IMG/VR virus record: IMGVR_UViG_3300042568_000467
Span: 27,439 to 91,438 of that record
Reading direction: 5' to 3' (one strand)
DNA length: 64,000 bases
Source: a virus
Shown: piece after piece, positions 1-64,000 of the stretch
Position numbering within the stretch: position 1 is the first letter of the stretch
Layout: every line of letters starts with the position of its first letter
Translations under genes and position numbers: made by a program
Notes under the pieces: generated by a model
What the model saw: only the letters and a program-made list of their open reading frames with translations
What the model was told of the DNA's origin: nothing
Databases searched by the model: none

Positions 1-211
1 CATATGATATATTGTCAAAGTCGTTATGTAGTATAAATGAAATATCTTTTTTAAAAGATATACCCCAGCCAAGCTGATTTGCAAGGCTCATCGGAAAACA
101 ATGATAAGCTTGTCTACCTGGCGTTTCTTCCATCCAATCTCTATTAACTGGTAACGGAGATATGGTAGCCGAATCGTTATGCAAGGCGTAGGCATCTATA
201 CTTATTGTCAT
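1..211 (-). CDS. DUF6065-like protein, partial (3' end beyond window)
   Basis: The reading frame is open from an ATG at 211 to the window edge and gives about 70 residues of the N-terminus. It aligns clearly with the complete protein at 44276-44992: both have R-x-WM-x-ET near residue 30, then AY-x-CFP, then a NQ-x-GWG-x-SF segment. This is the N-terminal signature I associate with the DUF6065 family, whose function is unknown. An AGGTAAAG Shine-Dalgarno (SD) sequence lies about 10 bases upstream. The gene follows the MazG-like gene by 16 bases and is probably co-transcribed with it. The paralogue 44 kb away sits inside the oxygenase array, so this copy may mark a second such cluster beyond the left edge (inference). 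Confidence 0.7.
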   Translation of the reverse strand, partial: MTISIDAYALHNDSATISPLPVNRDWMEETPGRQAYHCFPMSLANQLGWGISFKKDISFILHNDFDNISY

Positions 212-227
212 TCTAGTTATACTTTAC

Positions 228-575
228 CTAGAATAAGTTTCCATGAAGTCTTGGACGCTCTTTATTTATATTTATTTTAGCCTCTAAAATTTCATCTAAA
301 CTATGTGTAACCTGCTCTTCATTTCTCATTGCAGCATAAACATCTAGCAGGCGAATAATAACATCTGCCATTTCCTCTACAATATGTTCGCTTCCCTTAG
401 ACTTTCTAATTGCTTCTAATACTTCAGTAACTTCTGAATGTACAAGGGCAAGCTTGTTTCCAATCTTGTCATTAGAATAATCTCCATCCCAAAACCCCTT
501 TTCTATTGCTGTTTCATGAAGCATTGCTGCTAATGCATCAAGGCCATACTCTGTTAAAACACTATTGCTGTTCAA
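228..575 (-). CDS. mazG: MazG-like nucleotide pyrophosphohydrolase
   Basis: A 115-residue protein with the all-helical MazG/NTP-PPase pattern: an E-x-x-E-type helix (HSEVTEVLEAIR) followed about 20 residues on by EEMADVIIRLLD, which supply the acidic Mg2+ ligands. The family hydrolyses NTPs or (d)NTPs to monophosphates; phage copies are thought to adjust nucleotide or ppGpp pools. The start is a TTG at 575 with a good SD (AAGGGA) six bases upstream; no ATG fits this position. It overlaps the preceding small gene by 14 bases, so it is translated as part of the replication operon that begins at 4234. Confidence 0.85.
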   Translation of the reverse strand: MNSNSVLTEYGLDALAAMLHETAIEKGFWDGDYSNDKIGNKLALVHSEVTEVLEAIRKSKGSEHIVEEMADVIIRLLDVYAAMRNEEQVTHSLDEILEAKININKERPRLHGNLF

Positions 576-765
576 CTTTATCCCTTAAACTAAAAGTAAA
601 TGATGGGCCATCCTCATCATAATCAATAACCAACTCTTTATCAGTTTGTGCTGCATCTAGAAACTTTAAAGTAGGCACTGTAATTTTGCCATGCTCCTCT
701 AGTATCGCTACAAGGATCTGATTGATACTGATGGACTGTATGAGACCATCTACACCCTCTGTCAC
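562..765 (-). CDS. small hypothetical protein in replication operon
   Basis: A 67-residue acidic protein that I do not recognise. Its ATG overlaps the stop of the DNA polymerase gene by four bases and its end overlaps the MazG-like gene by 14 bases, so it is translationally coupled on both sides. It has no membrane segment or cysteine motif. The central part alternates hydrophobic and charged residues and could form one helix and a small sheet. Its position suggests a replication or nucleotide-metabolism accessory, but nothing in the sequence shows a function. Confidence 0.6.
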   Translation of the reverse strand: MTEGVDGLIQSISINQILVAILEEHGKITVPTLKFLDAAQTDKELVIDYDEDGPSFTFSLRDKVEQQ

Positions 766-3700
766 TTTATCTCCTTAATCATTAATGTCCCATCGTCTAA
801 CTTTGACAAAACAACCTGACACTTCATTCCCTCACGCATTTTTGCTAAGGCAATCTTATACATACTAGAAAATACAATAGCTCTAGTTAAATTTTTATCT
901 TTATCTGACATCACAATGTGCGCCATTGTTTTACCAGCTTTTGTTTTATATGGCGTAAAGTCTACCACAATGTATTCGTTATCAGCAAGATCATATTCTT
1001 TTCTGTATAAGAAATCTACAAATGAATCTTTAGATTCTGGATTAATATCCTGAACCTTTACATAACGTGCAATTCTATTGTCTCCAACCAAAATAAAATA
1101 CATTTGATTTGTTTCAATTGGTGTCTGCTCATTATGGAACAAACCGATTGATCCTGTTTCATCAACAAGTTCGATTCTAGCCCATCCAGTTCCACGTTTA
1201 ATTGATTTAGCCATTCCAAACATTACAAAGGAGCCTAGGTCATCAAACTCAGAAATTGGTCTAGCCTGTGTTTTAATTCTAGGTGGTAGGTCTAAGCTAA
1301 ATGTTGGAATTCCTAAATACTCATAGTAATTATTTTTTTCGTTTCCAGATCTAGGGTTATCCTCAAATGCGGCAGCACCAATTGCATTTAGAGCAGAGAC
1401 TGCACGGCTATTGATTCCACTTCCCTTCTTAGAAGCCTTTTCAATAAACTCTGAGTAAGAAGCAAAAGGTCTTTGATCAATAATCTTATTCGCAATACTA
1501 TCTGAAATAAATTTAACCTCACCTAGTCCGAATCTAATTGAATCACCTTTTAACGAAAAGAAAACATCAGATTCATTAATATGAGGAAGCTTAATGCTAA
1601 GCTTCAATCTTTTTGCCTCAATTAAATATTCTGTTCTGGCATCTTTGTCGCTTTCGTTTTTAAGAATCGAGAACATGAATTCCAGCGGGTAATAAGTTTT
1701 GAGCCAAGCAGTAAAATAAGAAAGCATAGAGTAAGCAACAGCGTGGGAACGATTGAACGAATACCCAGCATGAGCTTCAAATGTGTGCCAGAGAGTCTCT
1801 GCTTGTTTTTTAGAAATATGTTTTGAAGCACCCTCAATAAATCTATCTTTAAACTGATCAAATTCTTTTGCATCCTTTTTCTTTCCAATAATTTTACGAA
1901 CTTTGTCAGCTTCGGACCAAGTCATACCGCCTAGGTGTACACATGCCTGCATAACCTGTTCTTGATAAATAATAACTCCGTAAGTATTTTCGGTAAAAGG
2001 TTTCATAATAGGGTGAATAAATTGCACTGCTTCATCTCCATGCTTACGCTTAATGTAAGAAGCACCTACAGTATTCATTGCTCCTGGACGAACTAATGCG
2101 TTAGATGCAGCAAGGTCTTCAAATTTATCAACACCCATCTTTATGAGTAAGTTAGTGTATGGGGTTGCTTCAGCTTGGAATACACCTTTTGTATACCCTT
2201 CGCTAAGTGTTTTATAAACTGCTTTATCGTCTAGCGGAAGTTCTGAAAGATTAATTGCTTTACCAGTTCTATCTTTAATAGACTGAAGAGTATCTGAAAT
2301 AACAGATAAAGTTTTTAATCCGAGTGCATCTAGTTTGATTAGGCCAATGTCTGCTACTGTATCCATATCGTAGGCTACTACTGGGATTCGCCCAGAAACT
2401 TTATCTTGTGCGTCTTCACGAGACTCAACTGGAGCATACTTACGAATATCATCTTTAGCAACTACAACTCCAGCAGCATGCACACCAACAGATCTAATCT
2501 TTCCACGCAATCTTTCGGCAAGCCATAGGACTTCTGGATACTTCATTCTAAATTCTTTTGTATTAGGGGAGTCCATGAAGTCTTCAAATGTATCGATAGA
2601 CTTCATTGCACGGTTAACGTCTGAAAGCGGGACCATAAATACACGAGCAGCATCTCTAATAACACCCTTATCCTTAAAATAAGTGTATGTAGAAATAGAT
2701 GCAACGTGCTTAAACTTCTTCTTAAGATATTCCTTTACTTCTTTACGACGGCGGTCTTCAAAGTCTGTATCGATATCTGGAAAGTCATTACGCTCTGGAT
2801 TAATAAATCGGAAGAATAGCAGGTCATATTTAATTGGATCAACATCTGTAATGCCTAGGGAATAGCAGACGAGAGAGCCAGCGGCAGAGCCACGGCCAGG
2901 ACCAACCATAATATTATTTGTCTTTGCCCAGTTAATCATATCTGCCACAACCAAGAAATATGAGGCAAAACTCTTAGACTTAATAATGTCTAGTTCCTCA
3001 TTGAGCCTGTCAATGTAGACCGCATCCTTGTCCAGGTTTAGCCTTTTAAGGCCTTCAGAGGCCATCTGAGCCAGCTTATCGTCCGCATCTGTCTTAGGGA
3101 CAGGGAGAAGGTCTAATCCGCTGTTAAAATCGTATTCTCCAATTTTGTCAGCAATCTCCATAGTATTATCAAAAATGTCTGTTCGATTAATCCCTGATTT
3201 CTTGAAGTCTGATTCAATTTCTTCTCTGGTCTGAATAAATAAATTATAGTCTACAAATGATATTTTTCTATCTGGATAAAGATAGTTAAATCTATCTAAC
3301 ATATCCTTCATTTGGCGAGACATATCAAAGTCTGCTTCTTTATCTGATTTAGGGGATGTAGATAGAATAAGCATAGCCTCTTCTAATATACGATCTTCTT
3401 CTTTAGCAAAGTGGGCATCTCCTGTCGCCACCGCTTTAATTTTAAGTTCGTCTGCTAAAGACAATAGGCCTTCATTTATTTCTTTCGGATTGTGAGATTG
3501 AACCTCAATATAAAAATCATCGCCGAAATTTTTCTTAAAATCTTTGAGAATAAGTTTAGCTTCAGAAAACTCATTCTTCTCGATGCACTTAGAAATGAGG
3601 CCATTAAGACATCCAGACAATACAATAATACCTTCCGAATATTCATTGAGTATCTCCCTATCAATACGTGGCTTATGATAAAAGCCTTCGTTCCATGCAA

Positions 3701-4028
3701 GCTCTTGCAGAATATTAATATTCTCAAGACCCTTTTTATTCTTAGCCAATAAAATAATATGATTGTAAGCCTGAATAGACTTATCTGTTTTGGAGGAACG
3801 GTCAAATCTATCTGTAGGAGATATATACGCTTCTACTCCAAGAATTGGCTTTATGCCCAACTCTTTTGCAGCAATCTGCATTTCACGATGTGATGACAAG
3901 GTTCCATGATCTGTAATTGCAATTGTTGTTTGCCCTGCATCTATGGCAGCCTGACATAGTTCTTTGGGTGAATTGAGTCCATCCATTAATGAGTAGTATG
4001 AATGAACATGTAGATGTGTAAAACTCAT
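762..4028 (-). CDS. dnaE: DNA polymerase III alpha subunit (C-family replicative polymerase)
   Basis: A replicative DNA polymerase of 1088 residues, close to bacterial DnaE in length. The N-terminal PHP domain keeps what looks like the full metal-binding set: H7, H9, D16, H41, E66, H90, C140, D204 and H206. The polymerase core has PGRGSAAGS (377-385), the catalytic PDIDTDF (D418, D420) and the third aspartate D567 in KLDALG. The C-terminal 200 residues look like an OB-fold region. I chose the ATG at 4028, which overlaps the previous stop as TAATG; a longer frame to 4046 uses a weaker codon and has no support. A complete PHP site suggests built-in proofreading, as shown for some bacterial DnaE proteins; no separate epsilon-type exonuclease is visible in this window. 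Confidence 0.95.
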   Translation of the reverse strand: MSFTHLHVHSYYSLMDGLNSPKELCQAAIDAGQTTIAITDHGTLSSHREMQIAAKELGIKPILGVEAYISPTDRFDRSSKTDKSIQAYNHIILLAKNKKGLENINILQELAWNEGFYHKPRIDREILNEYSEGIIVLSGCLNGLISKCIEKNEFSEAKLILKDFKKNFGDDFYIEVQSHNPKEINEGLLSLADELKIKAVATGDAHFAKEEDRILEEAMLILSTSPKSDKEADFDMSRQMKDMLDRFNYLYPDRKISFVDYNLFIQTREEIESDFKKSGINRTDIFDNTMEIADKIGEYDFNSGLDLLPVPKTDADDKLAQMASEGLKRLNLDKDAVYIDRLNEELDIIKSKSFASYFLVVADMINWAKTNNIMVGPGRGSAAGSLVCYSLGITDVDPIKYDLLFFRFINPERNDFPDIDTDFEDRRRKEVKEYLKKKFKHVASISTYTYFKDKGVIRDAARVFMVPLSDVNRAMKSIDTFEDFMDSPNTKEFRMKYPEVLWLAERLRGKIRSVGVHAAGVVVAKDDIRKYAPVESREDAQDKVSGRIPVVAYDMDTVADIGLIKLDALGLKTLSVISDTLQSIKDRTGKAINLSELPLDDKAVYKTLSEGYTKGVFQAEATPYTNLLIKMGVDKFEDLAASNALVRPGAMNTVGASYIKRKHGDEAVQFIHPIMKPFTENTYGVIIYQEQVMQACVHLGGMTWSEADKVRKIIGKKKDAKEFDQFKDRFIEGASKHISKKQAETLWHTFEAHAGYSFNRSHAVAYSMLSYFTAWLKTYYPLEFMFSILKNESDKDARTEYLIEAKRLKLSIKLPHINESDVFFSLKGDSIRFGLGEVKFISDSIANKIIDQRPFASYSEFIEKASKKGSGINSRAVSALNAIGAAAFEDNPRSGNEKNNYYEYLGIPTFSLDLPPRIKTQARPISEFDDLGSFVMFGMAKSIKRGTGWARIELVDETGSIGLFHNEQTPIETNQMYFILVGDNRIARYVKVQDINPESKDSFVDFLYRKEYDLADNEYIVVDFTPYKTKAGKTMAHIVMSDKDKNLTRAIVFSSMYKIALAKMREGMKCQVVLSKLDDGTLMIKEIK

Positions 4029-4234
4029 TAGTATCCGCCCAAGCATTCATTTCTTGTATGATAAAGTCTAATCTTAGTCATAGTCTTTCTATTTGGAGCA
4101 TATAGTTCTTCTCCGCAGCAAGCCGCCTTTAAATACCACTCTCTTGCAAAAAAATCATACACCATGCCACTAGCATTTTTATATTTGTTTGCCACAAAAG
4201 TAGCAAATGGGTCTGGGATTTCGTATGAGATCAT
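4028..4234 (-). CDS. small hypothetical protein, first gene of polymerase operon
   Basis: A 68-residue protein not assigned to a family. It has a hydrophobic/aromatic N-terminal half and a basic C-terminal half with three cysteines (a CC pair near residue 38 and one near residue 63), which could bind a metal, though there is no classical zinc ribbon. The start is an ATG six bases below an extended -10 element (TGT-TAGAAT), so the mRNA is probably leaderless. Its stop overlaps the polymerase ATG by one base, which points to coupled translation with dnaE. Confidence 0.65.
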   Translation of the reverse strand: MISYEIPDPFATFVANKYKNASGMVYDFFAREWYLKAACCGEELYAPNRKTMTKIRLYHTRNECLGGY

Positions 4235-4240
4235 GTTGTT

Positions 4241-4249
4241 ATTCTAACA
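4241..4249 (-). promoter_or_regulatory. leaderless extended -10 promoter for polymerase operon
   Basis: On the minus strand the sequence reads TGT-TAGAAT, six bases, then the ATG at 4234. The TGn extension makes a -35 box dispensable. The -10 to ATG distance puts the transcription start at or next to the A of the ATG. It lies immediately after the terminator of the SSB gene. Confidence 0.55.
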
Positions 4250-4283
4250 AATAATGCAGGGCCAGTCAATAGACCAGCCCTGC
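4250..4283 (-). terminator. intrinsic terminator after SSB gene
   Basis: A 12-bp stem (arms 4256-4267 and 4272-4283, loop of four) is fully paired in the minus-strand RNA with two G-U wobbles, but has two mismatches in the plus-strand RNA, so it is oriented for minus transcription. An AT-rich, U-containing tail (ATTATTTG) follows. It separates the SSB gene from the polymerase operon. Confidence 0.7.
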
Positions 4284-4294
4284 AACTATTTATT

Positions 4295-4966
4295 TTACCA
4301 GTCTACGCTACTAGATGAAGCTGATGGCTCTTCGTTATTGCCACCTTCGCCCATATAAAAAGCTTCTTGCTCTGCATATGTTACGTGACGAACTGCTGTT
4401 TTTTCTAGGTCATACAACTCTAGGGCAGAGAAATCAAATGGTGCTTCGTCCTTTGCCAGCGGAATAATTGTATAACTTGTATCTGTTTTTGAACCATTAC
4501 GCTTAATTCGCCACATAAGGTTGGTGATGCTTCCCATCTCACCAGCGTATTCAATTAGGGTAGGTGTAATTGTCTTACCGCTTGTACCTTGTGAAAGAAT
4601 TGCTACATATGGCTCTTCTTTGCCATCGTCTACTAGGACATTAATGTATAGGCGTGTTCTGGCTTTCCAGCCAGCCTTTGGATCCTTGCGATGTTGTTCG
4701 TTTGCCCAGTCACGTCCTTCTGACTCCATTGTATCTAGAGCCTTGCGACGATAATCCTTTGGGTTAGTGTGCTCTAATGCGATAAATCCGCAACCAAGCT
4801 TGTCATTATATGTTGGTGAATCTGGATCAAGTTCCTGGAGGAATCTAATCTTTACGCTTTCGCCGTCTTCAATCTTTAGCCAACGACCTTTGTTTTCATC
4901 CCCACCGCTGTAGGTAGGCTTATCTAGTGCCTTGTTGAGGTCTTTTAGACCCTTTACTATACTCAT
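4295..4966 (-). CDS. single-stranded DNA-binding protein, gp32-like
   Basis: A 223-residue protein whose N-terminal part (KGRWLKIEDGESVKIRFL, near residues 26-43) and long beta-rich core match the phage SSB families found beside phage primase and helicase genes. The last 20 residues are an Asn/Glu/Ser-rich tail ending in VDW, the usual acidic partner-binding tip of SSBs. It would coat ssDNA at the fork and recruit primase and helicase. A strong SD (AAAGGAG) precedes the ATG. It has its own extended -10 promoter at 5012-5020 and its own terminator, as expected for a protein needed in stoichiometric amounts. The assignment rests on pattern and context. Confidence 0.6.
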   Translation of the reverse strand: MSIVKGLKDLNKALDKPTYSGGDENKGRWLKIEDGESVKIRFLQELDPDSPTYNDKLGCGFIALEHTNPKDYRRKALDTMESEGRDWANEQHRKDPKAGWKARTRLYINVLVDDGKEEPYVAILSQGTSGKTITPTLIEYAGEMGSITNLMWRIKRNGSKTDTSYTIIPLAKDEAPFDFSALELYDLEKTAVRHVTYAEQEAFYMGEGGNNEEPSASSSSVDW

Positions 4967-5011
4967 ATATTTCTCCTTTATAGTTGATGGTATATATCCA
5001 TCTGTATTTTT

Positions 5012-5020
5012 ATTATATCA
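5012..5020 (-). promoter_or_regulatory. extended -10 promoter for SSB gene
   Basis: The minus strand reads TGA-TATAAT, an extended -10. The TGA is the stop codon of the primase gene, so the same bases end translation and open transcription. No good -35 is seen. The expected start near 5005 leaves a leader of about 40 bases with a normal SD before the ATG at 4966. Confidence 0.5.
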
Positions 5021-6016
5021 CGAGTTCCAAGATCTGTATTCAATGTCGGATACAGAATTTTTAATGCAGGTCTTTATTTCCTCATCGGTCATGTCGCCAG
5101 CATCTTTTGCATCATGAGGATATATCTTACCATATTCAAACGAAGCCCACAAGAGGTCTTTGAATTTTAATTTATTAACTATACTTCTGCCTAATTCTCT
5201 GCCAGCCTGATCTGCATCAGTCATAATAGTTATTTTATTGAAATGTCTATTTAATAAATTTTGTTGTTCGGTAGACAAAAATCCACCTAGGGTTGCAACG
5301 ACATTTGGGAATCCAGCTTGATGAACACGAATTGCATCAAAGCTAGACTCTACAACTATGACATGGGCCCCTACTTTTTTGGCACGGTGAATGTTAAAAA
5401 GCGTTTTGCTCTTTGGAAGATTTGTGCTATTCTTAAAAGATTTTCCTTCAACAGATCTTCCAACAATGCCAATTGGCATTCCGTCTGGGCTATGAACTGG
5501 AACAGTTACCATATCCATGTTTTCAGAATATCCTAAAGAAAAATCTGTTACTGCCTGTATTTCAATACCACGAGACTTAAAGTATATCTTTGCTTTATCG
5601 CTGTTAATTAATCCATTATGTAATTTATCTAAAGTATCTTGAGAGAACTCTTCAAAGACAGGCTTTTCATTCATTGCTTCTGACAATAAGTCGTCAAAAT
5701 TTTCTAACGACTCAGTTTCTTTTGTCGCAATAAACCTCATTGCCTCAAAGTCATTTTTGTGCATGACACGCTTTACTAATTCCTGTAGAGTTCCAGCTTC
5801 ACCGCATGAAGGATTAAAGCATATGAATGCACCCTTTTCACGACTTACGCTAAAGCTTGACGTGTGTCTATTAGAATGAAATGGGCAGTAGCATAGAAAG
5901 TCATTACCAGTCTCACCAACAATTTCAAGTCCTATTGATTTTAGGATTGACTTGATATGGTTTGGCGTGTAGTGCGTGGTATCGACTTCCCTTGTGTTAT
6001 ACCCTCTAATTGCCAT
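5018..6016 (-). CDS. dnaG: DNA primase (DnaG-type, zinc finger plus Toprim)
   Basis: The N-terminal CHC2-type zinc finger has C44, H47 (CPFH), C66 and C71 (numbered from the ATG at 6016). The Toprim catalytic part follows, with VVESSFDAI supplying the glutamate and TDADQAG the DxD pair. At about 332 residues it lacks the C-terminal helicase-interaction domain of bacterial DnaG. It makes RNA primers at the fork with the helicase encoded just upstream. Two starts are possible: ATG 6016, with an AAGAAGG stretch very close by, or ATG 6067. Both overlap the preceding frame, by about 75 and 126 bases, so the N-terminus is uncertain. Confidence 0.9.
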   Translation of the reverse strand: MAIRGYNTREVDTTHYTPNHIKSILKSIGLEIVGETGNDFLCYCPFHSNRHTSSFSVSREKGAFICFNPSCGEAGTLQELVKRVMHKNDFEAMRFIATKETESLENFDDLLSEAMNEKPVFEEFSQDTLDKLHNGLINSDKAKIYFKSRGIEIQAVTDFSLGYSENMDMVTVPVHSPDGMPIGIVGRSVEGKSFKNSTNLPKSKTLFNIHRAKKVGAHVIVVESSFDAIRVHQAGFPNVVATLGGFLSTEQQNLLNRHFNKITIMTDADQAGRELGRSIVNKLKFKDLLWASFEYGKIYPHDAKDAGDMTDEEIKTCIKNSVSDIEYRSWNS

Positions 6017-6261
6017 GCCTTCTTCTTTCCCACATAAACACCATGAATGCTCATTAAGAACTTCCATGTCTCGCCAGTAAATTCTACCGAAAATGCTGGG
6101 TCTATGTCAAGTACTCTGACATATCCCTTACCCCTCATATCTTGAATTAACAAGTTTTCATATTGAGGTCTCAAGCTAATGAGTTGTGAGTTGTCATGAA
6201 ACTCAACATCTATTTGAAATCTTTTAATTTTTCGATGGGTCATTCGCAAAAGGATTTTCAT
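5941..6261 (-). CDS. hypothetical protein between helicase and primase
   Basis: A 106-residue basic protein with alternating beta-type segments; no family recognised. An in-frame ATG at 6243 is an alternative start; both starts overlap the helicase stop (6224). Its 3' end overlaps the primase N-terminus by at least 75 bases in another frame. That is unusual, and means either a genuine overprinted C-terminus or a shorter primase start. Its position between helicase and primase suggests a replisome accessory (inference). Confidence 0.6.
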   Translation of the reverse strand: MKILLRMTHRKIKRFQIDVEFHDNSQLISLRPQYENLLIQDMRGKGYVRVLDIDPAFSVEFTGETWKFLMSIHGVYVGKKKAWQLEGITQGKSIPRTTRQTISSQS

Positions 6262-7468
6262 AAATCTCTTTGATGATACCCCTGTTGATATCCCAATCTA
6301 AGAATACATTAAAGTCTTGACCATGACGGTTCTTTCGGCTGACAACTTCAATCATATTAGTATCTGTATATTTATGGATAGCAATAGCCATATCAGCATC
6401 ATACTCAATAGCCTTTGACCATGCTACCTGAGACAGCATAGGCGGGGCATCTTGATCTGTAATGTCATCCATAGTTGCTGCAGTGATATCAATAACTGGA
6501 ATGTTGTTTGTCATAGCAAGCATCTTAAACTCACGAGACACATTCATGTTGCGCTCTGTTGCACCAGTACTTCTCTTGTTATCTGAGAATAGCTGGTGAT
6601 AATCTAAAATAACTAGATCTGGTTTATGTTGGTCAATTTTAGCCTGAACAGTATTTGCATTTACTTCCCCCATACCTTCATTAGATACAAGAATAAAACC
6701 GTTCTTGTTTTCAAATCTTTTCTGACCCCAAGATCTAAATGTATCAACATTCACATCACCCCTTGCAAAATCTGATGCACGGAATAATCCAGAACCCATC
6801 ATTGTGTAAATACGATCACGCATATTTTCTGGAGACATTTCAAGAGATACAATCATAGGCTTGAATCCTTGCTCCCAAGCCTTGCAAGCAAGATATGATG
6901 TGAACCATGTCTTACCACGCCCTGGCCAACCAATAGCAACAATGAGGTGTCCTGGAGCCATTCCAGTAGGGTATGCCTTATCAATTGCATCAAAGCCTGT
7001 TAAAATTCCTGGAGCCCCGCCCATAATTGTTGAACGTTCTTTAACCGCCAAGAAATGCTTTTCTGCCAAATCAATATCTGTAACATCTACGTCACGAACA
7101 TGATTTGTAAATTTAGACAATTGTGAAAGCTTAGCCTGTAAATCTCCAAGTACTCTGGATGCAGCATCTTCTTTTAGAGCAGACCCGCTTTGAAGAATAA
7201 TATTCTTTAATCTACTAGTTAGGTATTCATTCTTTAACTTATCTAAATAGTATCCAGTCTCAGCTTTTGTTTCAACTGGCTCGAAGTCTTTGAATCGCTC
7301 CATGAGGATTCCAGCTTCTGGTACTGCTTTAAACTTATAGTAATATGCTTTTAGCGAATCCCAGATATCCTTATGTGATGTAAAAATCTCATCTACATTA
7401 TCTGCCAGTAGTGTGCTTATATCTTTATTCTTACATACTGCTGATAGCAACTCTGCTTCTGTATTCAT
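6224..7468 (-). CDS. dnaB: replicative DNA helicase, DnaB family
   Basis: A 414-residue helicase. The N-terminal 110 residues form the helical DnaB N-domain. The RecA-like motor has Walker A GWPGRGKT (180-187), the DnaB-specific VSLEMSPENM (E210), Walker B DLVILDY (D289) and a C-terminal basic KNRHGQ segment where DnaB places its arginine finger. It unwinds DNA 5' to 3' as a hexamer. The gene overlaps the preceding small gene (stop at 7465) and runs into the 106-residue frame and primase, forming a compact helicase-primase unit. Confidence 0.92.
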   Translation of the reverse strand: MNTEAELLSAVCKNKDISTLLADNVDEIFTSHKDIWDSLKAYYYKFKAVPEAGILMERFKDFEPVETKAETGYYLDKLKNEYLTSRLKNIILQSGSALKEDAASRVLGDLQAKLSQLSKFTNHVRDVDVTDIDLAEKHFLAVKERSTIMGGAPGILTGFDAIDKAYPTGMAPGHLIVAIGWPGRGKTWFTSYLACKAWEQGFKPMIVSLEMSPENMRDRIYTMMGSGLFRASDFARGDVNVDTFRSWGQKRFENKNGFILVSNEGMGEVNANTVQAKIDQHKPDLVILDYHQLFSDNKRSTGATERNMNVSREFKMLAMTNNIPVIDITAATMDDITDQDAPPMLSQVAWSKAIEYDADMAIAIHKYTDTNMIEVVSRKNRHGQDFNVFLDWDINRGIIKEIYENPFANDPSKN

Positions 7469-7785
7469 TCGCTTCCGCCCTCTACTAATTCTTTCGTTGC
7501 CTGTAATAGCAATCGACGATGCTTTTCATCCTTCTCACGCTCTGACTTTAAGTAATCAATCTTATCAAAGTTGTAGAAAAAGAAACTAAGTGGGTGCCCA
7601 GACTTGTTAGTTTTAAAATAGTATACCAAAAGATCTCTGGCTCTATCAAATCCTACGCTATCTATTACATCCTGCATAGCCCACTTCTCACGAAACTTAT
7701 TTAGCCGTGGTTTTCTGCCATACTTTTCTAAGTAAAGAGACTCGTATAAACCAATCAACACATATGGTTGTTTCTCATTTGGCAC
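7465..7785 (-). CDS. hypothetical protein upstream of helicase, possible helicase loader
   Basis: A 106-residue, mostly helical, charged protein. Its core (KFREKWAMQDVIDSVGFDRA, then an aromatic VYYF segment) resembles the helical N-domains of phage replisome-organiser or loader proteins, and such small proteins often sit directly in front of dnaB. There is no ATPase motif, so it would not be a DnaC-type loader. It overlaps both neighbours by four and eleven bases. The loader role is only inferred from context. Confidence 0.5.
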   Translation of the reverse strand: MPNEKQPYVLIGLYESLYLEKYGRKPRLNKFREKWAMQDVIDSVGFDRARDLLVYYFKTNKSGHPLSFFFYNFDKIDYLKSEREKDEKHRRLLLQATKELVEGGSE

Positions 7786-7981
7786 GTTTTAGCTCTTCTT
7801 CTACTTCACGAGTCTTTTCGATAAGCTTGTTTTCGACAAAAGCATAGACTCTTTCTGTAGCAGTATCTACGTTCTCTCCACTACGAACATTATCTTCTAT
7901 GCCTATACCAATTTTAATGCTCTCGTAGTTTCCTAGATTGCGTGTGAACGATAGGTCCACCTTTACTCTTGTCTCTGACAT
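7775..7981 (-). CDS. small hypothetical protein (F-T-R-N-L-G-N-Y motif)
   Basis: The ATG at 7981 overlaps the previous stop as TAATG and gives 68 residues; the upstream in-frame codon at 7996 is not needed. The N-terminal half has alternating beta strands with FTRNLGNYESIKI, a sequence type I recall from small phage proteins of unknown function. The C-terminal half is a charged helix. It lies in the replication operon and overlaps the next gene by eleven bases. No function assigned. Confidence 0.6.
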   Translation of the reverse strand: MSETRVKVDLSFTRNLGNYESIKIGIGIEDNVRSGENVDTATERVYAFVENKLIEKTREVEEELKRAK

Positions 7982-8463
7982 TACTCCGCCTTCCATACAG
8001 GTACAAATTTTCCGTCTTCTGTCTTAGTATACAATATTAAATTGTGTTTGAGAATAGCCTGCAATTCTGATCTTGAAGGTAAATCTCTAATATGTCCAGC
8101 ATCAATAATAAATTGATGTATGTCCAGAATGTCTGATTCACTTAACATATATTTAGACCAGGTGCTTTCTGGATTACTAATTGGATATACTTTTTGGGGC
8201 TGTTTAATTTTACCCTGCAAAATATACTCCTCTATAGTTACCCTGTGCCTGCCTAAAATTTTGCCTGCCTCTACTACTGTATACGCCCTCTCCATACTTT
8301 TATCTACCTGAGCATAAGAATACATAACTCTTTTTTTATCTACATAGGACCAAGCAACGACTTCGTCTTTAGCTCTTGATAGCCTTAGTACTTTATGTAC
8401 TTTACCATTTAAGAAGAAATAGACGAATTTTTTGCGTAATCTCTGTCGGTTTTCTCTAGCCAT
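7981..8463 (-). CDS. helix-turn-helix DNA-binding protein
   Basis: A 160-residue basic protein. Residues of roughly 60-110 read as an excisionase/MerR-like winged HTH: AYTVVEAGKILGRHRVTIEE, then a short wing and SESDILDIHQFI. The start is rich in Arg and Lys. It is probably a sequence-specific DNA-binding protein acting on the phage's own promoters or origin. The gene overlaps the zinc-ribbon gene upstream by 55 bases; no internal ATG would remove the overlap. No recombinase gene is nearby, so an excisionase role is not supported. Confidence 0.65.
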   Translation of the reverse strand: MARENRQRLRKKFVYFFLNGKVHKVLRLSRAKDEVVAWSYVDKKRVMYSYAQVDKSMERAYTVVEAGKILGRHRVTIEEYILQGKIKQPQKVYPISNPESTWSKYMLSESDILDIHQFIIDAGHIRDLPSRSELQAILKHNLILYTKTEDGKFVPVWKAE

Positions 8464-8597
8464 TTACCAAATGCACTTGTTTCTTTGTTAATCATCCATC
8501 GCTTACCGCAAAGAATGCAGAATAGTTCTGTGTGTAGTTTTTGAGAAAATACTCTATCTACAAATACTCTACCGCTACATTTCTGACATTTCATCAT
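8409..8597 (-). CDS. small zinc-ribbon protein
   Basis: A protein of about 62 residues with two CxxC knuckles (CQKC near residue 4 and CILCG near residue 28), a typical zinc ribbon, followed by a charged helix. The start is an ATG at 8597 overlapping the phosphoesterase stop (ATGATGA, so a second ATG sits three bases on). The open frame continues upstream to a TTG at 8708, but that part would overlap the phosphoesterase deeply. Zinc ribbons of this type bind nucleic acid or protein; the exact role is unknown. Confidence 0.6.
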   Translation of the reverse strand: MMKCQKCSGRVFVDRVFSQKLHTELFCILCGKRWMINKETSAFGKWLEKTDRDYAKNSSISS

Positions 8598-9394
8598 AGC
8601 GAGAATGTCTTTCCGTCCACAACGCAAGAGTAGTCTGGAGCAATATGGATCATTTGAATATGAGGGTAGTCGTTGACAATGTGTGCAATAGCAAAGCCCT
8701 TCTGCCAATCATGGTGTTGAGTATACTTCATTCCTGGACCCTTTTCGTCACACATATGGCCAATCTCATATCCACGAAGAGTTTCTCCTTCACCATTGTT
8801 TCTTAGTTCATATGTTACCATATGTGAAGCAATTCTATGTGAGTGACCTCTAATTAAAGACACCTGAAGATCTTCCATATCCTTGCGAACGGAACCAGTT
8901 GCTGCAATAGAGATGCCGTGGTGTACGTGCACGTCTCCAAAGCGACGCTTAGGCAATGAGTCATAATAAATATAATCGTAGCCTAGGGAGTCCAATGACC
9001 AAAGTGATTCTGGGGTCACATCCTTTGCATAATCTGGAAGCTTCTTGTCTATGTAATCAAAGATACGTATGTCGTGGTTTCCCAATGCTGAAAACAGTTG
9101 TGCATCTGGAAGCATCTCACGAGTCTTTGCATAAAAATCTCTTGCACCCTTTGCCTCATGACGCATCATTGGAACAATTAAATCACGACTGTCATCCTTA
9201 TGAAGCTGAAGAAACTCTGCAGATCTTCCTTCTGTATATTTACTGTAGCAAGCTTGATCGTCAGTATCCCCAAGATAATCTACTACATCTGGCTTAAACC
9301 ATTTCATAACTTTAAACCATAGAGCAATCATCTTATCATCTTGATAAGGGAATTGCTGATCGGATGACAACATCCATTTTAAATCGTTTGTCAT
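8594..9394 (-). CDS. calcineurin-like metallophosphoesterase
   Basis: A 266-residue protein with the metallophosphoesterase motifs in order: SSDQQ (D12), GDTDD (42-46), GNHD (105-108), HHG (158-160) and GHSH (183-186). The first motif is normally DxH; here it is D-Q-Q, so one metal ligand is replaced by glutamine. Family members cleave phosphomonoesters or phosphodiesters, including nucleic acids; the substrate here is unknown. It is the first gene of the replication module. It is preceded by an SD (AGGGAAG) and, further upstream, a hairpin with six T residues and a promoter. Confidence 0.85.
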   Translation of the reverse strand: MTNDLKWMLSSDQQFPYQDDKMIALWFKVMKWFKPDVVDYLGDTDDQACYSKYTEGRSAEFLQLHKDDSRDLIVPMMRHEAKGARDFYAKTREMLPDAQLFSALGNHDIRIFDYIDKKLPDYAKDVTPESLWSLDSLGYDYIYYDSLPKRRFGDVHVHHGISIAATGSVRKDMEDLQVSLIRGHSHRIASHMVTYELRNNGEGETLRGYEIGHMCDEKGPGMKYTQHHDWQKGFAIAHIVNDYPHIQMIHIAPDYSCVVDGKTFSL

Positions 9395-9409
9395 TTAACT
9401 TCCCTGCGT

Positions 9410-9434
9410 AAAAAAGGGTCACGGAGTCGTGACC
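9410..9434 (-). terminator. intrinsic terminator/attenuator before replication module
   Basis: GGTCACG and its complement form a 7-bp stem (9417-9423 with 9428-9434), with a four-base loop and CCC then six T on the minus strand. It ends the fibre operon coming from 9481 and also lies between a candidate promoter and the phosphoesterase ATG at 9394. Confidence 0.8.
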
Positions 9435-9448
9435 TTGATATTATCTAA

Positions 9449-9476
9449 ATTGTAGCATATTAAATCAGCCTGTCAA
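9449..9476 (-). promoter_or_regulatory. candidate promoter upstream of the attenuator
   Basis: On the minus strand TTGACA (9476-9471), a 16-base spacer and TGC-TACAAT (extended -10, 9454-9449). The expected start near 9442 lies just above the terminator hairpin, so transcripts from it would meet the terminator after about 30 bases. Confidence 0.55.
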
Positions 9477-9480
9477 TAGG

Positions 9481-9903
9481 CTAGTGGCAAATTACCATCC
9501 AATAAAATCCTATTGTAAATGATGCCTTTGCTGATGAGTTTAAGTAAGCATTTCCAGAAACTCCAGTCGGACCCAATGTCTTGCTGTCTATTGCAAAGCT
9601 AAATACGCTTGGGATGTCTGCAGTTCTTACTGGAGTTATTATAACTGATTTTGGATTTGATTGTAAAGTAGTTTTAAAATTGATTGTAAAAGGAGTTGCT
9701 TTTCCTGGAACCAATGTGACTCCTGTGTGAAGCCCGCCTAATATTTGGCTTGCCGAAACTGTTTTATTTTCTAGATTTCCAGGTGAATTTCCAGTAGAAG
9801 TAGAACCCACTTTTGGAATACTTGCTCTTATTTCTACTAGACGTCTTTCTAGATCTTGTAATGCAGCTGCGTCTAAAGGTGTGCCGTCATCAAATGCTGC
9901 CAT
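9481..9903 (-). CDS. tail-fibre-type structural protein with lectin-like C-terminus
   Basis: A 140-residue protein. The N-terminus has a short helix (ALQDLERRLVEIRA) of the kind used for trimerisation in fibres. The C-terminal 80 residues read like an H-type-lectin fold seen at fibre tips: FTINFKTTLQSNPKSVIITP, then a glycine-rich region, then FTIGFYWMVI at the end. Last gene of the second fibre operon, before the terminator at 9410. A role in receptor contact is likely by context. Confidence 0.55.
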   Translation of the reverse strand: MAAFDDGTPLDAAALQDLERRLVEIRASIPKVGSTSTGNSPGNLENKTVSASQILGGLHTGVTLVPGKATPFTINFKTTLQSNPKSVIITPVRTADIPSVFSFAIDSKTLGPTGVSGNAYLNSSAKASFTIGFYWMVICH

Positions 9904-10310
9904 TAAAGTTTTTCTCCTAAATCGTGTGCTGAAATTTCTTTTTCGGAAACCTCAATCATTTTTGATCTATCTAGACCGTATCTAGTAAAAGAATCTGGGT
10001 CTATAATGTGTCTTAGTTTATTCTGTGATACTAGATACATTTTACCATCTGCGACATTCTTGATCAAGGTGCCGTCTCTAAACCCTAGTTTTCCAACTAG
10101 TTTAATCCCTGATAATGCCGATTCAGTTGCTAATACCGTAGTAAAGCACCAAGACTGTGCGGCTCTATCCGAAATTAATCTATATCTTTTGCCATCTTTA
10201 ATCCAGTATGTATCTTTATCTGTTTTAACAGCGATACCTGAGGGGAAATTAGTCGGCTGTGATATTGCTAAGATGCTCTGAATAGGCTTCTGCCGCCTCA
10301 AATTTATCAT
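9903..10310 (-). CDS. hypothetical structural protein with cell-wall-type repeats
   Basis: A 135-residue protein with two copies of a motif I know from actinobacterial secreted and cell-wall proteins: a short acidic turn, a Tyr-rich strand, then G-K-x-R/H and a proline or aspartate turn. The copies are DTYWIKDGKRYRLISD and GKMYLVSQNKLRHIIDPDSF. It lies in the fibre operon, so a role at the host surface is plausible. The start overlaps the previous gene by 62 bases and no later ATG is available. Confidence 0.5.
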   Translation of the reverse strand: MINLRRQKPIQSILAISQPTNFPSGIAVKTDKDTYWIKDGKRYRLISDRAAQSWCFTTVLATESALSGIKLVGKLGFRDGTLIKNVADGKMYLVSQNKLRHIIDPDSFTRYGLDRSKMIEVSEKEISAHDLGEKL

Positions 10311-10455
10311 CTTCTACTTTCTTTGCATTTTGTACCTGCTCCAATAGCTGTGTATAATCTGCACGTAAAATAGCAATCTGAGTTTCATAACTTGAAACTA
10401 TCTCACCAATTCTTTGCTGTAGCGCTGTTATAACAAGTTCTGCTTTTTCTGCCAC
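10249..10455 (-). CDS. small coiled-coil protein in fibre operon
   Basis: A 68-residue protein that is almost entirely helical with heptad spacing (ITALQQRIGEIVSSYETQIA continuing into ILRADY). No known family. It is the third of three consecutive short helical proteins here and precedes the cell-wall-repeat protein, which it overlaps. It could be a trimerisation or chaperone element for the neighbouring fibres (inference). Confidence 0.55.
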   Translation of the reverse strand: MAEKAELVITALQQRIGEIVSSYETQIAILRADYTQLLEQVQNAKKVEDDKFEAAEAYSEHLSNITAD

Positions 10456-10462
10456 GGTTATC

Positions 10463-10690
10463 CTATTCGGTAATTACAGTCAAAGAATCCTTTTCTTCAA
10501 CTAGTGCTGCTCTTTTTGTATTCAATAGAGTAATTCTAGAATTTATGTTAGAAACTTGCGAAGCATCTGCATTTGGCACTGCTTGCAATTCTAGTAAGTC
10601 AAGCTGGAGTCCATATATGCTATAGTCTACAGACTTTATGTGCTGTGCTACTAGTCCTAGCTTCTCTTCATTTGTTAGTTCGATTGTCAT
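10463..10690 (-). CDS. small helical protein, paralogue of the next upstream gene
   Basis: A 75-residue two-helix protein (helix, PNADASQ turn, helix). It aligns along its length with the protein at 10713-10925: both have a charged E-x-K start, a leucine/isoleucine-rich first helix, an Asn/Pro turn and a second helix of the same length, so they look like a tandem duplication. A strong SD (AAAGGAGG) precedes the ATG. A TGATATAAT element at 10707-10715 could be a promoter, but it lies too close to the SD to be convincing. Confidence 0.6.
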   Translation of the reverse strand: MTIELTNEEKLGLVAQHIKSVDYSIYGLQLDLLELQAVPNADASQVSNINSRITLLNTKRAALVEEKDSLTVITE

Positions 10691-10712
10691 TTTTTCCTCC
10701 TTTCATATTATA

Positions 10713-10925
10713 TCATTCCGAGACTTCAATGTCTAGGAGTTGATTGATGGCATTTAAAGCCATTAAATTATCATTTTTTTCAGACAGTACATTTTGAATG
10801 TGTTCATTATTTGGATTAGATTTGGCAGACTCTGCTGCCAGCTCTATATCTAAATTATAAATAACTCCCTCAAGTATACTTATCTTACTATTGATAATTT
10901 GTATTTTATCTTCCTTGCTTATCAT
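10713..10925 (-). CDS. small helical protein, tandem paralogue
   Basis: A 70-residue two-helix protein with a central SNPNNEHIQ turn, similar in plan to the protein encoded at 10463-10690. SD AAGGAG lies seven bases before the ATG. It follows the giant FN3/PKD fibre gene by nine bases. No function known; probably a helical hairpin oligomeriser acting with the fibre proteins (inference). Confidence 0.6.
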   Translation of the reverse strand: MISKEDKIQIINSKISILEGVIYNLDIELAAESAKSNPNNEHIQNVLSEKNDNLMALNAINQLLDIEVSE

Positions 10926-10934
10926 ATTTTCTCC

Positions 10935-13900
10935 TTATAATGCAGCCGTAAATGTAGGGCTGTTTACGGTGTTTCCTAGTCCATCAGTATATACCATTGC
11001 AACTCTTAGCCATCTTGGGGATGTTACTGGGCTAACAGCAACGCTGTAATTTCTTGCTCCAATTGAAAGTGGTGATTCTGCAACTGTTGAAAATCCAGAG
11101 GTAGAGCTTGTTGAGCTTATTTGAACTCTAAATCCAGTAGCAGTTCCTCCAGTAACAGTTCCAGGCCCAGTCCAAGACCATCTCTTTCTTCCAGATGTAG
11201 GCAAATTGTTACCATCAAATTTAAATCCAGTAGGAGCAGTAGCAGAGTTTGCAACAGCAGTCCATCTTGCGTATAAGGTAGATTCTGCTGTTAAGTTAAA
11301 TGTGCTGCCTGCTGCGTAGTTAGTTCCAGTTCCTGCAGCATTTGTATTCCAGCCTGCAAAGTTACAGTTTGTTCTTGAAAATCCATTTGACTTAACGGTA
11401 ACGTTTCCGTTTCCAGTTGTTGGAGTCATGGTTCCAGTTCCGCCATTTGCGTTGTAGTTAAGGTTAAAGCTAGCAACCGTAGAAGAAATTCCACTAGCTG
11501 TTGTTGAAGCCGTATTGTATCCGCTAACAGCTTTATTGACAGTAATTGTAGAAGGTGCGTTAGATCCTAATCCAGAGGCAGTAACTGCACCAGTTGTAGA
11601 ATTAACCGATCCAGACCCAGCAGTTGCAGACACATATGAATAAGTAGCGCCAGTTTGTGCTCCAGAGTTTACAGAAGCTGTCCATCCTCCAGCAGCTGAC
11701 GTTGCTGTACCATATGAAAACGCTACTGCATCAGCATTTGCAGAAGTAATTTGACCACTATAAAAATAATAAGTTGTTCCATTTGTTCCGACAACTGTAT
11801 CCCTTACTGCAAACACGTAAGGGGTTCCAGCGGGATCAGCAGGAACTATTGCATATGGATTAGCTGTTCTAAATGATGATAGCGTGTTACCTCCTGGGGC
11901 CACCAAGTTTGATGTGACTGTAGAGTAAAGCAATACTGATGTTATAGATTGAGCATTAGTATATGTACCAGTTGTCCAAGTAATGCTATCAAGATACTTA
12001 ACAATAGATGTTGAAAATGTATTAGTAGCTCTAACTGTTGGAGCGCTGTTTTGTGATACTTCAGTTGAGGTCATATTAAATGGGACTCCAGCACTCCAAG
12101 CACTTGCTGTAGCTGAAGCTCCTGCAGATGTGTCACCCAATGATACAACTGATCTAATATACATATAGGTTGTTGTTGTACCACCTGGACCAGTAAAATC
12201 TGTTAATGGACTAGAAGAACCAGTTGCATCTGGTGTGACCTGTCCTGTTGGTGCATTTGCTGATGATATCCAATACATCTGATAATTTGGTCCAGATCCT
12301 CCAGAGAATGTAGCAGTAACTGCTCCACCTTGTGGGCCTGGAGTTACAGAAACTGATGTGGGAGGAAATAAAGCTAAATTAGTTATACCAGAAGTTCTAA
12401 CATAAGGAGTCCATGTTGTACCGTTTGCGGAAGCAGATACATAAAAGTAGTAGTTGCCACCAAATGCTGGAGTGTTTCCATTTTTATCTGGGTCTCCAGG
12501 TCCCCATGCCCAAGAACCAGAAGATGCTGTTATAGTGCTTCCATTCACAGTTTTTTCTTCATCAAAAACTGTAGCTGGGCTTGTTGGCGCTGTAGCGCTA
12601 CTGCTCCAATAAATTCTATAATATGCTGCGTTTGTTGCGCCAGACCAAGATGCAGTAAGTGTTGTTGAGCTACCATTATTTGATGCGGTCACTGAAGTAG
12701 GTGCGGTTGCAACTGCTGGTATTGTAACTTGAACTCTAGTTGTGCTGTATGAGCTTACATCAGATCCAGATGTATTTGCCGTAGAAGTCTTTGCAGATCT
12801 AACCCAGAAATAATATGTTGATCCAGGCGTTGGTGTAAAACCAGGTGTGTATGTTATAGTAGTAGTATTTTGCGTTTCACTGCCAGGATCATAGCCAGTG
12901 CCGTCGGAAGGATACGTTGTGTTATCAACTCTATACCAAGATTGAAACCACGGGCCAGATCCACCAGTATAAGATAAAACAAAAGATGTGCCATTCCATA
13001 CAACTCCAGTTGGAGTTGGTGCAGATAATGGTGGAGAAACAGTGATTACTCTATTCCTAGTACTTCTTGCAGGATCTCCTTGAGGTTCCCATAGCAGAGT
13101 TGCAGTATATGTTCCAACTGTATTATAAGTTTTTGTTATACCAGAAAAACCTGGATTGCTAGTTCCAGTTGAAAAATAATTCCATCCGCTATCTGTATTA
13201 TCACCAAAATCTATCTTGTATCTTTTTGGATATGATGCATATGTAGTTGTTGGATAGCCTACTGTTGATCCAGAAAAAGTAATTGAATTTCCTGTGCTAG
13301 GAGTTGTAGATGTAACATTTAGAGTCATTGCAGAAGATGGGGCAATATCAATCATTCCTGGAAGATCTATGCCAAATGGGTAAGCCCCTATGCTTGGAAT
13401 ATTACCAGTAAAATAGCTTGCAGATGCGTTAGATGAAGTAGATGAAGCTCTTGCACTTAATCTAAATTCTAATGTCCATCTTGCTACGCCAGTATTGTAA
13501 GTTGGACCAGCTATTCCAAATAGACCAGCATCTATCCATTCCCTCCAGACAACAGTTGCTCCACCGCTGCCATTTGGTGTAATTGAATATGGTGTTAAAT
13601 CTACAGGAAATCCTCCGCTATCAGTTGATGTGCTTTGTTGAGCTAAAGTATCCCATCTATGATATCTATTTTCTGTTGTTATGTCATTGCGATAAAATCT
13701 AGGCTCTAAAAGATAGTGTGTAGTGGGGCTAACATCGATTACGTTTGCCGTCCACACCATAACTCCATCAGCAATTACTCTTTGGCTAGATTGATTGTCA
13801 AGGATACTGTTGCCATTTATATCGGTAACTGTAACAGATGTAATTGTTGCAACACTTCCAGTAGACTTAAAAGAACTAACTGGAGAGTTGCCTGGATGAT

Positions 13901-14777
13901 CTGTGTATGAATTCACAAGAACTATCTCTGCAATTATATAGTTACCAGCTGCAATTCCACCTGATTCAGTATAAAAGTCAGTGCCAGTAATTGTAGTTCC
14001 AGTTCCATTGTATTCGCTATACTGTGATCCGCTTCTTGTATCGTCAATTAGTTGAGGAAAAGCAAAGGAGTCCAAGTATGTTGTTTTTAAATCTGTTCCA
14101 CCAGGGGACTTTGATGTATTGCGCCACCATTTAACATATGACCTTGACAGATCCGCTGCTTTAAACCAAGAATCATTTATCACAAAATCTAAGGTAAGCT
14201 GGGCGCTTCCAGAACTATAATTTTCTGAAAGAGTAGAAGAGGTTACGGTTGGCTGCTGTCTAATAATTTTAATTGGTGGAGAATACAATGTTGTTCCTGG
14301 AGGATAGGGAGAGTCTGTATTAGAAGCAACAAGCTCATAGAATAACCACCATCCGTCAGCCATAAATCTTTTGAATCCAATGTCTGTTTCGCTGTTGTTT
14401 GTTAGATTATAAATATCTGTTGTCTCTAGTTGATATCTATCTGTATTTCCAGTATTATCCTCAGAAATTTTCATTCTTCTTGAATTTACGGTAATTGGCT
14501 GTGTTCCATTTATGGTTCCATCGTTTCCATATAAGACTGTATTAATAAATTGCGGACTTGTTGCCCTAGTGCCATTGTATCCACCAGTTCTTATGTCGAT
14601 AGGATCTGTTAAGCTAGGTGATGGAGCATCTCCTGGCCAAACTTGAATCCAGCCAGTTGTTAATTTTGCAAACACCTTGGTTGCAGTTTTCCATCCACCG
14701 CTACCAGTACTGGTTTTAGCATATATTTTTTTAATTGCTGACCATGTGGAGGTTCCAGTTTTTACTCTAATTGGCAT
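10935..14777 (-). CDS. large tail fibre/adhesin-like protein with FN3, PKD and InlB-type repeats
   Basis: A 1280-residue Ser/Thr/Gly-rich protein without a signal peptide. The N-terminus has two short repeats ending W-x-x-x-x-K-x-x-AK and a GWIQVWPGD segment. Immunoglobulin-like domains follow. One near residues 480-580 is PKD-like (KIDFGDNTDSGW, then YNTVGTYTATLLWEP). FN3-like units run from about 590 to 1000. Near 1145-1205 is an InlB-B/Flg_new-type repeat (NYNANGGTGTM, FAGWNTNAAGTG, LYARW), and another FN3 unit ends the protein. Such domains mediate cell-surface adhesion. It is the largest member of the second fibre locus and very probably a host-binding appendage. Confidence 0.7.
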   Translation of the reverse strand: MPIRVKTGTSTWSAIKKIYAKTSTGSGGWKTATKVFAKLTTGWIQVWPGDAPSPSLTDPIDIRTGGYNGTRATSPQFINTVLYGNDGTINGTQPITVNSRRMKISEDNTGNTDRYQLETTDIYNLTNNSETDIGFKRFMADGWWLFYELVASNTDSPYPPGTTLYSPPIKIIRQQPTVTSSTLSENYSSGSAQLTLDFVINDSWFKAADLSRSYVKWWRNTSKSPGGTDLKTTYLDSFAFPQLIDDTRSGSQYSEYNGTGTTITGTDFYTESGGIAAGNYIIAEIVLVNSYTDHPGNSPVSSFKSTGSVATITSVTVTDINGNSILDNQSSQRVIADGVMVWTANVIDVSPTTHYLLEPRFYRNDITTENRYHRWDTLAQQSTSTDSGGFPVDLTPYSITPNGSGGATVVWREWIDAGLFGIAGPTYNTGVARWTLEFRLSARASSTSSNASASYFTGNIPSIGAYPFGIDLPGMIDIAPSSAMTLNVTSTTPSTGNSITFSGSTVGYPTTTYASYPKRYKIDFGDNTDSGWNYFSTGTSNPGFSGITKTYNTVGTYTATLLWEPQGDPARSTRNRVITVSPPLSAPTPTGVVWNGTSFVLSYTGGSGPWFQSWYRVDNTTYPSDGTGYDPGSETQNTTTITYTPGFTPTPGSTYYFWVRSAKTSTANTSGSDVSSYSTTRVQVTIPAVATAPTSVTASNNGSSTTLTASWSGATNAAYYRIYWSSSATAPTSPATVFDEEKTVNGSTITASSGSWAWGPGDPDKNGNTPAFGGNYYFYVSASANGTTWTPYVRTSGITNLALFPPTSVSVTPGPQGGAVTATFSGGSGPNYQMYWISSANAPTGQVTPDATGSSSPLTDFTGPGGTTTTYMYIRSVVSLGDTSAGASATASAWSAGVPFNMTSTEVSQNSAPTVRATNTFSTSIVKYLDSITWTTGTYTNAQSITSVLLYSTVTSNLVAPGGNTLSSFRTANPYAIVPADPAGTPYVFAVRDTVVGTNGTTYYFYSGQITSANADAVAFSYGTATSAAGGWTASVNSGAQTGATYSYVSATAGSGSVNSTTGAVTASGLGSNAPSTITVNKAVSGYNTASTTASGISSTVASFNLNYNANGGTGTMTPTTGNGNVTVKSNGFSRTNCNFAGWNTNAAGTGTNYAAGSTFNLTAESTLYARWTAVANSATAPTGFKFDGNNLPTSGRKRWSWTGPGTVTGGTATGFRVQISSTSSTSGFSTVAESPLSIGARNYSVAVSPVTSPRWLRVAMVYTDGLGNTVNSPTFTAAL

Positions 14778-14785
14778 GACTATTC

Positions 14786-17785
14786 CTAATAAGTTATAAA
14801 GATATCGCCGACGTGCCCTGTTGTTGTAGCAGGGGCGGAAGTTGTTGATTTAATATAAATATTTCTTACGTAAGCTCCAGCTGTTCCTCCTGGATATAAC
14901 AACGGAGCGCCTTTTCTTAATCTCATTCTTGCATCTACTGTTACGTATGGTCCTGATGGAACTGTAGATGTTCCACCAACACTGTTGGTAGAATTTCCAA
15001 GATATAGACCTTCTGTAAATTTAAGGGAAGACTTTGTATTAGAGAACATGGCAGATTGTGTTCCTCCAGCAAGAATCTCTGTGTATCCAGATGATGTAGT
15101 ACTTTCTAGTCTTAACATTGAATCTGAGCTAATTTTTCCACTTGCTATTGTTACTGTTGGAGTAAAGTTTGTATTTCCTGTTACAGTGATTGCAGACCCA
15201 CTTGTGCTATCAGTTGTTTCAGCTAAATCTGAATCGCTTGCTATAGTTAATCCAGATGATGAAAATGTATCAGAAACAGTAATTGTTGATGCGCCAATAC
15301 TTGTACCAGTTATGCTTGAGGAAGAAATAGATATACCAGCAAATACTGTTCCATTAAAGAATGCATCTCCGCCAGAAGTAAGTCTAAAGTTCTTTGCGGA
15401 TATTCCTCCAGTATCTAAATTAATGGCTAGGCCAGAACTTGAAAAATTAGACCCATCCGCAGTTCCAGTATGCGTTCCACCCTTAATAATGCCTGAAGTT
15501 ATTTTTCCCCCGCTTATGCTTGTTACATTTGTGTTAACTTGTCCTGCTGTAATAAATTGAGAAACATCTGGAATATCACCTGATGAGGCATATCCAGTAA
15601 TTACTGCAGACTTCATTACTACAGTTCCATTTGCTTGAACGTAAAAATTAGCAGCCGTGCTTCTTGCTCCACCAGCCCAGAATACAATATCGCTTGCGGC
15701 GTTGCTATTTGGTGTTGCAATACCTGCGGTATAAGATGCACTTGACAATGTAATTTGTGCATTAGATGAATCTAGAGATATTGTTCCACTGGTAGATGTT
15801 TTTTTAATTGAAGATGCATCTACATCCCATCCACCAATATTTGCACTTCTTGTAGTAAACAAACCAGTTGTTGCAGCAATTGTTGTTATACCAGAAACTG
15901 TTGCTGAGTTAAATGTTAGTCCAGATGAATTAAGTATATACCCAGCTCCAGTTAAAGATCCGCCAGAATCTCCTGTAGGCGTTACAGTATTACCACTTAT
16001 TGTTCCGCTATAAACTGATGCACCAGTTGCCATATTTATGTTTCCGCTAAATGAACCTTTTTTAGCTCTGAGATCTCCATCTATAACAAATGAAGTTCCA
16101 TTCCACTCAATATAATTAGATGTGCTTCCACCTACTTTTAATGAAGCTGATTGGCTAGAGTCTACGTACCAATAATTATTTGTATTGAATACAAGACCAC
16201 GTTTACCAGTATCTACACCATATCCAAATTTAAATGCTGTGCTATCTGCATCTGTAGGATTTGCTTTTGCTCTAAAGAATCCAGTTACATCAACGGTGCT
16301 TGCAACATATGGGGTACCATCAATAGTAACATTTGCTGAAGACGATACGTAAGAAGAAGATGTATTATTGTATTCGTCATATGTTGCAACAGCTATTTCG
16401 TAAGTTAGGCCTGCACCTAGTCCTGCAAGCCTGTATGAAGTTCCAGTTCCAGGAGAGTCAGCATAAGAATAACTTGAAGACGGAGTGGTTACTGGCCTAA
16501 ACCTTATTCTGTATCCACGTATACCTCCGCCAGTAACGGCTGGCCAAGATATGTCTGAGTAACCATTAAATCCTATTGTTCCTGCAGTATCTAGACCTCC
16601 AATTGCTGTTACTGATGTTACATTTGCTGGTCCTTCTGTATCTGCAACAACTGGGCTTGTTGGTGTTACCGATACCGATGTTCCATAAGATCCGTATCCG
16701 CCAATATTATCTACAAATCTTGCACGAACCCATCTTTTATTTGTATTTGGAGTAATTGTAATTGCTGGATTAGAGGATCCAGAAAATACTTTATTGTATC
16801 CAGTTGTTGGTGCAGTACTGCTAGAAGACTCAACTTCTTCAATTTCTATTTTATCAAACGTAGCGTCTGCTGGGGTTGTATAAGATACACTATAGCCATT
16901 GCTTATTGCTGAAGCAACAATTGTTGCAGCAGGTAAGGTATTGGCATAAGATGATAAGCTGAAAGGAACTGTAGATCCTTCATTTCCATAAATATTAACT
17001 GTGCTAACAGAACCGCTAAAAGAAGTTTGAGGTACACCAAATGCTGCTCTATTTTGAGATAAGCTTAATGTAAAAGATTGAGATGATGTTCCTGGTGTTG
17101 GTGGTACGTCAAATACTTTAGATGAGCCTCCGCCAGTTATTGTAACCTTATAATAACTAAAATATTCTTCTGCAGGATTATGATTAAATGAAACTCTAAA
17201 ATTTGTTCCAACCCAAGAACCTACTGCAGAAGTTGGTAATGTCAATGGCACAAGCTTTGGTGTTTCGAATTGAGCTTCACTAAAATTTGACTCTACGCCA
17301 GTAACAGATACGACCTTAAGTTTAACGCTATGGGCTACTGGTGGAACGGCTACGCTTACAGTTCCTGCTGATTTCAAAAAGCCTACTAGTCTGTATGGGG
17401 AACCTACTAGCGTTTCATTTTTTATATATATATTGATTCTATCAAATGCTTGTGTATATGCCTGACCATTAGCATCAAGCCCGCCCCAAGATATGTTTAG
17501 TATTCCGTTAAAATATGTAAGGTCTGTATTTAAAAATTTAGGAACATCTAGAGTTGGAATATTAGCAGTCGTTAAAGAAAGCCCTTGAGACCAATCACTT
17601 TTTACGCCATCTTCAAAAACATATTGAAATTGAAATGCATAAGGTGAATCTATTTTTAAATTTGGCACAACAACTGTAAAATTATTTTTATCAGAGGCAG
17701 CATTAGCAGCTAAATTTTCTGTAGTAGGATTTTTAATTAAATCTTTAGGATAGTATTTTTGCCAGTTTGCTGCATCTGATGTCAT
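14786..17785 (-). CDS. central tail fibre/host-specificity protein with FN3 domains
   Basis: A 999-residue protein. The N-terminal 500 residues contain several FN3-like units (for example ITWGG- and SWPAVTGGGIRGYRIRF-type strands). The C-terminal half is Ser/Gly/Thr-rich with repeated GxITSGxIxG and SGNINMATGASVYSG-type strands, resembling the beta-helical C-terminus of lambda J-like central fibres, and ends in a small FITY cap. It sits downstream of the tail-tip genes, in the order expected for a central fibre. It is preceded by an SD (GGAGTTC) and followed within nine bases by the adhesin-like gene. Confidence 0.65.
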   Translation of the reverse strand: MTSDAANWQKYYPKDLIKNPTTENLAANAASDKNNFTVVVPNLKIDSPYAFQFQYVFEDGVKSDWSQGLSLTTANIPTLDVPKFLNTDLTYFNGILNISWGGLDANGQAYTQAFDRINIYIKNETLVGSPYRLVGFLKSAGTVSVAVPPVAHSVKLKVVSVTGVESNFSEAQFETPKLVPLTLPTSAVGSWVGTNFRVSFNHNPAEEYFSYYKVTITGGGSSKVFDVPPTPGTSSQSFTLSLSQNRAAFGVPQTSFSGSVSTVNIYGNEGSTVPFSLSSYANTLPAATIVASAISNGYSVSYTTPADATFDKIEIEEVESSSSTAPTTGYNKVFSGSSNPAITITPNTNKRWVRARFVDNIGGYGSYGTSVSVTPTSPVVADTEGPANVTSVTAIGGLDTAGTIGFNGYSDISWPAVTGGGIRGYRIRFRPVTTPSSSYSYADSPGTGTSYRLAGLGAGLTYEIAVATYDEYNNTSSSYVSSSANVTIDGTPYVASTVDVTGFFRAKANPTDADSTAFKFGYGVDTGKRGLVFNTNNYWYVDSSQSASLKVGGSTSNYIEWNGTSFVIDGDLRAKKGSFSGNINMATGASVYSGTISGNTVTPTGDSGGSLTGAGYILNSSGLTFNSATVSGITTIAATTGLFTTRSANIGGWDVDASSIKKTSTSGTISLDSSNAQITLSSASYTAGIATPNSNAASDIVFWAGGARSTAANFYVQANGTVVMKSAVITGYASSGDIPDVSQFITAGQVNTNVTSISGGKITSGIIKGGTHTGTADGSNFSSSGLAINLDTGGISAKNFRLTSGGDAFFNGTVFAGISISSSSITGTSIGASTITVSDTFSSSGLTIASDSDLAETTDSTSGSAITVTGNTNFTPTVTIASGKISSDSMLRLESTTSSGYTEILAGGTQSAMFSNTKSSLKFTEGLYLGNSTNSVGGTSTVPSGPYVTVDARMRLRKGAPLLYPGGTAGAYVRNIYIKSTTSAPATTTGHVGDIFITY

Positions 17786-18688
17786 TTAGAACTCCAACTG
17801 CAGTTTATATTCTACATCCACTGGACGGCCAGATGGTTTTTTAAGTGGAGTTGTAAGAATGTGTCTTGCAATTAAACCATATTGAGGGTCAAATGTGTCT
17901 TCATCATTTACTCTTAGCCCATCAAAATACACAACAGTATTGCCTCCAGAGCCAGCAGTAACTTCAACCCCTATGCTAGTAATGTTTGTTAAATCTGGAG
18001 ACCCAACTATATTATTAAATACATCTGACATTGAAACTGATTGAACTTTATCTTCATTAGATCCAGACGGTATAAAGTCAGCGTAATAATATGCTGAGCT
18101 TGAACTATAAAATTTAATTCTAATTTTTGATGTGTTGTTATCTGCCTTTTTATATGCAAGAGTTAGGCTATCATTAACACTGTATCCAGATAAATCTAGG
18201 AGAGCAATTGAATTTTTATATTCTTTAGATGATGATTGATTTACATTGATCTTAATCATATTCTCACCAATCTTAGACACAAAAGTCGTACCGTCCGTTG
18301 AATTTGACTCTAGCGCTGGGCTGTCTCCGTTAGAGTCTGCCCATAAAGTATTATTGTCAAATGAGGTTATAAACTTACTATCATAGAAATTAATAGATTT
18401 TCTAAATCCAGGATACAATCCAATTTCGCTTATTACGCCAGAGATATCTTGAGGTATTGTAGTTTTAAATATTGCGTAATAATTAAATCCTCCGACACCA
18501 TCGTCTTCAATATTTATGGAAGATAAGTTTACTGGTAATTTGTATATCTCAAAACCAAGCCTTGTGTTGGTATCTGACTCAGGTAGTTGGGTTGCTGTAG
18601 CAATACCAAAAGACAACTCTTTATATGTAAAATTTGAGTTACCAGCAATAAAGTCTACTAAAAATCTTTTTCCAAATTTAGTTATCAT
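17786..18688 (-). CDS. minor tail protein with carbohydrate-binding-like domain
   Basis: A 300-residue protein. The first 100 residues (FGKRFLVDFIAGNS, then KELSFGIATATQLPESDT) look like a tail-attached collar domain that appears in several phage fibres. Residues of about 120-270 form a jelly-roll-like lectin segment rich in aromatic and Asn/Ser residues, ending YFDGLRVNDEDTFDP. Overlaps the preceding gene by four bases (stop and ATG share bases). SD GGTGGAG precedes the start. Likely part of the tail tip. Confidence 0.55.
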   Translation of the reverse strand: MITKFGKRFLVDFIAGNSNFTYKELSFGIATATQLPESDTNTRLGFEIYKLPVNLSSINIEDDGVGGFNYYAIFKTTIPQDISGVISEIGLYPGFRKSINFYDSKFITSFDNNTLWADSNGDSPALESNSTDGTTFVSKIGENMIKINVNQSSSKEYKNSIALLDLSGYSVNDSLTLAYKKADNNTSKIRIKFYSSSSAYYYADFIPSGSNEDKVQSVSMSDVFNNIVGSPDLTNITSIGVEVTAGSGGNTVVYFDGLRVNDEDTFDPQYGLIARHILTTPLKKPSGRPVDVEYKLQLEF

Positions 18689-19086
18689 TTTTTCTCCACC
18701 AAAACATTTACCGCCTTTACATCCTCACCACTTGAATTTCTAACCCTAAAAGTAATTTTTGATGTTGGATTATTTGAGGCATCATAAACCACTTGGTTAG
18801 AAATAACCTGTATGTCCATTAGGGTTGGTGCTTTTCTGCCAAGAGACGGCTTGTCTGGGTCTTTTGGATTTTCTGGATCCTTTGGATTTGTCTCATCATC
18901 TTCATCTTCTGCATAAACAAAAGCGTCATCCTCTATTGAAATAGAGATCATGTCTCCATCTCTTCTTACTGGATAATTTCTTCCGAAGTGTGGGGCTAGG
19001 TAGAAGCTGCTTATACCATCGGCATAATCTGTTAACGGGGGGATAACTCCAACCGAGGTCGTAGATTCTTTTTTATTATTAGCCAT
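18685..19086 (-). CDS. structural protein with acidic hinge
   Basis: A 133-residue protein with a central Asp/Glu/Pro/Lys hinge (EDEDDETNPKDPENPKDPDK) linking an N-terminal segment to a beta-strand-rich C-terminus (ITFRVRNSSGEDVKAVNV). It begins at an ATG six bases below TGG-TATAAT with no SD, so a leaderless transcript is expected. It overlaps the next tail gene by four bases. Role in the tail tip inferred from position only. Confidence 0.55.
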   Translation of the reverse strand: MANNKKESTTSVGVIPPLTDYADGISSFYLAPHFGRNYPVRRDGDMISISIEDDAFVYAEDEDDETNPKDPENPKDPDKPSLGRKAPTLMDIQVISNQVVYDASNNPTSKITFRVRNSSGEDVKAVNVLVEKK

Positions 19087-19089
19087 ATT

Positions 19090-19101
19090 TTTATTATACC
19101 A
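19090..19101 (-). promoter_or_regulatory. leaderless extended -10 promoter inside tail-tip operon
   Basis: Minus strand TGG-TATAAT (-10 at 19098-19093), then six bases, then the ATG at 19086. No clear -35 is seen; the TGn extension is present. It would allow separate expression of the distal fibre genes. Confidence 0.5.
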
Positions 19102-19105
19102 TTTA

Positions 19106-20341
19106 TCAGCTATAAATAGAACGTGCTGATATGCTAGTATTTAACCCTTCTTTAAATGAGTTTGTTACCCTTGTCACTACAAATTTTTGAGTTCCGTCCA
19201 AATCATTTTTTGGATAGTTAATGGTGATAATGTCCCCAACAGATATTAATGGATTACTAAATATTTCCATTTCAATAACACGTTGCTGCTTTGACCATTG
19301 TGACTGTATCCATGTACCTAAATTTTTAGCATCGTCTTCCCTTTGAATCCATCCAGTTTCAAAAACTACTGGTTCTGGATTTGTTGTATCGCTTAGCGTA
19401 TTAGAGGTATACTCATGCTCTCCAGAAACTGTTATAGAATTTCCAACTACTGCAAAAGAATACAGGTTGCCGTCCGAGAGCGGAATCATCATTCCAGAAT
19501 TATTTAAAACAAAAACTTCTGCTCCAAACGAGGTAAGCCTTTGTCCTAGAATAGAGGCTAGCTTGTTAATTCCAACTGTGGCAAATAGGGGGTCAGCTGG
19601 CCTATCTTGATATTTAATTTTTATTTGCTTTAGCTCTCTAGCAGTTGTTCCAAATTCCTCTAGCCACGCAGTCTGTCCAGAAGAGATATTCTTATTTTCA
19701 ATAAGCTTATCCCCATACAAGAAGCTCAGAGTTTTAGGACCGTACTTACCCTCATATACGTTTTGCATGATTCCACTTTTATACTGATCTTCAGTTATTG
19801 GAGCAGCATAGATATAATCGTAGTTGACCTTGCCGCTATTTGCAAACATAGCCACGTTACTTGTCTTGCTTAATGGAGAAGAGCTATCTGTTGTAGTTAT
19901 CTTATAGCTATTTACATAAGCATCAATTGTTACGGAAGAAGCCCCTACAGAAACATTTACGTCTAGCTTATATACTGTTCCAGCCAAGATTCCAGTTAAT
20001 GTTTTTGAAGGAGTAGATTGGCTGTCTGCCAAAATAATCTTCTTGCCATTTACAACTTTATAAATTTTTATTTCTTTGTCTGCTGAATCAGATAAGTGTG
20101 TAGTTGTTTGTACTGAAACATAATATCCAGTATTTCCATTTGAGCTAGTAAAAAACCCTAGTCCGCCAGAGCTGGTAACATCATTAACGGTCCCTGGAAA
20201 AAACATAGCCGTTCCAAATGCGTAGTGGGAGTAAGAAGTTGATATTCCAGAGTTTTTAATTGCAACAGAATGTTGATTTGGATTTGTGCTATTATTTGTT
20301 AAAGAAAACAATGACGTTTGAATTGATCTTTGATTACTCAT
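19106..20341 (-). CDS. minor tail protein with LamG/ConA-like domain
   Basis: A 411-residue protein. The first 200 residues look like a concanavalin-A/LamG-type jelly roll (YAFGTAMFFPG, then GYYVSVQTT, then SVTIDAYVN). The C-terminal half (LGTWIQSQWSKQQRVIEMEI, then DIITINYPK, and KFVVTRVTNSF at the end) resembles tail-tip proteins of siphoviruses. It follows the putative tail hub by one base. Probably part of the baseplate or tip that carries receptor-binding elements. Confidence 0.55.
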   Translation of the reverse strand: MSNQRSIQTSLFSLTNNSTNPNQHSVAIKNSGISTSYSHYAFGTAMFFPGTVNDVTSSGGLGFFTSSNGNTGYYVSVQTTTHLSDSADKEIKIYKVVNGKKIILADSQSTPSKTLTGILAGTVYKLDVNVSVGASSVTIDAYVNSYKITTTDSSSPLSKTSNVAMFANSGKVNYDYIYAAPITEDQYKSGIMQNVYEGKYGPKTLSFLYGDKLIENKNISSGQTAWLEEFGTTARELKQIKIKYQDRPADPLFATVGINKLASILGQRLTSFGAEVFVLNNSGMMIPLSDGNLYSFAVVGNSITVSGEHEYTSNTLSDTTNPEPVVFETGWIQREDDAKNLGTWIQSQWSKQQRVIEMEIFSNPLISVGDIITINYPKNDLDGTQKFVVTRVTNSFKEGLNTSISARSIYS

Positions 20342-22470
20342 TATTTTATTCCTAACGTACGATACCAGTACTCTGCTTGAGCAGCATATCTAGCAGAAGC
20401 AGCAGCATCAGATTGAGACCAGCCTTGAGAAGTTAGACTCTTTATATATGCATCAGAATCAAACGGGGAGTCTGTTGGAACCTGAGTTGTAGAAACTGTA
20501 GCAGTTACGCTGGCGACATTTGTTTGAACTGGAGTAGATCCACTAGTCTCGCTCCATACGGTATCGTATCCTGCCCAAGAATTTAATATGTTTTCCTGCT
20601 TATAGTGTGCAACTATTTTTGTTCCAAATGCACCTCTTGTTTTTACTCTGTATTTACCATTTGGCTGATAGTTGCTAGCACCTGGTTGGCTTAATCCAAG
20701 ATACTTTAGGGCCTCTGAGCCGCTTGTAATATCTTTAGTCTGTGTTACATTAGACAGATCTTTGTACTCATATTGTATTGCATCGTACTCTATAATTTCT
20801 GAATCGATTACAAGGTACCCACTGTATTCATTTAAAATATTATTTTTAAGAGCATCGTTTGCAACAACTAAATTTAATTTTATATAGGTGCCTGTTCCAG
20901 ATAAGTCGAATGGACCAACAGATGGGCCAGGAATTGAAGGTATGTCTTGTTCTAAAGAAAGTGCTCCTAGATTTCTTTCATTAGATGCCCATATAGGTTG
21001 AGAGTTTCCAGTATAGTTATTTGTAGTAACGCTTTTCCACAAAACCTTTACCTGATTAGCCGATGGCAAATCCTGTTTTTCTAAAGATAGAATGTTTGGC
21101 AGGTTACTTCCACTAGCGCTATATCTAAACTCTAAAGGAGTTTTCCCAACTGTGCTAAACAAATATTCTCTAGTATAAAATTGTAAGATGTTGTTTTCAT
21201 CAAACACAGCTACCATTTGAGAATCTCGGCACAGTCTTTGTATCGAATCCCATACCGTTCCACCATCATCCGTCCACCAGTATCTTGGTGAAAATATTGA
21301 TGTGTCGGTAGATGTAATGTTAAAATTATAATTAGTAAATCCAATATTATCCAACAATGTTCTTACAATTGCTACTGTTGTATAGTCTTTACAAACTATG
21401 CTGGGTGCAATCATCTGTTGTAGAATTCTTGCTCCATCAAGAGCAGTCACAGAAATGTTTCCAAATTCTGATATCGACCAGCTATCTACATAGAACAAGC
21501 CTTGATTAATCTTATCGTATTTCCCAGAAGAGTCTGTTATTGCTCCATCGGTATGGTATATTTTAAAATAAGGAGATAACTCTATTCCTTTATACATATA
21601 AGTTTTTGTGGAATCAAAGGACATAGTCTTGTCAAAAGATACGACTTCTCTTGGATCCTCATATGATACAGCTGATAAGCTTAAAGAGTTTGCTGTTACA
21701 GATCCTACTGGAAGAATATCATCTGATCCGCTAGAAGTTTCTTTTGTAATATCAAAATCTACTACCCTATCTGTAATATCTTTTACCCATCTAGGAGACA
21801 TTTCAATAAGACCAATATATTTACCGCTAACCCCCGAAGTGGTTACTCTAAGACTTGTCATATTAATAGGAGCTGAAATAGAAGTAGGTTCTACTTTTAC
21901 CCATGATGTTCCATTATAATAAATTGTTACTGTGCCTGCATCTGAGCTGCTAGAAGATTTTATATCTGCACTTGTGCCTGTTGCTAGTTGTGTTGATCCA
22001 CTATATATAGTCCATGTAGATGGAGTAGAATGCCCCAACTCAAATCTAACAACTATTTTATTTGTTAATATTGTTTTTGGATAGGTAGCTGTTACATCTA
22101 ATCCAGTGCCTTTATCTGAAACATAGTATTTGTAGGTAGACTCTGCTCCAGGGTAATATGTTCTATAGCTTAAAGCATACTCACTACTTTTGGGATTTCT
22201 ATAAGTATTTAAACCAACGTCCCCAACAATAGCATACTTGATTCCCGCCTTTACTGGCCTGTTTTGTTTAATAACAGAATCTACTGGAAATAGTTTTTTA
22301 AATGGGTAGTATACATTATTAGCAGAATCTGTTCTGCTAATATCTGCACCAGATACAACAATGTTATCTACCAAAATATTCATATTATATTCTACTGTGC
22401 ACCCAGCATTTATTATAATTGTAGACTGTTGCTCTAATAGTGTTTTAAGAGAACTTGAGGCAGATATCAT
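20341..22470 (-). CDS. tail-tip hub protein (Tal-like minor tail protein)
   Basis: A 709-residue protein two genes downstream of the tape measure, where siphoviruses encode the tail hub. The middle part (DGARILQQMIAPSIVCKDYT, then WDSIQRLCRDSQMVAVFDEN) has the alpha/beta pattern of hub domains that bend around the tube end. The N-terminal half contains a beta-sandwich insert. The C-terminus ends in a short helix with SDAAASARYAAQAEYWYR. No protease motif is visible. Translation is coupled to the preceding gene by a one-base overlap. Confidence 0.65.
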   Translation of the reverse strand: MISASSSLKTLLEQQSTIIINAGCTVEYNMNILVDNIVVSGADISRTDSANNVYYPFKKLFPVDSVIKQNRPVKAGIKYAIVGDVGLNTYRNPKSSEYALSYRTYYPGAESTYKYYVSDKGTGLDVTATYPKTILTNKIVVRFELGHSTPSTWTIYSGSTQLATGTSADIKSSSSSDAGTVTIYYNGTSWVKVEPTSISAPINMTSLRVTTSGVSGKYIGLIEMSPRWVKDITDRVVDFDITKETSSGSDDILPVGSVTANSLSLSAVSYEDPREVVSFDKTMSFDSTKTYMYKGIELSPYFKIYHTDGAITDSSGKYDKINQGLFYVDSWSISEFGNISVTALDGARILQQMIAPSIVCKDYTTVAIVRTLLDNIGFTNYNFNITSTDTSIFSPRYWWTDDGGTVWDSIQRLCRDSQMVAVFDENNILQFYTREYLFSTVGKTPLEFRYSASGSNLPNILSLEKQDLPSANQVKVLWKSVTTNNYTGNSQPIWASNERNLGALSLEQDIPSIPGPSVGPFDLSGTGTYIKLNLVVANDALKNNILNEYSGYLVIDSEIIEYDAIQYEYKDLSNVTQTKDITSGSEALKYLGLSQPGASNYQPNGKYRVKTRGAFGTKIVAHYKQENILNSWAGYDTVWSETSGSTPVQTNVASVTATVSTTQVPTDSPFDSDAYIKSLTSQGWSQSDAAASARYAAQAEYWYRTLGIK

Positions 22471-22943
22471 TAGACTTCATCCATTGTTAAAGAGACATTC
22501 CAATGCGGCTGTGTGCCTCTTTTAACTACGCTAAAGCTGCATTCACTAATAGCAACTGTATATGATTCATATCCTGAAGAAGATTGATCTGACCCTGTTT
22601 TTGCCAAGTTAATTCTAATATTAAATGTTTTCTTTCCGTCGTCGCTAAGGTAGAATTCTCTTAAGTCTTCTGCCCCCCAACCGCCATCGACTGTTAAACT
22701 TCTATATGAAGGCAGCATTTCCCATGACATAGAAAAACTCCTCTTATCAGCAATATGATTTTTTCTAAGTGTTCCATTAGATGTTCTAGTCGACATCTCA
22801 ATTCTTTCAATACCAATTTCTAGCGGGCTTCTATTGTGCTCTGTAACCTTATTCCAAATTTTAGTTGTGCCAGCAGGAGTAGCAAGCAAGTCCTTGGCTT
22901 CTATCCAAAGTACGGAGCCTCTAGGTAAAGATAAAGCTGGCAT
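22470..22943 (-). CDS. distal tail protein-like minor tail protein
   Basis: A 157-residue beta-rich protein directly downstream of the tape measure, the usual slot of the distal tail (Dit-like) protein. Motifs such as FSMSWEMLPSYRSLTVDGGW and FNIRINLAKTG fit minor tail proteins of actinophage-type siphoviruses. It would connect the tail tube to the hub. The start has a good SD (AGGAGG) and follows the tape measure end without a gap. Confidence 0.6.
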   Translation of the reverse strand: MPALSLPRGSVLWIEAKDLLATPAGTTKIWNKVTEHNRSPLEIGIERIEMSTRTSNGTLRKNHIADKRSFSMSWEMLPSYRSLTVDGGWGAEDLREFYLSDDGKKTFNIRINLAKTGSDQSSSGYESYTVAISECSFSVVKRGTQPHWNVSLTMDEV

Positions 22944-25900
22944 TAGTATTTACCTCCTACATTTACTGGTCTACCTAGTGTAGCACCAACTAATTTCATT
23001 TTTGCTTCCATAGACTTCATAACATCATCCACTGTAACATTTGTACCATTTAGCTCAATATCAATATTATATATATTATTGCTATTTGGACTGTTAGAAA
23101 TATTTGGTATTCTAGTAGTCTGTTGTGATGGGATGTTAAATGCTGTATCAATATTAGGCTTTATTACTCCTGGCATTGTAGGCATAAAGATTTCTTGCTG
23201 ACGACCTAATGAGTTTATTCTATCATTAACCTCATACTTTCGTCCAGGGGTAACTGGTCCGCCAAGTGATCTACCGAGTGGTTTTGCTCTATCTCCAAAT
23301 CCCCATCCCGTTTTTAAGACTTCATAAGTCTTTCCGTTAAATTTAAAAAATTCTCCCTTTTGTAACTTAAGGGCAGATATAATATATTTGTCACCACCAT
23401 CATTCAGCGTTCCATCTTCATTTACGTACTGAGCAGAAATGCTATCAGTAGGAACTTGTAGAGGATTACCTTTACTTGTTCTATCACCCATAAAATTATA
23501 GGCATTAGCGCCACCAACTACTAATCCCTTGCCCCCAGTAGTACCACTGCCTTTTATATCTCCAATAAGATTTACAACTGAAGCTTGTACAGACATTTCT
23601 TTTACAGTTTTATCTAGTAGATCCTTTGCGCCTCCTGGAGTATTAGAAAATGTTTCTGGAATTCTGTGTCTTGCTTTTGCGCCCTTTGGAATTACTTTTT
23701 CAACAGACTTTGGTCCTCCAAGATCCCTGTTAAATGATTCTACTCCAGCTAAATCTGTTTTTTGTTGGGCGCTACCTTCATAGGCATCACCCATGATAAG
23801 CTTATTAAAAGCTGCTGAAGATAATGCTTTTTCTAAGCCAGACAGCTTATCCTTAAGACCATCAGATTGTGCCTGTAATTTAGATAAGCTTTCGCCTGCA
23901 AGCGCTGCTTTATCTGCTAGCTCTTGATTCTTCTTACCTAATTTATCAATCTTGTCTTGAATAGGCTTGATGTCTAGCTCTGCTTTAGCAATGATTGCTT
24001 CTTCTGCTTTTTTAGTTTGAACTTGATTTGTAAGTTGCTGAATAGCAATTTGAGATCTAGCAGCAGCATCTTGATCTCCACGAGCAATAGCTTGCTGGTA
24101 TTCTAATTGTAGTTTTTGTAATTCTAAATTATCATTTTCTGCTTGGCTTTGAGCACGAAGGGCTTTAATCTTAGCATCAGCAGCATCCTTAATCTTTTTA
24201 ATCTGTTCATTAAGTCCCTCTATTACCTTTCGGCTATCAATTTGCTGTTTAGCAGATTGTCCCTGAGCGGCCTTTTGAAGATCTTTAATTCTCTTCTGCA
24301 GTCCTTCATACTTTGCATACTGCTCTTTAATCCCAGCAGTGTTTTTAAGAGTAGCTGTAGTATTAGAAACAACTAGAGATTGCAATTTTAATGCGGCATT
24401 TGCAGCTTCTCCAGAAAGAGTCTGTAGGTCTAAATTAACTCCTTGTAATGCAAGCTGATACTTTGCCCATGCGGATGTAGCAGTATCTGTAGAATTTAAT
24501 ATTTTAGCAAGTTCAGGATTTTGTTTCTTTAATTCATCCAGAACTTCTTGATTAATTGCTACCTGGCCCTTGCCTGTTGTAGCCATCTTCTTTAATACTT
24601 GATCCATTGAGTCGCCAAACTCTAACTTATTTTTCTTTGCATTATCTTTTATCGCATTGCCAATTCCTTCAAAAGCAATCATAAGTGAATCTGCAGCCGC
24701 CTTAGCATCACCATCTGCCATTGCATCGTCAAAATTTCCTGCTGAAGATACTGCAGCATCTACTGCTGTTTTTATTGATCCGAACCCCTTTGTTCCAATT
24801 GCTCCAGCAGCTAATTGTGCCTTATTGGACTGAGACATAAGGGCATAGACTTTAGCTGTTGCAGTTTCAACATTATCTCCTAGAGACATAAACTGTGCCT
24901 TTAGTCTAGAAGCAACTGCGCCAACTTCAGAGTTACCCTTTTGATTAAATAGCTCAATAAGATCTGGCATCTTTTCTTTTGTTTCTTTACGAAGCTTTTT
25001 ATATTCTGCAATTGTCATCTTAATAGGAATGTTTGCCTGGAACATGCTTTCATAAAGCATGGTATTTCTTTCTTGTAATGCTTTAGAGTCTGCTACAGCT
25101 TTCTTTATATTAGCTCCATAATCAGACATTGAATATCCAGCTTTTTTAATTGCTTCAGATGACATTCCATATTCTAGTCTATTTATACGAAGCTCTTCTT
25201 GGTGATCCTTGTATAATTTAGTTAGTCCTTTTACTGCAAGTATCGTTCCAGTAATTGCAAGACCAACTGGACCAAAACCTTTAGCTAAAAATCCAAGTCC
25301 TCTTAGTACTGGGCCAAATCCTTTTGATAGTCCAGTTAGACTGCCTGCCTTTTTAGTGAAAGCATCGCTTAATTTTGTTGATCCAACACTCAGGACACCC
25401 ATTTTATTTTTCATTGTATCCATCAATGAATTTACTTTAGGAATCATTCTAAGCATTGGCATAAATGTCATTGCCATACCAGCACTGCTCATTAACTGTC
25501 CAGCACCGCCACCAATCATTGAGCCTGCGGCCATTAAACCCATACCGCCAAATGATGAGGCCATTCCGCCTCCCATAGATGGAGCTGCCTCTACTGGACG
25601 CTTGCTTCCTCTTCTTAAATACTGAACTCCCTTTACCATTCCGCCACTATTTAAATATTGAGTTCCTGGCACCATTCCGCCACTATTCATTCCAAACATT
25701 TGCTTTCTTATTTTAGAAGTTGACGGAGTCCATGATTTGTTATCCCAGTTTGCATATTTAGTTCTTAGAATTTCTCTATCAATTTTACTCAAGCTTTTGC
25801 CACCTGTGCTAAGCACATCGCCAGCTGATGATTTAATAAGTGCATCTACAATATCTGGCTCTAAAGCTTTTTTAAGATGTCCCTGAGCGTCTTTTACATA

Positions 25901-28900
25901 TCCATATGGCCTTTCTTTTTCAAGATTCTGAATAAGCTTTCCATACATTAAGTTTTGTGCTTTAGGAGTAAGACCTGAACTACCAAATAGCTTCTTGCCC
26001 ATACCAATAGACAATGCTGTTGCTCCCCAGTTGTCACCCATTTTGCCAAATCTTGCGCCAAGGTTTTTAAATGCAGTGCTCTTTAATACATTACCTACTG
26101 CTCCACCTCTGTTTAATTTTGTTGTAGAAAATAGTGATGATAGTATTTTTATAAATGGGTTTGACTCTTCTTTTGAATGATAAAATTTATTTGATTTTGA
26201 AGCTTCTAGATTTGAAAACTTAATTGATTTTCCACCAACTTGAATTTGATTTAAAAATCCAGTAGAGCTTCTTCTTGTTGGATGTGCAAAACTTCCTGGA
26301 GATCGTGACCACTTATCCCAAGCCCCTAAACCAATTGGATTACTTGCAAGCTCTTTTCTTAACAATTCTTCTGACACAGAATAAACTGGATTATTTTTAT
26401 CGTTAACTTTACCCATAGACATAACTTTTCTTGCATAAGAATTAAATATTAATTTTGATAGTCTTCTTTTTTCTGATTTTGAAATTACTCCTGAGTTAAC
26501 CAATCCATCTAAAAATACATCAGTAGATAATCTTGATCCGCCACCTCTTGCATTTACAGAGGCAAGGAGCACCCTTGGATCTACGCCTTCGGTTTCCATA
26601 TCTTTATTTATTTTTGCTGTTGATGCAGAAAATTTTCTACCAGCAACATTGCCTCCAAATACACCTGCATTGCCCTTTGGCTCATAGTATGGAGCATTTG
26701 CACGAGATGTTAATCTTCCTGGGAACATTTTGTCTATTAAGTTTTTTGAAACCATTGGCTTTTGTCCACCAAATTTTGTCATCTTTAAAAATGCTTGTAC
26801 GATTCCGCCTATATTATATTCACCAGTATTAGACTGCTGTCCGTTATTAATTGCTTGAAGCAATGGAAGATTTGCTGCGGTTGCCTCTTTGTTTACAACA
26901 AATTCACCTGGAGTAAGCATTGCTGGAACTGTATCTGTATTTCCAGTTCCTGGAACAATATTGCCTTGATTAAATTTTTTCGGTACTGTTGTTTCAATGT
27001 TATATCCAGCGCCAGAAGTTCTTACTCCAAGTATTCCAGATATTTTATTAATAAAATCTCTTGTTCTTCCCTTTTTGAACAATTCTCTCATATTAGATTT
27101 ACCAGTAGGATCTACAACTGGCTGATTAAGAGTAGGAACCATTGTTGTGTTAATCGTTCTTCCCATAGCCCCAGCTTGAGACTGAACTGCAGAAGCAATC
27201 ATTCTTTCTGTTTCTAAGTTAAGAGCAATAATTTTTGCTTTGGCTGCTTCTACGCTAAGCTTACCTGCACGAAGCTCTGCAACAATTAAAGCTGATTCTC
27301 TAGCGGCATTGTCTGTAAGCTTTGATACAACTGGAAGAATGTCATCAAACTGCATCATAAATTCTTTACTTACTGTGCCAGTTGCTGCAATTGTTTTCTT
27401 TAAGGTTTCAATTTCTACCTTTGATTGCATTCCTAAAGTAGCCATCATTGCATGCCATCTTGCTGCTTCTCCAGAAACTATACCAGTAGATACACCATTT
27501 ACTGATGTAACTCCAGGAACATTTGGCAAAGGCTCGTTCATATAAATTTGTGGGTTTTGACCAATTTTTTGATTTACAGGAATTGATCCTGGAACCATTC
27601 CAAATATAGTCTGTTGAAGTCTTTGAGCCTCTGTCATTCCAGCTCTTGGGACCATATGAGAACTTGCTCTTGTTCCTTGTGCTCCTGCTAATGGATGATC
27701 TGGATTTACTACTCTAGAGCCTCCCGCTGCCATCACGAGGTTCCCAGCCATTGTTGAAACTGCTGGATTAACACTCATCGCACCAGACTTTGCTTTTGCT
27801 TCTAGTATTGAAAATTCATCAATTAGATTACCAAGTGCTTGTTTTAATACTGCAGCTGCTTTTGCATCACTATAAAATGATTGTTCAACTAGTCTTCCTG
27901 CTTTTTCTGCAGCAAGCATCTCTGGTGTTAAATACTTCCATCCTTCTCCGCCTTTAAAGAATGCCTTCATGTGGAATATACCCTTTAGAATATATCCAAA
28001 GAAGTTTGCAAGCACACCAGTTAACATAATTACTGGACCAATCACTGCTGTAAATCCGCCAGCTAATGCTAGAACTTGCTTTACTGGTCCTGGCAAGTTG
28101 TTGGCAAATTGAACTACCTTATCAATAACCTGAATAAGAACTGTATTAATCTTTAAAAACTGTTCTCCAACTTCAGCTAGAGACGCTCTCAAGCTTTCTA
28201 TAGCTCTACGATATTTACCTGATGCAGACTCTGTTACAGCTGCTAATTCTCGATCAGCAACAGATGCTAAGTCTGACGTTGATGTTTTCATCAGATCTAA
28301 AACTTTTAGGGTTTGGCTTCCTTCTCTTCCTAAATTTTCAAACAAAGCATTTAGTCTTGAAAATTGAAACTTTCCAAACAGCTGCTCTATGGCCTGTTGT
28401 TTTTGCAATGGATTAAGTCTGTCTAATGCGCCTTGCAGCTCCATAAGTGTTCCAGTTAAATTACCAGCATTGTCATTTACTATTGAAAGTAAATCAATTC
28501 CTAAAGCTTTAAATTTTCCTTGTGCAACATCTGTTGGGTTAATCAAAGATGCAAGAGCTGACTTTAATGCGTTTGCTCCTTCTGAAGCATTAATGCCACC
28601 TTCACGCATAGCAGTTAAATAAAGGGCAAGGTCTTGTACGCTTCCGCCTAATCCCTGAATTACTGGACCAGCTTTTGGAATTGCTTCCACTAGGTCATTA
28701 AGAGTTGTTGATGTTTGGTTTTCAACTGCGTTAAGAAAGTTAATTGATTGTGAAAGCTCATCTGTATTTTGTTTAAATGCTGACTGAATTGCAAGTGTAG
28801 CTTTCATTGCTTCTTGTCTATCTACTTCACCAAGTACTGCGAGTCTTGTCGTTTCTTTAATAGACCCAAGAAGTTCATCTCCAGTTTTTCCAGTTGCTGC

Positions 28901-29686
28901 AATATCAGCTGCTAGCCCAATTGTTTCTTTAAAAGATACACCCATTGCTGCAGATATTTCTCTTGAAGTTTTAACTACATCATCTCTAACTCTACCTAGT
29001 TCAGCGGCTGAAGTTCCTGCAACATCCCCATAAACCTTTGTTAAACGAACTAGTTCTTGATCTGCTTCTCTAAATGCTTTTGCTGCTTGCGCTCCAAAAG
29101 CTATTAAAGGAACTGTTAATCCTACTGTTAACTGACGACCAGCCCACTGTGTATTTTTACCCCAGTTAATAAGTTGTCCAGCGCCATCCTGGATTACCTT
29201 ATTCATAATTTGAAGTTCTTGTCTTGCTATGGCGGTTTTGTTCTTTATTTCATCAAGCCCTCTTGGAACGTGCACATTGAACTGCATAAGTCCTTGTGCA
29301 TTTCTGCCTAGCGGTTGTAATACTGAGTTCTGTAAGGCTACTTGCTGTTTTGCTAAATCTCTTATAAGCCCACCAGATTGCTGTGCATGCTGTCTAAATG
29401 TGTTAAAGTATTGATTTAGTTTAAGTTTTCCGCCATCAAGATTTTTACCAAATTTTTCGACATCTGATTGTAGGCTTACAAAGTGTGTGGAGTACTGTCC
29501 TGTGCTTCTAAGGGTGTCAGAAAACGATCTATTCATTACGGCAATTTGATTTGCCAACATCTTGTTTGAGTTGGCTAATTGCTCTTGTAATTTAGATAGA
29601 CTAGAAGTAACCCTATGCACATCGGCGATAAGGGCTGAGAAGTCAGCGTTAGCGACTATTCGGGTACTTATTGTCTCTTCAGCCAT
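22943..29686 (-). CDS. tail tape measure protein
   Basis: At 2247 residues this is the longest protein in the window. The N-terminal coiled coil is followed by the TP901-type tape-measure core around residues 180-560 (VKTSREISAAMGVSFKETIG, then AMREGGINASEGANALKSAL). Two hydrophobic segments are seen near 550 (AGGFTAVIGPVIMLTGVL) and 1440 (GFGPVGLAITGTILAVKGL). VPGTGNTDTVPAMLTPGEFV near 920 and GGMVPG repeats are typical linkers. A long coiled coil lies at about 1780-1910. It sets tail length; at about 1.5 angstrom per residue the tail would be roughly 330 nm (estimate). It follows the two tail chaperone frames, as usual. Confidence 0.95.
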   Translation of the reverse strand: MAEETISTRIVANADFSALIADVHRVTSSLSKLQEQLANSNKMLANQIAVMNRSFSDTLRSTGQYSTHFVSLQSDVEKFGKNLDGGKLKLNQYFNTFRQHAQQSGGLIRDLAKQQVALQNSVLQPLGRNAQGLMQFNVHVPRGLDEIKNKTAIARQELQIMNKVIQDGAGQLINWGKNTQWAGRQLTVGLTVPLIAFGAQAAKAFREADQELVRLTKVYGDVAGTSAAELGRVRDDVVKTSREISAAMGVSFKETIGLAADIAATGKTGDELLGSIKETTRLAVLGEVDRQEAMKATLAIQSAFKQNTDELSQSINFLNAVENQTSTTLNDLVEAIPKAGPVIQGLGGSVQDLALYLTAMREGGINASEGANALKSALASLINPTDVAQGKFKALGIDLLSIVNDNAGNLTGTLMELQGALDRLNPLQKQQAIEQLFGKFQFSRLNALFENLGREGSQTLKVLDLMKTSTSDLASVADRELAAVTESASGKYRRAIESLRASLAEVGEQFLKINTVLIQVIDKVVQFANNLPGPVKQVLALAGGFTAVIGPVIMLTGVLANFFGYILKGIFHMKAFFKGGEGWKYLTPEMLAAEKAGRLVEQSFYSDAKAAAVLKQALGNLIDEFSILEAKAKSGAMSVNPAVSTMAGNLVMAAGGSRVVNPDHPLAGAQGTRASSHMVPRAGMTEAQRLQQTIFGMVPGSIPVNQKIGQNPQIYMNEPLPNVPGVTSVNGVSTGIVSGEAARWHAMMATLGMQSKVEIETLKKTIAATGTVSKEFMMQFDDILPVVSKLTDNAARESALIVAELRAGKLSVEAAKAKIIALNLETERMIASAVQSQAGAMGRTINTTMVPTLNQPVVDPTGKSNMRELFKKGRTRDFINKISGILGVRTSGAGYNIETTVPKKFNQGNIVPGTGNTDTVPAMLTPGEFVVNKEATAANLPLLQAINNGQQSNTGEYNIGGIVQAFLKMTKFGGQKPMVSKNLIDKMFPGRLTSRANAPYYEPKGNAGVFGGNVAGRKFSASTAKINKDMETEGVDPRVLLASVNARGGGSRLSTDVFLDGLVNSGVISKSEKRRLSKLIFNSYARKVMSMGKVNDKNNPVYSVSEELLRKELASNPIGLGAWDKWSRSPGSFAHPTRRSSTGFLNQIQVGGKSIKFSNLEASKSNKFYHSKEESNPFIKILSSLFSTTKLNRGGAVGNVLKSTAFKNLGARFGKMGDNWGATALSIGMGKKLFGSSGLTPKAQNLMYGKLIQNLEKERPYGYVKDAQGHLKKALEPDIVDALIKSSAGDVLSTGGKSLSKIDREILRTKYANWDNKSWTPSTSKIRKQMFGMNSGGMVPGTQYLNSGGMVKGVQYLRRGSKRPVEAAPSMGGGMASSFGGMGLMAAGSMIGGGAGQLMSSAGMAMTFMPMLRMIPKVNSLMDTMKNKMGVLSVGSTKLSDAFTKKAGSLTGLSKGFGPVLRGLGFLAKGFGPVGLAITGTILAVKGLTKLYKDHQEELRINRLEYGMSSEAIKKAGYSMSDYGANIKKAVADSKALQERNTMLYESMFQANIPIKMTIAEYKKLRKETKEKMPDLIELFNQKGNSEVGAVASRLKAQFMSLGDNVETATAKVYALMSQSNKAQLAAGAIGTKGFGSIKTAVDAAVSSAGNFDDAMADGDAKAAADSLMIAFEGIGNAIKDNAKKNKLEFGDSMDQVLKKMATTGKGQVAINQEVLDELKKQNPELAKILNSTDTATSAWAKYQLALQGVNLDLQTLSGEAANAALKLQSLVVSNTTATLKNTAGIKEQYAKYEGLQKRIKDLQKAAQGQSAKQQIDSRKVIEGLNEQIKKIKDAADAKIKALRAQSQAENDNLELQKLQLEYQQAIARGDQDAAARSQIAIQQLTNQVQTKKAEEAIIAKAELDIKPIQDKIDKLGKKNQELADKAALAGESLSKLQAQSDGLKDKLSGLEKALSSAAFNKLIMGDAYEGSAQQKTDLAGVESFNRDLGGPKSVEKVIPKGAKARHRIPETFSNTPGGAKDLLDKTVKEMSVQASVVNLIGDIKGSGTTGGKGLVVGGANAYNFMGDRTSKGNPLQVPTDSISAQYVNEDGTLNDGGDKYIISALKLQKGEFFKFNGKTYEVLKTGWGFGDRAKPLGRSLGGPVTPGRKYEVNDRINSLGRQQEIFMPTMPGVIKPNIDTAFNIPSQQTTRIPNISNSPNSNNIYNIDIELNGTNVTVDDVMKSMEAKMKLVGATLGRPVNVGGKY

Positions 29687-29697
29687 TTATGTTTATA

Positions 29698-30066
29698 TTA
29701 CTCCTTGGTGTATCCTAGTCCTTCTCCAATTCCGAATCCAGCCTGAGCTGCAAATCTTCCTTGTAGTGAAACGACATCATTGGGATTAGCATGTATTCCT
29801 GCTGCTCTCAATTCTATCTCTTCGAAACTAGAACCTTCTTCGTTTTCTTCTTCGTACTCACCTAAATCTACTCCCTTTAAAGATGCTAGAAACTTTCTTT
29901 CTCCGTGTTCCTTTTTCTTTAAAGCTTTAAGGGTAGCTATAAGTTCTGGCATTGATAAATTTTCTTCAAGTTCATCGTAATTTCTCCAATGTCCTAAAAG
30001 AAAAAGTTCTCCTTCTAAAGCGGCTAAGTCTAGTTCTGACCAGCCAGAACCGCTGCCGCTAGTAGG
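29698..30066 (-). CDS. tail assembly chaperone, frameshift product C-part (T)
   Basis: The frame is open from the slippery site CCCAAAC at 30066-30072 to the stop at 29698. It gives 122 residues that extend the upstream chaperone in the -1 frame to a fusion of about 221 residues. The join runs through a Gly/Ser linker (PTSGSGSGW) into acidic helices and a charged C-terminus ending GFGIGEGLGYTKE. An internal ATG at 29952 has no SD, which supports expression by frameshift. By analogy with lambda G/GT, the fusion carries the tape measure and recruits tail tube subunits. Confidence 0.85.
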   Translation of the reverse strand, partial: PTSGSGSGWSELDLAALEGELFLLGHWRNYDELEENLSMPELIATLKALKKKEHGERKFLASLKGVDLGEYEEENEEGSSFEEIELRAAGIHANPNDVVSLQGRFAAQAGFGIGEGLGYTKE

Positions 30067-30362
30067 TTTGGGTCGTCAAGTTTAATTCCTCCGCAAACTT
30101 CTAGAATGCGGTTCATTGTTGGAACATCGATTGCATCTTCAAATGCTTCTCTGTCTGCTACCAAGTCTGGTAGTTGTTTTTCTAGTGCAATTGCACAAGC
30201 GTCAATTAAGATATTTAATGTTTCATCTTCTGTTTGGGAATCCCCAGTCTTTTTAATTGCAATCATGAACTTACGAAGTTCTTTAATAGAGAGTGGTTTT
30301 AGCTTTACGGTCTGTCCGTTTTGTAGCTGTACTTCTTCTACGTCATATACTGTTGTGGCCAA
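30030..30362 (-). CDS. tail assembly chaperone (G)
   Basis: A 110-residue protein between the tail tube and tape measure genes. Its content is as in other phage G proteins: a beta hairpin start (VQLQNGQTVKLKPLSIKELR) and then helices. The start is a TTG at 30362, supported by a perfect SD (AGGAGG) six bases upstream; no ATG fits. The last 35 bases carry CCCAAAC in the X-XXY-YYZ register, and the -1 frame is open past the stop, so a share of ribosomes should make the G-T fusion. An extended -10 promoter lies at 30392-30400. Confidence 0.88.
   Translation of the reverse strand: MATTVYDVEEVQLQNGQTVKLKPLSIKELRKFMIAIKKTGDSQTEDETLNILIDACAIALEKQLPDLVADREAFEDAIDVPTMNRILEVCGGIKLDDPNLLAAAVLAGQN
30066..30072 (-). 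other. programmed -1 ribosomal frameshift site CCCAAAC
   Basis: On the minus strand the G frame reads C-CCA-AAC, the canonical slippery heptamer. After a -1 slip decoding continues as CCT-ACT-AGC through 122 codons into the T frame. The -1 frame is closed by a TGA a few codons upstream of the heptamer, so the heptamer lies in the short window between that stop and the G stop at 30030. Confidence 0.88.
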
Positions 30363-30391
30363 TTTAATCCTCCTAGGATCTAGTCTTAATT

Positions 30392-30420
30392 ATTATAACA
30401 TATAGGCATTATCTATACAA
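30392..30420 (-). promoter_or_regulatory. promoter for tail chaperone/tape measure operon
   Basis: Minus strand TTGTAT (30420-30415), 17-base spacer, TGT-TATAAT (-10 at 30397-30392). The expected start is near 30385, with the SD AGGAGG at about 30370-30375 and TTG start at 30362. It directly follows the tail-tube terminator. Confidence 0.6.
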
Positions 30421-30422
30421 AT

Positions 30423-30448
30423 GGAAAACCCCCAGTTTCCTGGGGGTT
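30423..30448 (-). terminator. intrinsic terminator after major tail protein
   Basis: A 9-bp GC-rich stem (30427-30435 with 30440-30448; loop GAAA on the minus strand) followed by TTTTCC. It limits read-through from the highly expressed tail tube gene into the chaperone and tape measure genes. Confidence 0.85.
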
Positions 30449-30469
30449 CTCGCTAATAAATTAAATTTA

Positions 30470-31177
30470 TTATGCTACTAGTACACGGTCAATAATCTTG
30501 CCGTATTCTGAGCCAGCGTAGTTAGCATCTGGTAGAAGACGGAATGTTACTGGGAATGTAGTTGGAGTTGTACGTGCAAGAGAGAATTGTGACTGTTGTA
30601 CAGACAAAACTCTACGTGCATAATATACACGCTCTGAAGCTGTTGAGCTTGCTGTTGGTGCTAGACCTACTGCAATCAATTGACGCTCTGTTGGAGCTGC
30701 TCCTAGAGAACCTGCCTCAAGACCGAGGACATCCTTCTTTGTTAGTCCAGTTCCTGTTGTTGAAAGAGTTGATGCACTCTGTCCGAATACTGCTGCGATA
30801 TTCTCGAGAGTACCTTCTGACATTTCTGTTGCAATCATAACTTCCATCGCAGACTTGAACAGCTTAGCTGTATCAAGTAGCTGATCTACTGTTACTGAAT
30901 CGTATGTTGGGTTATAAGTAATTTGAAGACCATTGTTAGTAAAACCAACGTTACGGTATCCAAACTTTCCTGCTTCTTGATCAACAGCATTTAGTGTTGA
31001 TGTGTATGATACGCCTGATGCAAATGCTGGGACGCCTACTGTTCCTGCGCCTGATGCAACTGCTACGCCTGCTTCTGCGTTTGAGATGTAGTCTGAGTCG
31101 TTTACGTCAATTGTTGACAAGAACAACGGAGATGCACCAACGAGAATATTTTTAGCATTACCTACGGATTGTGCCAT
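30470..31177 (-). CDS. major tail (tube) protein
   Basis: A 235-residue protein in the tail-tube slot between the tail terminator and the chaperones. It is Ala/Thr/Ser/Gly-rich with alternating strands (FGYRNVGFTNNGLQITYNPT), a helix (VDQLLDTAKLFKSAMEVMIA) and a C-terminal strand set (FPVTFRLLPDANYAGSEYGK), in line with the tube fold of siphoviruses. It has a perfect SD (AGGAGG), codon choice that looks more GC-rich than its neighbours, and its own terminator, as expected of a multicopy virion protein. Upstream lies a very AT-rich stretch (31195-31225) that may hold its promoter, although no single -10 stands out. Confidence 0.85.
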   Translation of the reverse strand: MAQSVGNAKNILVGASPLFLSTIDVNDSDYISNAEAGVAVASGAGTVGVPAFASGVSYTSTLNAVDQEAGKFGYRNVGFTNNGLQITYNPTYDSVTVDQLLDTAKLFKSAMEVMIATEMSEGTLENIAAVFGQSASTLSTTGTGLTKKDVLGLEAGSLGAAPTERQLIAVGLAPTASSTASERVYYARRVLSVQQSQFSLARTTPTTFPVTFRLLPDANYAGSEYGKIIDRVLVA

Positions 31178-31295
31178 AGTTTTCTTACCTCCTATATTTT
31201 AATATATATATATATTTTAAAATCTTAAATTAAAGCTGGCTAGGCTTCTTTCCTCTTAGGATAATTTTATTCCATAATAGGTAAAAAGGCAAACC

Positions 31296-31808
31296 CTAGA
31301 GGAATCTACCTACGGAATCTGTGATTCTAGAGTATTTAATCTCTAATATCACCTCTGCGGAGAAGAACCCCTGAAGCTCTTCTGAGGGGGCTGTTGGGGA
31401 TATATCTGCCACCCATATGCTATGAAATTTAAATTTATTTGACAATTCAGTCCATCTGTTAACATCTCTAGCAGACTCATCCATTCTTCTAAACTCATCA
31501 GTCATATAGTTTCTAATTTCATTTATGTCTGCCACAGACGTAGAATATAAAGTAAACATGATCTGCTCACAGCAGATTAGCCAGTTGTCTTCATACGACA
31601 TGCCAATCTTGTCGTAAACAATATGCTTCTTCCCACTTAAAAATTGATTCATTTCAGCAACTTGTTGAACTGGGATAATTGGAACAATGCTTTCATTTAA
31701 GTTGTCTGACCAATAGTCATCTTCATCAAATATATTACGGGTATATAGCTCTTTCCATAAATACTTGCGAAGCTCTAGCATGGCATCTAGCTTATAGTTA
31801 GCCGTCAC
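31296..31808 (-). CDS. tail terminator/completion protein
   Basis: A 170-residue protein between the neck protein and the tail tube, the normal place for the tail terminator. The N-terminal helix (LDAMLELRKYLWKELYTRN) and later strands (NWLICCEQIMFTLYSTS, ending AEVILEIKYSRI) fit the alpha/beta fold of gpU/gp17-like terminators. Start is GTG at 31808 with GGAGG six bases upstream; it overlaps the previous stop as GTGA. Confidence 0.6.
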   Translation of the reverse strand: MTANYKLDAMLELRKYLWKELYTRNIFDEDDYWSDNLNESIVPIIPVQQVAEMNQFLSGKKHIVYDKIGMSYEDNWLICCEQIMFTLYSTSVADINEIRNYMTDEFRRMDESARDVNRWTELSNKFKFHSIWVADISPTAPSEELQGFFSAEVILEIKYSRITDSVGRFL

Positions 31809-32587
31809 ATTGCACCTCCAAATGACGCAGCAAGCGCCTCGTCAGCCTGAGACCTGATAAGGTTTGGTGAAAATGAATATTGAACTTTCTTAATATTAGA
31901 TGGAACTCTAAGTGCCTTAGTAAGACTTGAGCTAAATATTCTTTGAAATCCAGATTTTTTAATTGATTCATTTACTAACCTTCCACTAAAAAATCTTGAA
32001 TGCGCTAAAGTAAATTGGTTAGTAGCAGCAGATCCTCCAGGGCGCTTAACTGTTACAGATTGGCCCTTAGGCATAAAAACTGTTTCTCCATCAATTTCAA
32101 AAACTAATCGTTCTGAATTCTTAGGTCTAATAACTAATGGATTGCCAGCTTCCATTATAGAAGCTTTATTTTTAAACATATGCCTACGCTTTCCATTTGA
32201 TGAAGGAACCATAGATTTTGATGGCAAGAAATCATAGTTTAATCTAAAAGACAATCCTTCTTCAGAAATTTTATTTACCTTAAAAAGTCTGCCTGTTTTG
32301 TCTCCAGACTTTTGCCATTCATAAACATGGTGTAAGCTCTTAGGCTTTGATCTAGCTAATGCATCTATGTAGTTTCCAAAATCTTCAGAGACTTGATTAA
32401 AAATTGTATTTACAAATAAAGCTTTAAATTTAGCACTAGATGTTAACTTAGATATGACTGCTGCTTCATAGTATACAAATGCTGACACCTGAGCTACTGT
32501 GCTATCTTTTAAAGGTCCGCTTTGATTAGCATGCATCATTCTTTCAAGTCCGCTTGATGCTTGAACCAGTAATCCGCTATTGTCCAA
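31805..32587 (-). CDS. neck/head-tail connector protein (HK97 gp10-like)
   Basis: A 260-residue basic protein in the head-tail connector group. The position, the central KSMVPSSNGKRRHMFKNK segment and the pattern of an N-terminal helix then strands are compatible with HK97 gp10-like neck proteins, though the match is weak. The start is probably the TTG at 32587, with GGAG ten bases upstream; an ATG at 32539 is the alternative. Its 3' end overlaps the tail terminator start by four bases. Confidence 0.5.
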   Translation of the reverse strand: MDNSGLLVQASSGLERMMHANQSGPLKDSTVAQVSAFVYYEAAVISKLTSSAKFKALFVNTIFNQVSEDFGNYIDALARSKPKSLHHVYEWQKSGDKTGRLFKVNKISEEGLSFRLNYDFLPSKSMVPSSNGKRRHMFKNKASIMEAGNPLVIRPKNSERLVFEIDGETVFMPKGQSVTVKRPGGSAATNQFTLAHSRFFSGRLVNESIKKSGFQRIFSSSLTKALRVPSNIKKVQYSFSPNLIRSQADEALAASFGGAM

Positions 32588-33005
32588 TTTGCTGGTTCTC
32601 CGATCTCTTCATAGATGAGCTATATGCAATTACACGACCAAATGGGTCGGTGACTGGCGTTGTTCCCATAACTTCAAATACAGTTGGAGTTTCGTTTGGA
32701 TAATTAATTTCATTCCAGATAGTGTTTCCATTAGAGTCCCTAATGTTTGTAACCTTTTCTCTAGATGTTAATTTTTCTGAAGTTCTAACTTGAATAACTT
32801 GATCGTTCAAATACTTATTTGAAAATATTTGCTTGTCACTAGAACGTGTAGTTGCAGAGTTGCTAATAACTCCTTTAGCGTGGCACGGTATTGTTTTGTA
32901 GTAATTCCATTCCCTAAGTATTGCTCCTGTATCAGGATCCTGAACCTCAAACTGTCTATATACATCTAGGTTCATAGACAAAACAGAGTCTATAATTCCA
33001 TTCAT
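32577..33005 (-). CDS. head closure/head-tail joining protein
   Basis: A 142-residue beta-rich protein in third place of the connector set. Features are DVYRQFEVQDPDTGAILREW at the start and EKVTNIRDSNGNTIW in the middle, followed by a PTVFEVMGTTPVTDPFGRVI strand pair, a pattern seen in head-closure (stopper) proteins. Its ATG overlaps the previous stop (TGATG). Assignment is by position plus fold pattern. Confidence 0.55.
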   Translation of the reverse strand: MNGIIDSVLSMNLDVYRQFEVQDPDTGAILREWNYYKTIPCHAKGVISNSATTRSSDKQIFSNKYLNDQVIQVRTSEKLTSREKVTNIRDSNGNTIWNEINYPNETPTVFEVMGTTPVTDPFGRVIAYSSSMKRSENQQIGQ

Positions 33006-33979
33006 CAGATAAGTATAACTTTAGAAACTACATAATCTGAGAGCAATTGATCTGCATAAAGATTTCCAGTTCCTGAAGTTGATCCACTTCCGTATTCAAA
33101 ATCCCAGTCAAATGTTGAAATTTTGGTAACATATTTGTTTCTCCACATGTTATCTTTGGAAAAATAATCTTTCATTAATTCCATTGCTGCAAGGTCTACT
33201 TCGTCTGGGACTGCTTGCCAGCCAAATTTTCCAAACACTGTGTATCTTACACCTCTTCTAAAAATTCCAGAGGAATCATTAATGCTTGGAGGAACCATGC
33301 CATTTGCAGTATAAACTGTATTGTCTAGCATGTTTGCTCTATTAATACGAAGAGCAAATCCACTTTCGGTAACATCTACCTTATAGTTCCAATTGTCAAT
33401 ATTATTTAGATTATCTTCTAAAAGAATATCATTTGCATGTAGTCTATATAATGACTCTATCCTAGAAGGCAGCATCAGTGAGTCTGAGTCTGTTCCATAA
33501 ACAGAACATACATCTGGATAATTATAAAATTTTTGACCTGTATAATTTTCTATTACTTTACGAGCATATCTTTCAGCTGAAACTATTTCTTCGTAAGATC
33601 TATAGTTTGGATCTGATGGGTCATTACCAATACGCAAATAATCATAAACTTGAGCATGATCAGCATATGGCTGAACAACAAAAAGTTTATGTTGTCTTGA
33701 CTGGAAACTTCCTTGAATATTATAAGACCAGACTAATTTAAAATCTCTAGCTTTATATGTTGCATCTACTGGTAGGTTTAAGCTATATACCCCTATGTCA
33801 GTTTCTGATTTTTGAGTAGTTAAACCTGAATATAATGGAGTTAATGGATTTATGGTTGTTTCTGGATCATTGCTTACATCATAGACTGCAACTGTTGGAT
33901 TAGAGTCTGCGTCTGTTGCTTCACCCCTCCAAAAAATTTTGTGTTTTACTGGGTTGGTAGATCCTACATAAATTTCCAT
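33005..33979 (-). CDS. head-tail connector (adaptor) protein
   Basis: A 324-residue protein. The C-terminal two thirds contain the helical bundle of gp6/gp15-type adaptors: YLRIGNDPSDPNYRSYEEIV with AERYARKVIENYTGQKFY, then VPDEVDLAAMELMKDYFSKD. The N-terminal 110 residues form an added Ig-like beta domain (KHKIFWRGEATDADSNPTV), a fusion I would not expect in the smallest adaptors; it could reach the capsid surface. It would bind the portal and form the neck. Confidence 0.7.
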   Translation of the reverse strand: MEIYVGSTNPVKHKIFWRGEATDADSNPTVAVYDVSNDPETTINPLTPLYSGLTTQKSETDIGVYSLNLPVDATYKARDFKLVWSYNIQGSFQSRQHKLFVVQPYADHAQVYDYLRIGNDPSDPNYRSYEEIVSAERYARKVIENYTGQKFYNYPDVCSVYGTDSDSLMLPSRIESLYRLHANDILLEDNLNNIDNWNYKVDVTESGFALRINRANMLDNTVYTANGMVPPSINDSSGIFRRGVRYTVFGKFGWQAVPDEVDLAAMELMKDYFSKDNMWRNKYVTKISTFDWDFEYGSGSTSGTGNLYADQLLSDYVVSKVILI

Positions 33980-33992
33980 GGCGTAGGTTTAG

Positions 33993-34388
33993 TTAGTTGT
34001 AATACTCCTGGACTTCTCTTGGAGTTGCTAATCTAAAACCCTCCTCCTTATCAAAAATTGCTTGCGCTGTTTCATTGTTCATTGCAATAAATGGGTGCTC
34101 TTTTGTGAACGTAAATCCCATAATATCATATCTAAAGTTATCTCTAGTCATTCTTACTAATACTGTGTTTTCTGGCTGTTCCGCCTTTGGATCAAACTTT
34201 GGCAATACTTCTACTGACATATCTTCTTCTTCCATCTTGTCCATGGTCTTGTTATATACAGACCAAGTAACGCCTTCTTCTGCAAGGGCTGCAATAATGT
34301 CGGCCTTGCTCTTTAGGCCATCTGTATCTACTGCAAAATCTTCTGCAATCTTCTTTATTTCAGATATCTTTAATGTCTCAAATGACAT
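33993..34388 (-). CDS. small head-module protein with SAP/Rho-N-like N-terminus
   Basis: A 131-residue protein directly after the capsid gene. Residues 1-38 (LKISEIKKIAEDFAVDTDGL then KADIIAALAEEGV) look like a SAP/Rho-N helix-loop-helix. Residues 70-130 form a small beta domain (NTVLVRMTRDNFRYDIMGFT) similar to phage proteins found between capsid and adaptor genes. May be a capsid decoration or connector component. SD GGGAGA and an extended -10 promoter at 34416-34424 precede it. Confidence 0.6.
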   Translation of the reverse strand: MSFETLKISEIKKIAEDFAVDTDGLKSKADIIAALAEEGVTWSVYNKTMDKMEEEDMSVEVLPKFDPKAEQPENTVLVRMTRDNFRYDIMGFTFTKEHPFIAMNNETAQAIFDKEEGFRLATPREVQEYYN

Positions 34389-34415
34389 GTAATTCTCCCA
34401 TTTCTACTCTAAACA

Positions 34416-34424
34416 ATTATAGCA
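34416..34424 (-). promoter_or_regulatory. extended -10 promoter for head-tail connector operon
   Basis: Minus strand TGC-TATAAT, 17 bases below the capsid terminator's T run. Expected start near 34409; SD and ATG at 34388 follow. No strong -35 is seen. Confidence 0.55.
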
Positions 34425-34436
34425 TTACTAAATTAA

Positions 34437-34474
34437 AATGAAAAGCCCCCCAAAAATTAATTTAGGGGGCTTTT
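34437..34474 (-). terminator. intrinsic terminator after major capsid protein
   Basis: A 10-bp perfect stem (34441-34450 with 34465-34474), loop of 14 bases, ending in GGGGGCTTTT then CATTTT on the minus strand. It isolates the capsid gene from the connector genes. Confidence 0.85.
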
Positions 34475-34495
34475 AGCAGATTTAAATCCTATTAA

Positions 34496-35545
34496 TTAGG
34501 AAGCAACCTTAACGTCTTTAACGACTACCCAAGCATCTGCCTGCTCGATTTGAACGCCAACACGAGTATACATTGTGTACTCGATTGAGTCCTTACGTGG
34601 CTGGAAGAAGCGATATACAGTTACGTCACGCTTGATACCAATAACTACGTTATTTGGGAATGTCAAGTGGATGTCTCCGTGATCGCCAGTCTCGCCTGAA
34701 TATGAACCATCTTGTGATTCCTTTAGCATAGGAACTTCAACGATTGGAATTCCGAATGCAAATGGTGCTACATATCCTGCTGGACCACCAAGTCCTGGTG
34801 TTGTTCCACGGATAACGCCTGATGCGATATCTGATGGAATTGTTTGGTTTGTTCCAATGCTGTTAGCATATAGGAAATCTTGGATTAGGTTTGAACCTAC
34901 CAAGAAGCGTAGATCACCACGACGTTGCTTGTACTTACGTGGAAGTGCCTTTAGAGCCTTGTTGAAAAGCTCACGAGATACTCCTGCGCCTGCACCAGCT
35001 ACAACGTGACCGCTAGCCTTTGCCTTCTTTACAACGCCATCAAATGACTTGTATAGGTCATCGCTAGTCAAAGCTGTATTTCCGTTAAGGATTACATCTT
35101 CGATATCGTTACCTGCTTGTGTTGCCATCAAACGGGCAATGTGGTCTTCTAGATCTGGACCTTCAATGTTGTCTTCTAGAGACTCAGTTGAAAGCTCCCA
35201 ATTTAGACGAAGCTTCTTAGTTGTGATAGAGATCTTTGAGAAAGTAACTGCTGCGTTTGAGCCAGTTGCATCTCCTTCAGTTGCGAGAGTCATAAGCTTC
35301 TCACCAACGGACATACGATCAATTTCTGCTGTATCGCTTCTCATTCTGACTGTACGGGCGACCTTACCAATTACGGTTGCGTCGAACATATAATCTAGAA
35401 AGCGGGCTGATTGTTCTGCGTTTAGAAGTCCACCGTTGCCAGCTTCGCCAGCTACGTGTACTCCATTAGCGCCAGTAGTTGAGGCGAATGTCGCTGTTGC
35501 AGTTGTTCCTGCTGCGATTGCCTTTTCTAATGTTTCATTACTCAT
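34496..35545 (-). CDS. major capsid protein (HK97 fold)
   Basis: A protein of about 349 residues from the ATG at 35545; the open frame extends four codons to a GTG at 35557, but the SD (AGGTG) fits the ATG. Features of the HK97 fold: an N-terminal arm (LLNAEQSARFLDYMFDATVI), a P-domain helix (GPDLEDHIARLMATQAGNDI followed by EDVILNG), a central YKQRRGDLRFLVGSNLIQDF strand-helix unit and a C-terminal FGIPIVEVPML and NNVVIGIKRDVTVY. It follows the protease/scaffold gene and has its own strong terminator. Codons look more optimised (GC-richer) than in neighbouring genes, consistent with high expression. Confidence 0.93.
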   Translation of the reverse strand: MSNETLEKAIAAGTTATATFASTTGANGVHVAGEAGNGGLLNAEQSARFLDYMFDATVIGKVARTVRMRSDTAEIDRMSVGEKLMTLATEGDATGSNAAVTFSKISITTKKLRLNWELSTESLEDNIEGPDLEDHIARLMATQAGNDIEDVILNGNTALTSDDLYKSFDGVVKKAKASGHVVAGAGAGVSRELFNKALKALPRKYKQRRGDLRFLVGSNLIQDFLYANSIGTNQTIPSDIASGVIRGTTPGLGGPAGYVAPFAFGIPIVEVPMLKESQDGSYSGETGDHGDIHLTFPNNVVIGIKRDVTVYRFFQPRKDSIEYTMYTRVGVQIEQADAWVVVKDVKVAS

Positions 35546-35562
35546 ATTATATTTCACCTACC

Positions 35563-36891
35563 TTATTTAATTAATTCTGTTACGGAACCGAGGAAAGAAC
35601 CGTTCCACTTTGATTTTTTGATTGTTACTTCCTGTGACCCGCCAAGGTCAGAGGACTTCTTAATTGCAGTCTCTGATTCTACTGCATCGACACGCTTTTG
35701 TACGCCATCAATCGTGTTCTTGATATCTTCTACAGCCTTTGAAAGTGCTGCATTTTGTTCTGCCAATTCTGAAATACGAACATCAGCGCTCTTGCTAAAT
35801 GCTTCAACTGTTTCTTTAATAGTTGAAACTTGAGTAGCATTTGCTTCTGAAGCCTTATTTAGTGTTTCTGAGAAAAAGCCTTTAAGATCGCCAAGCATCT
35901 TTGCAAAATCAGGTTCATCAACCACAACTTCTGATACGTCGGCTGCTTTTTCTAGAGATTCGGCAGAAGCGTCTGCTACTGCATCTGCAGGAGCTTCTTC
36001 AACAGCTGGTGCTTCCTCTGCGGGAGCATCTACTGCTGTGTCTTCTACGATTGCTTCTGGTGCTACTGCATCTTCTGCAATTACGTTTTCTGTATTTTCT
36101 GACACTTCTTTACCTCCTTCTATGTCTGCCTGTTTTGCAATTTGTGTTTCAGGCGTCGACAATCTTGACTTTTTGTGTAAATCAAGAATCTTATCTATTT
36201 CTTTTGCTTTGTTAACATCGTTTGACTCTACCCAACCAATTAATGTTGCAGGCTTACCTGTAACTGGGGAATCATAAGATGACTCTTTTGATACAAACAC
36301 TGAATCAGTATCTGCACAATAAAAAATATTTTCTGCTACAACTTCTGTTGCCATTCCTTTAAATACTAGCTGACCATTCATTTTCTGAACAGACAAGATG
36401 TTGCATAGTTCATTTGCTGGAGAGTCAACTACTGACAATTCCATCAATGCATATTCTTTAATAAATCTTACTGGCTTACCTGTAGACTTGTTAACTTCGT
36501 TTTCTGAATCTACAATCTTTCCGCCAATTGAAAATCCTGCTAATGTTCCATCTAGAATTTTTTCCCAAGTGTCTTGGGCACCTTTTGAAATGTATGCATC
36601 AACATAAACTCCATTGTAAAATTCTTTTGTTGTTGGATCATAAAATGTTTCTGGCTTAAATGAAACCATTTTGCCAACTGCATTTGATCCATGCATCTCA
36701 CGAATGTTTCCACGAAAACTTTCAAACGCTTTTAGACTTGCTTCAGCAGTAACAACATCGCCAGTCTGGTCGATATTATCTAAAGTTGCAAATCCTGAGA
36801 CAGTTCTTTTTTCACGGTTAACTTTAGTAAAAGGAACCGATAATGTAAGGTTGTCGCCATGCGAAGACCATAGTGATTTTTCAATGTTCAT
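35563..36891 (-). CDS. prohead protease fused to scaffold domain
   Basis: A 442-residue protein. The N-terminal 165 residues are a HK97-type (S78/U35-like) prohead protease with H67 (REMHGSN), S121 (GFSIGG) and the downstream acidic ELSVVDSPAN. Residues of about 255-320 form an Ala/Glu/Pro/Val-rich linker (repeated APAEEAPAVEEAPAD-like units). Residues of about 320-410 are a coiled coil, with a basic tail that matches scaffold proteins that bind the capsid. The arrangement means scaffold and protease are made as one chain. It lies between portal and capsid genes as in HK97-like phages. Confidence 0.9.
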   Translation of the reverse strand: MNIEKSLWSSHGDNLTLSVPFTKVNREKRTVSGFATLDNIDQTGDVVTAEASLKAFESFRGNIREMHGSNAVGKMVSFKPETFYDPTTKEFYNGVYVDAYISKGAQDTWEKILDGTLAGFSIGGKIVDSENEVNKSTGKPVRFIKEYALMELSVVDSPANELCNILSVQKMNGQLVFKGMATEVVAENIFYCADTDSVFVSKESSYDSPVTGKPATLIGWVESNDVNKAKEIDKILDLHKKSRLSTPETQIAKQADIEGGKEVSENTENVIAEDAVAPEAIVEDTAVDAPAEEAPAVEEAPADAVADASAESLEKAADVSEVVVDEPDFAKMLGDLKGFFSETLNKASEANATQVSTIKETVEAFSKSADVRISELAEQNAALSKAVEDIKNTIDGVQKRVDAVESETAIKKSSDLGGSQEVTIKKSKWNGSFLGSVTELIK

Positions 36892-36945
36892 ATGCTTAAT
36901 TTTATAACGTTATTGTATATAAGGCAAATAATCAGTTGAGTAAGG

Positions 36946-38529
36946 TTATTCGACTTGTCGTCCGTCGCCCTGAGTATTTCGGCCTTCTCCAGAAACATCT
37001 GGGGAATTTGCAGACCTTTCAGAATCTCTAGATCTGGTTTTTCCTGCCTGTGCTCTTGCCTCTGCCTGTTGCTGTGGCTTTAATTCAACAACTTTATCTC
37101 CGCCGTCAATAGGGACCAGACCCATTCTAATTCTTACCTCATTAGGGGTAATTACCTGCATCCTTAAATATCTCTCATCAATTTTTGACTGAGTATCTTC
37201 GTCGGTTAGAGTAAGCTCATTAAATTTAAGAAGTAAGGCATCTGTCATTTCTTCAATAATTTTATTTAATTTCTTTTCTAAATTCATTTGAGCTGGACGA
37301 CATACCTGCTCTCTGAATGTTTTGTCTGCATCTCTTGCGACTGCAAGGTTGACTCCTTCTGGAGTTCCAATTTTATTAATTGGGACACGATGAGATAATA
37401 GAATTTCGTCTCTATTAGATTTACGATATACGTTAAATGAAGACTCCTGAGTTCCAGCTTCAATTGGCTCCATCTTAAATTCAACCTTTGAGTCTGGTGA
37501 ATCTGGTGGAAGAGGAATGTATAAAGATCTATGATTTTTACCCCTTAGACCTACCTGGAAAAACTCGAGTAATTTACGCTCAGACTCTGTTGATAACTTA
37601 GCACCCTTTACGGTGATTATATATCTTGGAACCGCCTTGTTCTCAAAGTAGTCAAGGTTGTACTTTCCTGCAAACTCGTTTCCAGCCATAGCATTTGAAG
37701 ATGCCACGATATCTGGGATTCCATAGTAGTTATTTGTTGGCGTGTATTTCTTTAGATGAATAATTTCATTTGGTCTATCTAGTCCTCCTGCAATTGGGTT
37801 CTCTGTTTCTTGATCTCCAAAGTTGCGGAAGTATACTGCCTTACCGTATAACAACTGAATAAAGCCGTCACGAAGGCGACGAACACGCATTGTCTTTGCT
37901 GGGATATGTCCTATATATCCAATTCTTCCAGCAGAAGTTCTACCAATTTCTATATAACCATTTCCTGTTGCTTCAACATCAGTGTAGACTTTAATTAATG
38001 TTTCTGTAAATGTTTCTTCTTCGTTGCACTGCTCTAGCCAATCATATAAGTCTTGACGAAGTCTATTTAGCTTTCTACGTGCACGATCTAATGCTTTATC
38101 ATCTGTAATATTATCAAATGCTTCTTGAGTCTTACGTGTTTCAATAAAGTCGTGTCCAAGACCAACAATATTTGAAACCTTAGCGTTAATTGCTGAATAG
38201 TTGTATGGAGAAATTTCATAAATAGTTGAAAGGTAATCTAAGTTGTATGGTGGCTCTATAAGATCGAACATGGCGTAGCCAGTAATTGCTTGTGCCAATA
38301 AATTTTGTTGTGTTTCAGTTCCTTCAATACCTTGAAATCTTTTTTGTAATTCCCTACTCATCTTTCGACGGAATGCAGGACTTAAACCCGATATCTTTGT
38401 GAGGTCTTCTCCGCTTACCTTAAATAGGTCTGTGCTTGTTTGCTCTCTTGGAGTATTAAACTTCATCCAGTCGGCAACATTAGATATAGCGATCTCTTGT
38501 GAATCATTGTCTTCTTCGTATTGAATCAT
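36946..38529 (-). CDS. portal protein
   Basis: A 527-residue portal protein of the HK97-like group. Recognisable parts are the clip/stem region (ATGNGYIEIGRTSAGRIGYI, then PAKTMRVRRL), the IIHLKKYTPTNNYYGIPDIV segment, KYNLDYFENKAVPRYIITVK, and ILLSHRVPINKIG before the crown. It forms the dodecameric DNA channel at one capsid vertex. The Arg/Gln/Asp-rich C-terminal tail is disordered. Its start overlaps the stop of the preceding 114-residue gene by one base. No terminase is visible upstream, which is unusual because terminase and portal genes normally adjoin. Confidence 0.93.
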   Translation of the reverse strand: MIQYEEDNDSQEIAISNVADWMKFNTPREQTSTDLFKVSGEDLTKISGLSPAFRRKMSRELQKRFQGIEGTETQQNLLAQAITGYAMFDLIEPPYNLDYLSTIYEISPYNYSAINAKVSNIVGLGHDFIETRKTQEAFDNITDDKALDRARRKLNRLRQDLYDWLEQCNEEETFTETLIKVYTDVEATGNGYIEIGRTSAGRIGYIGHIPAKTMRVRRLRDGFIQLLYGKAVYFRNFGDQETENPIAGGLDRPNEIIHLKKYTPTNNYYGIPDIVASSNAMAGNEFAGKYNLDYFENKAVPRYIITVKGAKLSTESERKLLEFFQVGLRGKNHRSLYIPLPPDSPDSKVEFKMEPIEAGTQESSFNVYRKSNRDEILLSHRVPINKIGTPEGVNLAVARDADKTFREQVCRPAQMNLEKKLNKIIEEMTDALLLKFNELTLTDEDTQSKIDERYLRMQVITPNEVRIRMGLVPIDGGDKVVELKPQQQAEARAQAGKTRSRDSERSANSPDVSGEGRNTQGDGRQVE

Positions 38530-38873
38530 TACTGTCCCTCTGCCCTTAAATTTTTAATTTCGTCTTTATAGTTTCCAATATCCAAAGGATCAGGAACTAG
38601 TCCCCACTTAAGTCTTTGCTCTTGTTCTGCGTATTCTTCATCTGTAATTTTGCGTCTTGCTGAAAGAAATTTAGGCCCGCCTTCATATATACCGAATGTG
38701 CGAACTTCTCTAGCCAAAGCATCGATTCTGGATCTATTGCCTTTTTTCGACGTGATCGAAAGATAATTCCCATCTTCGTCTCCAATCCATCTGCCGTCTG
38801 GCATTTCCCAAACATATATGCCTAGCGTTGACTCTTCCTGCAGAATCTTTGTATTTGCTTTACTAATATCCAT
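38529..38873 (-). CDS. hypothetical protein, first gene of head module
   Basis: A 114-residue protein directly upstream of portal. It has a beta-hairpin start (LGIYVWEMPDGRWIGDEDGN), then a basic strand region and an acidic helical C-terminus (EEYAEQEQRLKWGLVPDPLD). I know small proteins of this kind beside portal genes in actinobacteriophage-like genomes, but no function is assigned. No good SD precedes the ATG; a TGG-TAAAAT element ends eight bases before it, so initiation could again be nearly leaderless. Confidence 0.6.
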   Translation of the reverse strand: MDISKANTKILQEESTLGIYVWEMPDGRWIGDEDGNYLSITSKKGNRSRIDALAREVRTFGIYEGGPKFLSARRKITDEEYAEQEQRLKWGLVPDPLDIGNYKDEIKNLRAEGQ

Positions 38874-38881
38874 AGAAGTTT

Positions 38882-38922
38882 ATTTTACCATTCTTTATGG
38901 CCTAAGTCCAGCTTTTTGTCAA
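38882..38922 (-). promoter_or_regulatory. candidate promoter for head module
   Basis: Minus strand TTGACA (38922-38917) with a poor -10 (CATAAA) 17 bases on, and a better extended element TGG-TAAAAT (-10 at 38887-38882) closer to the ATG at 38873. The TTGACA overlaps an inverted repeat at 38914-38936. Some promoter is expected here since the head module follows a different gene set. Confidence 0.35.
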
Positions 38923-38936
38923 GGCAGATGACAAAA
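38914..38936. repeat. inverted repeat upstream of head module
   Basis: TTTTGTCA and TGACAAAA are perfect complements separated by seven bases, in the gap between the LamG gene and the head module. There is no T run on either side, so it is not a typical terminator. It overlaps a TTGACA hexamer on the minus strand and could be an operator or a weak hairpin. Confidence 0.5.
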
Positions 38937-40691
38937 TTATATGCTTTGTAGAACGACCCAGTCATTATTATAATACTTTGTGGCTAATTCTGTCATGGTT
39001 ATGGCATTTTCTGTAATTGATTCCACAGGCTTTCCGCAATAAAGCTCGAAGTGGGTTTCAATTTTTGATGCTGTTAACTCAGAGTTGTAGGTAGCAATAT
39101 TCTTATAAAGGTTGCTTGGCCCTCCCGACCCCGACATAAGCTCATAATTAAATCTTAATTCTGCAGTTACTGGATCAGTAAATACGATTACAATGTGATG
39201 TGGCTCTTCTTCAACTAAATAGGAACTAATGTTTGTTTGATTAGTTACATCTACATTGTTTACATATATCTTGGCTATATTGGCCTTAGAAACCACTCCA
39301 GAGCCGTTCCAGGCTAGTCTGGTAGTAGAAGGGTTGTAGGCATACAAAAGGGTGTTAGCGGCCAACGTAAGGGGCGTAAAGAACATCTCTATAGACTTCA
39401 CAGAAGTAGATGAATTTAAACTAAATCCTGATCCACTTTTAGCCCTAATTCCATTCATATAATGTCTTGATAAAATTGGGTAATTCAAGGAGCCTAAGTA
39501 ATAATCAGTTGAAGAGGTTATTTTATCCCCAAAATTATCTGCATATATTGTTCTATCAGCATAAAATGTTATACAAAAGAATGATAGTTTTGGTAGATAT
39601 TTGCTTGCATCTGTAGTAGACATTGTAATTCTAATGTATACGTTACCGCTAGAGTTAAATGAATCTTTAGTATATTGTGGCAATGGCTGTCCATTTACAC
39701 ACTGAGAATATGCAATTCCATCTACACTAGACTCTACTGTAATTCCTAGATCATTCCGCCATTCAATTTTTGAAGTAGTTAAGCCTATTTGTGAAGGAAC
39801 GAAAAAGTAATCATTTATGATAAAGGTTTTGGCTTCGACTGTATCTGTTTTATAAAAAGAAATGTATCTGTTATTTGAATCGTAGTATGTGTTTTCATCT
39901 ACAAAATCTGACCACGCCTTGCTTGCTGGATATGAGTAGTCCATTACAGCTTTAATGTTTGCATCTGTTCCAGTGAATAATATTCCTTTATCTGGATAAA
40001 CAACATTAATTGCGGAAGTAGAAATATTTCCATCTACATAATGCTTTCTTATAGAATCAGGCTGTAGTCCATATCTGTATACAGCTGGAGCATCTATAAT
40101 AAATGTATCTCCGACAACTGATGTTGGGCCTACCTGTAATCCTAGTGTTGTGTTTGTAAATTTAAAATTAGATAAAGCTTTGGAGTCAACGGCAAATGAA
40201 TCTATATATAGGGTAATAGCTCCTACTGAGTAAACTCCGACAAGGTGTATGGACTTCTTACTGTATGTAACGCAGTATCTAATTGATTCTGTGTCTGATA
40301 CCTTAAATAATATATCTCCATTTTCCCAGAATAAACCTATGTCATTTGTTGGGTCTGCAAATATTGGTGTCTCTGAAGAAGATTCAATTGATGGGTGTAT
40401 CCATGCCTCTATTGTAAAATCATTATCTGAAGTATATTTTGTTCCAAAGCCCGCTCCGACAGTTGCTCCATAATAATCTTTTGTAACAGGTAAAGTTATA
40501 TATGCTGTATTTGTAATGCGGGTTCCAGAAACTCCACCAGAAACTAAGGGAAGTATATTTGATACAGGAGATCCTACATAGGTAGCATTATTTCCACATC
40601 CAGAAATATCTGTAGCGGTTGTACCAGAAGACTCATCCAGGGGCCAGAAGCCTATTGGGTAGTCCTTGATAACCTTCATCTGATATGTCAT
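38937..40691 (-). CDS. LamG/concanavalin-A-like structural protein
   Basis: A 584-residue protein. The N-terminal domain (residues 10-225) is LamG-like: IGFWPLDESSGTTATDISGC, then FTIEAWIHP near 90, GLQVGP, and a closing strand. A second beta-sandwich domain (about 400-520) has IRAKSGSGFSLNSSTSV followed by IEMFF and HHIVIVFTDP, again jelly-roll in pattern. Proteins of this kind occur as phage head or tail decorations that bind sugars. It has its own leaderless promoter (TATAAT, six bases, ATG) and lies between the oxygenase array and the head module. Confidence 0.65.
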   Translation of the reverse strand: MTYQMKVIKDYPIGFWPLDESSGTTATDISGCGNNATYVGSPVSNILPLVSGGVSGTRITNTAYITLPVTKDYYGATVGAGFGTKYTSDNDFTIEAWIHPSIESSSETPIFADPTNDIGLFWENGDILFKVSDTESIRYCVTYSKKSIHLVGVYSVGAITLYIDSFAVDSKALSNFKFTNTTLGLQVGPTSVVGDTFIIDAPAVYRYGLQPDSIRKHYVDGNISTSAINVVYPDKGILFTGTDANIKAVMDYSYPASKAWSDFVDENTYYDSNNRYISFYKTDTVEAKTFIINDYFFVPSQIGLTTSKIEWRNDLGITVESSVDGIAYSQCVNGQPLPQYTKDSFNSSGNVYIRITMSTTDASKYLPKLSFFCITFYADRTIYADNFGDKITSSTDYYLGSLNYPILSRHYMNGIRAKSGSGFSLNSSTSVKSIEMFFTPLTLAANTLLYAYNPSTTRLAWNGSGVVSKANIAKIYVNNVDVTNQTNISSYLVEEEPHHIVIVFTDPVTAELRFNYELMSGSGGPSNLYKNIATYNSELTASKIETHFELYCGKPVESITENAITMTELATKYYNNDWVVLQSI

Positions 40692-40697
40692 AATTAT

Positions 40698-40703
40698 ATT
40701 ATA
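40698..40703 (-). promoter_or_regulatory. leaderless -10 promoter for LamG gene
   Basis: Minus strand TATAAT followed by six bases and the ATG at 40691, in the gap after the last oxygenase gene. The -35 region (near 40721) is poor. Same geometry as at 4241, 19093, 46374, 62071 and 63526. Confidence 0.5.
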
Positions 40704-40712
40704 TACTAGATA

Positions 40713-41309
40713 TTACCTTTTATAAAAGAATATGGGAATTAGATATTTGTTCCCAGAGGTTGTTTCTGCAGGTTCATGAAATGTGTCCTTTGACTCAAAA
40801 ACAACAACGCTTCCAGCTTCTGGCTTAATGGATATATTGAAATCTGGAAAGTTTATCTCTCCGCCTTCATAGTCGTCATTTAAATAGACAACCATTGAAA
40901 CCGTTAGTGGATCTTGGTCATCATCATATGAGTCTATGTGGGATCCCATATATGCGCCAACATCATACTTCTTAATAAAAAAGGTTGTGGGCAAATATCC
41001 TGGCTCAATACCTGTATCTTTGCAAAAAGACTCTTCGATATTTATAACTTTGTAAGCTAACATAGAGCAAAGCTTTGAGTTTATTTTATCTCCGACTGTT
41101 TGATTTTTAAAATTGTTAAGTCGACATTCCTTTTGTTTACCAAAAACATCATTGGTTCCAGAAGAAGATCTCCACTCTTGCCATGGACCTATTTGTGGAA
41201 CATAAGATGGATCTAGATCAGACTCCTCTAGTTCTTTTAAAAATAGACCTGGATCCTCAATAACATTTCTGTAGTAATGCACCTTAGGATGAAGAACTTC
41301 TTTAATCAT
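40713..41309 (-). CDS. 2OG-Fe(II) oxygenase, prolyl-4-hydroxylase type (array member 6)
   Basis: A 198-residue double-stranded beta-helix enzyme. Iron ligands are H124 and D126 (GSHIDS) and H178 (FHEP); K188 (GNKYLI) is where the 2-oxoglutarate carboxylate is bound. The VYLNDDYEGGEI stretch is shared by the entire array and typical of P4H-like enzymes. It would couple decarboxylation of 2OG to hydroxylation of a protein or small-molecule substrate, here unknown. Last gene of the oxygenase operon; its start overlaps the previous gene by eight bases. All catalytic residues look intact. Confidence 0.88.
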   Translation of the reverse strand: MIKEVLHPKVHYYRNVIEDPGLFLKELEESDLDPSYVPQIGPWQEWRSSSGTNDVFGKQKECRLNNFKNQTVGDKINSKLCSMLAYKVINIEESFCKDTGIEPGYLPTTFFIKKYDVGAYMGSHIDSYDDDQDPLTVSMVVYLNDDYEGGEINFPDFNISIKPEAGSVVVFESKDTFHEPAETTSGNKYLIPIFFYKR

Positions 41310-42009
41310 ATTTTGCCTTATATTGTAAAGGAGTTCCTTCTTCTTTAGCCTTAGCCCATTCCTTGTAAGTTTCTTCTTGCTCGGCTCTTGTTTGCTTCAA
41401 TTCAGCTTCCCACTCCGCTATTTGTTCTGGAGTGTATACAGCATCAGCATTATCCCAAAAAGATCCTACTGTATATCTTTCTGCATTCTTAACAGTTGAC
41501 ACTTCGTGCTCGTTGCCATAACCACCTTTAAAGAATGCTAGTCTTCCTGGCTTTGGTTTAATGACTATGTCATGATGCTTAAAGTTTAAATCTCCACCTT
41601 CAAAATTATCATTTAAATATAGGAATCCAGCATATTTACTTTTATAAAATGCAGAGGGAGTTCCATCTTCATGAGTATTGTCTGAATGAAAACTTGCAAA
41701 CGCACCGACTACCCACTTTTGTGCATGATAACTAACTTCAGATAGCTCTCTACCAAAACATTCTTCTCCAGCCTTTTTAATTTTTTCTTTCAGTTGTGAA
41801 AAATAATCTCTTGGTAAGCCAAATAACAATAGGTTGTCATCGTGTGGCCAATATCCCATTGCAAAAGATCCGTAGAATGAGATTTGATTCCATTCTAAAA
41901 ATCCTGCATTTACAATTCCATCCAGATATCCAATAATTGCACTACATTCTTCTGGTGTTATTAGATTATCTACAACAAAAACGTCATCCTTTAGCGTTAC
42001 AATTTCCAT
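41302..42009 (-). CDS. 2OG-Fe(II) oxygenase, prolyl-4-hydroxylase type (array member 5)
   Basis: A 235-residue enzyme with H108 and D110 (FHSDN), H168 (NEHEVS) and R178 as the 2OG-binding residue (AERYTV; most other members use Lys). The core signature is LYLNDNFEGGDL. A charged helical tail of about 45 residues (EWEAELKQTRAEQEETYKEW) follows the catalytic domain and is unique within the array; it may bind a partner. The start overlaps the previous gene by 26 bases. Confidence 0.88.
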   Translation of the reverse strand: MEIVTLKDDVFVVDNLITPEECSAIIGYLDGIVNAGFLEWNQISFYGSFAMGYWPHDDNLLLFGLPRDYFSQLKEKIKKAGEECFGRELSEVSYHAQKWVVGAFASFHSDNTHEDGTPSAFYKSKYAGFLYLNDNFEGGDLNFKHHDIVIKPKPGRLAFFKGGYGNEHEVSTVKNAERYTVGSFWDNADAVYTPEQIAEWEAELKQTRAEQEETYKEWAKAKEEGTPLQYKAKYD

Positions 42010-42865
42010 AGCCAGCTTCCTCTTCTCTTTCTAATGCCTCTAATGCATATTGTATATCTTGTTCAGACGGCATAACTCTTACGCCATCTTTAAAAACTAT
42101 ATTGCCTCCGTAAACATCTTCGGCCATTCTTCTTCTCTCCATTTGAGCCCACTTAACTGCTCCATACTTTGATTGATTAGCTAGCCACTCTTCAGACCCT
42201 TCGTATGGGTAAAACATAAAGTTTCTAATTAAATATTTATTTCCCTGGGTTGCTGTTCTCACTCCATGATAGTAAGGCTCTCCTGATGGGAATACCATAA
42301 TGTCCCCTGCTTCTGGTTTGTAGGCTGGAACAAACTCTCCGTCTACATAAAACTCAATTTCTCCACCTTCATAATCATCATTTATATAAACAGTACAAGT
42401 TATAAAAAATTGATTACCAGGCATATCTTTTTCTGTTTGCTTAAAATCAGTATGAAATTGCATAGTTAGATTATTTTTTAAAGTGTCTACATTTGTATGA
42501 TATTTACAAAATGATGAGGATCCTAACTCAGAATCTTTTGGAAGCTCTACATTATACTTTTCAATATAATGATCTAGTGCTACATTGTATGCGTCAAAAA
42601 CTGTTTCGGCAGCCCAGTATTCGTTATCAAATGTTTCATTTTTTCCAAGCTGGTCTTGGACAGCATCTTTATGCTTTGTACTTGAGTATAAGCCAAATGC
42701 ACTCCATTGATACCACGGATTAAAATAATGTTCTCCAGAGTCTTTATCTTCCTCCGTTAAACCTTCTGTTGATTTTATAATTTCAAAGATCTTTTTATGA
42801 TCTGGTAGCAACCCTTTGTATACTTCAATTTTAGGGTATAACGTTTTTGATACTATATCACTCAT
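41984..42865 (-). CDS. 2OG-Fe(II) oxygenase, prolyl-4-hydroxylase type (array member 4)
   Basis: At 293 residues the longest of the array. Catalytic residues: H138 and D140 (FHTDF), H200 (YYHGVR) and K210 (GNKYLI), with YINDDYEGGEI between them. The N-terminal 130 residues are a helical extension with an aromatic stretch (FNPWYQWSAFGLY). A charged C-terminal segment of about 70 residues (KWAQMERRRMAED and later EALEREEEAG) lies outside the fold. Starts four bases inside the previous gene (ATGA). Confidence 0.88.
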   Translation of the reverse strand: MSDIVSKTLYPKIEVYKGLLPDHKKIFEIIKSTEGLTEEDKDSGEHYFNPWYQWSAFGLYSSTKHKDAVQDQLGKNETFDNEYWAAETVFDAYNVALDHYIEKYNVELPKDSELGSSSFCKYHTNVDTLKNNLTMQFHTDFKQTEKDMPGNQFFITCTVYINDDYEGGEIEFYVDGEFVPAYKPEAGDIMVFPSGEPYYHGVRTATQGNKYLIRNFMFYPYEGSEEWLANQSKYGAVKWAQMERRRMAEDVYGGNIVFKDGVRVMPSEQDIQYALEALEREEEAGYGNCNAKG

Positions 42866-43533
42866 TCTGAATCCTTATCTAACTTAGAGATTGTCCAAAA
42901 CCAAGGCGATGTGTATCTGGTACCTGCTGTAATTACATCGACACCATGAATATAATTCAAGTCTCCAGGGAAAAAATATGCTGCTTTTCTTTTAGGTCTT
43001 ATTGCTACATCCTGTTTTGGAAAATGCAGTCTTCCGCCTTCATAATCTTCGTTTAAATAAAATATTGTTCCAATGTCATACCACGGGAAGTTTCCAGGCT
43101 TTCCAGCATCTGGACCTTCATGTAACTCTTTATCTGCATGTGGCCACTGCATAGACCCTACTGGCCATCTGACCAAGCATGGTCCTGTTGGATAAACCTC
43201 TACATTAAAATGCTTTTCGATAACTGGCTTTAGCCTTTGGATAATCTGCTCTAGCATTACTGACACTTCGGGATTTCCTTTATCTAAAGAAGCTCTTGTG
43301 GCGACACGATCTCTCCATACGTCGTGCTGATAAATTACTGTTCCGTTTTCATTAACCACATCTTGTCCACCGTCCCAAATAGTGTTACCCTTTACATAAC
43401 TTAACAGAAATTCACACTCTTCTTCTGTAAGAAAGTTTTCCACCTCAACAATATTTTCTTTTCCTGCTCCAAAGTATCCTGAGGGTGTAATTGAGGTTCT
43501 ATGTGTTCTTAAATCAGATTCATTAACGTGCAT
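42862..43533 (-). CDS. 2OG-Fe(II) oxygenase, prolyl-4-hydroxylase type (array member 3)
   Basis: A 223-residue enzyme with H132 and D134 (WPHADK), H196 (YIHGVD) and R206 (GTRYTS). The signature FYLNEDYEGGRL is present. The N-terminus (ENIVEVENFLTEEECEFLLS) is the usual capping helix of P4H-like enzymes. SD AGGTAG and a 17-base gap precede it, so this gene may start its own translation unit within the operon. Confidence 0.88.
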   Translation of the reverse strand: MHVNESDLRTHRTSITPSGYFGAGKENIVEVENFLTEEECEFLLSYVKGNTIWDGGQDVVNENGTVIYQHDVWRDRVATRASLDKGNPEVSVMLEQIIQRLKPVIEKHFNVEVYPTGPCLVRWPVGSMQWPHADKELHEGPDAGKPGNFPWYDIGTIFYLNEDYEGGRLHFPKQDVAIRPKRKAAYFFPGDLNYIHGVDVITAGTRYTSPWFWTISKLDKDSE

Positions 43534-43550
43534 TTTTTCTACCTATCATC

Positions 43551-44279
43551 TTATTCATATTTCTTGGGGACCCAAGTTTTTTGTTTGTAAACTCCAAATT
43601 TTTCATTTCCAAGCTCGTCTTGCCTGTAAATTTTTGTATGAGCTTCATGCTTTTCAACCATTTCTTCTTGTGTAAAAAGGTTAACTTCAGACGTCCATTC
43701 TTCTCTTTTATAAGGAAAAATTTGAGCGTAAGGAGTTCCTTTTTTAATAATACCTTGAAAAGTATTCTTTATAAAAAATGGCATAAGTCCTGGTGGCCCA
43801 TACCTATCACTGTCAATTATACCGCTTGTAGTCAAAAAAGGCAGCTCAAAATGATTTATCGGATGTGTTATTAAAGCGCTATACCCCTCTGGCAAAGTAA
43901 ATCCCCAGTTTGGATACCAATGATATGACTGCTTATAGTATCCATCTGGATAATAAAACTCACCCATATGAGGTCTAGAGTCACAAAATCCTTCAAACCC
44001 CTTTTCTGGTTGAATATAAGTAACTTCATTATAGCTGGAAACAGCAACATCGCATGGAGTTGTTAACATATATCCAGATGAAAATACATCAAGTAGCGCT
44101 GGGCACGATTTAAATCCAGGGCCTTTTTTGTTTTTAGGTGGAAAATCTATAACCTTATTATCTTTGTCTGTCCAGTATTTACTGGCATTTAAAAACCAAT
44201 TTGGGGTTGTTTTTTTTGCAGGAGACGGAGCGGTGTCCTTGTTATTATAAACTCTATTTGAATTAAAAACAATTTTCAT
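43551..44279 (-). CDS. DUF6065-related protein in oxygenase array
   Basis: A 242-residue protein of a type I recall from cyanophage genomes, often next to 2OG-Fe(II) oxygenases. Signature parts are CPALLDVFSSGYMLTTPCDV, GYSALITHPINHFELPFLT with GIIDSD, and a closing FQGIIKKGTPYAQIFPYKRE. The last part aligns with PFVPITIKANEPFIAIMPI in the neighbouring protein at 44276, so the two are distant paralogues with a cupin-like beta fold (inference). No HxD iron triad is seen, so it is probably not an oxygenase. Role unknown; starts four bases inside the previous gene. Confidence 0.65.
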   Translation of the reverse strand: MKIVFNSNRVYNNKDTAPSPAKKTTPNWFLNASKYWTDKDNKVIDFPPKNKKGPGFKSCPALLDVFSSGYMLTTPCDVAVSSYNEVTYIQPEKGFEGFCDSRPHMGEFYYPDGYYKQSYHWYPNWGFTLPEGYSALITHPINHFELPFLTTSGIIDSDRYGPPGLMPFFIKNTFQGIIKKGTPYAQIFPYKREEWTSEVNLFTQEEMVEKHEAHTKIYRQDELGNEKFGVYKQKTWVPKKYE

Positions 44280-44992
44280 TTTGTTAAATCTTTAACTCCA
44301 AGCTTGATCGATTTAACTTCATGTTCCCCTAAATGGTTTCCCATGTAGTCTACAGCATCTCTATAGTAATCAGTCCATGTTCCTTCAGAATTTGCTTTTT
44401 CTGCTGCTTTCATGGCACCCTCCATTGTAAGCGGTATATCTCTTTTAATTAAAGGAGCATTTCTTTCTTCATCTAAATTAACTGTAGAATTATTTAAGTC
44501 TGTAAGAGATATTGGCATAATTGCAATAAATGGTTCATTCGCTTTTATTGTAATAGGGACAAAAGGTCTGGTAATTTTCCAGGCTACTGGTAGTGGGCCT
44601 TCAAAAAAAGATGTACTTAATATACTAGTAACCGCACTTGCCCCATCTGTAAAACTATTTGGAACTGGAAAGGAAAGAAGGCTATAGTTTTTATCAGTGA
44701 CAAAACGTAGGTTAGTTTTAAAATTAATTGTTGCGTGTCCCCTACCCGTTTCACAATATTTTTCTCCCTGAAGGACTTTAACGTTATCTGGATAAGTACT
44801 AGTAATTCCATCCCACATAAATGTTATATCTTCAGGGAAAGATAGCCCCCAGCCAACCTGGTTACTTAAAGTTAAAGGGAAACATCTATATGCATGCTTA
44901 TGGGTAGTTTCGTCCATCCAATTTCTTTTTGCAGAAAGTGGAACTATGTTTGCAGAAAAATCTGAAACTTTATAAGCATTTAAATTAATCAA
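44276..44992 (-). CDS. DUF6065 family protein in oxygenase array
   Basis: A 238-residue protein with the family signature R-x-WMDET, AYRCFPLTLSNQVGWGLSFP near residues 33-53, and the closing beta segment PFVPITIKANEPFIAIMPI. A truncated paralogue is seen at 1-211. Function is unknown; the genes recur next to oxygenases and sugar-modifying enzymes in phages, as far as I recall. Coupled to neighbours by overlaps of eight and four bases, hence obligately co-expressed with the oxygenases. Confidence 0.72.
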   Translation of the reverse strand: MINLNAYKVSDFSANIVPLSAKRNWMDETTHKHAYRCFPLTLSNQVGWGLSFPEDITFMWDGITSTYPDNVKVLQGEKYCETGRGHATINFKTNLRFVTDKNYSLLSFPVPNSFTDGASAVTSILSTSFFEGPLPVAWKITRPFVPITIKANEPFIAIMPISLTDLNNSTVNLDEERNAPLIKRDIPLTMEGAMKAAEKANSEGTWTDYYRDAVDYMGNHLGEHEVKSIKLGVKDLTK

Positions 44993-45740
44993 CTGATTTC
45001 TCTTCCATTAATTGTTCTGCTGGCTTAAACTTTTTCCCTTCAGTAATATGATTATATTCATAGCTAGCTTCAATTTCTCTGTACAGTGGTGTATGTGGAG
45101 CCTCTTGATAATCTAGCATGGTTACAATTGCATATTTTGTTCCTGATGTTACTGGCATTGCAGCATGAGAATATATAAAGGAAGATGGGAAAAGATAAAG
45201 GTCTCCAGCTCTTGGCTTTACCTTAACGCCAAGCTTGTCAAAAAATAACTCTCCTCCTTCGTAATCGTCGTTTATGTATCCAACTGAAGATAAAACGCAA
45301 ACGTAGGAGTACCCGTGATCTGAGTGAACATTAAAGTGTTGATTTTTACCATACTTAATAAAATTAAAAGCTTCCCAATAATTCAATGGTGGAATTTGAA
45401 ACATATTCATGTAGTCATAAACTGCTGAAAGTTGAGCAGCCTTTGACTCTCTCCAAATACTGCGTAGCTCAAATTCTTCTTCTGTGAAGTCTTCTGGCTC
45501 GACGTGTGTTCCGTTACCAAGCATTAAGGATCCGCCTTGGTTTTCTTTAATCTTGAAATCCCAAGCATCTCTATAATCTTTATTTAGGGTGTCGTATCCA
45601 GTCTGAGCAAGGTTCCAGTGTTTCTTGCCTTGTGTTTTAGAAAGAACAGATTCTAGTCTAGTGTCTAAATTATATTCTTTTTTAAATACATCTCTATATA
45701 CAATAATTCCTGGATAAATTGTTTCTGCATTTGGTAGCAT
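44985..45740 (-). CDS. 2OG-Fe(II) oxygenase, prolyl-4-hydroxylase type (array member 2)
   Basis: A 251-residue enzyme with H139 and D141 (NVHSDH), H192 (YSHAAM) and K202 (GTKYAI), plus YINDDYEGGEL. It is a close paralogue of the next gene upstream (45741): both begin with YPGI, both carry FPSSFIYSH and SGTKY then VTMLDY, and the spacing agrees. The pair looks like a recent tandem duplication. SD GGAG precedes the ATG, which abuts the previous stop. Confidence 0.88.
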   Translation of the reverse strand: MLPNAETIYPGIIVYRDVFKKEYNLDTRLESVLSKTQGKKHWNLAQTGYDTLNKDYRDAWDFKIKENQGGSLMLGNGTHVEPEDFTEEEFELRSIWRESKAAQLSAVYDYMNMFQIPPLNYWEAFNFIKYGKNQHFNVHSDHGYSYVCVLSSVGYINDDYEGGELFFDKLGVKVKPRAGDLYLFPSSFIYSHAAMPVTSGTKYAIVTMLDYQEAPHTPLYREIEASYEYNHITEGKKFKPAEQLMEEKSVD

Positions 45741-46367
45741 TTAATTTGACTCCTTCTTATGCTTTTTGTCAATATAGTCATCATATTCTTTTGAATGGGC
45801 ATCATCGTTATAGTCTAACATGGTGACAAAAGAATACTTGGTTCCAGAATTTACTGGAAGAGCTATGTGAGAATAAATAAATGAAGATGGAAATATAATT
45901 AAATCACCAGCTTTAGGCTCTATGTGTAAATCAAATTTAGGGAAAAACAATCCTCCGCCAGTATAGTTATCATTAGGATATCCTACCAAAGAAACGGCGG
46001 ATTTGTATGACCAACCGTCGTCTGAATGCTCCTTAAAATATTGTCCTTTTCCATACTTTACAACATTTGTCCATTCCCAAAAATCCATTCTAATACTATA
46101 CATTTCGCAGTAATCTAGCACGGCTTCTTTTTGACAATTATATATGTCATTATATATATCTATATATTCTGGTAAATTATACATCTTGAGATCTTGGCAA
46201 TCTCTATACTCTAGATCCTGATCTTCTAAGCATACGGTAGCTGTATTCCATTTTAAAACACCAGAATCTACCTTATCTTCAATTCTTTGAATTAAGTTTA
46301 AATCTTCTGGGAAAGAATTTGGGTATTTCCATATGCCAGGATATAGTTGTTGTTTATTATATATCAT
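45741..46367 (-). CDS. 2OG-Fe(II) oxygenase, prolyl-4-hydroxylase type (array member 1)
   Basis: A 208-residue enzyme and first gene of the array operon. Iron ligands H114 and D116 (KEHSDD) and H167 (YSHIAL); K177 for 2OG. The array signature is slightly changed to YPNDNYTGGGL. No SD lies before the ATG at 46367; instead a full promoter ends six bases upstream, so the message is leaderless. Upstream lies the proline-repeat/Hint protein, whose last codons overlap the -35 box. Confidence 0.88.
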   Translation of the reverse strand: MIYNKQQLYPGIWKYPNSFPEDLNLIQRIEDKVDSGVLKWNTATVCLEDQDLEYRDCQDLKMYNLPEYIDIYNDIYNCQKEAVLDYCEMYSIRMDFWEWTNVVKYGKGQYFKEHSDDGWSYKSAVSLVGYPNDNYTGGGLFFPKFDLHIEPKAGDLIIFPSSFIYSHIALPVNSGTKYSFVTMLDYNDDAHSKEYDDYIDKKHKKESN

Positions 46368-46373
46368 AAATAC

Positions 46374-46402
46374 ATAATATCATATTTAAAAAACCTAGTC
46401 AA
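46374..46402 (-). promoter_or_regulatory. leaderless promoter of the oxygenase operon
   Basis: Minus strand TTGACT (46402-46397), exactly 17 bases, TATTAT (46379-46374), six bases, ATG at 46367. The -35 overlaps the final codons and stop of the proline-repeat/Hint gene. The consensus spacing makes this one of the best promoters in the window. Confidence 0.75.
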
Positions 46403-47954
46403 TAGTATCTTGTAGGGTTTTACATCCGTTGTAGGCTAGCATTGACTCTGCAATTAATAGCCCCCAAGGTTCTCTATAAATCAAATACACCTTGGTGTCC
46501 TTTTTAACAATTTCAACCTTTTCAACATCTATAAATTCTAATTCATTGTCTTTATAGGATACAATTTGATCGCCTTGTTTTAATTTAGAGCTTGTAATAA
46601 ATTTGTATTTATTTGCTCTTTTTATTAAAATCTGTTCTTGTGTTGATAAATCATACTTTTCTTCATCATTTATTCTAACAATTGAAGCGTAGTCTTGTTC
46701 ATTAATATCAAAGACTGTTGACTCAATGTAAGAAACATTTTCTAAAGAATCAGAGTTCCATGCATCTACAAGAGATATGCATTTCTTTGAAACTGAACCA
46801 ATAGTACAGTTTGGATCACCTTCTGGAATTTCGTCAAAGACTGCAGTTATAAGAATGTCGCCATTAACAATTTCTTTAGCTTTCTTATATCCGTCTTTTG
46901 TTAAGACGTTAGTGTTTTCTGGAATACAAAATCCTGGAGGACCAAAGAATCTAGGTGGCGAGAAGAATCCTGGAGGACCAAAAAATGTTGGTGGAGCAAA
47001 GAATCTCGGTGGGCTGAAGAACAGCGGCGGGCTGAAGAATCTAGGTGGGGTAAAGAACAGCGGTGGCACAAAGAATCTTGGCGGGGTGAAGAACAGCGGC
47101 GGGCTGAAAAACAGCGGTGGGCTAAAGAATAGTGGTGGCACGAAGAACAGCGGCGGGCTGAAAAACAGCGGCGGGCTGAAAAACAGCGGCGGGCTGAAGA
47201 ATAGTGGTGGGCTGAAAAATAGTGGTGGGGCAAAGAACAGCGGTGGGGCGAAAAATAGTGGTGGTGCAAAGAATCCTGGAGGAGAGAAGAATGTTGTAAC
47301 CTGATTAGATGTTGTTGGTGTTGAGTTTCCGTTTGCATTTACGGCAACTACGGTATAAGACTGGGTTGTTCCCATTGTTTCTCTGATATTAATTGTTGTT
47401 GCTGGTGGATTTCCAACAACCTCATATGGAGATGCTAATCCTCCTGGTTGAGCAGAGCTGTCTGAAGAAGTAATTATATACTTAGTTAAAGGCTTGCCTC
47501 CAGAAGTTGAAGCAGACCATGAAACAGTGTCTTGTCCTCTTAAATCGGTTGTGCTATGTCCTGGACCAGTTGTATTAGATGTTGAAGTTACTGTTGCTGG
47601 AGCAGCTGGAACTGTAGTAAATGTAACAGAAGATGAAGCAGCTGATGCTTCTGACTGACCATTAGCATTTGTTGCTTTTACTGTAGCTGTACCAACAGCT
47701 CCTTGAGGAATACCAATAACCGTAATAGGCGAAGATGTTCCAATTTCTGAAAATGATCCTTGTGCGCCACAATTTACAACAACTGTATAGCTTATAATTG
47801 GTAACTGATCTGGTGGATAATCAAAAGATACTACTGCTGCTGCATTATTAAATGGGCGATTCGTTCCAACATCTGTTAGAGTTACATTGATAGGTGGTAC
47901 TGGTAATTCAAAATCACCAGATAATTGAGCTCTTCTACCAACTTTTTTTGCCAT
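46395..47954 (-). CDS. FN3 / FF-x-PP-x repeat / Hint-domain structural protein
   Basis: A 519-residue protein with three parts. Residues 20-220 hold two FN3 domains (conserved AVNANGNS- and SYTVVAVNA-type strands). Residues 222-342 are twenty tandem hexapeptides F-F-x-P-P-x (x is mostly S, A, V or T before PP, and L, R or G after). Residue 343 is a cysteine that begins a Hint domain of 177 residues: CIPENTNVLTKDGYKKAKEI, then NGD, a block-B-like STQEQI, a KLKQGD turn and a C-terminal LLIAESMLAYNGC. The usual block-B His is Gln441 and the usual penultimate His is Tyr508 before N509, so classical splicing may be impaired. It is followed directly by the prolyl-hydroxylase operon, which makes its prolines plausible substrates (inference). 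SD AAAGG precedes the ATG. Confidence 0.78.
   Translation of the reverse strand: MAKKVGRRAQLSGDFELPVPPINVTLTDVGTNRPFNNAAAVVSFDYPPDQLPIISYTVVVNCGAQGSFSEIGTSSPITVIGIPQGAVGTATVKATNANGQSEASAASSSVTFTTVPAAPATVTSTSNTTGPGHSTTDLRGQDTVSWSASTSGGKPLTKYIITSSDSSAQPGGLASPYEVVGNPPATTINIRETMGTTQSYTVVAVNANGNSTPTTSNQVTTFFSPPGFFAPPLFFAPPLFFAPPLFFSPPLFFSPPLFFSPPLFFSPPLFFVPPLFFSPPLFFSPPLFFTPPRFFVPPLFFTPPRFFSPPLFFSPPRFFAPPTFFGPPGFFSPPRFFGPPGFCIPENTNVLTKDGYKKAKEIVNGDILITAVFDEIPEGDPNCTIGSVSKKCISLVDAWNSDSLENVSYIESTVFDINEQDYASIVRINDEEKYDLSTQEQILIKRANKYKFITSSKLKQGDQIVSYKDNELEFIDVEKVEIVKKDTKVYLIYREPWGLLIAESMLAYNGCKTLQDTID
46929..47291 (-). repeat. 20 tandem 18-bp repeats encoding FF-x-PP-x
   Basis: Twenty 18-bp units in frame, with a coding consensus close to CCGCTGTTCTTCAGCCCG. 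The units are much richer in GC than the surrounding gene and vary mostly in third positions and in the x codons, so the array is kept at protein level while expanding and contracting as DNA. All frames stay open across it, which creates long spurious ORFs. Confidence 0.95.
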
Positions 47955-47968
47955 TTAAATAACCTTTC

Positions 47969-48469
47969 TTAAGCTGTTAAATCACCGAATAGAAGCCATG
48001 TGTTGGCGTCACGCTTTAAAATTGTTGCCATTGACCATTGAAATCTTAATTTTCTACCTGGAGTAAAGTTTAAAGTTACACCAGTAGCGGCTACAACGGT
48101 AGTTTGGCCTGTTCCAGATTGCAAAATATCTATGGTTGTTCCAATTGGAAAGTCTACAACAGAATCAAGAGGTATCGTAAAGTTATTTGCAACCTGCATT
48201 CTGATGTCAATAATTGTGTCTCTTTCATCTAAACTGCTAAGGGTATATGGAAAATATTTAGTGCTAATTCTTGTTAAAGAAGGCACTGCTATTTTATCCT
48301 GAACACCATCTTGAAATCTTACTGTACCGCCTGAAAGATCAAGGGTTCCCTTTAGCTGGATATTTCCAGCTAAAGTTGTTTCCCCCTGAAATCCAGCACG
48401 TTTATTTACAGATAGCGAGTTGACCTGAAGGTCTTCGTCGGTGTTAAACTTACCCTTGTTGAGAGCCAT
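47969..48469 (-). CDS. appendage structural protein
   Basis: A 166-residue beta-rich protein in the first appendage locus. The N-terminal half has repeated short strands (LQVNSLSVNKRAGFQGETTL, then GNIQLKGTLDLSGG) typical of fibre shafts; the C-terminal half has FPIGTTIDILQSGTGQTTVV and a closing FQWSMATILKRDANTWLLFG, which reads like a fibre tip domain. SD AAGGT seven bases before the ATG. No enzymatic motif. Confidence 0.6.
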   Translation of the reverse strand: MALNKGKFNTDEDLQVNSLSVNKRAGFQGETTLAGNIQLKGTLDLSGGTVRFQDGVQDKIAVPSLTRISTKYFPYTLSSLDERDTIIDIRMQVANNFTIPLDSVVDFPIGTTIDILQSGTGQTTVVAATGVTLNFTPGRKLRFQWSMATILKRDANTWLLFGDLTA

Positions 48470-48478
48470 AGTTTTACC

Positions 48479-51400
48479 TTATGCCTGAGCCTCTGTCCAA
48501 GATAGTCGTCCGAACACTGATGCTGTTGATGAACCAATGTTCTGTACAACAATAGTTAGAACGTCTGGACCATCTGGATAGATGTTGGCGTTAGCAGCTG
48601 ATCCGCCACCGCCGAGGATTGAGTTACCAAGATCTCTAACTCCCGATAGGTCGATTGAGTTTGCTCCAGATCCTACGAAGAATCCTGCTGTAACTTCACC
48701 ACCAGCTACTGTAACGTTACCAGCAGATTGATAATCTGCAATCTGAGACAGTGAGGAGTTAGCAACGTTTGCAGCGTTACCGACTGCGTTTGTCCAAGTT
48801 GTTGAAGCCGAAGGTACACCATTAAGTATCGCTGTTACCAAAAGATTGGCGTTAGATGTTGAGGTTGTAACGTCAAGTGCTCTTAGCGTCAGCTGCATTC
48901 TATTAATAAGTTCTCTTGCACCAAATGTTGATGCGATACCGTTATCTACAGAAGGTGCTACACGAATTGAAAACAGTGCTCTTGATTGCCCTGCTGCAAT
49001 TGCGGTTGAACTTCTCTGTCCATATGTAAAGACGAGAGATTTATCATCATCATATCTTCCGTCCATAATAACTGAGGTACCCCAGTGTGATATGGATGCT
49101 GAGAATGATGGATACGCTAGCTCTACCATTGTTGGAGCAACTGCGTCAAATGTAAACAATTGCGCTGATGTAGCTCCCATTGGCGCTGCGATTACTCCTG
49201 TTGGGTTTGCATCAAGTGCTGCCTTGCTTGTTTTAATTGTATTTCCATTGATAGCTGCAATAAATGTACCTTCTGGATATAAATCGTTAATAAGTCTCAT
49301 TCCAACTTGTAGGTTGGCTGAGCTAGAAACTGTTCCTATAGAAGAACCAGATGCCTGAGTGATATTGATAGAGGCTTCTCCAGCTTTTCCTCTTGTAAGA
49401 CCAGTAAATGATGTAGCAGATTTTCCAGAATAGTTTACATACTCAACATTAGTGTTGTCTTTAATTGCTAAAGTACCAGTTGGAGGGAAACCTGCTGTTG
49501 ATCTTACTGCTAACGCCAAATCTGTGGTCAAAACAGTTTGTGTGGTTGCTGTATATGGAGGTGTTGTTGAAGACTCGTAGCGAGCTGGAAGGTTTCCGCT
49601 TCGCATATAGGCTTCTGTATTTACGTTATTGTTTGGCATCTTGTGGCAATAAATAACGTCACCCTTCGGACCTCTTACACCCCAACGTACGAAACCAGCT
49701 CCATACCAAGTATAGTCAATATAAAACATCTGCATCTTTGAAAGATCGATATTGTATTGAGATGGTCCTGTTCCATCTAGCTTATCAATATTAAATGATG
49801 ACTGTGGAATTTTTGTTTCTTGAGTTTTTGAAATTATTGCAAATTGAGTAGTAGCACCACGATAAGCAGGGCTAATAGTCATAGATGTATCATTTTGAAT
49901 TGCAATAACTTTGTAAGACTGTCCTCTAATTACAATATAATCTCCTGGGATTAATTGCTTAGAGAAAAATGTTGGGAAGTAAGCACTTGACTGTGTGATG
50001 GTTGCTCCACCAAAGTTAGCATTTACTTTTCCAGATAGCTGGAATGTAGAGTTTCTGCGAACTGCATTTAGTGTAGTTCCATCGTACTCCCAGTATAGAC
50101 CGTTTTGATTATCAAACATTCCAAGTCTATTTTGGCATCCATACCATGACTCTACAGAAGCAAAAAAGTCTCCTGTTGCAATTGAAGATGAAGGTATAGA
50201 CAGTGCGTTATACTGGAACTTATCATCAGAAATTACGCTTTGAATTTCAAATGTTCCGTTGTATTCTGTCTGAGTACATCCGCCAATCTTAATCATAGTT
50301 CCTGGCTGTAAATTGTGCTTTTCTTTTGTTTGAACTGTTACAACAACTGTACCGTTGCTTTGGATATTTTCAATTCCTGCATAAGGCTTTAGAATTGTAC
50401 CAGAAGAAGCCTGTAGGCCCTTACCAGATTGATATCTAAAGTAACGTCGAGTTTGACGAATACATGATGCATAATTTGAACCAGCATTTGTTCCAAAGAT
50501 AACTCCGCCGTCATTTGGTCTATGTGCAAACTGTGATTGTGGTCTTACATAAATTATTGCTCCACCGCCAACAGTTCCTGTTGGGGCTACTGCGTGATAG
50601 TAAGAAAATGTTTGTGGGCCAGTAATTTGAGCAACCTCTTGATTACCATTTGGAGGGTTAGTTGTTGCTGTTGCACCAATTACTACAATTTCATTACCTA
50701 TCGCAAGTCCGTGAGGAATTGTTGTTGTTACGGTAATTTTTCTTCCGCTATATGTAAATGAAGGGCTTCCGCCAATTGCTGATCCAGTAAAGACATCTCC
50801 TTGAACAACAAGTGTCTTATTTGGATCTAGAATTGCTTCAATTCCACTTCGGTTTACAGCATTTGCTGTATAGCTAAATGTTGATCCTCCGCCACCTGAC
50901 TCAATAATAAAGTTACCATTTGCAGCTGTTAGATAAGTGTCAACTACGGTAATTGAAGTTCCGTTTGCTGGGGCAACACCAGAGCTAAGTGTTATTGAAA
51001 CTGTTTTTGAGTTATTAGGAAAGCTAATTGCAGAAATGTTTGGGATTGGAGTTGGGCGAGCATAAGAATATGGTCTGTTGTTATAAAGTCCCAAGTTTTC
51101 CCATTTTGTTTGCTGAATACCATACTCAAAGTCGGTATCAATTAGAGCCTGTGGCTGAGTGACACGAAGCTTATTTGTTGTGTCTAACAAAACCTCTGCT
51201 GGCATAAATGTTTCTGAATGGTCATCAATTGTAATCTGAAGTTTATCAGTAGAACTCATTGATGCTGTATTGTATTCTAGAACAAGCGTAGTGTTTTCCA
51301 CCATTGCTGAGCTTGTGCTTGTATTGTATGAAGTGCATCCCAAGCTAGGATCTGAAAAATTATAAATAACCTGATTGGTTGTTACGTTTGTAATCAACAA

Positions 51401-51493
51401 CAATCTTTCACGAAGAATTGTCTTCGGAATTGAAATTGTCTTTGTTGAAGGTGTAAATGTGTAGTGTGTTTCTAGAATTACTTTTCTTGCCAT
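48479..51493 (-). CDS. large virion structural protein, cyanophage tail-fibre-like
   Basis: A 1004-residue protein whose N-terminus (TISIPKTILRERLLLITNVT, then VIYNFSDPSLG) and DTDFEYGIQQTKWENLGLYN near residues 115-135 closely resemble a large structural/fibre protein that I know from T4-like cyanophages and marine phages. The rest is Gly/Ser/Thr/Asn-rich beta structure with several repeats of a SFTYSGRKITVTT-like unit and a GGGSAANANIYPDGPDVL end. SD AGGAG. Together with the next two genes it forms a T4-like appendage module within a siphovirus-type genome. Confidence 0.65.
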   Translation of the reverse strand: MARKVILETHYTFTPSTKTISIPKTILRERLLLITNVTTNQVIYNFSDPSLGCTSYNTSTSSAMVENTTLVLEYNTASMSSTDKLQITIDDHSETFMPAEVLLDTTNKLRVTQPQALIDTDFEYGIQQTKWENLGLYNNRPYSYARPTPIPNISAISFPNNSKTVSITLSSGVAPANGTSITVVDTYLTAANGNFIIESGGGGSTFSYTANAVNRSGIEAILDPNKTLVVQGDVFTGSAIGGSPSFTYSGRKITVTTTIPHGLAIGNEIVVIGATATTNPPNGNQEVAQITGPQTFSYYHAVAPTGTVGGGAIIYVRPQSQFAHRPNDGGVIFGTNAGSNYASCIRQTRRYFRYQSGKGLQASSGTILKPYAGIENIQSNGTVVVTVQTKEKHNLQPGTMIKIGGCTQTEYNGTFEIQSVISDDKFQYNALSIPSSSIATGDFFASVESWYGCQNRLGMFDNQNGLYWEYDGTTLNAVRRNSTFQLSGKVNANFGGATITQSSAYFPTFFSKQLIPGDYIVIRGQSYKVIAIQNDTSMTISPAYRGATTQFAIISKTQETKIPQSSFNIDKLDGTGPSQYNIDLSKMQMFYIDYTWYGAGFVRWGVRGPKGDVIYCHKMPNNNVNTEAYMRSGNLPARYESSTTPPYTATTQTVLTTDLALAVRSTAGFPPTGTLAIKDNTNVEYVNYSGKSATSFTGLTRGKAGEASINITQASGSSIGTVSSSANLQVGMRLINDLYPEGTFIAAINGNTIKTSKAALDANPTGVIAAPMGATSAQLFTFDAVAPTMVELAYPSFSASISHWGTSVIMDGRYDDDKSLVFTYGQRSSTAIAAGQSRALFSIRVAPSVDNGIASTFGARELINRMQLTLRALDVTTSTSNANLLVTAILNGVPSASTTWTNAVGNAANVANSSLSQIADYQSAGNVTVAGGEVTAGFFVGSGANSIDLSGVRDLGNSILGGGGSAANANIYPDGPDVLTIVVQNIGSSTASVFGRLSWTEAQA

Positions 51494-51496
51494 ATT

Positions 51497-54400
51497 CTAA
51501 TCTCCTAATTGTATATCCACTGCTCTAAATGGATAAATTGATTTTTTAGCTGATTGACTCTCTGGACCCGACATGTATCTTGCCTCAAATTTAGATCCTA
51601 CTGGAACGGGTTCGCCGAACTGTACAAATCCATCATTATCGAAGAAATATCCATCGGATGGAATCAAACTTAGCCAATGTTTTTCTTGGTTTCCCAATAT
51701 CTGTAGTATACCATTAATCGTTATCAAAAGCTTGTAAGGATTTTGTGGTATAAATACCTCTCCGTCATATGTTAGCTGGAATCTTGACTCAGATCCGTCA
51801 AAATAGACGGAAATGTCGTCCAGCGGATATATATCGGATCCAACTGATGAGGCAATTTGGTTTGCCAAATATGCCTTATTTACTGCATGCTCGTCATCTA
51901 TAGGCGCTGCTACAGATATTGGAGTGTTTCCAAAATCAACCCCGTTAATAATAACACTGTTTAATGTTTTATTTGTAAGAGTTGTTGTATTTGTTTCAGT
52001 GACTATTTTGTTAGATGCATTTACATCTAGCCCTAGTCCTGGAATTCTAAAGCTTGTTATTGAAGAGTTTCCTAATACAATTTGATTACTTGTATTTACA
52101 GCAGTAGTTGCTGCGTTATATCCAATAACAATGTTATTTGATCCAGTAGTAATTGCAGCTCCAGCCAATGTTCCAAGCGCAACGTTTTGATTTCCGAGCA
52201 ACAATTGTCCCGCAGCACCAGATCCAACAGCTACGTTATCTGAACCTTCTTGAACTGCACTTAATGCATCTAGTCCTAGCGCAGAGTTATTAGCACCCGA
52301 AGTTAGGTTTCCTAATACAAACTCTCCGACACCAGTATTATTATTAAATGTATCAACTACACCATATACTAAACCAGGAAGGTCTGGAGTTGCGCTTGGT
52401 ATTTGATAAGTGCTTCCAAGAGCTACTGTGGTATCGGTTAGACCTATTGACATAATAATGCTTGAATTTGTCAACTTATTATTTGCAATAGATCCTGCAA
52501 GCATTGCATTTGTAACTGTATTATTTGGAAGTATTACAGTTCCTGTAAATGTAGGTGACGCAAGATTTGCCTTTAAATTAAGAGCTGTCTGCTGTGCTGT
52601 TGAAACTGGTTTGTTAGCATCTGAAGTATTATCAACGTTAGACAAACCTACGTCAGATTTTGTAATTCCAGTTGGGGTATTAATAACTGGAGACGTTAAA
52701 GTTTTATTTGTCAGAGTTTGAGCTGTGTTTAAATCTACAGTTGTTCCTGTATTAATACTAAAAGTATTTCCAGTAAGGCTTAAGCCATTTCCAGCTAAAT
52801 ATGTACCAGCTCCTGAAAATTGAGTAAATGTTATTGGGTCTGTCCCAATTGTAACAACACTCGTTGATGTTTGAACCCAGCCTGTATTGTCATTAACTGT
52901 ACCACCAGTGACAAAGATGAAGTCTCCGCCATCAACCTCTGATGGGGAATCAAAGTCTGTGGCACGAGACATCATTGCGCCATCATTTATAACATAAATA
53001 CCATTTTCGCTAGGTGTGTTTTGATTCTTTACTAAAATACGATTTCCTGCAGCTAAAGTAACACCATCAATTACATCTCCAACAGAAGTTGCAAACGATA
53101 TGTTTCCTGTAGTAGCTGCTACCGCAGACGGGTGTATGTGTAACCCTTCTGTTACCGAATCTACATAAGCTTTAGTTGCTGCATCTGTAGAAGCCGTTGG
53201 TGTTCCAAGATTTGTTATTTTGTATGTTGCTAAAGTTACATCACCAGTTGGTGCCCCAACAGAATTTAATGAAAATTCTGAAGGATCTACAGAAATTGCT
53301 CCTGTAGTATCATCATAGTCAAGACCGTTACCGACTACGGTTCCGATAGCATCCTGAGCTCTTTCATCTGTAAAATAAAGCGCTGTTCCTTCTGCAATGT
53401 CTGAAGTGGTAAGGGCATCAGCGTGAGCTATTGCATTTGTTTGTGCTGCAGAAGCTGCTCCAAATGCGTCGTATGTGTTTGGAGTTACAGAAATTGCTCC
53501 AGTTGTATCGTTATAAGAAAGACCTGTTCCAACTGCATTTCCTACTGCGTCTTGAGCATTTTCATCTGTATATGTTACTGCTCCAGTTAAAGAAATTGAA
53601 TTTGCTACATCATCATAAGATACTGAAATATTTGTGTGTGTGCCAGCTGCTAAAGCGGCTGCTACAGCATCTTGTGCTCTGTCATCTGTAAAGTATTTAT
53701 TTGTACCACCTTCAGCCAAGGCATCTGTTGTAGAGTCCGCCACTCCATTTTCAGCAGTAATAGTAAGTCCGTTTTTATCTCCTGTAATTGATATATTAGA
53801 CTTTGTAGCATTTGTAAGTAGTTCTGCTGCAAATGCTTTGGTTGCCAATTCTGCTGTGTCTGCAATACCATGAATATTGGTTGTATCAGATTCGTGGGTA
53901 GATAAGTCAGTTGATGACGCCTTACTGTTTAATTGTGTTTGTATAGAAGATGTTACACCGTCTACATAATTAAGTTCTGTTGTAGATAGTGTTGCACCGT
54001 CAAGGATGTTTAACTCTGTAGAGCTTGCTGTTAAAGCCACATCCTCATTAATTTTAGGGGAATTTAAAGTTTTGTTTGTAACGGTTTGTGTTCCATCTGT
54101 TGTAAGAAGTTTAGATGTATCTGCAATACCGTGAATATTTGTTGTATCTGCCTCGTGGTTAGTTAAATTTGTTGCAACTGTTGTAAAGAATGTTGGATCG
54201 TCATTAACTGCAGCTGCTAATTCATTTAATGTGTCTAGTAGGCCAGGTGCCCCGTCTACTAAATTGCTGACAGCGGTTGAAATATCTGATGTTAATGCTA
54301 CTGTTCCAGAACTATTTGGAAGAGTAATTGTTCTATTTGCAGTTGGCTCTGTAGCAGTTAATGTTGTTGTATAGTCGTGAGCCTGATCGTTCCATAAAAT

Positions 54401-54685
54401 GATTGAGTTTTCTGGAATTATTAAATCGCCATTTGAATCTAATTCTGCTGGGCCTCCAGGAGTTCCTTGATCTGCTACGAGGATGTAGTCACCAAGACTA
54501 TTGGTTAATCCAGAAGGAGTTACGTTTGCATAACTAGTTGTGGCTGTCCATGTAGAACCATTACCTATTTTAAACTTAAGGGTATCTGTTTCAATACCAA
54601 TTTCGCCTGCTCTTAATACTGGATTTGCTGAAACCCAATTTGCTGCGGTATCTCTTCGTAATTGAATTCTAATTGCCACTTGCAT
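51497..54685 (-). CDS. tail fibre protein with repeated T-x-T-T-x-NKTL units
   Basis: About 1062 residues from the ATG at 54685; the frame extends to a TTG at 54697 without SD support. The first 60 residues (QLRRDTAANWVSANPVLRAG then EIGIETDTLKFKIGNGSTW) are the attachment domain common to cyanophage and T4-like fibres. The body repeats TLTNKTLNSP-, STELNILDGAT- and TNIHGIADT-type units that form a long beta shaft. Near the C-terminus are NVAVGSGAAGQLLLGNQNVA-type left-handed beta-roll repeats and a compact tip. Ends just after the 1004-residue protein's start. Confidence 0.7.
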   Translation of the reverse strand: MQVAIRIQLRRDTAANWVSANPVLRAGEIGIETDTLKFKIGNGSTWTATTSYANVTPSGLTNSLGDYILVADQGTPGGPAELDSNGDLIIPENSIILWNDQAHDYTTTLTATEPTANRTITLPNSSGTVALTSDISTAVSNLVDGAPGLLDTLNELAAAVNDDPTFFTTVATNLTNHEADTTNIHGIADTSKLLTTDGTQTVTNKTLNSPKINEDVALTASSTELNILDGATLSTTELNYVDGVTSSIQTQLNSKASSTDLSTHESDTTNIHGIADTAELATKAFAAELLTNATKSNISITGDKNGLTITAENGVADSTTDALAEGGTNKYFTDDRAQDAVAAALAAGTHTNISVSYDDVANSISLTGAVTYTDENAQDAVGNAVGTGLSYNDTTGAISVTPNTYDAFGAASAAQTNAIAHADALTTSDIAEGTALYFTDERAQDAIGTVVGNGLDYDDTTGAISVDPSEFSLNSVGAPTGDVTLATYKITNLGTPTASTDAATKAYVDSVTEGLHIHPSAVAATTGNISFATSVGDVIDGVTLAAGNRILVKNQNTPSENGIYVINDGAMMSRATDFDSPSEVDGGDFIFVTGGTVNDNTGWVQTSTSVVTIGTDPITFTQFSGAGTYLAGNGLSLTGNTFSINTGTTVDLNTAQTLTNKTLTSPVINTPTGITKSDVGLSNVDNTSDANKPVSTAQQTALNLKANLASPTFTGTVILPNNTVTNAMLAGSIANNKLTNSSIIMSIGLTDTTVALGSTYQIPSATPDLPGLVYGVVDTFNNNTGVGEFVLGNLTSGANNSALGLDALSAVQEGSDNVAVGSGAAGQLLLGNQNVALGTLAGAAITTGSNNIVIGYNAATTAVNTSNQIVLGNSSITSFRIPGLGLDVNASNKIVTETNTTTLTNKTLNSVIINGVDFGNTPISVAAPIDDEHAVNKAYLANQIASSVGSDIYPLDDISVYFDGSESRFQLTYDGEVFIPQNPYKLLITINGILQILGNQEKHWLSLIPSDGYFFDNDGFVQFGEPVPVGSKFEARYMSGPESQSAKKSIYPFRAVDIQLGD

Positions 54686-55094
54686 TACCCCCGTCAATAT
54701 AAGTATCTATAAAACTTGAACTAGCACTGCCTGAAGATGCAAAGATTCTAGAATCATCAACATACTCACCATAAGTTACTTCTTCAACAATACCTGTTGA
54801 CTGGCTGTGTGTGTGCTCAAGAATTTCTTTTGGTCCTGCAACATCATACCAAACTTGTCCATTATATCCTTTAAATGTATTTTCTGATGTATCAAAGTAC
54901 AACTCTCCTAATGTGGGAGTAGCTGGTGGTTCTGGTAAAACCGCAACACCTGTGGCTACATTTCCCCATGATGATCCAGAATAAATTCTTAATTTACCAG
55001 TTGCACTATTGTAATAGATTGCACCAGGGGTTGCCACTGAAGGATCTGTAGCAAGTGCTGGTGGTGCTATAGGAGTTAAGAATTTTTTTGTCAT
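54669..55094 (-). CDS. short fibre-attachment protein
   Basis: A 141-residue protein with two copies of a small beta unit: PGAIYYNSATGKLRIYSGSS ending in W, and LGELYFDTSENTFKGYNGQVW. The same unit opens the next protein upstream and is widespread in phage fibre N-termini. It overlaps the fibre gene downstream by 17 bases. Probably a component of the fibre base. Confidence 0.6.
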   Translation of the reverse strand: MTKKFLTPIAPPALATDPSVATPGAIYYNSATGKLRIYSGSSWGNVATGVAVLPEPPATPTLGELYFDTSENTFKGYNGQVWYDVAGPKEILEHTHSQSTGIVEEVTYGEYVDDSRIFASSGSASSSFIDTYIDGGNASGN

Positions 55095-55097
55095 CTG

Positions 55098-56513
55098 TTA
55101 TCCTACAATAACAACTCTGTATGCTCCAGCTGTTGGTTGGGACGCAAATGTCAGTGTTACTCTTGATGTGGAGGTGTGATCTACATCACATTCTACCTGA
55201 TTGTATGGAGATGCAGTTGCATAAACCTGAACTGTTACGTCTCTTGTTCCTAGGTTGTGATCTGCGTAAAAAGTAAATGGTGCTGATTCTGTTGTGGTAA
55301 TATCAGACTTCCATGTACGTGCTATGTCGTGATAATATCCACCCTGAAGGCCAACTTGCCACTTATCTGCTGTCTCGCTCCATAAGATTTCAGCATCTGC
55401 TTCTAATCCACGGTGTACAACAATTCCAGCATCTAGTGATGGTGCATTAGACTCTGGCATGTCAGAGTTAAGATTAATCTTATTATCTGAAATGTTAACC
55501 TGTGTAGAGTTAACTGTATTAATTACACCAGCTACGTTTAAGTCTCCGCCAACATTAAGGTTGTTGGTAATTGTTACGTCATCTGGTAAACCAATTGTTA
55601 CGGCTGCGCTCTCTGTGCCTGAACCAGAAACTGTAATTTCATTTGTTGTTCCAGAAATTGTTGCTACATAATTACCAGTTGTATCAGTTCCAAGTTCTAC
55701 TGAGTTTGGCTGAATTGTAGCTGCAAAACTTACGTTACCGAGATTAGTTACTGTTCCAGTACCTGTTACATCTCCTGTAAGAGTAATATCAAAATCATTT
55801 GTATCAAAATCAAGCTTTCCATTAGTATCATCGTATGTAACAGAAATTCCAGACTCTGTATTTGATGAAACCATTCCACCAACAATGTCTTGAACTCTTT
55901 CTGCATTTAATGTTACTGCACCTGATGTTACTGTAAAATCTGTTGAATCAAAACTTGCAACACCTTTATTTGATGAAGTTGCATCTTCTGCTGATATGGT
56001 AACTGTGTTTTCTGTTACAGCAACATCAATTCCTTCTCCACCAGATACTTGCAATCCTTCTGTTAGTAATGAAATACCAGTTGTTCCAGTGTCTCCATTA
56101 ACTGTAAGTATTGTTGCTACATCTACTTCGCCTGCGGCTGTTAAGCGACCTTGAGCATCTACTGTAAATGTTGGGATCTTTGTTTGTGAACCATAGTTGC
56201 CAGCTGTTACCGCTGTATTATCCAAATCAATTGTTGTTGTTCCAGCTGGATCGCCGTATGTTGATGTTAAACCAACTCCGCCAACGATAGATGAACCAAT
56301 AACATCTTGTATAACTTCTGTGGAGCCAGACATTGGCATCCATGGACCATTTGGTGATGCAAGTCCATTGTAGTAATACATCGTGTTGTTTGATGTGTCA
56401 TAATAAATCTGTCCAGTTACTGGACTAGATGGAGCTGATGAAAGCCCCTGAATTCTGGCATTCTGAAGTTCATTCTTATTCAGATTTATGTCAGTTACAA
56501 ATAATCTTGCCAT
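55098..56513 (-). CDS. tail fibre/structural protein
   Basis: A 471-residue protein. The N-terminus has DINLNKNELQNARIQGLSSA followed by the GQIYYDTSNNTMYYYNGLA unit. A shaft with repeated GTGTVTNLGNVSFAATIQPN-type strands follows, then a central NTVNSTQVNISDNKINLNSD segment seen in cyanophage fibres, and a C-terminal jelly-roll-like tip (FTFYADHNLGTRDVTVQVYA, then TLTFASQPTAGAYRVVIVG). SD AAAGGAG. Likely a receptor-binding or accessory fibre. Confidence 0.62.
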   Translation of the reverse strand: MARLFVTDINLNKNELQNARIQGLSSAPSSPVTGQIYYDTSNNTMYYYNGLASPNGPWMPMSGSTEVIQDVIGSSIVGGVGLTSTYGDPAGTTTIDLDNTAVTAGNYGSQTKIPTFTVDAQGRLTAAGEVDVATILTVNGDTGTTGISLLTEGLQVSGGEGIDVAVTENTVTISAEDATSSNKGVASFDSTDFTVTSGAVTLNAERVQDIVGGMVSSNTESGISVTYDDTNGKLDFDTNDFDITLTGDVTGTGTVTNLGNVSFAATIQPNSVELGTDTTGNYVATISGTTNEITVSGSGTESAAVTIGLPDDVTITNNLNVGGDLNVAGVINTVNSTQVNISDNKINLNSDMPESNAPSLDAGIVVHRGLEADAEILWSETADKWQVGLQGGYYHDIARTWKSDITTTESAPFTFYADHNLGTRDVTVQVYATASPYNQVECDVDHTSTSRVTLTFASQPTAGAYRVVIVG

Positions 56514-56527
56514 GTGCTATATCTCCT

Positions 56528-56983
56528 TTAAGACAGGTATGCTGTCCCACCGAATGGTTGAGCCATTGTCAGTGTAATTTTGTTAATACTATTATAGTCT
56601 ATTCCTGTTTCTAATATATCGCCTGCGCTGTTCTTGACAGTTACATTTGGGTTGTAGCCCATATTGTGCACTATTTCAAGGTAGTGGTAGGATCCTGCAT
56701 TTACAACTTGATTGATTGAGAAAGGGTATGTGAGGGTGCTTGTACTGAGTAAATAATTAGTTGCTCCTGCCCAAGAAGCGTCGTTGGGTTTTGGCCCATA
56801 GAATCTAGTTGTTTGTTTATCGTAATAAAAATCGCCTTCAAAGCCTAGGTTATCTGCTGGAACACCATTTCCATTCAGAATTGTTTTTCCTCTAGGTCCT
56901 TGAGGACCAGGTGTATTTAAAACAATTTTATTAGTCTGTTCAGTTACTACTACTGTTGGGTTATTGTTATTGTTTATTGGCAT
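56528..56983 (-). CDS. structural protein with collagen-like triplets
   Basis: A 151-residue protein starting at an ATG that overlaps the previous stop (TGATG). Near residue 27 is a short collagen-like run GPQ-GPR-GKT; then comes the GDFYYDKQTTRFYGPK beta unit used in this locus, and a C-terminal jelly-roll tip (YHYLEIVHNMGYNPNVTVKN, ending GGTAYLS). Pro before Gly in such triplets is the classical prolyl-4-hydroxylase target, which may matter given the oxygenase array 10 kb downstream (inference). Confidence 0.6.
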   Translation of the reverse strand: MPINNNNNPTVVVTEQTNKIVLNTPGPQGPRGKTILNGNGVPADNLGFEGDFYYDKQTTRFYGPKPNDASWAGATNYLLSTSTLTYPFSINQVVNAGSYHYLEIVHNMGYNPNVTVKNSAGDILETGIDYNSINKITLTMAQPFGGTAYLS

Positions 56984-57330
56984 CAAATGGTTACCGATCT
57001 GCTCAACGTTATATATCCTTCAAGCAATTTAGTTTTATTTAAATTGCTATCGGTTAACATAAGGTCATATGAAGACTTTGGATAGAATAATTTATTAGTT
57101 TGAGTAGGGGTCATCTTAATTGTTAATTTACCACTTGGCTCATCAATGATTATTCCGCCAGCAGGTGATGTGAGACTAAAGGCTAGCTTGCTTCCGCCCT
57201 TTGTATCTCTTACCTGTAATTTTGCTGAACAGTCTGTAAGATTGATTGGATCTCCGTCGTTGTCTTTATATTCAACGGTAAATGTAAAGGTAGTGTTTTG
57301 ATCCACTTCCCAATTTTTTTGTCCTGCCAT
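56983..57330 (-). CDS. Ig-like baseplate/appendage protein
   Basis: A 115-residue beta-sandwich protein: FTFTVEYKDNDGDPINLTDC, AKLQVRDTKGGSKLAFSLTS and YDLMLTDSNLNKTKLLEGYI. This pattern is common to small phage proteins such as BppU-like upper baseplate components. First gene of the appendage operon after the holin terminator; SD AGGAG lies before the ATG. Confidence 0.6.
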   Translation of the reverse strand: MAGQKNWEVDQNTTFTFTVEYKDNDGDPINLTDCSAKLQVRDTKGGSKLAFSLTSPAGGIIIDEPSGKLTIKMTPTQTNKLFYPKSSYDLMLTDSNLNKTKLLEGYITLSRSVTI

Positions 57331-57350
57331 TTGCTAAATCTCCTAAATAG

Positions 57351-57381
57351 GAAAACTCCTATGCCAATTTTAGCATAGGAG
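57351..57381 (-). terminator. intrinsic terminator after holin gene
   Basis: A 9-bp stem (57356-57364 with 57373-57381), loop of eight bases, followed by TTTTCC on the minus strand. Separates the holin from the appendage operon. Confidence 0.8.
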
Positions 57382-57404
57382 CTATCCTAATCTGTTACTA
57401 TTTT

Positions 57405-57632
57405 TTACTTCTTTGTGAACCCAAATGAGCTTTCGTTTGGATTAAGTGCCTTCAAAATAACTGGTAGACAAGCTGCAATACCACCCTTGATTAAATCTCC
57501 TGGGTCAGTATTTCCAGTCATGTAAAGAGCAATGGCAGCACCTAAAAAGTGACGACCATAGCTTGCTAACGCTGCTAGAATTTTTTCTTGCATTGTTACC
57601 TTTCCATCATTGTTAAGATCTTGCTTTGGCAT
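57405..57632 (-). CDS. holin-like membrane protein with EF-hand loop
   Basis: A 75-residue protein. Residues of about 24-44 and 48-66 form one or two hydrophobic segments (FLGAAIALYMTGN, then GGIAACLPVILKALNP), the plan of actinophage holins. Residues 5-16 (DLNNDGKVTMQE) match a complete 12-residue EF-hand loop, D-x-N-x-D-G-x-V-x-x-x-E, which should bind calcium. Holins make the lytic membrane lesion; a calcium-binding N-terminus would be unusual and could time it. SD AAGGAGG is perfect. It has its own promoter and terminator. Confidence 0.65.
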   Translation of the reverse strand: MPKQDLNNDGKVTMQEKILAALASYGRHFLGAAIALYMTGNTDPGDLIKGGIAACLPVILKALNPNESSFGFTKK

Positions 57633-57648
57633 AAGATCCTCCTTATTT

Positions 57649-57687
57649 CTGGGCCCTGTGCCCAGGAATTTTGGGTTTTACCCCAAT
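57649..57687 (-). promoter_or_regulatory. two hairpins in holin leader
   Basis: Between the candidate promoter and the SD lie two inverted repeats: TTGGG/CCCAA (about 57672-57687) and CTGGGC/GCCCAG (57649-57665). Neither has a T run below it, so they more likely structure the 5' leader than terminate. They could tune holin translation or mRNA stability. Confidence 0.4.
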
Positions 57688-57691
57688 GTTT

Positions 57692-57720
57692 ATTATATAC
57701 CTCTTAAGCGGAAATGTCTA
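57692..57720 (-). promoter_or_regulatory. promoter of holin gene
   Basis: Minus strand TAGACA (57720-57715), 17 bases, TATAAT (57697-57692). The -35 lies inside the last codons of the RNR gene. Expected start near 57685. Confidence 0.6.
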
Positions 57721-59638
57721 CTAATTCGCAATTTCCATCTGAACTGCATGCTAGCGTAGAGTTAATAGATGTTCCATCTTCTGTCTCATAAAAAGATAAA
57801 TCTTCCCAGCGAATGTTTTTTGGCATTTTGGCAAGGAGATCCTCGTATTCTTCTTTTGTTACTTCTTGATACGGAGCCTGCTTATAAGAGTGATCTGAAT
57901 GCGGCAAGAATGAAATTCCAGAAACCTCATCAAAATGCTTATACACCCAAGCACCAACTTCCATCCATTCTTCTTCTTTTACAGAAACTGTAATTGATGG
58001 CTTGTGCTCACACCATGCACGTTGGTATACCAACCATGTATTTAGGTGATCTAATGCTGTTAAATCATTTCTAACAATTGCACCTTCTGGTGCTTTAACT
58101 GGAAATGAAAATACGTATGTGTCGTTTGGCTTCATAACATCATCTTCTACTGGAATTCCAACTTCCTTTAAAAATGTAGAAATTGGATCTCCCTTTGAGC
58201 CACGAACTGTACGAATATAATATGGTGAATGCCAAGGATGCATTCCTGAAGATACCCCGACTAATTGAGACACTGTACCAGAAGGCTTTACGCATGTAAT
58301 AGCTGCAGACTCAGGAATCCCAATTTTCCCAGCCTCTTCTTTATTAACTTCACGAGCATACTCACGAAGTCTAGACAATGCATCTTCCAGCTTATCAAGA
58401 CCCTGTTTTCCAGAAAAGAACTTGTGTCCAAATTGTCCTGTTAATGAAACTCCAAGTAATCTTTCTTCTTCTGTATTGTCCTTCCAAATTTTACGAAGGT
58501 ATTTAAAGTCTGTTAGCGTTGATTGCCAAGTTCCAAGAATTGTTGCAAGGCGGACTTTATTTGCAACATCTTCATTTGTATCTTTTTCACGTAATACGAC
58601 TTCTGAAAGATTACAAAACTGGTAAGGACGTAAGATAATTTCTGAGCATGGGTTAGTTCCATAGTGAATATCTGGATCTCTTCTTCCATACTTGGCTGCT
58701 TGGGCTTGAGCTGCGGCCACATTGTATATACCTCGTTCTCCTGACTTTGAATCATAAAGATTTTTCCATTCTGCTATAAATTGTTCCATCTCTGGCTTGC
58801 GTGAATAAGCAACAGAGTTATTTGAAAGTGCACGTTGAGTATTATTTTCCCACCAGTTACCAGACTTTGCTGCGGCCATTTCAATATCGTTAATATTAGA
58901 AAGAGAAATCATTGCTGAGCGACGAACGCCTCCAACAACAACAACTTCACCGATCTTACACATAATATCATGTGCCTCAATAGGCTTTAGTTGTCTGCCT
59001 ACTGCATTTTTAAATTTTGCAATTGTAAAATCAAAAAGATTAATTAGTGGTTGTGGTCCAGACGAACGACCACCCATTGTCTTAAGTCTTGCACCTGCTG
59101 GACGAACTTTTGAAACATCAATTGCTGGGATATGTCCAGTCCATAGCAAAGCAAGCAGTTCACGGTATGCCTTAGCCCAACCTTGTTTTGAATCTTCTAC
59201 AACAATTACTGTATCTGATTTTTCAAGGGCTTCTGGAATAGCAGGAAGCTTATTAACATACTTGTATTCAACAGAGAATCCAACTCCAGTACCGCACATA
59301 AGAATATACATTGTTTCATCAAACGAACGTGGAGAATCTACTGGAACAAACGAACAATTATACCCAGCAACATTGTCACGATCTAATGCAGCGCCTGCAG
59401 TCATTACAGATCTCATTGACGGCATAACATTTCTATTAAAAACTGCAGACTTTAACTCTTCAATTAACTTTGATTCTGGTTCGTATGCATGTTCTTTGAA
59501 AAGACGATCTAGCATAAACTCAAAATATCTGTCTACTGTTTCTCCCCATGATTCACGGCGATTCTCTTCTGGAATCCATCTTGCATAACGTGACAAAGCA
59601 ATAAAATTTTCGTATGGGTTTTCAATAGTTCTTGACAT
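57704..59638 (-). CDS. nrdJ: class II (B12-dependent) ribonucleotide reductase
   Basis: A 644-residue monomeric, adenosylcobalamin-dependent reductase. The active-site triad is N329-P-C331-S-E333 (NPCSEI), with redox cysteines C95 (YNCSF) and C342, spaced as in Lactobacillus leichmannii RTPR. C-terminal shuttle cysteines are C631 and C637 (LACSSDGNC); the spacing is C-x5-C where C-x4-C is usual. There is no allosteric ATP cone. It converts ribonucleoside triphosphates or diphosphates to deoxy forms for phage DNA synthesis without oxygen and without NrdB. Upstream is an extended -10 (TGG-TAGAAT at 59695-59703) and an SD AAAGG. Confidence 0.93.
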   Translation of the reverse strand: MSRTIENPYENFIALSRYARWIPEENRRESWGETVDRYFEFMLDRLFKEHAYEPESKLIEELKSAVFNRNVMPSMRSVMTAGAALDRDNVAGYNCSFVPVDSPRSFDETMYILMCGTGVGFSVEYKYVNKLPAIPEALEKSDTVIVVEDSKQGWAKAYRELLALLWTGHIPAIDVSKVRPAGARLKTMGGRSSGPQPLINLFDFTIAKFKNAVGRQLKPIEAHDIMCKIGEVVVVGGVRRSAMISLSNINDIEMAAAKSGNWWENNTQRALSNNSVAYSRKPEMEQFIAEWKNLYDSKSGERGIYNVAAAQAQAAKYGRRDPDIHYGTNPCSEIILRPYQFCNLSEVVLREKDTNEDVANKVRLATILGTWQSTLTDFKYLRKIWKDNTEEERLLGVSLTGQFGHKFFSGKQGLDKLEDALSRLREYAREVNKEEAGKIGIPESAAITCVKPSGTVSQLVGVSSGMHPWHSPYYIRTVRGSKGDPISTFLKEVGIPVEDDVMKPNDTYVFSFPVKAPEGAIVRNDLTALDHLNTWLVYQRAWCEHKPSITVSVKEEEWMEVGAWVYKHFDEVSGISFLPHSDHSYKQAPYQEVTKEEYEDLLAKMPKNIRWEDLSFYETEDGTSINSTLACSSDGNCELVDISA

Positions 59639-59694
59639 TTTTAAATAACACCTTTTCTCCGCCCTGCGGTTTATGATTTTTTAGTTGAAGTCTA

Positions 59695-59703
59695 ATTCTA
59701 CCA
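59695..59703 (-). promoter_or_regulatory. candidate extended -10 promoter of RNR gene
   Basis: Minus strand TGG-TAGAAT with a C-rich, poor -35 region. Expected start near 59688, giving a leader of about 50 bases with a small CCGC/GCGG hairpin and the SD. Too short for a cobalamin riboswitch. Confidence 0.4.
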
Positions 59704-59727
59704 AACTTTAATCTAAAGGGGAAGGGG

Positions 59728-60711
59728 TTATGATATTTTTTTAAATACTTCTTCAAATGCTTTATTGGTCAACTGATCCCAATTATATTCTTTATGTATT
59801 TCAGTTGACTGAGCATAATAGTATCCAGAATATGCTTTAAAATTAATTGCTGCATCTTCTATTAAACTAACTAAATGATTGCTATCTGGCTTGTAAACTT
59901 TTCCAGGATGCATAACATCCCATGGAGAATCTATAAGTGTAGAGTTTAACTTTAGAGGTCCTAAATATTTTTTGTAATCTGCCCAGTCGTGTGTTGATAT
60001 AACTGGCATACCTGTTGCAAGAGCCTGGAATGGAATAAATCCAAATCCCTCTCCATAAGTAGGATAGATCATAACATCATGTTGATGATACATGTCTACT
60101 AGTTCGTTATCCTCTAAATCTCTTTCATCTAATTTAATATTACTATACATTTCGTGGGGAAGTCCAAGAATACTTCCATCTTTATCGTATACTCTAAGAA
60201 CACTAGATTTATGAGCCTTTATTGTTAATGTATAATTAGGATTATTTCCAAACGCTTTTATAAATGCGTTTACTGTATCTTGTCCGCCTTTTCTTTCTGC
60301 TGGTTCTCCAACATGCAAGAACTTTACAACATTTGTAGACTCACGTTTTTTAGGTGACCAGATTGGATCTATGCCATGCGGAAAAACATTAGATACCTTA
60401 AATCCATTATTCTCATATACATCTTTACACCATTGAGATGTTGTCCAAAACTCGTCGCAAGAATTTATTTTTTCTCTCCACGATTCTGGAATAACTGTTG
60501 ATTCCCATGGAGTATAACCAATCTGATATTGATTTCTATGTAATTTATAATTTGTAGGTTGTGAAAAATTAATTTGTAATTTAGCTTTAGGGTTTTGATA
60601 GGTTAATCTATGACCCATTTTGGTTAGACATTCTGCCACTTTAAATCCAGCATGACCATAACCATTTTTGGTTGTTAAGTTGGATCTAGGCGTAGAATAT
60701 GATATTTCCAT
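59728..60711 (-). CDS. glycosyltransferase, GT4-like (GT-B fold)
   Basis: A 327-residue enzyme. The C-terminal half carries the donor site: FLHVGEPAERKGGQD (R140, K141) for the nucleotide-sugar diphosphate, and the E-x7-E-like motif E221-GFGFIPF-Q229, in which the second Glu is Gln. The N-terminal acceptor half is short (YTPWESTVIPESWREK). It transfers a sugar from an activated donor; the acceptor is unknown. Candidates are phage DNA, the phage virion or host cell wall. With the prolyl-hydroxylase-like array in the same genome, hydroxyproline in a virion protein is a possible acceptor (inference). Confidence 0.85.
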   Translation of the reverse strand: MEISYSTPRSNLTTKNGYGHAGFKVAECLTKMGHRLTYQNPKAKLQINFSQPTNYKLHRNQYQIGYTPWESTVIPESWREKINSCDEFWTTSQWCKDVYENNGFKVSNVFPHGIDPIWSPKKRESTNVVKFLHVGEPAERKGGQDTVNAFIKAFGNNPNYTLTIKAHKSSVLRVYDKDGSILGLPHEMYSNIKLDERDLEDNELVDMYHQHDVMIYPTYGEGFGFIPFQALATGMPVISTHDWADYKKYLGPLKLNSTLIDSPWDVMHPGKVYKPDSNHLVSLIEDAAINFKAYSGYYYAQSTEIHKEYNWDQLTNKAFEEVFKKIS

Positions 60712-60732
60712 TTAATCTTTCTGGTTGACTAA

Positions 60733-60751
60733 CTTGACACCTACTGTCAAG
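60733..60751. promoter_or_regulatory. operator-like inverted repeat at divergent junction
   Basis: CTTGACA and TGTCAAG are perfect 7-base complements separated by five bases. The left arm is the -35 box of the rightward promoter at 60734. Such overlap is typical of a repressor site. It lies between the divergent glycosyltransferase and lysozyme-like genes. Confidence 0.6.
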
Positions 60752-60763
60752 TAATGTTATGAT
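60734..60763 (+). promoter_or_regulatory. rightward promoter for lysis/small-gene operon
   Basis: TTGACA (60734-60739), 18-base spacer, TATGAT (60758-60763). Expected start near 60770; the SD AAAGGAGG and ATG follow. Confidence 0.7.
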
Positions 60764-60796
60764 TATAGTTCGTTATCTCTAAAGGAGGAAATGCCA

Positions 60797-61348
60797 ATGG
60801 AGAAAATAAAAGAACGTTTGAGTGATGTTGCTCATAACTGGGCTTATATAGGAATGATAACATTGTTCCTGTTTACTGTCCAGCCTGGTCCAACAGAAAC
60901 TCAAGCTCTTGAGGTGGAAACACCTAAATCAACAGTACAACTAAAGAAAGAAACCTTAGAGAAGTACAGCACTACTGTATACAAGCCTTCTGAGATGCTA
61001 ACAGACGGAGAACTAAAAGAACTCCTATCAGCTGTTGGTTTTGAAGGAAAAGCCCTTAAACAGGCTTGGGCTATTGCTAAGTCAGAATCCAATTCAAGGC
61101 CTATGGCTTACAATGGTGACAGGAAAACTGGAGACAGTTCCTACGGAATTTTTCAGATTAATATGTTGGGTGAACTCGGCATTGATCGTAAAGAAAAATT
61201 TGATCTAAAGTCAAACATTTTATTGTTTGACCCAGTAATTAACGCAGAGATAACGTATTATATGACTAAAGGCGGAACCGATTGGTCATCATGGTCTTCC
61301 CTAAATGGGGCAAGATACAAAGAGTTCTTAGCTGAATTCAAAAATTAG
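60797..61348 (+). CDS. membrane-anchored lysozyme/transglycosylase-like protein
   Basis: A 183-residue protein from the ATG at 60797, chosen because the SD (GGAGG) is only two bases from the ATG at 60791 but eight from this one. Residues 15-30 form a signal anchor (YIGMITLFLFTVQPGP). After a linker, residues 80-180 form a lysozyme-like transglycosylase domain with E97 (AKSESNSRP) as likely catalytic acid and GIFQINM (117-123), the usual motif two strands on. It would cleave peptidoglycan either for exit, with the holin at 57405, or as a signal-anchor-release endolysin. First gene of the rightward operon. Confidence 0.8.
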   Translation: MEKIKERLSDVAHNWAYIGMITLFLFTVQPGPTETQALEVETPKSTVQLKKETLEKYSTTVYKPSEMLTDGELKELLSAVGFEGKALKQAWAIAKSESNSRPMAYNGDRKTGDSSYGIFQINMLGELGIDRKEKFDLKSNILLFDPVINAEITYYMTKGGTDWSSWSSLNGARYKEFLAEFKN

Positions 61349-61360
61349 AAGGGTAGGTAT

Positions 61361-61573
61361 ATGAACATACAATATGTGTCTAAATACCTACTTCTAGCAG
61401 AGAAGGGCCTTGTTCCTAGACTTAAATGTCCTATGGATCAGGGCCCTTTAATGTGCAACGAAACAAATGAGGGTATAATTTATTTATACTGCTTATCCTG
61501 TCAGTATACAAATAATATTGGATTGGAATTTTATGGAGAGCTTAAAAAATCCGTTGACCGAAATTCAAACTGA
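61361..61573 (+). CDS. small zinc-ribbon protein
   Basis: A 70-residue protein with cysteines near residues 23, 32, 44 and 47 (CPMDQGPLMC, then CLSC). The first pair is wide (CxMD and a second Cys nine residues on) and the second is a CxxC, so a degenerate zinc ribbon. SD AGGGTAGG lies before the ATG. No function assigned; such ribbons in phages may bind RNA polymerase or DNA. Confidence 0.6.
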   Translation: MNIQYVSKYLLLAEKGLVPRLKCPMDQGPLMCNETNEGIIYLYCLSCQYTNNIGLEFYGELKKSVDRNSN

Positions 61574-61655
61574 CGGAGGAACCATTAAAGAAACAGATGC
61601 CATGGGGCGGGAAAAGTTTTGGGAAGACCTAGGAAGGCCAGATGACAGAAAATAA
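61533..61655 (+). CDS. small ORF, 40 residues
   Basis: An open frame from ATG 61533 overlapping the zinc-ribbon gene at its start and the next gene by 14 bases at its end. The product is charged, with GREKFWEDLGRPDDRK at the C-terminus. A good GGAGG lies inside the frame, about five bases before an ATT and 17 bases before the next ATG in another frame, so the true start is uncertain. Kept because the overlaps look like ordinary phage coupling. Confidence 0.35.
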   Translation: MESLKNPLTEIQTDGGTIKETDAMGREKFWEDLGRPDDRK

Positions 61656-61857
61656 TCCAGAGCCTCAAAATCTAGAAGATAATTTGCCAATGGTAAATTA
61701 TATTATGCTTCATAGAATTTATGACCTGCTCACTATAATATCTAATAAAATAGTGGGTGGCGAAGATACACAAAAAATGATACAATATCATGAACAGGGG
61801 TTCCTACTTGGGCCCACCCCTTCTTATTCAGTTGAGGAAAATAAAGATGGCGACTAA
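61642..61857 (+). CDS. small hypothetical protein
   Basis: A 71-residue acidic protein with one amphipathic helix (YIMLHRIYDLLTIISNK) and a disordered Pro/Glu-rich N-terminus. Small proteins of this layout are frequent in phages but have no known role. SD GGAAGG lies six bases before the ATG. It overlaps the next gene by eleven bases. Confidence 0.65.
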   Translation: MTENNPEPQNLEDNLPMVNYIMLHRIYDLLTIISNKIVGGEDTQKMIQYHEQGFLLGPTPSYSVEENKDGD

Positions 61858-62044
61858 AAACGCAATTGTAGAAATTATGGTAGAACAACTTAATATCCAA
61901 CAGCGTCAGGCGGCAGTAATGCATAAGCAGGACCTTGTTGAGTTAGAAAAGCACCTATTGTCAGTCCAAGAAGGATATCGACAAATGTGTAGCGGCATGG
62001 TTGATGCACTAATTTCTCGTGGTGCTATTTCAGTAGATCAATAA
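61847..62044 (+). CDS. small helical protein
   Basis: A 65-residue mostly helical protein with coiled-coil character (VEQLNIQQRQAAVMHKQDLV). The ATG at 61847 is preceded by TTGAGGA (SD GAGG); an upstream in-frame start at 61790 would lie inside the previous gene and is unlikely. No family recognised. Confidence 0.6.
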   Translation: MATKNAIVEIMVEQLNIQQRQAAVMHKQDLVELEKHLLSVQEGYRQMCSGMVDALISRGAISVDQ

Positions 62045-62047
62045 TAT

Positions 62048-62076
62048 TTGAGTTATTAGGTTCATGTGGGTATAAT
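62048..62076 (+). promoter_or_regulatory. leaderless promoter for second oxygenase locus
   Basis: TTGAGT (62048-62053), exactly 17 bases, TATAAT (62071-62076), six bases, ATG at 62083. There is no SD. Expected start at or next to the ATG. Confidence 0.75.
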
Positions 62077-62082
62077 AAATTT

Positions 62083-62244
62083 ATGTCCCCACATGAATTT
62101 TCTAAGCAAATGAAGAACCCCTATTTCCAATCAAAATATTACAGGGAAGAAAGTCCTGCTGGGCAAATGGAAGCCAAGATAGAAAAACGTATAGAAAAAA
62201 TAATTTCTAAAATACTATTTTGGAGAAAGAAGAAAGATGCTTAA
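62083..62244 (+). CDS. small basic protein, leaderless
   Basis: A 53-residue basic protein (MSPHEFSKQMKNPYFQSKYY at the start; a lysine-rich helix EKRIEKIISKILFWRKK at the end) with a possible amphipathic membrane-binding helix. It starts six bases below a consensus promoter and overlaps the following oxygenase gene by eight bases, so the oxygenase depends on its translation. No family recognised. Confidence 0.6.
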   Translation: MSPHEFSKQMKNPYFQSKYYREESPAGQMEAKIEKRIEKIISKILFWRKKKDA

Positions 62245-62797
62245 TTTTGAAAACAACCCAAACGTTCAAAGACTTCACCCAGAAGAAGAGATTTGGGTTT
62301 ATAAGAATTTTCTAAGTAAAGAAGAAGTGTCTAATCTATATGACGTATCTAAAAATTTAGGTGATGAGGCTTGGGGCGGAGACGCTGCCAGACATACAAT
62401 CGAATGGTATAACGGAAGAAGTAGTTTAATTGTTCCAGAACTAATTCCAGTAAGAAATAAAATTCAAGATCTTGTTCAAGGATACAGTGTAACTCCTGGA
62501 GAATCACTTGCCAGAATGTGGGCTGGAGATACAATGCATGAGCATGAAGACAGTTGTGGTGATGAAGGAACTGATGATACCGACGACAACAACACATGTG
62601 CTATAACTGAGTATGGATGCGTTGTTTATATCAATGACGATTTTGAAGGCGGAAATCTATATTACCCAAATCTATCTCTATCATACACCCCTTCTGCTGG
62701 AGATTTAGTTATACATGGATCAAGAATCCGACACGGGGTTTCTGAAGTTAAATCTGGCATCAGATATGTTTATCCAAGCTTTTTATATAGGAGTTAA
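62237..62797 (+). CDS. 2OG-Fe(II) oxygenase, prolyl-4-hydroxylase type (second locus)
   Basis: A 186-residue enzyme with H103 and D105 (HEHEDS), H166 (IRHGVS) and R176 as 2OG-binding residue. The array signature YINDDFEGGNL is present. An acidic loop follows the HxD motif (CGDEGTDDTDDNN, about 107-119) and is absent from the other copies; it could bind a basic substrate or metal. All catalytic residues are intact. It overlaps the small basic protein upstream and is followed seven bases later by its degenerate partner. Confidence 0.87.
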   Translation: MLNFENNPNVQRLHPEEEIWVYKNFLSKEEVSNLYDVSKNLGDEAWGGDAARHTIEWYNGRSSLIVPELIPVRNKIQDLVQGYSVTPGESLARMWAGDTMHEHEDSCGDEGTDDTDDNNTCAITEYGCVVYINDDFEGGNLYYPNLSLSYTPSAGDLVIHGSRIRHGVSEVKSGIRYVYPSFLYRS

Positions 62798-62803
62798 AAT
62801 AAA

Positions 62804-63388
62804 ATGTCTCAAGTTTTTAAGCAAGAAGATTTTTTAACAAATATCAAAAACACTGAGTCTCTGACTGAAATAGGTCATGGAATTCTTTTATATGAAAACT
62901 TTCTTCCAGAAGAAAAATTAAATTTAATTAAAAAAGAAATAGAGCAGATAAAGAAAGAGTCTTGGAGTAGCCATGAAGATGCTTCTAGTGATATCGATGG
63001 CCTAATAAGCCCACCAGTAAGATCGCTTGAAATATTTCAAGATAAGCTAATTGATTTTATAATTCCTAAATATTGGACCAATGGTCATATTTGGGTTAGT
63101 AGATCTGCTCCTCATTTAAAACATTTTAAAACTAAAATATCTAGAACCTGGACTGCCGCTGACTACATAGTAGTGCTTTATATTGGTGAGTTTGAGGGCG
63201 GAAACTTAGTCCTAAAGAGTAAAGACAACTGGGAAGATTTAGACTTTAGTATTCCAGTTAAAGAAAATCAACTATACCTACTTCCATTAAAAAATGGTGA
63301 ACAGTATGAAACTGATGAAGTAACAGATGGCATCAAGTATGCTGCTGTTGACTGGATATATAGACACGATGAAATTTTCATCGGATAA
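62804..63388 (+). CDS. degenerate 2OG-oxygenase-fold protein (probable pseudoenzyme)
   Basis: A 194-residue protein with the same plan as the neighbouring oxygenase: capping helix (YENFLPEEKLNLIKKEIEQI), the signature VLYIGEFEGGNL, and the closing DGIKYAAVDWIY that aligns with SGIRYVYPSFLY. The iron ligands are missing. Where the HxD should be (104-109, HLKHFK) the Asp is Lys, and where the distal His should be there is Tyr168; only the 2OG-type Lys178 remains. Catalysis by the usual mechanism seems impossible. It may be a regulatory or structural partner of the active enzyme encoded just upstream (inference). Confidence 0.72.
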   Translation: MSQVFKQEDFLTNIKNTESLTEIGHGILLYENFLPEEKLNLIKKEIEQIKKESWSSHEDASSDIDGLISPPVRSLEIFQDKLIDFIIPKYWTNGHIWVSRSAPHLKHFKTKISRTWTAADYIVVLYIGEFEGGNLVLKSKDNWEDLDFSIPVKENQLYLLPLKNGEQYETDEVTDGIKYAAVDWIYRHDEIFIG

Positions 63389-63392
63389 ATCC

Positions 63393-63421
63393 TTGACATA
63401 GAATTTAAACTATTTTATACT
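63393..63421 (+). promoter_or_regulatory. strong promoter of a short non-coding transcript
   Basis: TTGACA (63393-63398), exactly 17 bases, TATACT (63416-63421). Expected start near 63428. The only element downstream before a terminator is about 95 bases without a convincing gene. Confidence 0.75.
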
Positions 63422-63427
63422 TAATAT

Positions 63428-63523
63428 GTACTGGTTGTAGCATCCCACAGATTAAGCTCCCAGTATAATGTGTAGCAATACACTAGCAATGCCCATTCGG
63501 ATCCGCCTCTGAATGGGTTTTTT
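63428..63523 (+). ncRNA. candidate small RNA (about 95 nt)
   Basis: Bounded by a consensus promoter and by an intrinsic terminator. Inside, a GTGT/ACAC hairpin and a C-rich single-stranded part (CATCCCACAG) can be seen. Only tiny frames exist in it (MYWL, and one of 14 residues running into the terminator, neither with an SD). It is not a tRNA. An antisense or regulator-binding RNA is possible; function unknown. Confidence 0.6.
63492..63523 (+). terminator. intrinsic terminator of the small RNA
   Basis: CCCATTC (63492-63498) pairs with GAATGGG (63511-63517), loop of 12 bases, then six T. Nothing is transcribed on the other strand here, so it belongs to the rightward transcript. Confidence 0.85.
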
Positions 63524-63531
63524 GCTATAAT
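63523..63531 (+). promoter_or_regulatory. leaderless extended -10 promoter
   Basis: TGC-TATAAT (-10 at 63526-63531), six bases, ATG at 63538. The TGn extension overlaps the end of the T run of the terminator just upstream. No -35 needed. Confidence 0.65.
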
Positions 63532-63537
63532 ATGGAT

Positions 63538-63813
63538 ATGATAAGAACTAGAAATTATACCCTAAATGCTACGACTCCTGTTGAGCTTTCAATTGAAGAC
63601 GAAATAAATGTAAAATCAACAATGATAATTTCTAACACAAGTACCAATAAGCATCTAATTATTGGAAATAGCAATATGACACCTACAGACTACGGAATAA
63701 GAATTGAACATGATGCACCGCCCGTCACTATCGACTTATATAAAGACGATAGACTGTATGCGCTTGGCGAAGATGGCACAGTTACATGTGCTGTAATGAT
63801 AATCGAAAGATAA
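63538..63813 (+). CDS. small beta-sandwich protein, probably virion-associated
   Basis: A 91-residue beta-rich protein (VELSIEDEINVKSTMIISNT, KHLIIGNSNMTP, then RLYALGEDGTVTCAVMIIE). The pattern of strands, an ISNTSTNKHLIIG core and a closing strand is frequent in small phage proteins thought to decorate virions. The ATG at 63538 is chosen over one six bases upstream because it stands six bases from the -10, the same distance as in five other genes here. Confidence 0.6.
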   Translation: MIRTRNYTLNATTPVELSIEDEINVKSTMIISNTSTNKHLIIGNSNMTPTDYGIRIEHDAPPVTIDLYKDDRLYALGEDGTVTCAVMIIER

Positions 63814-63818
63814 TTAAG

Positions 63819-63890
63819 TATCCCTAGAGAGATTCGAACTCCCGACACACAGGGTAGAAACCTGTTGCTCTTCCGCTGAGCTATAGAGAT
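63819..63890 (-). tRNA. tRNA-Arg (anticodon TCT)
   Basis: A full cloverleaf on the minus strand: acceptor ATCTCTA with TAGGGAT, D arm GCTC-GAGC, anticodon stem ACAGG-CCTGT with loop TTTCTAC (anticodon TCT at 63856-63858), T arm GGGAG-TTCGAAT-CTCTC, discriminator A. CCA is not encoded. It decodes AGA, a codon frequent in AT-rich phage genes. Confidence 0.93.
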
Positions 63891-63894
63891 TTAG

Positions 63895-63968
63895 TACACC
63901 AGGCAGGACTTGAACCTACGATAGCCGAATTATGAGTTCGGGGCCTTAACCAACTTGGCTACTGGTGC
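63895..63968 (-). tRNA. tRNA-Met (anticodon CAT)
   Basis: Acceptor GCACCAG with CTGGTGT (first pair G-U), anticodon stem CCGAA-TTCGG with loop CTCATAA (anticodon CAT at 63932-63934), T arm GTAGG-TTCAAGT-CCTGC. CCA not encoded. CAT anticodons may also belong to tRNA-Ile2 after modification; the sequence alone does not decide. Confidence 0.9.
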
Positions 63969-63972
63969 TAAG

Positions 63973-64000
63973 CTGGACCACCAGGGCTCGAACCTGGGAC
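63973..64000 (-). tRNA. tRNA, partial (3' part only)
   Basis: The T arm CCAGG-TTCGAGC-CCTGG and the 3' acceptor strand TGGTCCA with discriminator G are visible; the rest lies beyond the window. The anticodon is outside, so identity is unknown. It extends the tRNA cluster. Confidence 0.75.

Follow-up and report, generated by a model that had tools for sequence, protein, structure and literature searches.

Two neighbouring virus genes, here called S and D, almost certainly encode two paralogous branches of one superfamily with the dUTPase fold, a judgement that covers fold and kinship jointly. Within the window (the whole 64,000-nucleotide stretch of DNA analyzed, bases 27439–91438 of a 91438-base virus record), both genes interrupt a series of six 2OG-Fe(II) oxygenase genes (40713–46367, minus strand), and their operon, judged together with its genomic habitat, probably serves the modification of tail proteins. 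Our preferred reading, which we rate at slightly below an even chance, is that S and D do not clean up dUTP and would instead be a repurposed dUTPase-fold pair, acting as a ligand-binding or substrate-holding platform for this modification. The dUTPase fold is already known; what is new is its use beside tail-modification genes, paired with a paralogue that has no pocket.

Gene organization of the cassette

All genes of the cassette are on the minus strand. In the direction of transcription it begins with a gene for a repeat protein (46395–47954), followed by the first oxygenase (45741–46367), a second one (44985–45740), D (44276–44992; 238 aa, TTG start), S (43551–44279; 242 aa), and four further oxygenases (42862–43533, 41984–42865, 41302–42009, and 40713–41309), and it closes with a laminin-G/ConA-like protein that is probably a tail component (38937–40691). 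All six oxygenases have the HxD motif and five the distal H + K/R pattern, the exception being the one at 41302–42009, where the regular expression matched HxD and not the distal motif. Five also scored above the Pfam cut-off, among them the proteins at 41984–42865 (profile match) and 40713–41309 (2OG-FeII_Oxy_3, with the HxD...H...K motif), while the one at 42862–43533 fell slightly below it (25.3 bits, cut-off 27) and matched phrog_61 at 3.1e−15. Three more 2OG-type oxygenase genes occur in the same phage record, away from the cassette (L002, 2768–4001; L003, 1393–2478).

The preliminary description had read S, D and a third copy at the left edge of the window as translated in step with oxygenases or with a MazG gene, and the distances bear this out: D overlaps the preceding oxygenase by 8 nt and S by 4 nt, a gap of 17 nt separates S from the next oxygenase, and 16 nt lie between MazG and the third copy. 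The overlap of D with S was present in 61 of 68 non-redundant junctions. The third copy is of the D type and is represented in the window by its N-terminus only (1–211, minus strand; ORF 2–211). The sequence to the left of position 1, where further array genes had been suspected, completes this DUF6065 gene (233 aa; L003, 11948–12649), which is placed between a MazG-type pyrophosphohydrolase gene (228–575, minus strand, 5′ of the copy) and a RecA-type gene, and no oxygenase was found near it. As the window's MazG recurs in 6 of 20 related records and none of these six has an adjoining DUF6065 gene (in one of them, G046, a third D lies about 2.4 kb from MazG), the linkage looks like a one-off event, and a nucleotide role via MazG was rejected.

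Family membership and kinship of S and D

D belongs to the Pfam family DUF6065 (PF19541; 1.7e−32, 113.2 bits, cut-off 26.6), as does the third copy (88.4 bits), which shares 38% identity with D across its own length, and the likeness claimed earlier for these two proteins is thereby upheld. S is a member of phrog_7084 (3.1e−34, profile positions 5–239 of 240), a family that D also matches in part (2.4e−6); both families are listed as of unknown function. S itself matched no Pfam family at E ≤ 1 and so did not reach the DUF6065 cut-off, and among its S-type relatives 15 of 80 matched DUF6065 at E ≤ 1 (best 3.3e−9). Neither S nor D had a match in NCBIfam.

Pairwise BLAST gave a weak link between S and D (E 0.007). 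The profile comparison that had been proposed as a check was significant, with E 1.9e−6 for the first alignments and 2.4e−8 (probability 95.3, 131 columns) for alignments of 80 and 64 sequences, and an iterated search seeded with either protein picked up the other in round three. S had been described as a distant relative sharing only a C-terminal segment with the D type; the distant relationship is confirmed, whereas the restriction is not, as S 58–204 pairs with D 36–176, so that the alignment spans the entire core and is not confined to the C-terminus. A scan of genome contigs for bacterial DUF6065 proteins yielded a single relative among 76 pattern matches, on JAFMJX010000128.1 (L190). This contig comes from a bin labelled Chitinophagaceae MAG; since it bears the phage cassette, along with the Phe-Pro repeat protein, it is probably a phage contig.

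Predicted dUTPase fold

The GIIDSD...GTPxxQ of S resembled motifs 3 and 4 of dUTPases, and the fold was therefore put to the test. AlphaFold2 models, built from the window sequences and related loci, had pLDDT values of 92.5 for S and 95.0 for D. Searched with Foldseek against the PDB, the D model retrieved 23 chains at E ≤ 1e−3, every one a dUTPase, and the S model two (dCTP deaminase and dUTPase, Sulfolobus tokodaii; 3.4e−4). With VIA-align 2, all 50 of 50 rows were dUTPases for each model, the top one for D having Z 11.4 (rmsd 5.4, 122 residues) with a tighter superposition on 2hqu_A (Z 11.0, rmsd 2.5, 109 residues), and the best for S being 2y8c_C (Z 10.9, rmsd 2.9, 123 residues). TM-scores normalised by query were modest for both (about 0.3–0.4), in part because S and D bear extra N- and C-terminal stretches. 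In the viral fold library, the 12 top rows were uncharacterised or unnamed proteins, and dUTPases came next.

At the profile level, S aligned with 24 true dUTPases (26 matches minus two of ≥ 230 aa) at E 2.6e−4, placing its GIIDSD on the GLIDSD of Escherichia coli. The score of 33.5 compares with at most 21.3 in 60 column shuffles, none of which attained it, and an oxygenase profile used as control did not rise to that level. The D profile scored 17.8 against the dUTPases, inside the shuffle range, and since it fails to reach them directly, the case for homology of D to dUTPases is made through S and the fold. Among PDB sequences, matches of the D profile were limited to a single viral dUTPase, represented by two sequences (E 0.35 and 0.5, non-significant alone), and the S profile had no match at E ≤ 10. 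The models, taken with these alignments, predict for S and D the trimeric dUTPase/dCTP deaminase (beta-clip) fold. Their likeness to this group (PF00692) covers the predicted fold over approximately 110–125 residues and, in S, the motif-3 Asp and the motif-4 Gln; they differ from it by an extra N-terminal insertion and C-terminal tail. As a side observation, positions 127132–127587 of MG065691.1 ('Campylobacter phage A11a') correspond to E. coli dut (100% identity over 152 aa), probably a contamination of that record.

Pocket residues and the possibility of an active hydrolase

In dUTPases, the catalytic residue is the leading Asp of motif 3, motif 2 binds phosphate, and motifs 4 and 5 are also functional. 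Residue 156 of S (motif 3, G-x-[IV]-D) is Asp in 220 of 235 sequences and Glu in 11, while Gln186 (230/235), Lys191 (221/235), and Arg192 (229/235) are similarly conserved; the S of the window retains both Asp156 (in GIIDSD) and Gln186. Judged by these residues, S seems to possess a functional pocket. By pattern, motif 4 with its Gln was found in 221 of 235 S, 2 of 118 D, and 23 of 24 true dUTPases, whereas motif 2 (P-R-S-G type, including the RS of dUTPases) was present in 1/235, 0/118, and 22/24, and motif 5 (the glycine-rich C-terminal arm) in 0/235, 0/118, and 21/24, respectively. At the position of the S Asp, D mostly has Ser or Thr; its catalytic pocket, including the catalytic Asp, is lost, and it has an invariant set of its own (Asn44, Gly47, Asn112, and His224, each in 118 of 118). 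Because S is without motifs 2 and 5 and D without the catalytic pocket, canonical dUTPase catalysis by either protein is unlikely.

The strongest rival to the platform is that S is an active nucleotide phosphohydrolase: a dUTPase that has diverged but would still hydrolyse dUTP or a different nucleotide, possibly a nucleotide-linked donor, with D as its inactive partner subunit. We regard it as unlikely. The residues kept in the S pocket argue for it, but the missing motifs 2 and 5 and the Tyr after motif 3, present in only 66 of 235 S, argue the other way. The genomic contexts described below are similarly divided: thymidylate synthase or ribonucleotide reductase (RNR) genes are found next to S in haloviruses and near it in S-RIM4, and the third copy adds, weakly, its MazG linkage, yet both of the cyanophage S copies that lie away from the tail cassette, one of them near RNR, carry His in place of Asp156, and true phage dUTPases sit among replication genes. 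A Pfam dUTPase is absent from the window's phage and from 10 of 11 other records searched, which is consistent with an enzymatic role for S, while HSTV-4 encodes S as well as a true dUTPase. A simple replacement of dUTPase by S was rejected on this last point, and also as the records without a Pfam dUTPase, the window's phage among them, may be fragments.

Association with oxygenases

Each scan for related loci gave the best 80 of 392–593 confirmed matches, so the neighbourhood fractions below describe samples and not the whole family; the first set comprised 189 sequences including the window, and a later scan contributed 77 further distant loci. In these best-80-per-scan samples, an oxygenase was located at ≤ 3 kb from 113 of 117 non-redundant D and from 128 of 231 non-redundant S (31 of 121 in the distant sample), against 4 of 81 true phage dUTPases from 80 viral loci, likewise a best-80 sample. 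No oxygenase at all was found in 57 of the 77 distant S loci. The link to oxygenases is thus real; within the sample it holds for nearly every D but for only a part of the S proteins, and the earlier statement that the family is always next to oxygenases is largely right for D and wrong for S and for the third copy; the enrichment over true dUTPases is accordingly clear for D and partial for S.

The commonest gene string in the first set, with redundancy retained, was OODSOOOO (O = oxygenase; 57 loci). The conserved cassette runs from a Phe-Pro-repeat tail protein through oxygenases, D, S, and again oxygenases to a tail protein; linkage to oxygenases marks one large clade. Loci with several S or D copies (SS, SSD, DDS) also occur.

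Association with tail genes

For S outside the oxygenase cassettes, neighbours were tallied in 63 loci, all loci with any oxygenase being excluded (148 of 184 eligible neighbours scanned), and for true dUTPases in a parallel set (148 of 251 eligible neighbours scanned), with proteins of < 100 aa and > 1,100 aa omitted. Among the 25 commonest neighbour PHROGs of oxygenase-free S, 16 were tail, virion-structural or phage hyaluronidase families, four concerned replication or DNA methylation, and five were unnamed, whereas none of the 25 top PHROGs of the dUTPase neighbours was tail-labelled, these being clamp loaders, helicases, single-strand binding proteins, recombinases, and unnamed families. 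Even where oxygenases are lacking, S is thus mostly found beside tail-fibre genes. Pfam matches among the 148 S neighbours included tail collar (6), Mtd_N (5), collagen (3), Trp_halogenase (3), and DnaB (4); some neighbours of S are replication genes (DnaB, primase). Glycosyltransferases (GlcNAc family 3, Glycos_transf_1 3, Glycos_transf_2 2, of 148) were too few to count for a role in sugar handling, which was rejected, as no glycosidase, epimerase or sugar-binding fold was among the matches. The substrate-delivery or sugar-handling step proposed earlier thus loses its second half, while substrate delivery comes close to the platform that we favour.

The cyanophages syn9 (gp38–gp54, with S as gp43) and S-RIM44 have tail-fibre assembly genes, two tryptophan halogenases (the identity in syn9 being confirmed by profile), S, and then a row of 2OG oxygenases. 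The tail-fibre assembly genes, S, and the oxygenase row are like those of the window, while the two halogenases are additional and no D was seen. In both phages S retains the motif-3 Asp (GILDPK), and the S copies found outside the tail cassette, in S-RIM4 (near RNR A/B) and Sf-CH8 (near psbA), have His for Asp156. In some viral contigs, halogenase-like genes with a WxWxIP motif also adjoin S copies or separate them from one another (L226, 5936–7495; L255, 7875–9470; L269, 2326–3915). Inside the oxygenase rows of syn9 (L295, 8601–14064) and S-RIM44 (L294, 10365–13585), some genes are annotated in GenBank as 'minor coat protein', 'DNA endonuclease V', and 'ferrochelatase'; these names seem to have been wrongly propagated onto 2OG oxygenases, because the oxygenases of the window match PHROGs named endonuclease V or ferrochelatase. 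In the parts of the account by PMC3037559 that deal with them, cyanophage oxygenases are discussed as DNA repair or 2OG/nitrogen genes, not as tail modifiers.

Among haloarchaeal viruses, 49 records matched S, and the three inspected had one S each, adjoining the tail module. There, S is also next to thymidylate synthase (HRTV-7, HSTV-2) or class II RNR (HSTV-4), and in HSTV-4 it is opposite in strand to the tail genes.

Such tail-fibre-type neighbours would also suit virion proteins, with S and D as beta-clip trimers capping or decorating trimeric tail fibres, and the repeated copies per locus and the trimeric nature of the dUTPase fold would agree with this. We nevertheless hold it to be quite improbable, given how strongly S conserves residues of catalytic type and the strand of S in HSTV-4, and rank it after the hydrolase. 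Last comes a role in host takeover or counter-defence, which we consider very unlikely, with S and D as sponges of signalling nucleotides or as regulators like the dUTPases of staphylococcal phages. The latter (80alpha, phi11) signal to pathogenicity islands and keep the dUTPase motifs; they share the fold and were among the top structural rows for D, but no sign of a role in pathogenicity-island signalling was seen for S and D. An altered pocket on a dUTPase fold and the S copies among metabolic genes fit such a regulator, whereas the main clade is placed in a tail operon, with S translationally coupled to D and oxygenases, and PADLOC, which covers defence and not counter-defence proteins, gave no match for either protein.

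The Phe-Pro repeat protein as candidate substrate

Preceding the cassette of the window is a gene (46395–47954) that encodes 19 tandem PPxFF units, an array that is also visible in the DNA. The stretch past the repeats presumably resembles a Hint/intein-type domain; Pfam gave only a weak fibronectin III (fn3) match. Of 89 cassette loci having an upstream gene, 55 encoded a Phe-Pro repeat protein in one of the first two genes on that side, against a background of 132 among 1,435 other ORFs (≥ 150 aa) in the loci, a figure in which those cases and redundant copies are counted. Collagen-like proteins followed the cassette in 16 of 79 loci. Since its proline-rich repeats adjoin prolyl-hydroxylase-like oxygenases, the repeat protein is a natural candidate, and a likely one, for the hydroxylase substrate.

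A possible platform for tail-protein modification

The dUTPase fold is trimeric and its active sites are formed between the subunits of the trimer, so the pairing of S with D suggests a mixed trimer. The two proteins, apparently made as a translationally coupled pair from an operon with a probable role in modifying tail proteins, could form such a (hetero)trimer as a platform, to which D would lend shape and S the pocket. The platform would bind a ligand or a tail protein and present it to the adjacent prolyl-hydroxylase-like oxygenases and, in cyanophages, also to the halogenases. In the phage of the window, the Phe-Pro repeat protein would be the likely substrate presented. Several points weigh against this reading: the TM-scores of the predicted models are modest, the D profile does not reach dUTPases, the motif-3 and motif-4 residues of S could instead signal an active enzyme, nucleotide contexts exist (thymidylate synthase, RNR, and MazG for the third D copy), some S neighbours are replication genes, and no fusion of S with D, or of either with an oxygenase, was found in the loci analyzed. 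A more specific version, in which a dUTPase trimer was turned into a platform of pocket-bearing S and pocketless D that installs modified residues on tail fibres, is conceivable but rather doubtful. We are just as reserved about its details, namely that these residues would be hydroxylated (in cyanophages perhaps halogenated) and that the Phe-Pro hexad repeats would be the substrate track.

In our literature search, no mention of DUF6065 or phrog 7084 was found, and nothing that links dUTPase-like proteins, phage and tail fiber. The present comparison unites these two function-unknown families in one superfamily with a named fold, specifies residues to mutate, and places the phrog_7084 type across haloarchaeal viruses, cyanophages, and freshwater phages. 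It also suggests a site of action for many unexplained phage 2OG oxygenases, namely the tail proteins, among which the repeat protein is a concrete candidate for the substrate. The more specific version above would, if true, give phages an assembly line for post-translational modification that is devoted to the receptor-binding parts of the virion.
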